From the NCBI GenBank assembly GCA_031285525.1, contig JAITWB010000025.1, positions 1 to 6,731 on the forward strand: a stretch of 6,731 nucleotides of DNA. The letters are read 5' to 3'. Numbering within the stretch: the first letter of the stretch is position 1; each line of letters begins with the position of its first letter. The translations under genes and the position numbers were made by a program. The notes below the pieces were generated by a model. The model saw only the letters and a program-made list of their open reading frames with translations. It had not been told where the DNA came from and made no database searches. Source of the DNA: Spirochaetaceae bacterium. Its GTDB lineage: Bacteria > Spirochaetota > Spirochaetia > Treponematales > Treponemataceae. Below, piece after piece: positions 1 to 6,731 of this stretch.

Positions 1-168
1 AACTACACCAGCGAAGGACGCCCTCTTGCTTCGATAGTGGGTACCGATGCGGTGTTGTCAGTGTTTACGCCGGAGGTACTGCGGGAGACTGCGGAGAAGT
101 ATCTGTCTACGGAGAATTATGTTAGGGCTTATTTGAAGCCAGAAGGGCAGGGAGCAGAGAGAAAGTAG
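1..168 (+). CDS. C-terminal end of a probable M16 (insulinase-like) zinc peptidase, 5' truncated
   Basis: The first reading frame is open from the window edge to a TAG at 166-168 and gives the last 55 residues of a protein. The segment TPEVLRETAEKYLSTENYV followed by RAYLKPEG resembles the extreme C-terminus of M16 metallopeptidases (PqqL/insulinase type). There a helix of the form 'TPEDIxxAAxKYL' precedes a strand 'NYVxVxLxPE'. In that family the zinc-binding HxxEH motif lies in the N-terminal domain, which is outside this window, so catalytic competence cannot be judged. The last residues (GQGAERK) are a polar tail. The gene is followed by a purine-rich stretch and a strong hairpin at 190-234 that probably ends its transcript. 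The family call rests on a short tail and is moderate; a different protein with a similar C-terminal helix cannot be excluded. Confidence 0.55.
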   Translation, partial: NYTSEGRPLASIVGTDAVLSVFTPEVLRETAEKYLSTENYVRAYLKPEGQGAERK

Positions 169-189
169 AAAAGAGAAGGTAGAAGTGAG

Positions 190-234
190 CAAAGAGCACA
201 TATCAGGGCAATGTTCTCTGATATGTGCTCTTTG
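190..234 (+). terminator. Rho-independent terminator-like hairpin downstream of the peptidase gene
   Basis: A perfect 17-bp inverted repeat has arms 190-206 (CAAAGAGCACATATCAG) and 218-234 (CTGATATGTGCTCTTTG) around an 11-nt loop. A further G.T and G-C pair could close the loop to 7 nt. The right arm runs into a T-rich stretch (231-237, TTTGTTT), so the structure fits an intrinsic terminator for the gene ending at 168, though the U-tract is interrupted by one G. The left arm begins with AAAG, so the element could also act in the opposite direction. It separates the peptidase gene from the repeat array and ATPase. Confidence 0.7.
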
Positions 235-246
235 TTTAGGATAATT

Positions 247-374
247 CGTAAAAACGCAGTGATAATTGTCAAAAAGCTCGTAAAAACGTTGTAAATATTA
301 TTGATTTACTCTTAAAAACGCAGATTTTTTGCTTGAAAAGCTCGTAAAAACGTTGTATTCTTGTTGTATGTACA
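247..374. repeat. Four 32-bp-phased direct repeats (iteron-like array) in front of the ATPase gene
   Basis: The octamer TAAAAACG occurs at 249-256, 281-288, 313-320 and 345-352, exactly 32 bp apart each time, about three helical turns. Units start at 247, 279, 311 and 343. They alternate in type: units 1 and 3 read TAAAAACGCAG, while units 2 and 4 read GCTCGTAAAAACGTTGTA. This gives a 64-bp higher-order repeat with a perfect 22-nt match between 272-293 and 336-357. Three of the four cores are CGT-AAAA-ACG, a short dyad. The fourth unit lies between the candidate -35 and -10 boxes of the ATPase gene. The layout looks like a cooperative protein-binding array, possibly for autoregulation; the binding protein is unknown. 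Confidence 0.8.
333..361 (+). promoter_or_regulatory. Candidate sigma70-type promoter of the ATPase gene
   Basis: TTGAAA at 333-338 (5/6 to TTGACA) is followed by a 17-bp spacer and TATTCT at 356-361 (4/6 to TATAAT). The -10 ends 6 nt before the ATG at 368, so transcription would begin at or next to the start codon. Repeat unit 4 of the upstream array fills the spacer, so a protein bound there should block RNA polymerase. Inference from consensus and spacing only. Confidence 0.45.
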
Positions 375-1675
375 GAAAGGCTATGGATGCGCTCATTGCA
401 TGGAAAGACAGTTCTCGTCGGAAACCGCTTGTGTTAAAAGGGGCACGGCAGGTGGGCAAGACGTGGCTGATGCATGAATTTGCGAGAACGGCATATGATG
501 ATTCAGCATATATCAGCTTTGACAGGGATGCCGAGGCGGTTAGAATTTTTAACGATACAAAAGATCCTGGGTTGATTATAGAACGTTTGAGTTTGGTGCG
601 GGGTAAAACCATTTTACCCGAAAAGACGCTTATTATTTTGGATGAAATTCAGGAATGTCCGAATGCGCTGGGGAGTCTCAAATACTTTTACGAAGATGCA
701 CCGGAGTATCATATTGTTGCTGCAGGGAGCTTGCTTGGTACCTACCTTGCAAACCCGGTGAACTATCCTGTGGGAAAGGTGAATCTGCTTACCATCTATC
801 CATTGACTTTTGAGGAATACCTGGCTGCCGCCGATACTGGCATGTATCAGTATTATCATTCGATCCAATCGGGGAAAGACTATGTGTCCGCTTTTCACGG
901 TCTGATGATGGAACACTATAAAAAGTATCTGATTATTGGCGGAATGCCGGAATGTGTTCAGAGTTGGGTGAGTAATGCCGATCCCGAAGAAATCAATGCA
1001 ATACAAGAAGAACTTGTTTCCTTATATGAAAATGACTTCACGAAGCACTCAGGCAAGGTAAACGGCGGGCGTATACTGCAGGTGTTCCGCAGTATCGTTC
1101 CTCAACTTGCAAAAGAGAATAACGAAAAGTTTATGTATGCCGCCATCGCCAAGAGTGCGAGGGCGAAGGATTTTGAAGAGGCGATTGAGTGGTTGTTTTC
1201 CAGCGGCATCGCTTACCGCATTCTGAACGTATCAAAGAACGAATATCCCCTCAAAGCCTATGAAATGCTGAATTACTTTAAGCTCTTTCTGCTGGATGTG
1301 GGTCTCATAAAACACATGGCGCAACTTACCAACAAATCAATCCTGCTTTCCGATGCGTTTCGATTCAAGGGGCAATTGACTGAGAATTATGTTTTGGAGC
1401 AGCTCCTGCCGCTGCTTGACTATTCCCCTCATTATTACGCATATGCCCAGGATCGGGAAATAGACTTTATCATTCAAAGCGGCGAAGCGATTATCCCTAT
1501 TGAAGTAAAATCGGGGGAGAATAGAAACGCAGTTAGTTTCAAAGGGTATATCGAAAAACACAAGCCTGCAACCGCCGTTCGGTTCAGCACGAACGAGTAT
1601 TTGCAAAACGGCGCAATCACGAATATCCCGCTCTATTTTGTGGGTAAGTGGGTTGAGTTAACCCAAAAGGATTGA
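368..1675 (+). CDS. AAA-family ATPase with C-terminal DUF4143 (PD-(D/E)XK-like) domain
   Basis: A 435-residue protein of the widespread ATP-binding/DUF4143 family; its cellular role is not established. The N-terminal AAA_14-type domain has the conserved opening WKDSSRRKPLVLKGARQVGKTW with Walker A at residues 25-32 (GARQVGKT), Walker B at about 88-93 (LIILDE) and a sensor-like AAGSLLG at 118-124. The C-terminal part carries REIDF with D366, followed by EVK at 379-381. This D...ExK pattern is typical of PD-(D/E)XK nuclease folds, so both domains look intact. I chose ATG 368 over an in-frame TTG at 329 because family members usually begin MYRK and because a promoter-like -10 lies at 356-361. 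No Shine-Dalgarno precedes the ATG; instead the repeat array runs up to it. Sampled lines look lower in G+C than radA and the kinase, compatible with transfer. No signal peptide or membrane segment is seen. Confidence 0.9.
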   Translation: MYRKAMDALIAWKDSSRRKPLVLKGARQVGKTWLMHEFARTAYDDSAYISFDRDAEAVRIFNDTKDPGLIIERLSLVRGKTILPEKTLIILDEIQECPNALGSLKYFYEDAPEYHIVAAGSLLGTYLANPVNYPVGKVNLLTIYPLTFEEYLAAADTGMYQYYHSIQSGKDYVSAFHGLMMEHYKKYLIIGGMPECVQSWVSNADPEEINAIQEELVSLYENDFTKHSGKVNGGRILQVFRSIVPQLAKENNEKFMYAAIAKSARAKDFEEAIEWLFSSGIAYRILNVSKNEYPLKAYEMLNYFKLFLLDVGLIKHMAQLTNKSILLSDAFRFKGQLTENYVLEQLLPLLDYSPHYYAYAQDREIDFIIQSGEAIIPIEVKSGENRNAVSFKGYIEKHKPATAVRFSTNEYLQNGAITNIPLYFVGKWVELTQKD

Positions 1676-1680
1676 TCCTT
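1667..1680. terminator. Weak bidirectional terminator-like palindrome between convergent ATPase and radA
   Basis: AAGGATTGATCCTT is a near-perfect palindrome spanning the ATPase stop codon (1673-1675). It can form a 5-bp stem with a TTGA loop. On the plus strand it is followed by ACTTTTC, and on the minus strand by TTTTGGG. This is the only hairpin seen between the two convergent genes (their stops are 43 nt apart), but it is short and weak. Confidence 0.3.
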
Positions 1681-1718
1681 ACTTTTCTCCCTTTTACCTT
1701 CTCCTTTCTCTTTGATTT

Positions 1719-3071
1719 TCACCCCTTCCCAAAGAGCTTACCAATCGTCTCCTTAATATTCCGCACGCAATGAATGCCCTCTCCGTCCTCCGGGGCATAC
1801 ACGTGGGAAAACCCTAAGCTCTTTGCTGTTTTTGCCCGCTGCCGTATCCGTCCTACGGGGCGTACTTCCCCGGCGAGGCTGAGTTCCCCTACGAGTACAG
1901 TGGCTTCCGGGAGGGCCATGTCTGTGCGGGCGGAGTAGAGGGCGGCGGCGAGGGCGAGGTCGGCGGCGCTTTCGGTGATCCGGACGCCTCCGGCGACGTT
2001 TATGTAGAGATCCTGGTCGGAGAAGCGGAGTCCTAGCCGTTTTTCGAGGACCGCTGCGACTCTGCTGACCCGGGCGGTGTTGATTTGATCCGAGTAGACC
2101 CGTGTTACTGCGGCTTTGGCAGGGACGGTGAGGGCTTGTATTTCTACCATGAATACCCGGCTGCCTTCAAAGACGGGGACGACGGCGACACCCGGGGGAA
2201 GTGCGCCGCTTCGGCGGATGATGAACATGGAAGAGGGGTCTTCTACGGGGAGTAAGCCCTTTTCGCCCATGGAGAATATGCCCAGTTCGTCAACCGAACC
2301 AAAGCGGTTCTTTCTTGCCCGGAGGAAGCGTACTTCGTCATCGTTCCGTTCGAAGGAGATGACCGTGTCTACAATGTGCTCCAGCGCCTTGGGGCCGGCG
2401 ATGAGGCCTTCTTTTGTTACATGGGCGACGAGGAAGAGTACGGAGTCCCGTTCCTTTACCCAGGAGATAAGCTCATGGGCGGCGTATTTGAGCTGGTTTA
2501 TGGTTCCCGGCACCTGTCCTGCGTCGGGGGTGTAGACGGTTTGGATGGAATCGACGATGACGAATACGGGAGAGACGGAGTTGAGGGCTGAGTCTATGTC
2601 TTCAAGCCGGGAGGTGCAGAGGATTTCGATGTTGCTGTAGTTCAGACAAAGCCTGTCTGCCCGGCTCCGTATCTGTGCAGCCGACTCTTCCCCTGAGACA
2701 TAGAGGATACGTCCTTTGGTCTGTATGGCGGCGGCGGTTTGCAAGAGAAGCGTCGATTTGCCGATACCCGGCTCCCCGCCGATGAGTATGGCGGATCTGC
2801 GCATGGCTCCTCCGCCGAGTACCCGGTCCAGCTCTCCGATGCCGGTGGAGAGCCGCTCTCCGTCCATGGGATTGACTGTGTTGAGAGGGACGGGTTTTGC
2901 TGCAACCCCCTTTTTGCTTTCCCCAAAGAGGGGGGCTGAGGGGGAGGAGACTATCTCTTCAAAGGAGTTCCATTCCCCGCATTCGGGACATCTGCCGAGC
3001 CATGCAGGCTGGGTATAACCGCAGGAGGAGCACTTATAGGTGAGGGTTCCGCTTTTTTTCTTGGCTGCCAT
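1719..3071 (-). CDS. radA: DNA repair protein RadA (Sms)
   Basis: RadA is a cytoplasmic RecA-like ATPase and DNA helicase that helps process recombination intermediates by extending branch migration with RecA. The 450-residue length is normal for the family. Domains in order are: an N-terminal four-cysteine zinc finger (C14-C17 and C28-C31, within CSSCGY and CPECGEW); a RecA-type ATPase core with Walker A at 98-107 (GGEPGIGKST) and Walker B around 171-178 (VIVDSIQT); the RadA signature KNRFG at 254-258; and a C-terminal Lon-protease-like domain ending GKLFGKG. All key residues are present, so the protein should be functional. The ATG at 3071 is the only start that leaves the zinc finger intact with a normal lead. 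No Shine-Dalgarno is visible; a good extended -10 promoter ends 7 nt before it. It is transcribed leftwards, convergent with the ATPase, and appears monocistronic within the window. Confidence 0.97.
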   Translation of the reverse strand: MAAKKKSGTLTYKCSSCGYTQPAWLGRCPECGEWNSFEEIVSSPSAPLFGESKKGVAAKPVPLNTVNPMDGERLSTGIGELDRVLGGGAMRRSAILIGGEPGIGKSTLLLQTAAAIQTKGRILYVSGEESAAQIRSRADRLCLNYSNIEILCTSRLEDIDSALNSVSPVFVIVDSIQTVYTPDAGQVPGTINQLKYAAHELISWVKERDSVLFLVAHVTKEGLIAGPKALEHIVDTVISFERNDDEVRFLRARKNRFGSVDELGIFSMGEKGLLPVEDPSSMFIIRRSGALPPGVAVVPVFEGSRVFMVEIQALTVPAKAAVTRVYSDQINTARVSRVAAVLEKRLGLRFSDQDLYINVAGGVRITESAADLALAAALYSARTDMALPEATVLVGELSLAGEVRPVGRIRQRAKTAKSLGFSHVYAPEDGEGIHCVRNIKETIGKLFGKG

Positions 3072-3078
3072 GACGATG

Positions 3079-3106
3079 AGTATAACACAGATATACTATC
3101 CGTCAC
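3079..3106 (-). promoter_or_regulatory. Extended -10 promoter of radA
   Basis: On the minus strand, GTGACG (3106-3101; 4/6 to TTGACA) is separated by 16 bp from TATACT (3084-3079; 5/6 to TATAAT). A TGT directly before the -10 makes an extended -10 (TGTTATACT). Only 7 nt (CATCGTC) separate the -10 from the radA ATG, so the transcript should start at about the A of the ATG. This is consistent with the absence of any Shine-Dalgarno. Confidence 0.6.
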
Positions 3107-3153
3107 TAGAGAAATAAATAGTGAAGAATAATTTTGTCAGAGGAAAAAAGTGC

Positions 3154-3211
3154 TTTACGCTATATGTAGGCTTTTGCGGCATAGTTACCGGGATGTTTAC
3201 GCTGTATTTAG
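3154..3211. repeat. Pair of imperfect 16-bp direct repeats 42 bp apart
   Basis: TTTACGCTATATGTAG (3154-3169) and TTTACGCTGTATTTAG (3196-3211) match at 14 of 16 positions and start 42 bp apart, about four helical turns. They lie in the 213-bp non-coding region between the divergent radA and 84-aa genes, upstream of both promoters. They could be binding sites for one regulator on the same helix face. No known operator is recognised. Nothing else is evident in 3107-3153. Confidence 0.5.
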
Positions 3212-3242
3212 TGTTGCGCCTTTGATTTTCCAAAAAAAGGCT

Positions 3243-3275
3243 CCTCTGGACAGAACTATTTCCCAGAGGTATTAT
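3243..3275 (+). promoter_or_regulatory. Promoter of the 84-aa gene with an overlapping inverted repeat (operator candidate)
   Basis: TGGACA at 3247-3252 (5/6 to TTGACA), a 17-bp spacer and TATTAT at 3270-3275 (5/6 to TATAAT) form a good promoter ending 9 nt before the ATG at 3285. A perfect 7-bp inverted repeat, CCTCTGG (3243-3249) and CCAGAGG (3263-3269), overlaps the -35 and abuts the -10, as a repressor site would. The AGAGG in the right arm looks like a Shine-Dalgarno. However, it is 15 nt from the ATG, and if this promoter is used it would lie upstream of the transcript start. Confidence 0.45.
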
Positions 3276-3284
3276 GAATGAACC

Positions 3285-3539
3285 ATGAGCAGCGCTGAAT
3301 TGTATGGCAGATTTGAAAAATCCCAAACCCATAGAAGACAAAAACAGGTAGAATCTGTCAAAAATTCAGCAGACGAATTCGTCATCCTCTTTCCCGGCAG
3401 TAACGGTCAGTGTGACAGTATTATCATTCAGGAAGACGGTATATTCAGAATAAATGACAATCTGATGCCCCTGCGTCCGGTTTTTAATGCTGATTTTAAA
3501 CAGTTGGTGGATTCCGTTTTGAAAGAACCGTCCCTATAA
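3285..3539 (+). CDS. Small protein of unknown function (84 aa)
   Basis: I do not recognise this protein. It is predicted to be soluble, with no signal peptide or membrane segment. The first ~25 residues are charged and probably helical (a RRQKQVESVKNSADEF stretch). A hydrophobic-strand-rich middle follows (FVILFPG, then CDSIIIQEDGIFRIND), and a helix near the end (FNADFKQLVDSVL). The alternation of strands and turns looks like a genuine small alpha/beta domain rather than a shadow frame, since nothing credible is encoded opposite it over most of its length. ATG 3285 is the in-frame start. Two nearer ATGs (3274, 3278) lead to stops after 4 and 6 codons. A plausible promoter ends 9 nt before the start. 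Its last 44 bases overlap the 3' end of the convergent HAD gene (3496-3539). It stands alone, so context gives no function. Confidence 0.65.
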   Translation: MSSAELYGRFEKSQTHRRQKQVESVKNSADEFVILFPGSNGQCDSIIIQEDGIFRINDNLMPLRPVFNADFKQLVDSVLKEPSL

Positions 3540-4299
3540 TCTCCGCAAATCCCGTTCCATAGCTCTCTTTTGATACCCATGCAGGCAGCCGTTTGATGTC
3601 CCGGAGCCAGCGTTCTATATTTGCCACGGCGCAGCTGTTGGGGAACCAGCTGAACATGGGTTCGTCGTTGAGGGCATCCCCGACGTACAAGACTTGTTCC
3701 CGGTTTTGAGCATCGTCGTATCCCATGAATCGTGAGAGAAAGAGCAGGGATGCTTCCCGTTTGTTGAAGTCCCCCAGCCAGGCGTTTACATGTATCGATG
3801 AGGGTTGGGCGGAACAGCCTTCTTCCTTAAAAATCTCGACTATTCTGCTGATATCATCTATTGAAAGGGGCGGGTTGACGGCTTCGCCGTAATCGATGGC
3901 GAAATCGTATAACCGCAAGAAGTTGTCCTGCGCCTCTCTGGCACGGGGGAGCTCTGCGAGGATGCGCTCTGCGGCCCGCCTGAGGGGCAGGCTCGTGTTA
4001 GGCTGGGCTCCGGGAAAGACAGTGGATTCTATGCGCTGTTCTTCGGTCATATAATAGGCGACGGCTCCGTTTTCGGTGATAACCCCTGCTACGGGCCATT
4101 CGTGGGAGAGCAGGCATCCCCATGCGGCGGCTCTCCCGGTGACCGCCAGTACGGGTAATCCCGCTTTTTTGAGATCCCAGAGGGCGGCATAGGCTTCGGG
4201 AAGGAGTTTTCCGTCTTTGGTGAGGGTATCGTCGATATCCGTGAGCACCCATCGGATGGATGAGGCTGTTTCTTCGGATATCTCGCTTATGGGGGTCAT
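3496..4299 (-). CDS. HAD-superfamily (Cof/IIB type) phosphatase
   Basis: A 267-residue cytoplasmic haloacid-dehalogenase hydrolase, expected to remove phosphate from a small sugar or metabolite phosphate through an aspartyl-phosphate intermediate. All four motifs are present: motif I DIDDTLT with nucleophile D21 and acid/base D23; motif II AVTGR with T54; motif III lysine K180 (NKREAS); and motif IV GDALNDEPMF with D208 and D212. The large insert between motifs II and III (after ITENGA, to about residue 175) marks a type-IIB cap, as in Cof, sucrose- or mannosyl-3-phosphoglycerate phosphatase relatives. The substrate cannot be read from sequence. Its ATG shares four bases with the TGA of the upstream mutT-like gene (ATGA), indicating translational coupling, and AAAGGA 11 nt upstream could serve as Shine-Dalgarno. 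The 3' end overlaps the convergent 84-aa gene by 44 nt. Confidence 0.9.
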   Translation of the reverse strand: MTPISEISEETASSIRWVLTDIDDTLTKDGKLLPEAYAALWDLKKAGLPVLAVTGRAAAWGCLLSHEWPVAGVITENGAVAYYMTEEQRIESTVFPGAQPNTSLPLRRAAERILAELPRAREAQDNFLRLYDFAIDYGEAVNPPLSIDDISRIVEIFKEEGCSAQPSSIHVNAWLGDFNKREASLLFLSRFMGYDDAQNREQVLYVGDALNDEPMFSWFPNSCAVANIERWLRDIKRLPAWVSKESYGTGFAEIIGTVLSKRNPPTV

Positions 4300-4706
4300 G
4301 CTTCGGGTTTTCCTTTGTGTTTGTTGTATGTGAGCATTTCTGCGATAGGCTCGTCAGCGGGGGCAAAGAGGAAGTCTTTCATTTCCTGCGCCGATACCCA
4401 GCGTATTTCGTCGTGATCCCTGAGGGTAAACTTGCCGCCCAAAAGCACCGCCTGTACAGCTATAAGGTGTACAACCTTTCCGTTGCCGTAGTCGTGGGTG
4501 TTTTCGCAGAGTACCGGACCTGCTTCGATATGGATATCCATTTCTTCTTGCAGTTCCCGTACCGCACATTGGGCAGGGGTTTCTCCGTGTTCTATCTTTC
4601 CTCCGGGAAATTCCCAGTATCCCCCCATGGTAATCTCGGGACGGCGGCGGGCGATGAGAATCCGGCCTTCCCTGTTTGCCAGAACAGCTGCAGCGACCTC
4701 TATCAT
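4296..4706 (-). CDS. mutT: MutT-like Nudix hydrolase (probable 8-oxo-dGTP diphosphatase)
   Basis: A 136-residue Nudix protein that likely hydrolyses oxidised nucleoside triphosphates (8-oxo-dGTP to the monophosphate), preventing mutagenic incorporation. The sequence AAAVLANREGRILIARR, then GYWEFPGGKIEHGETP, is classic MutT. The Nudix box spans G36-I58 with E42, R50, E51, E54 and E55 all present. The usual glycine near its end is aspartate (D57), a substitution tolerated in many relatives. Length is close to E. coli MutT (~130 aa). ATG 4706 was chosen because family members start a few residues before this first strand. A longer in-frame version from a TTG at 4763 would run through a perfect -35 box. 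It is the first gene of a two-gene operon with the HAD phosphatase. Family-level substrate assignment is common but not certain; other Nudix pyrophosphatases look similar. Confidence 0.88.
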   Translation of the reverse strand: MIEVAAAVLANREGRILIARRRPEITMGGYWEFPGGKIEHGETPAQCAVRELQEEMDIHIEAGPVLCENTHDYGNGKVVHLIAVQAVLLGGKFTLRDHDEIRWVSAQEMKDFLFAPADEPIAEMLTYNKHKGKPEA

Positions 4707-4713
4707 GTCTCTT

Positions 4714-4742
4714 ATTGTCACCGCAAAAACAGCATCTGTCAA
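4714..4742 (-). promoter_or_regulatory. Promoter of the mutT-HAD operon
   Basis: On the minus strand a perfect -35 TTGACA (4742-4737) is followed by a 17-bp spacer and GACAAT (4719-4714; 4/6 to TATAAT). The -10 ends 7 nt before the ATG at 4706. The intervening AAGAGAC looks a little like a Shine-Dalgarno but sits only 1 nt from the ATG. A leaderless or near-leaderless transcript is the simpler reading. Confidence 0.6.
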
Positions 4743-4758
4743 CCTCAAAGCAAACGAA

Positions 4759-4802
4759 ACCAAACAACGGAGTATTGAATCTCATTTGCTCCGTTGATTG
4801 GT
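4759..4802. promoter_or_regulatory. Long inverted repeat in the mutT / histidine kinase divergent region (operator candidate)
   Basis: The arms ACCAAACAACGGAG (4759-4772) and CTCCGTTGATTGGT (4789-4802) pair at 13 of 14 positions with one A/A mismatch, separated by 16 nt. The element lies 16 bp upstream of the mutT -35 box and about 70 bp upstream of the kinase promoter. No T-tract follows on either strand, so a terminator is unlikely. A dimeric regulator site, or two half-sites about three turns apart, is the better guess. The regulator is unknown. Confidence 0.5.
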
Positions 4803-4870
4803 CAGCGAATCGGCTTTGACGGAACTGTTAGCAAGTTTATCAAACGAACGTGTCCGCTTCCAATCCTCAC

Positions 4871-4899
4871 TTGCCCCATCCCGCAATGCATATTAAAAT
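4871..4899 (+). promoter_or_regulatory. Candidate promoter of the histidine kinase gene
   Basis: TTGCCC (4871-4876; 4/6) is followed by a 17-bp spacer and TAAAAT (4894-4899; 5/6), ending 9 nt before the ATG at 4909. A second possibility is TTGACG (4816-4821), 16 bp, TATCAA (4838-4843), which would give a ~60-nt leader. The two cannot be separated by eye. Confidence 0.35.
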
Positions 4900-4908
4900 C
4901 AGATAGAT

Positions 4909-6731
4909 ATGAAAGAATACAGCATCGCCTCACGGCACATCCGGTCATTTCTGCTCCTCATCGCCCTGCCTGTACTGGTCTTCATGCTGGTGTCCGGGTA
5001 TATCTTCCGCAGGGAAATAGTCGAGATGACCGCTGCTCAACGGGAAGCGACCATAAGCAAAATAGCGGACAGCGTAAACGCCGAACTGGAGCGGATGTCT
5101 ATCGTGGCTTCCTCGCTGATACATAACCGCACCCTGATGAACCGCTCTCTGGAATATGCGGAGAGCGGATCCCTTGAGCAGCGCTATGAGATTTCCTTCA
5201 CTTTGGAAGAAATATTCAACACCTACTTTCGCCTCTCCAGACAGCTTGCGGCTTATTATCTCTTTTTCTCTGACCGCAGCGCCCCGGCTCCCTTTGTGTC
5301 CCGGAACTACTACGGCGGCGTAACCCTCTCTACGGAAGCTGCTGCGGAGTATTCAGAGCTTGCCGCCGCTGTGCCGGGGTCTGTGGTATTCCCGGACACC
5401 CTTGCGGCGGCTAAAGGCGGGCAGGCGATGGTAGCCCTCGCCGTGGCTCCGCCGGAGAGAAACAATTACGCCACTGGAGTGGGAACCCTGGTGGTCACCT
5501 TCGTCGTAAATGAACTGAACGACTTTATCCAGCAGAAACACGAAAGCCGCAGCGTACAATCGGCGGAATATATCTCCCACACCTTCCTCGTCGGAAGAAA
5601 CGGCATCATACTGGCGGCAGGAAATCCTGAAAGCGTGGGGCAGCCTTTTCACAGTATACACAGGACCTTCGGACGCTCCTATATTGTCATGCAAACCCCT
5701 ATCGACGCTTCCGGCTGGACCTTGGTCGAAGCGATAAACATCGGTTCCCTCACCCAGCGGGTCAACACCATCATATACATACTCAGCATTGCCATGATAC
5801 TCATTGTGCTCCTCTTCATCGGTTACAACACCCTCTTCTTCCGGCGCATCCTCAAGCCCCTGAACATTGTCATTTCCGAGATGGCTGCGGTAGGTAAAGG
5901 AGATTTCTCTGTACAGGTACCTGCCAGCTCCTTTGCGGAATTGAACAGGCTCAACGATTCATTCAACTTCATGGTTGCCGAAATCGGCTCCCTCACCCAG
6001 GAGATAAAGAACGAACAGAAGGAGCGGCTCAAGACTGAAATCGACGTGCTCCGCTATCAGCTGAACCCCCATTTCCTCTGCAACACCCTCAACGCCATAC
6101 GGATGATGGCGCTTATCACGAAAAACGACGCCATACGGAAGATGAGCACCGCATTGATGACCATCACCGAGGACACACTGGGAAGGGAAGACACGGTCTG
6201 TTCTTTGGAGCGTGAACTGCGGAATCTGGACAGTTATGTCTACATAATGAAAGTACGCTACGGGGACACCTTTGAGTTTATCCGGGACGTAGACTCAAGC
6301 CTGCTTTCCTTAGGGATACCCTCCATGATCCTCCAGCCCCTGGTGGAAAACGCAATCCTCCACGGCTTCCGGGGGCTTGCCCGTCCCGGCTTGTCAGGTC
6401 ATCCGGGCAAACCCGGAACCATCGTCGTCTCCGCCTCCCTCGTTGATGGGTTTTGCAGAGAGGGCACCCTCTCCGAGGGCTCCCTCAGCGAAAACGCCCT
6501 TTCTATCGAAGTGCGGGACGACGGACAGGGCATGAGCGGGGAAGTTCTGGAAGGACTCTTCCAGAACGGAATCCACACAGAAAAGGGCTTCACCAAAATT
6601 GGGCTTTCTGCGGTACGGCGGCGGATTCAGCTCTCCTACGGCTCTCCCTATACGGTCACCGTCACCAGCTATCCCGGTGACGGAACCGCAGTAACCCTGC
6701 TCCTGCCCATCCTTGAAGCTTCCGAATACGA
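4909..6731 (+). CDS. YesM/LytS-type sensor histidine kinase, 3' end beyond the window
   Basis: An inner-membrane two-component sensor; 607 codons are open to the window edge. TM1 is at about residues 14-33 and TM2 at about 288-305. Between them lies a ~250-residue extracytoplasmic sensor whose distal part (GRNGIILAAGNPESVGQPF, 229-247) resembles a Cache domain. Next come a HAMP domain (about 306-360), a short charged coiled linker, and a His_kinase (PF06580) motif QLNPHFLCNTLNAI with phospho-acceptor H388. The usual F in NPHFLFN is C here. The ATPase domain has the N box LQPLVENAILHG (N481), G1 DDGQGMS (538-543) and a G2-like GLSAVRRRI (565-573). An unusual insert of about 20-25 residues lies between N box and G1, ending in EGTLS-EGSLS-ENALS. 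Members of this class usually sit next to an AraC-type response regulator controlling carbohydrate uptake genes, expected just downstream. ATG 4909 fits the short cytoplasmic N-terminus; no clear Shine-Dalgarno precedes it. Confidence 0.93.
   Translation, partial: MKEYSIASRHIRSFLLLIALPVLVFMLVSGYIFRREIVEMTAAQREATISKIADSVNAELERMSIVASSLIHNRTLMNRSLEYAESGSLEQRYEISFTLEEIFNTYFRLSRQLAAYYLFFSDRSAPAPFVSRNYYGGVTLSTEAAAEYSELAAAVPGSVVFPDTLAAAKGGQAMVALAVAPPERNNYATGVGTLVVTFVVNELNDFIQQKHESRSVQSAEYISHTFLVGRNGIILAAGNPESVGQPFHSIHRTFGRSYIVMQTPIDASGWTLVEAINIGSLTQRVNTIIYILSIAMILIVLLFIGYNTLFFRRILKPLNIVISEMAAVGKGDFSVQVPASSFAELNRLNDSFNFMVAEIGSLTQEIKNEQKERLKTEIDVLRYQLNPHFLCNTLNAIRMMALITKNDAIRKMSTALMTITEDTLGREDTVCSLERELRNLDSYVYIMKVRYGDTFEFIRDVDSSLLSLGIPSMILQPLVENAILHGFRGLARPGLSGHPGKPGTIVVSASLVDGFCREGTLSEGSLSENALSIEVRDDGQGMSGEVLEGLFQNGIHTEKGFTKIGLSAVRRRIQLSYGSPYTVTVTSYPGDGTAVTLLLPILEASEY
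6460..6504 (+). repeat. Three tandem 15-bp units inside the kinase gene (EGTLS-EGSLS-ENALS)
   Basis: GAGGGCACCCTCTCC (6460-6474) and GAGGGCTCCCTCAGC (6475-6489) match at 12 of 15 positions. A more diverged third unit follows (6490-6504). They encode EGTLS, EGSLS and ENALS. The units also contain GAGGGnnCCCTC-like dyads, which could favour slippage. They form part of the extra segment between the N and G1 boxes of the ATP-binding domain. Confidence 0.6.

What the first reader, a model, noticed from the sequence alone, without database searches (positions are those of the whole stretch)
247..374. 32-bp-phased iteron-like array whose last copy sits in the ATPase promoter spacer
TAAAAACG recurs four times at exactly 32-bp steps (249, 281, 313, 345). 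Two unit types alternate, so there is also a 64-bp period with a 22-nt perfect match. The exact phasing, about three helical turns, implies cooperative binding on one DNA face. Unit 4 lies between TTGAAA (333) and TATTCT (356), so binding should control the ATPase gene directly. No named regulatory system of this kind is known to me for DUF4143 ATPases. The ATPase itself, with a nuclease-like domain, may be the binder.
Basis: partly seen in the sequence, partly recalled or inferred. Interest (0 to 1): 0.72.

Follow-up and report, generated by a model that had tools for sequence, protein, structure and literature searches.

The report
Private operator arrays of immune-like ATPases
A very common but uncharacterised candidate phage-defence gene carries its own evenly spaced row of short DNA repeats over its promoter; the row travels with the gene between unrelated bacteria, which suggests that the protein switches its own gene by binding there.

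Summary
The array is real: TAAAAACG at 249, 281, 313 and 345, nowhere else in the window. The gene behind it is an AAA_14+DUF4143 ATPase that matches PADLOC's defence candidate PDC-S01 full length; its predicted fold is STAND-type (nucleotide-binding, helical, winged-helix) plus a PD-(D/E)XK-like domain. Of 79 orthologue upstreams, 67 peak at lag 32 or 33; of 342 neighbouring-gene controls, 3 are significant at 32/33, and 2 of those 3 are DUF4143 ATPases. Of 61 paralogues, 25 have periodic upstreams, mostly with other motifs. Spacing follows protein clade (32-33, 22-23, 39-41 bp). In seven genomes the spaced motif occurs only at this gene. Array and gene are shared between phyla without widely shared neighbours. 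The last unit lies in a promoter more often than expected. Best explanation: each ATPase binds its own promoter array as a phased oligomer and represses itself. Array, privacy and co-inheritance are shown; binding by the ATPase and repression are inferred. Many distant relatives have no detectable array.

The parts
245..259 (+). array unit 1, TTCGTAAAAACGCAG
277..291 (+). array unit 2, CTCGTAAAAACGTTG
309..323 (+). array unit 3, CTCTTAAAAACGCAG
341..355 (+). array unit 4, CTCGTAAAAACGTTG, inside the promoter spacer
333..338 (+). -35-like hexamer TTGAAA
   Evidence: same arrangement in orthologues
356..361 (+). -10-like hexamer TATTCT, spacer 17
368..1675 (+). AAA_14 + DUF4143 ATPase, full-length match to PADLOC PDC-S01; STAND-like fold with a PD-(D/E)XK-like C-terminal domain; proposed binder of the array
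   Evidence: binder role indirect only:

Best explanation
The array is the operator of the ATPase gene, and the ATPase is the protein that binds it, perhaps through its winged helix. Units of about 15 nt lie about three helical turns apart, so protomers line up on one DNA face and assemble cooperatively. The last unit lies within the promoter, so assembly excludes RNA polymerase and the protein represses itself; a trigger such as phage infection that changes its nucleotide state or titrates it would relieve this. Each lineage keeps its oligomer geometry (fixed spacing) while its DNA address diverges, so many paralogues can sit in one genome with little cross-talk, and array plus one gene is a self-contained transferable unit. 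Shown: array, conservation, privacy in the genomes searched, promoter overlap, co-inheritance, clade-specific spacing. Inferred: the ATPase as binder, cooperativity, repression, the phage link.
For: Lag 32/33 is best in 67 of 79 orthologue upstreams against 24 of 342 control upstreams; 3 of 342 controls are significant at 32/33, two of them DUF4143 ATPases. Paired motif: 14 of 14 sites in 7 genomes lie in this gene's array. No neighbour family is shared by more than 4 of 34 loci. Repeated 6-mers are shared by 482 of 583 different-host pairs at 70% identity or more but by 8 of 32 same-genome paralogue pairs. Motif distance follows protein distance, Spearman 0.41, 0 of 999 permutations, 65 genes. 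Spacing class needs 3 changes on the protein tree against 20.3 in shuffles. The last unit lies in the best promoter-like pair in 40 of 75 genes (permuted mean 28.1, 2 of 2000 reach it) and in 33 of 44 with strong pairs (permuted mean 21.5, 0 of 2000). Foldseek's two best matches of the model are Orc1 on DNA and MalT, both DNA-binding ATPases, at low TM-scores.
Against: No binding data. In STAND proteins the winged helix usually does not bind DNA (recalled). The search for the protein region that tracks the motif was inconclusive. Some close orthologues have no or a decayed array (L004, L012), and of the distant relatives 9 of 15 and 8 of 10 show no significant period. Motif sharing does not fall evenly with protein identity (28% at 38-45%, 36% at 30-38%), and at matched identity different-host pairs share motifs about as often (967 of 2583) as same-genome pairs (8 of 32).
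Confidence: 0.6

Rival explanations
1. Operator bound by the ATPase, but as an activator or two-way switch, like MalT on its boxes: upstream units help recruit polymerase.
For: MalT, a STAND protein that activates transcription (PMC4381067, abstract seen), is among the structural matches; several units lie upstream of the promoter.
Against: The last unit lies in a spacer of ordinary length between -35 and -10 boxes that are often near consensus, which suits exclusion better.
Confidence: 0.15
2. A host transcription factor binds the arrays; the ATPase is only its target.
For: In the 32-33 bp clade many units share an A-rich core such as AAAAATGTG, so one factor family is conceivable.
Against: Paralogues in one genome mostly have different motifs while orthologues in different phyla share one, and the paired motif was found at no other gene in 7 genomes.
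Confidence: 0.1
3. The array is a recognition site for movement or replication of the gene (iteron-like or end-like), not an operator.
For: What is shared between hosts is array plus gene; a purine-rich inverted repeat flanks both in the window (I1).
Against: Repeats lie on one side only and are tied to the promoter; in the window and L001-L017 the octamer forms no second array downstream, only scattered single copies. No conserved ends were found, but ends were not searched for further.
Confidence: 0.06
4. A-tract phasing: the repeats only bend DNA and act as a passive upstream element.
For: Many units hold A-tracts at near-integral helical turns.
Against: Several paralogue units have no A-tract of five or more (L122, L147, L156), and words shared at lags of 32/33 extend beyond A-runs.
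Confidence: 0.05

Closest known systems
PDC-S01 (PADLOC phage-defence candidate, single gene)
   Same: The ATPase matches the model over its full length.
   Different: Anti-phage activity is not established in what I saw; the two papers read in passages do not, in those passages, mention operators or arrays.
Archaeal STAND-type ATPases PAB2304 (2qen) and SSO1545 (2fna)
   Different: The match ends at residue 319, before most of the nuclease-like domain; their upstream DNA was not examined.
MalT and its promoter boxes
   Same: A STAND ATPase that regulates transcription (PMC4381067, abstract); repeated sites on promoters (recalled).
   Different: MalT activates and uses a C-terminal HTH (recalled); here the C-terminus is DUF4143, and self-binding to a private array is proposed.
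RptR repressor of a defence island
   Same: Represses a defence promoter through three direct repeats that overlap the -10 box (PMC12255303, passages).
   Different: A separate 9-kDa repressor with 9-bp repeats and a palindromic core; not an ATPase acting on its own gene.
Iterons with plasmid Rep proteins
   Same: Helically phased direct repeats tied to one protein's gene, with autoregulation (recalled).
   Different: No replication initiator here; spacing is about three turns in this clade rather than the two typical of iterons (recalled).

Membership tests
PDC-S01 | full-length match to a PDC-S01 model | tested here: met
   PDLC04786, E 5.2e-159, residues 1-429, profile 3-433 of 439
PDC-S01 | anti-phage activity | not testable with these tools
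   needs phage assays
STAND NTPase | nucleotide-binding, helical and winged-helix domains in this order | tested here: met
STAND NTPase | Walker A and B motifs | tested here: met
   G25, A26, R27, Q28, G30, K31, T32 and D92, E93 invariant in 35 sequences
STAND NTPase | nucleotide-dependent oligomerisation | not testable with these tools
   needs biochemistry
PD-(D/E)XK nuclease | catalytic acidic residues and ExK | tested here: met
   E339, D366, E379 and K381 invariant in 35 sequences; assignment of the motif is by recall and not confirmed by a fold match of this domain alone
self-binding operator | the ATPase binds its own array | not testable with these tools
   indirect evidence only
plasmid iterons | linked replication initiator gene | tested here: not met
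   the linked gene is AAA_14+DUF4143; no Rep-type Pfam match among the 7 window proteins scanned
MalT-type regulators | C-terminal LuxR-type HTH | tested here: not met
   only AAA_14 and DUF4143 match
RptR | small separate repressor gene next to the repeats | tested here: not met
   no widely shared neighbour in 34 loci; ORFs under 80 aa were not examined

The most novel reading that the evidence does not exclude
The arrays are guard posts of a one-gene immune system. Each ATPase-nuclease is held as an ordered, silent oligomer on its private promoter array, and disturbance of that complex during phage attack both frees the protein and opens its gene. Genomes with up to 21 DUF4143 genes would then hold a set of mutually blind, self-addressed sentinels, with the DNA address as the fast-evolving part and the oligomer geometry as the slow one.
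Probability: 0.15. Interest if true: 0.92.

Novelty: new variant of a known kind. Interest (0 to 1): 0.77.

Why it matters
PDC-S01 is reported as the fourth most common defence across all prokaryotes (PMC12988326, passages) and as the most frequent individual locus in a rumen survey (PMC13356809, passages), with validation pending for most candidates of its kind. A private operator that recurs across phyla gives a specific handle: a DNA ligand for the purified protein, a reporter for its activation, and a signature that can be computed. If the protein binds it, divergence of the address under fixed geometry would explain how many paralogues coexist in one genome and how a single gene can move between phyla already regulated.

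Tried and rejected
Chance and AT-richness: rejected by dinucleotide shuffles and by 342 neighbouring-gene controls (18 of 342 significant at some lag, 3 of 342 at 32/33).

Known elements: no Rfam family reaches its gathering score in the window; no near-identical DNA in the plasmid collection; no PDB relative by sequence at E up to 1; no PHROGs or NCBIfam match for the ATPase. One relative in viral contigs (33% identity), without a significant period.

Which domain binds: a sliding-window comparison of motif and protein-region distances was inconclusive; its weak peak at residues 151-180 is not used.

Generality to all DUF4143 genes: rejected. The YIKRHIE-type group shows no consistent period (2 of 10 at p<0.01, lags 27 and 49), and most distant B- and C-type relatives have none (B 23 of 29 and C 14 of 29 not significant; 8 of 10 plasmid-borne ones). 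The 64-bp alternation as a general feature: not seen in orthologues.

Unit-level spacing (31, 32, 33 and 34 bp seen 4, 117, 80 and 2 times in 91 genes) was searched only within about 31-34 bp, so it shows the split between 32 and 33 and does not test the period; in some genes (such as L002, L005, L015, L040) the chosen units are poor.

Rows dropped: L006 and L016 (upstream not held), no P-loop gene found in 19 of 90 loci, and 1 of 72 genes had too short an upstream, genes with under 220 bp usable upstream and repeats of one protein (number not printed), one short row in each of three sets of 30, 65 of 89 genes kept (thinned at 85% identity), 8 of 83 genes had no promoter-like pair.

Full report
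WHAT IS THERE. The window holds four copies of TAAAAACG at exact 32-bp steps (249, 281, 313, 345) and no others on either strand; 0 of 200 shuffles reach four. The lag-32 signal is reached by 0 of 3000 dinucleotide shuffles at any lag from 15 to 60. The fourth copy lies between TTGAAA (333) and TATTCT (356), spacer 17. The gene starts at ATG 368; this methionine is invariant in the 19 sequences of alignment A1. The 64-bp alternation of two unit types is a feature of this copy, not of the orthologues.

CONSERVATION OF THE ARRAY. A genome scan kept the best 80 of 459 loci encoding relatives. For 79 genes (the window and 78 loci; two lacked upstream DNA) the best lag between 15 and 60 is 32 in 58 and 33 in 9. 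In 342 upstreams of other genes in the same loci 24 have best lag 32/33; under the shuffle test 18 of 342 are significant at some lag and 3 at 32/33, two of which are DUF4143 ATPases themselves (identified by sequence). Of the close orthologues, L014 has seven octamers at 32-bp steps and L017 four at 32-33; L004 has no array and L012 a degenerate one. Of 14 named plasmid-borne relatives (22-43% identical, chosen from 65 records) and one viral one, Segatella copri, Prevotella and Segatella hominis (33 bp), Criblamydia (32) and Rhizobium (22) are reached by 0 of 300 shuffles, Fusobacterium (32) by 4 of 300, and nine are not significant; in two of those (L218, L219) units 32-33 bp apart can be read by eye.

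PARALOGUES AND CLADES. Fifteen genomes hold 2 to 21 DUF4143 matches each. Of 71 testable genes from these genomes 34 have a periodic upstream at p<0.01, 24 of them at 32/33. Ten of the 71 are the orthologues already counted (nine significant), which leaves 25 of 61 paralogues, 15 of them at 32/33. In 166 distinct genes, a set enriched in relatives of the window gene, 95 are significant: 51 at lag 32, 32 at 33, 12 elsewhere. Other types have other periods: 39-41 bp in 11 of 29 C-type genes (15 of 29 significant at some lag), and 22-23 bp or its double in the four best-scoring of 29 B-type genes (6 of 29 significant). Of 10 more distant plasmid-borne B- and C-type genes 2 are significant, at 22 and 51 bp. 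On a tree of 236 proteins the three spacing classes (109 labelled rows) need 3 changes where 2 is the least possible; shuffled labels need 20.3, as low in 0 of 200. That tree is a FastTree with long branches, and I use it only to show clustering.

PRIVACY AND CO-INHERITANCE. In seven whole genomes the pair TAAAAACG-N24-TAAAAACG occurs 14 times, in six genomes, always in the array of this one gene (positions compared); the seventh (that of L003) has none because its middle copy differs. The reversed control pattern occurs once. All 66 pairs among 12 close genes with significant arrays (the window and 11 termite-gut MAG loci labelled Bacillota or Deltaproteobacteria) share a repeated 6-mer; so do 482 of 583 different-host pairs at 70% identity or more, but 8 of 32 same-genome paralogue pairs, mostly through A-rich words; different-host pairs at the paralogues' identity share one in 967 of 2583. 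Motif distance rises with protein distance (Spearman 0.41, 0 of 999 permutations, 65 genes). Around 34 loci (331 ORFs of 80 aa or more) the most widely shared neighbour is a Nudix gene in 4 (the window, L027, L029, L060); the others are shared by 2, and one antisense frame by 4. DNA similarity between the window and its closest orthologues begins at the array or at the ATG and ends near the stop codon. The window's RadA is up to 74% identical to that of 291 sampled Treponematales, so the host is probably of that order; its ATPase reaches 56% there but 87% in a MAG labelled Deltaproteobacteria. This points to horizontal transfer, with two cautions: MAG labels can be wrong, and the shared Nudix neighbour hints at an old Treponema locus.

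PROMOTER OVERLAP. In 75 of 83 genes with significant 32/33 arrays a sigma-70-like pair was found; the last unit lies in the best one in 40, against a mean of 28.1 when positions are permuted between genes (2 of 2000 reach 40), and in 33 of 44 with strong pairs (mean 21.5, 0 of 2000). In three Bacteroidota loci one unit runs straight into TAnnTTTG, the promoter box of that phylum (recalled): the last unit in L218, the third of four in L225, the first of three in L224 (sequences). The overlap thus seems to persist where promoter types differ, on few examples.

HOW IT PROBABLY WORKS. The binder should travel with the array, change its specificity with the ATPase and keep a fixed spacing; the ATPase is the only linked candidate I found. 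I propose cooperative self-binding on one DNA face and repression through the promoter unit. Binding, repression and release by phage are inferred. The winged helix is a natural but unproven DNA-binding part.

WHAT IS KNOWN. One paper in the library mentions DUF4143 (listing only) and three PDC-S01; two of those three were read in passages, and the terms 'autoregul' and 'repeats upstream' do not occur in PMC12988326. A search on AAA ATPase, tandem repeats and autoregulation gave one paper, on conjugation; one on autorepression, antiphage, direct repeats, operator and ATPase gave 13 with at least four terms, and none of the 10 listed is on this family by title or abstract start. RptR is a precedent for repression of defence genes through direct repeats by a separate protein (passages). 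I found no report of these arrays in these searches; the library lacks most subscription journals and preprints.

Noticed in passing
window 356-368; L013 upstream of 6001: The -10-like box ends 6 nt before the conserved ATG, so the mRNA would be leaderless; L013 looks alike, while orthologues such as L003 and L005 have about 50 nt and a GGAGG-like site.
   Followed up: no
window 167-194 and 1682-1709: A purine-rich 28-nt inverted repeat (86% complementary) flanks array and ATPase (I1); possibly borders of the transferred piece or a repeated spacer.
   Followed up: no
window 190-234: A perfect 17-bp inverted repeat with an 11-nt loop separates the upstream gene end from the array (I5); the terminator scan did not list it.
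   Followed up: no
L014 5770-5970: Seven octamers at exact 32-bp steps in nearly identical units, as if the array had recently grown by tandem duplication.
   Followed up: no
L250, L251, L289 upstream of the ATPase: C-type relatives with a 51-bp period and the repeated word TTATTCTTGCA.
   Followed up: partly
window 4299-4763; L027, L029, L060: A Nudix gene lies near the ATPase in the window and in three Treponema loci.
   Followed up: no
L147: A DUF4143-type frame of only 183 aa keeps a strong 33-bp array: perhaps a broken gene with an intact operator.
   Followed up: no
window 3285-3539: An 84-aa open frame without Pfam or NCBIfam match.
   Followed up: no
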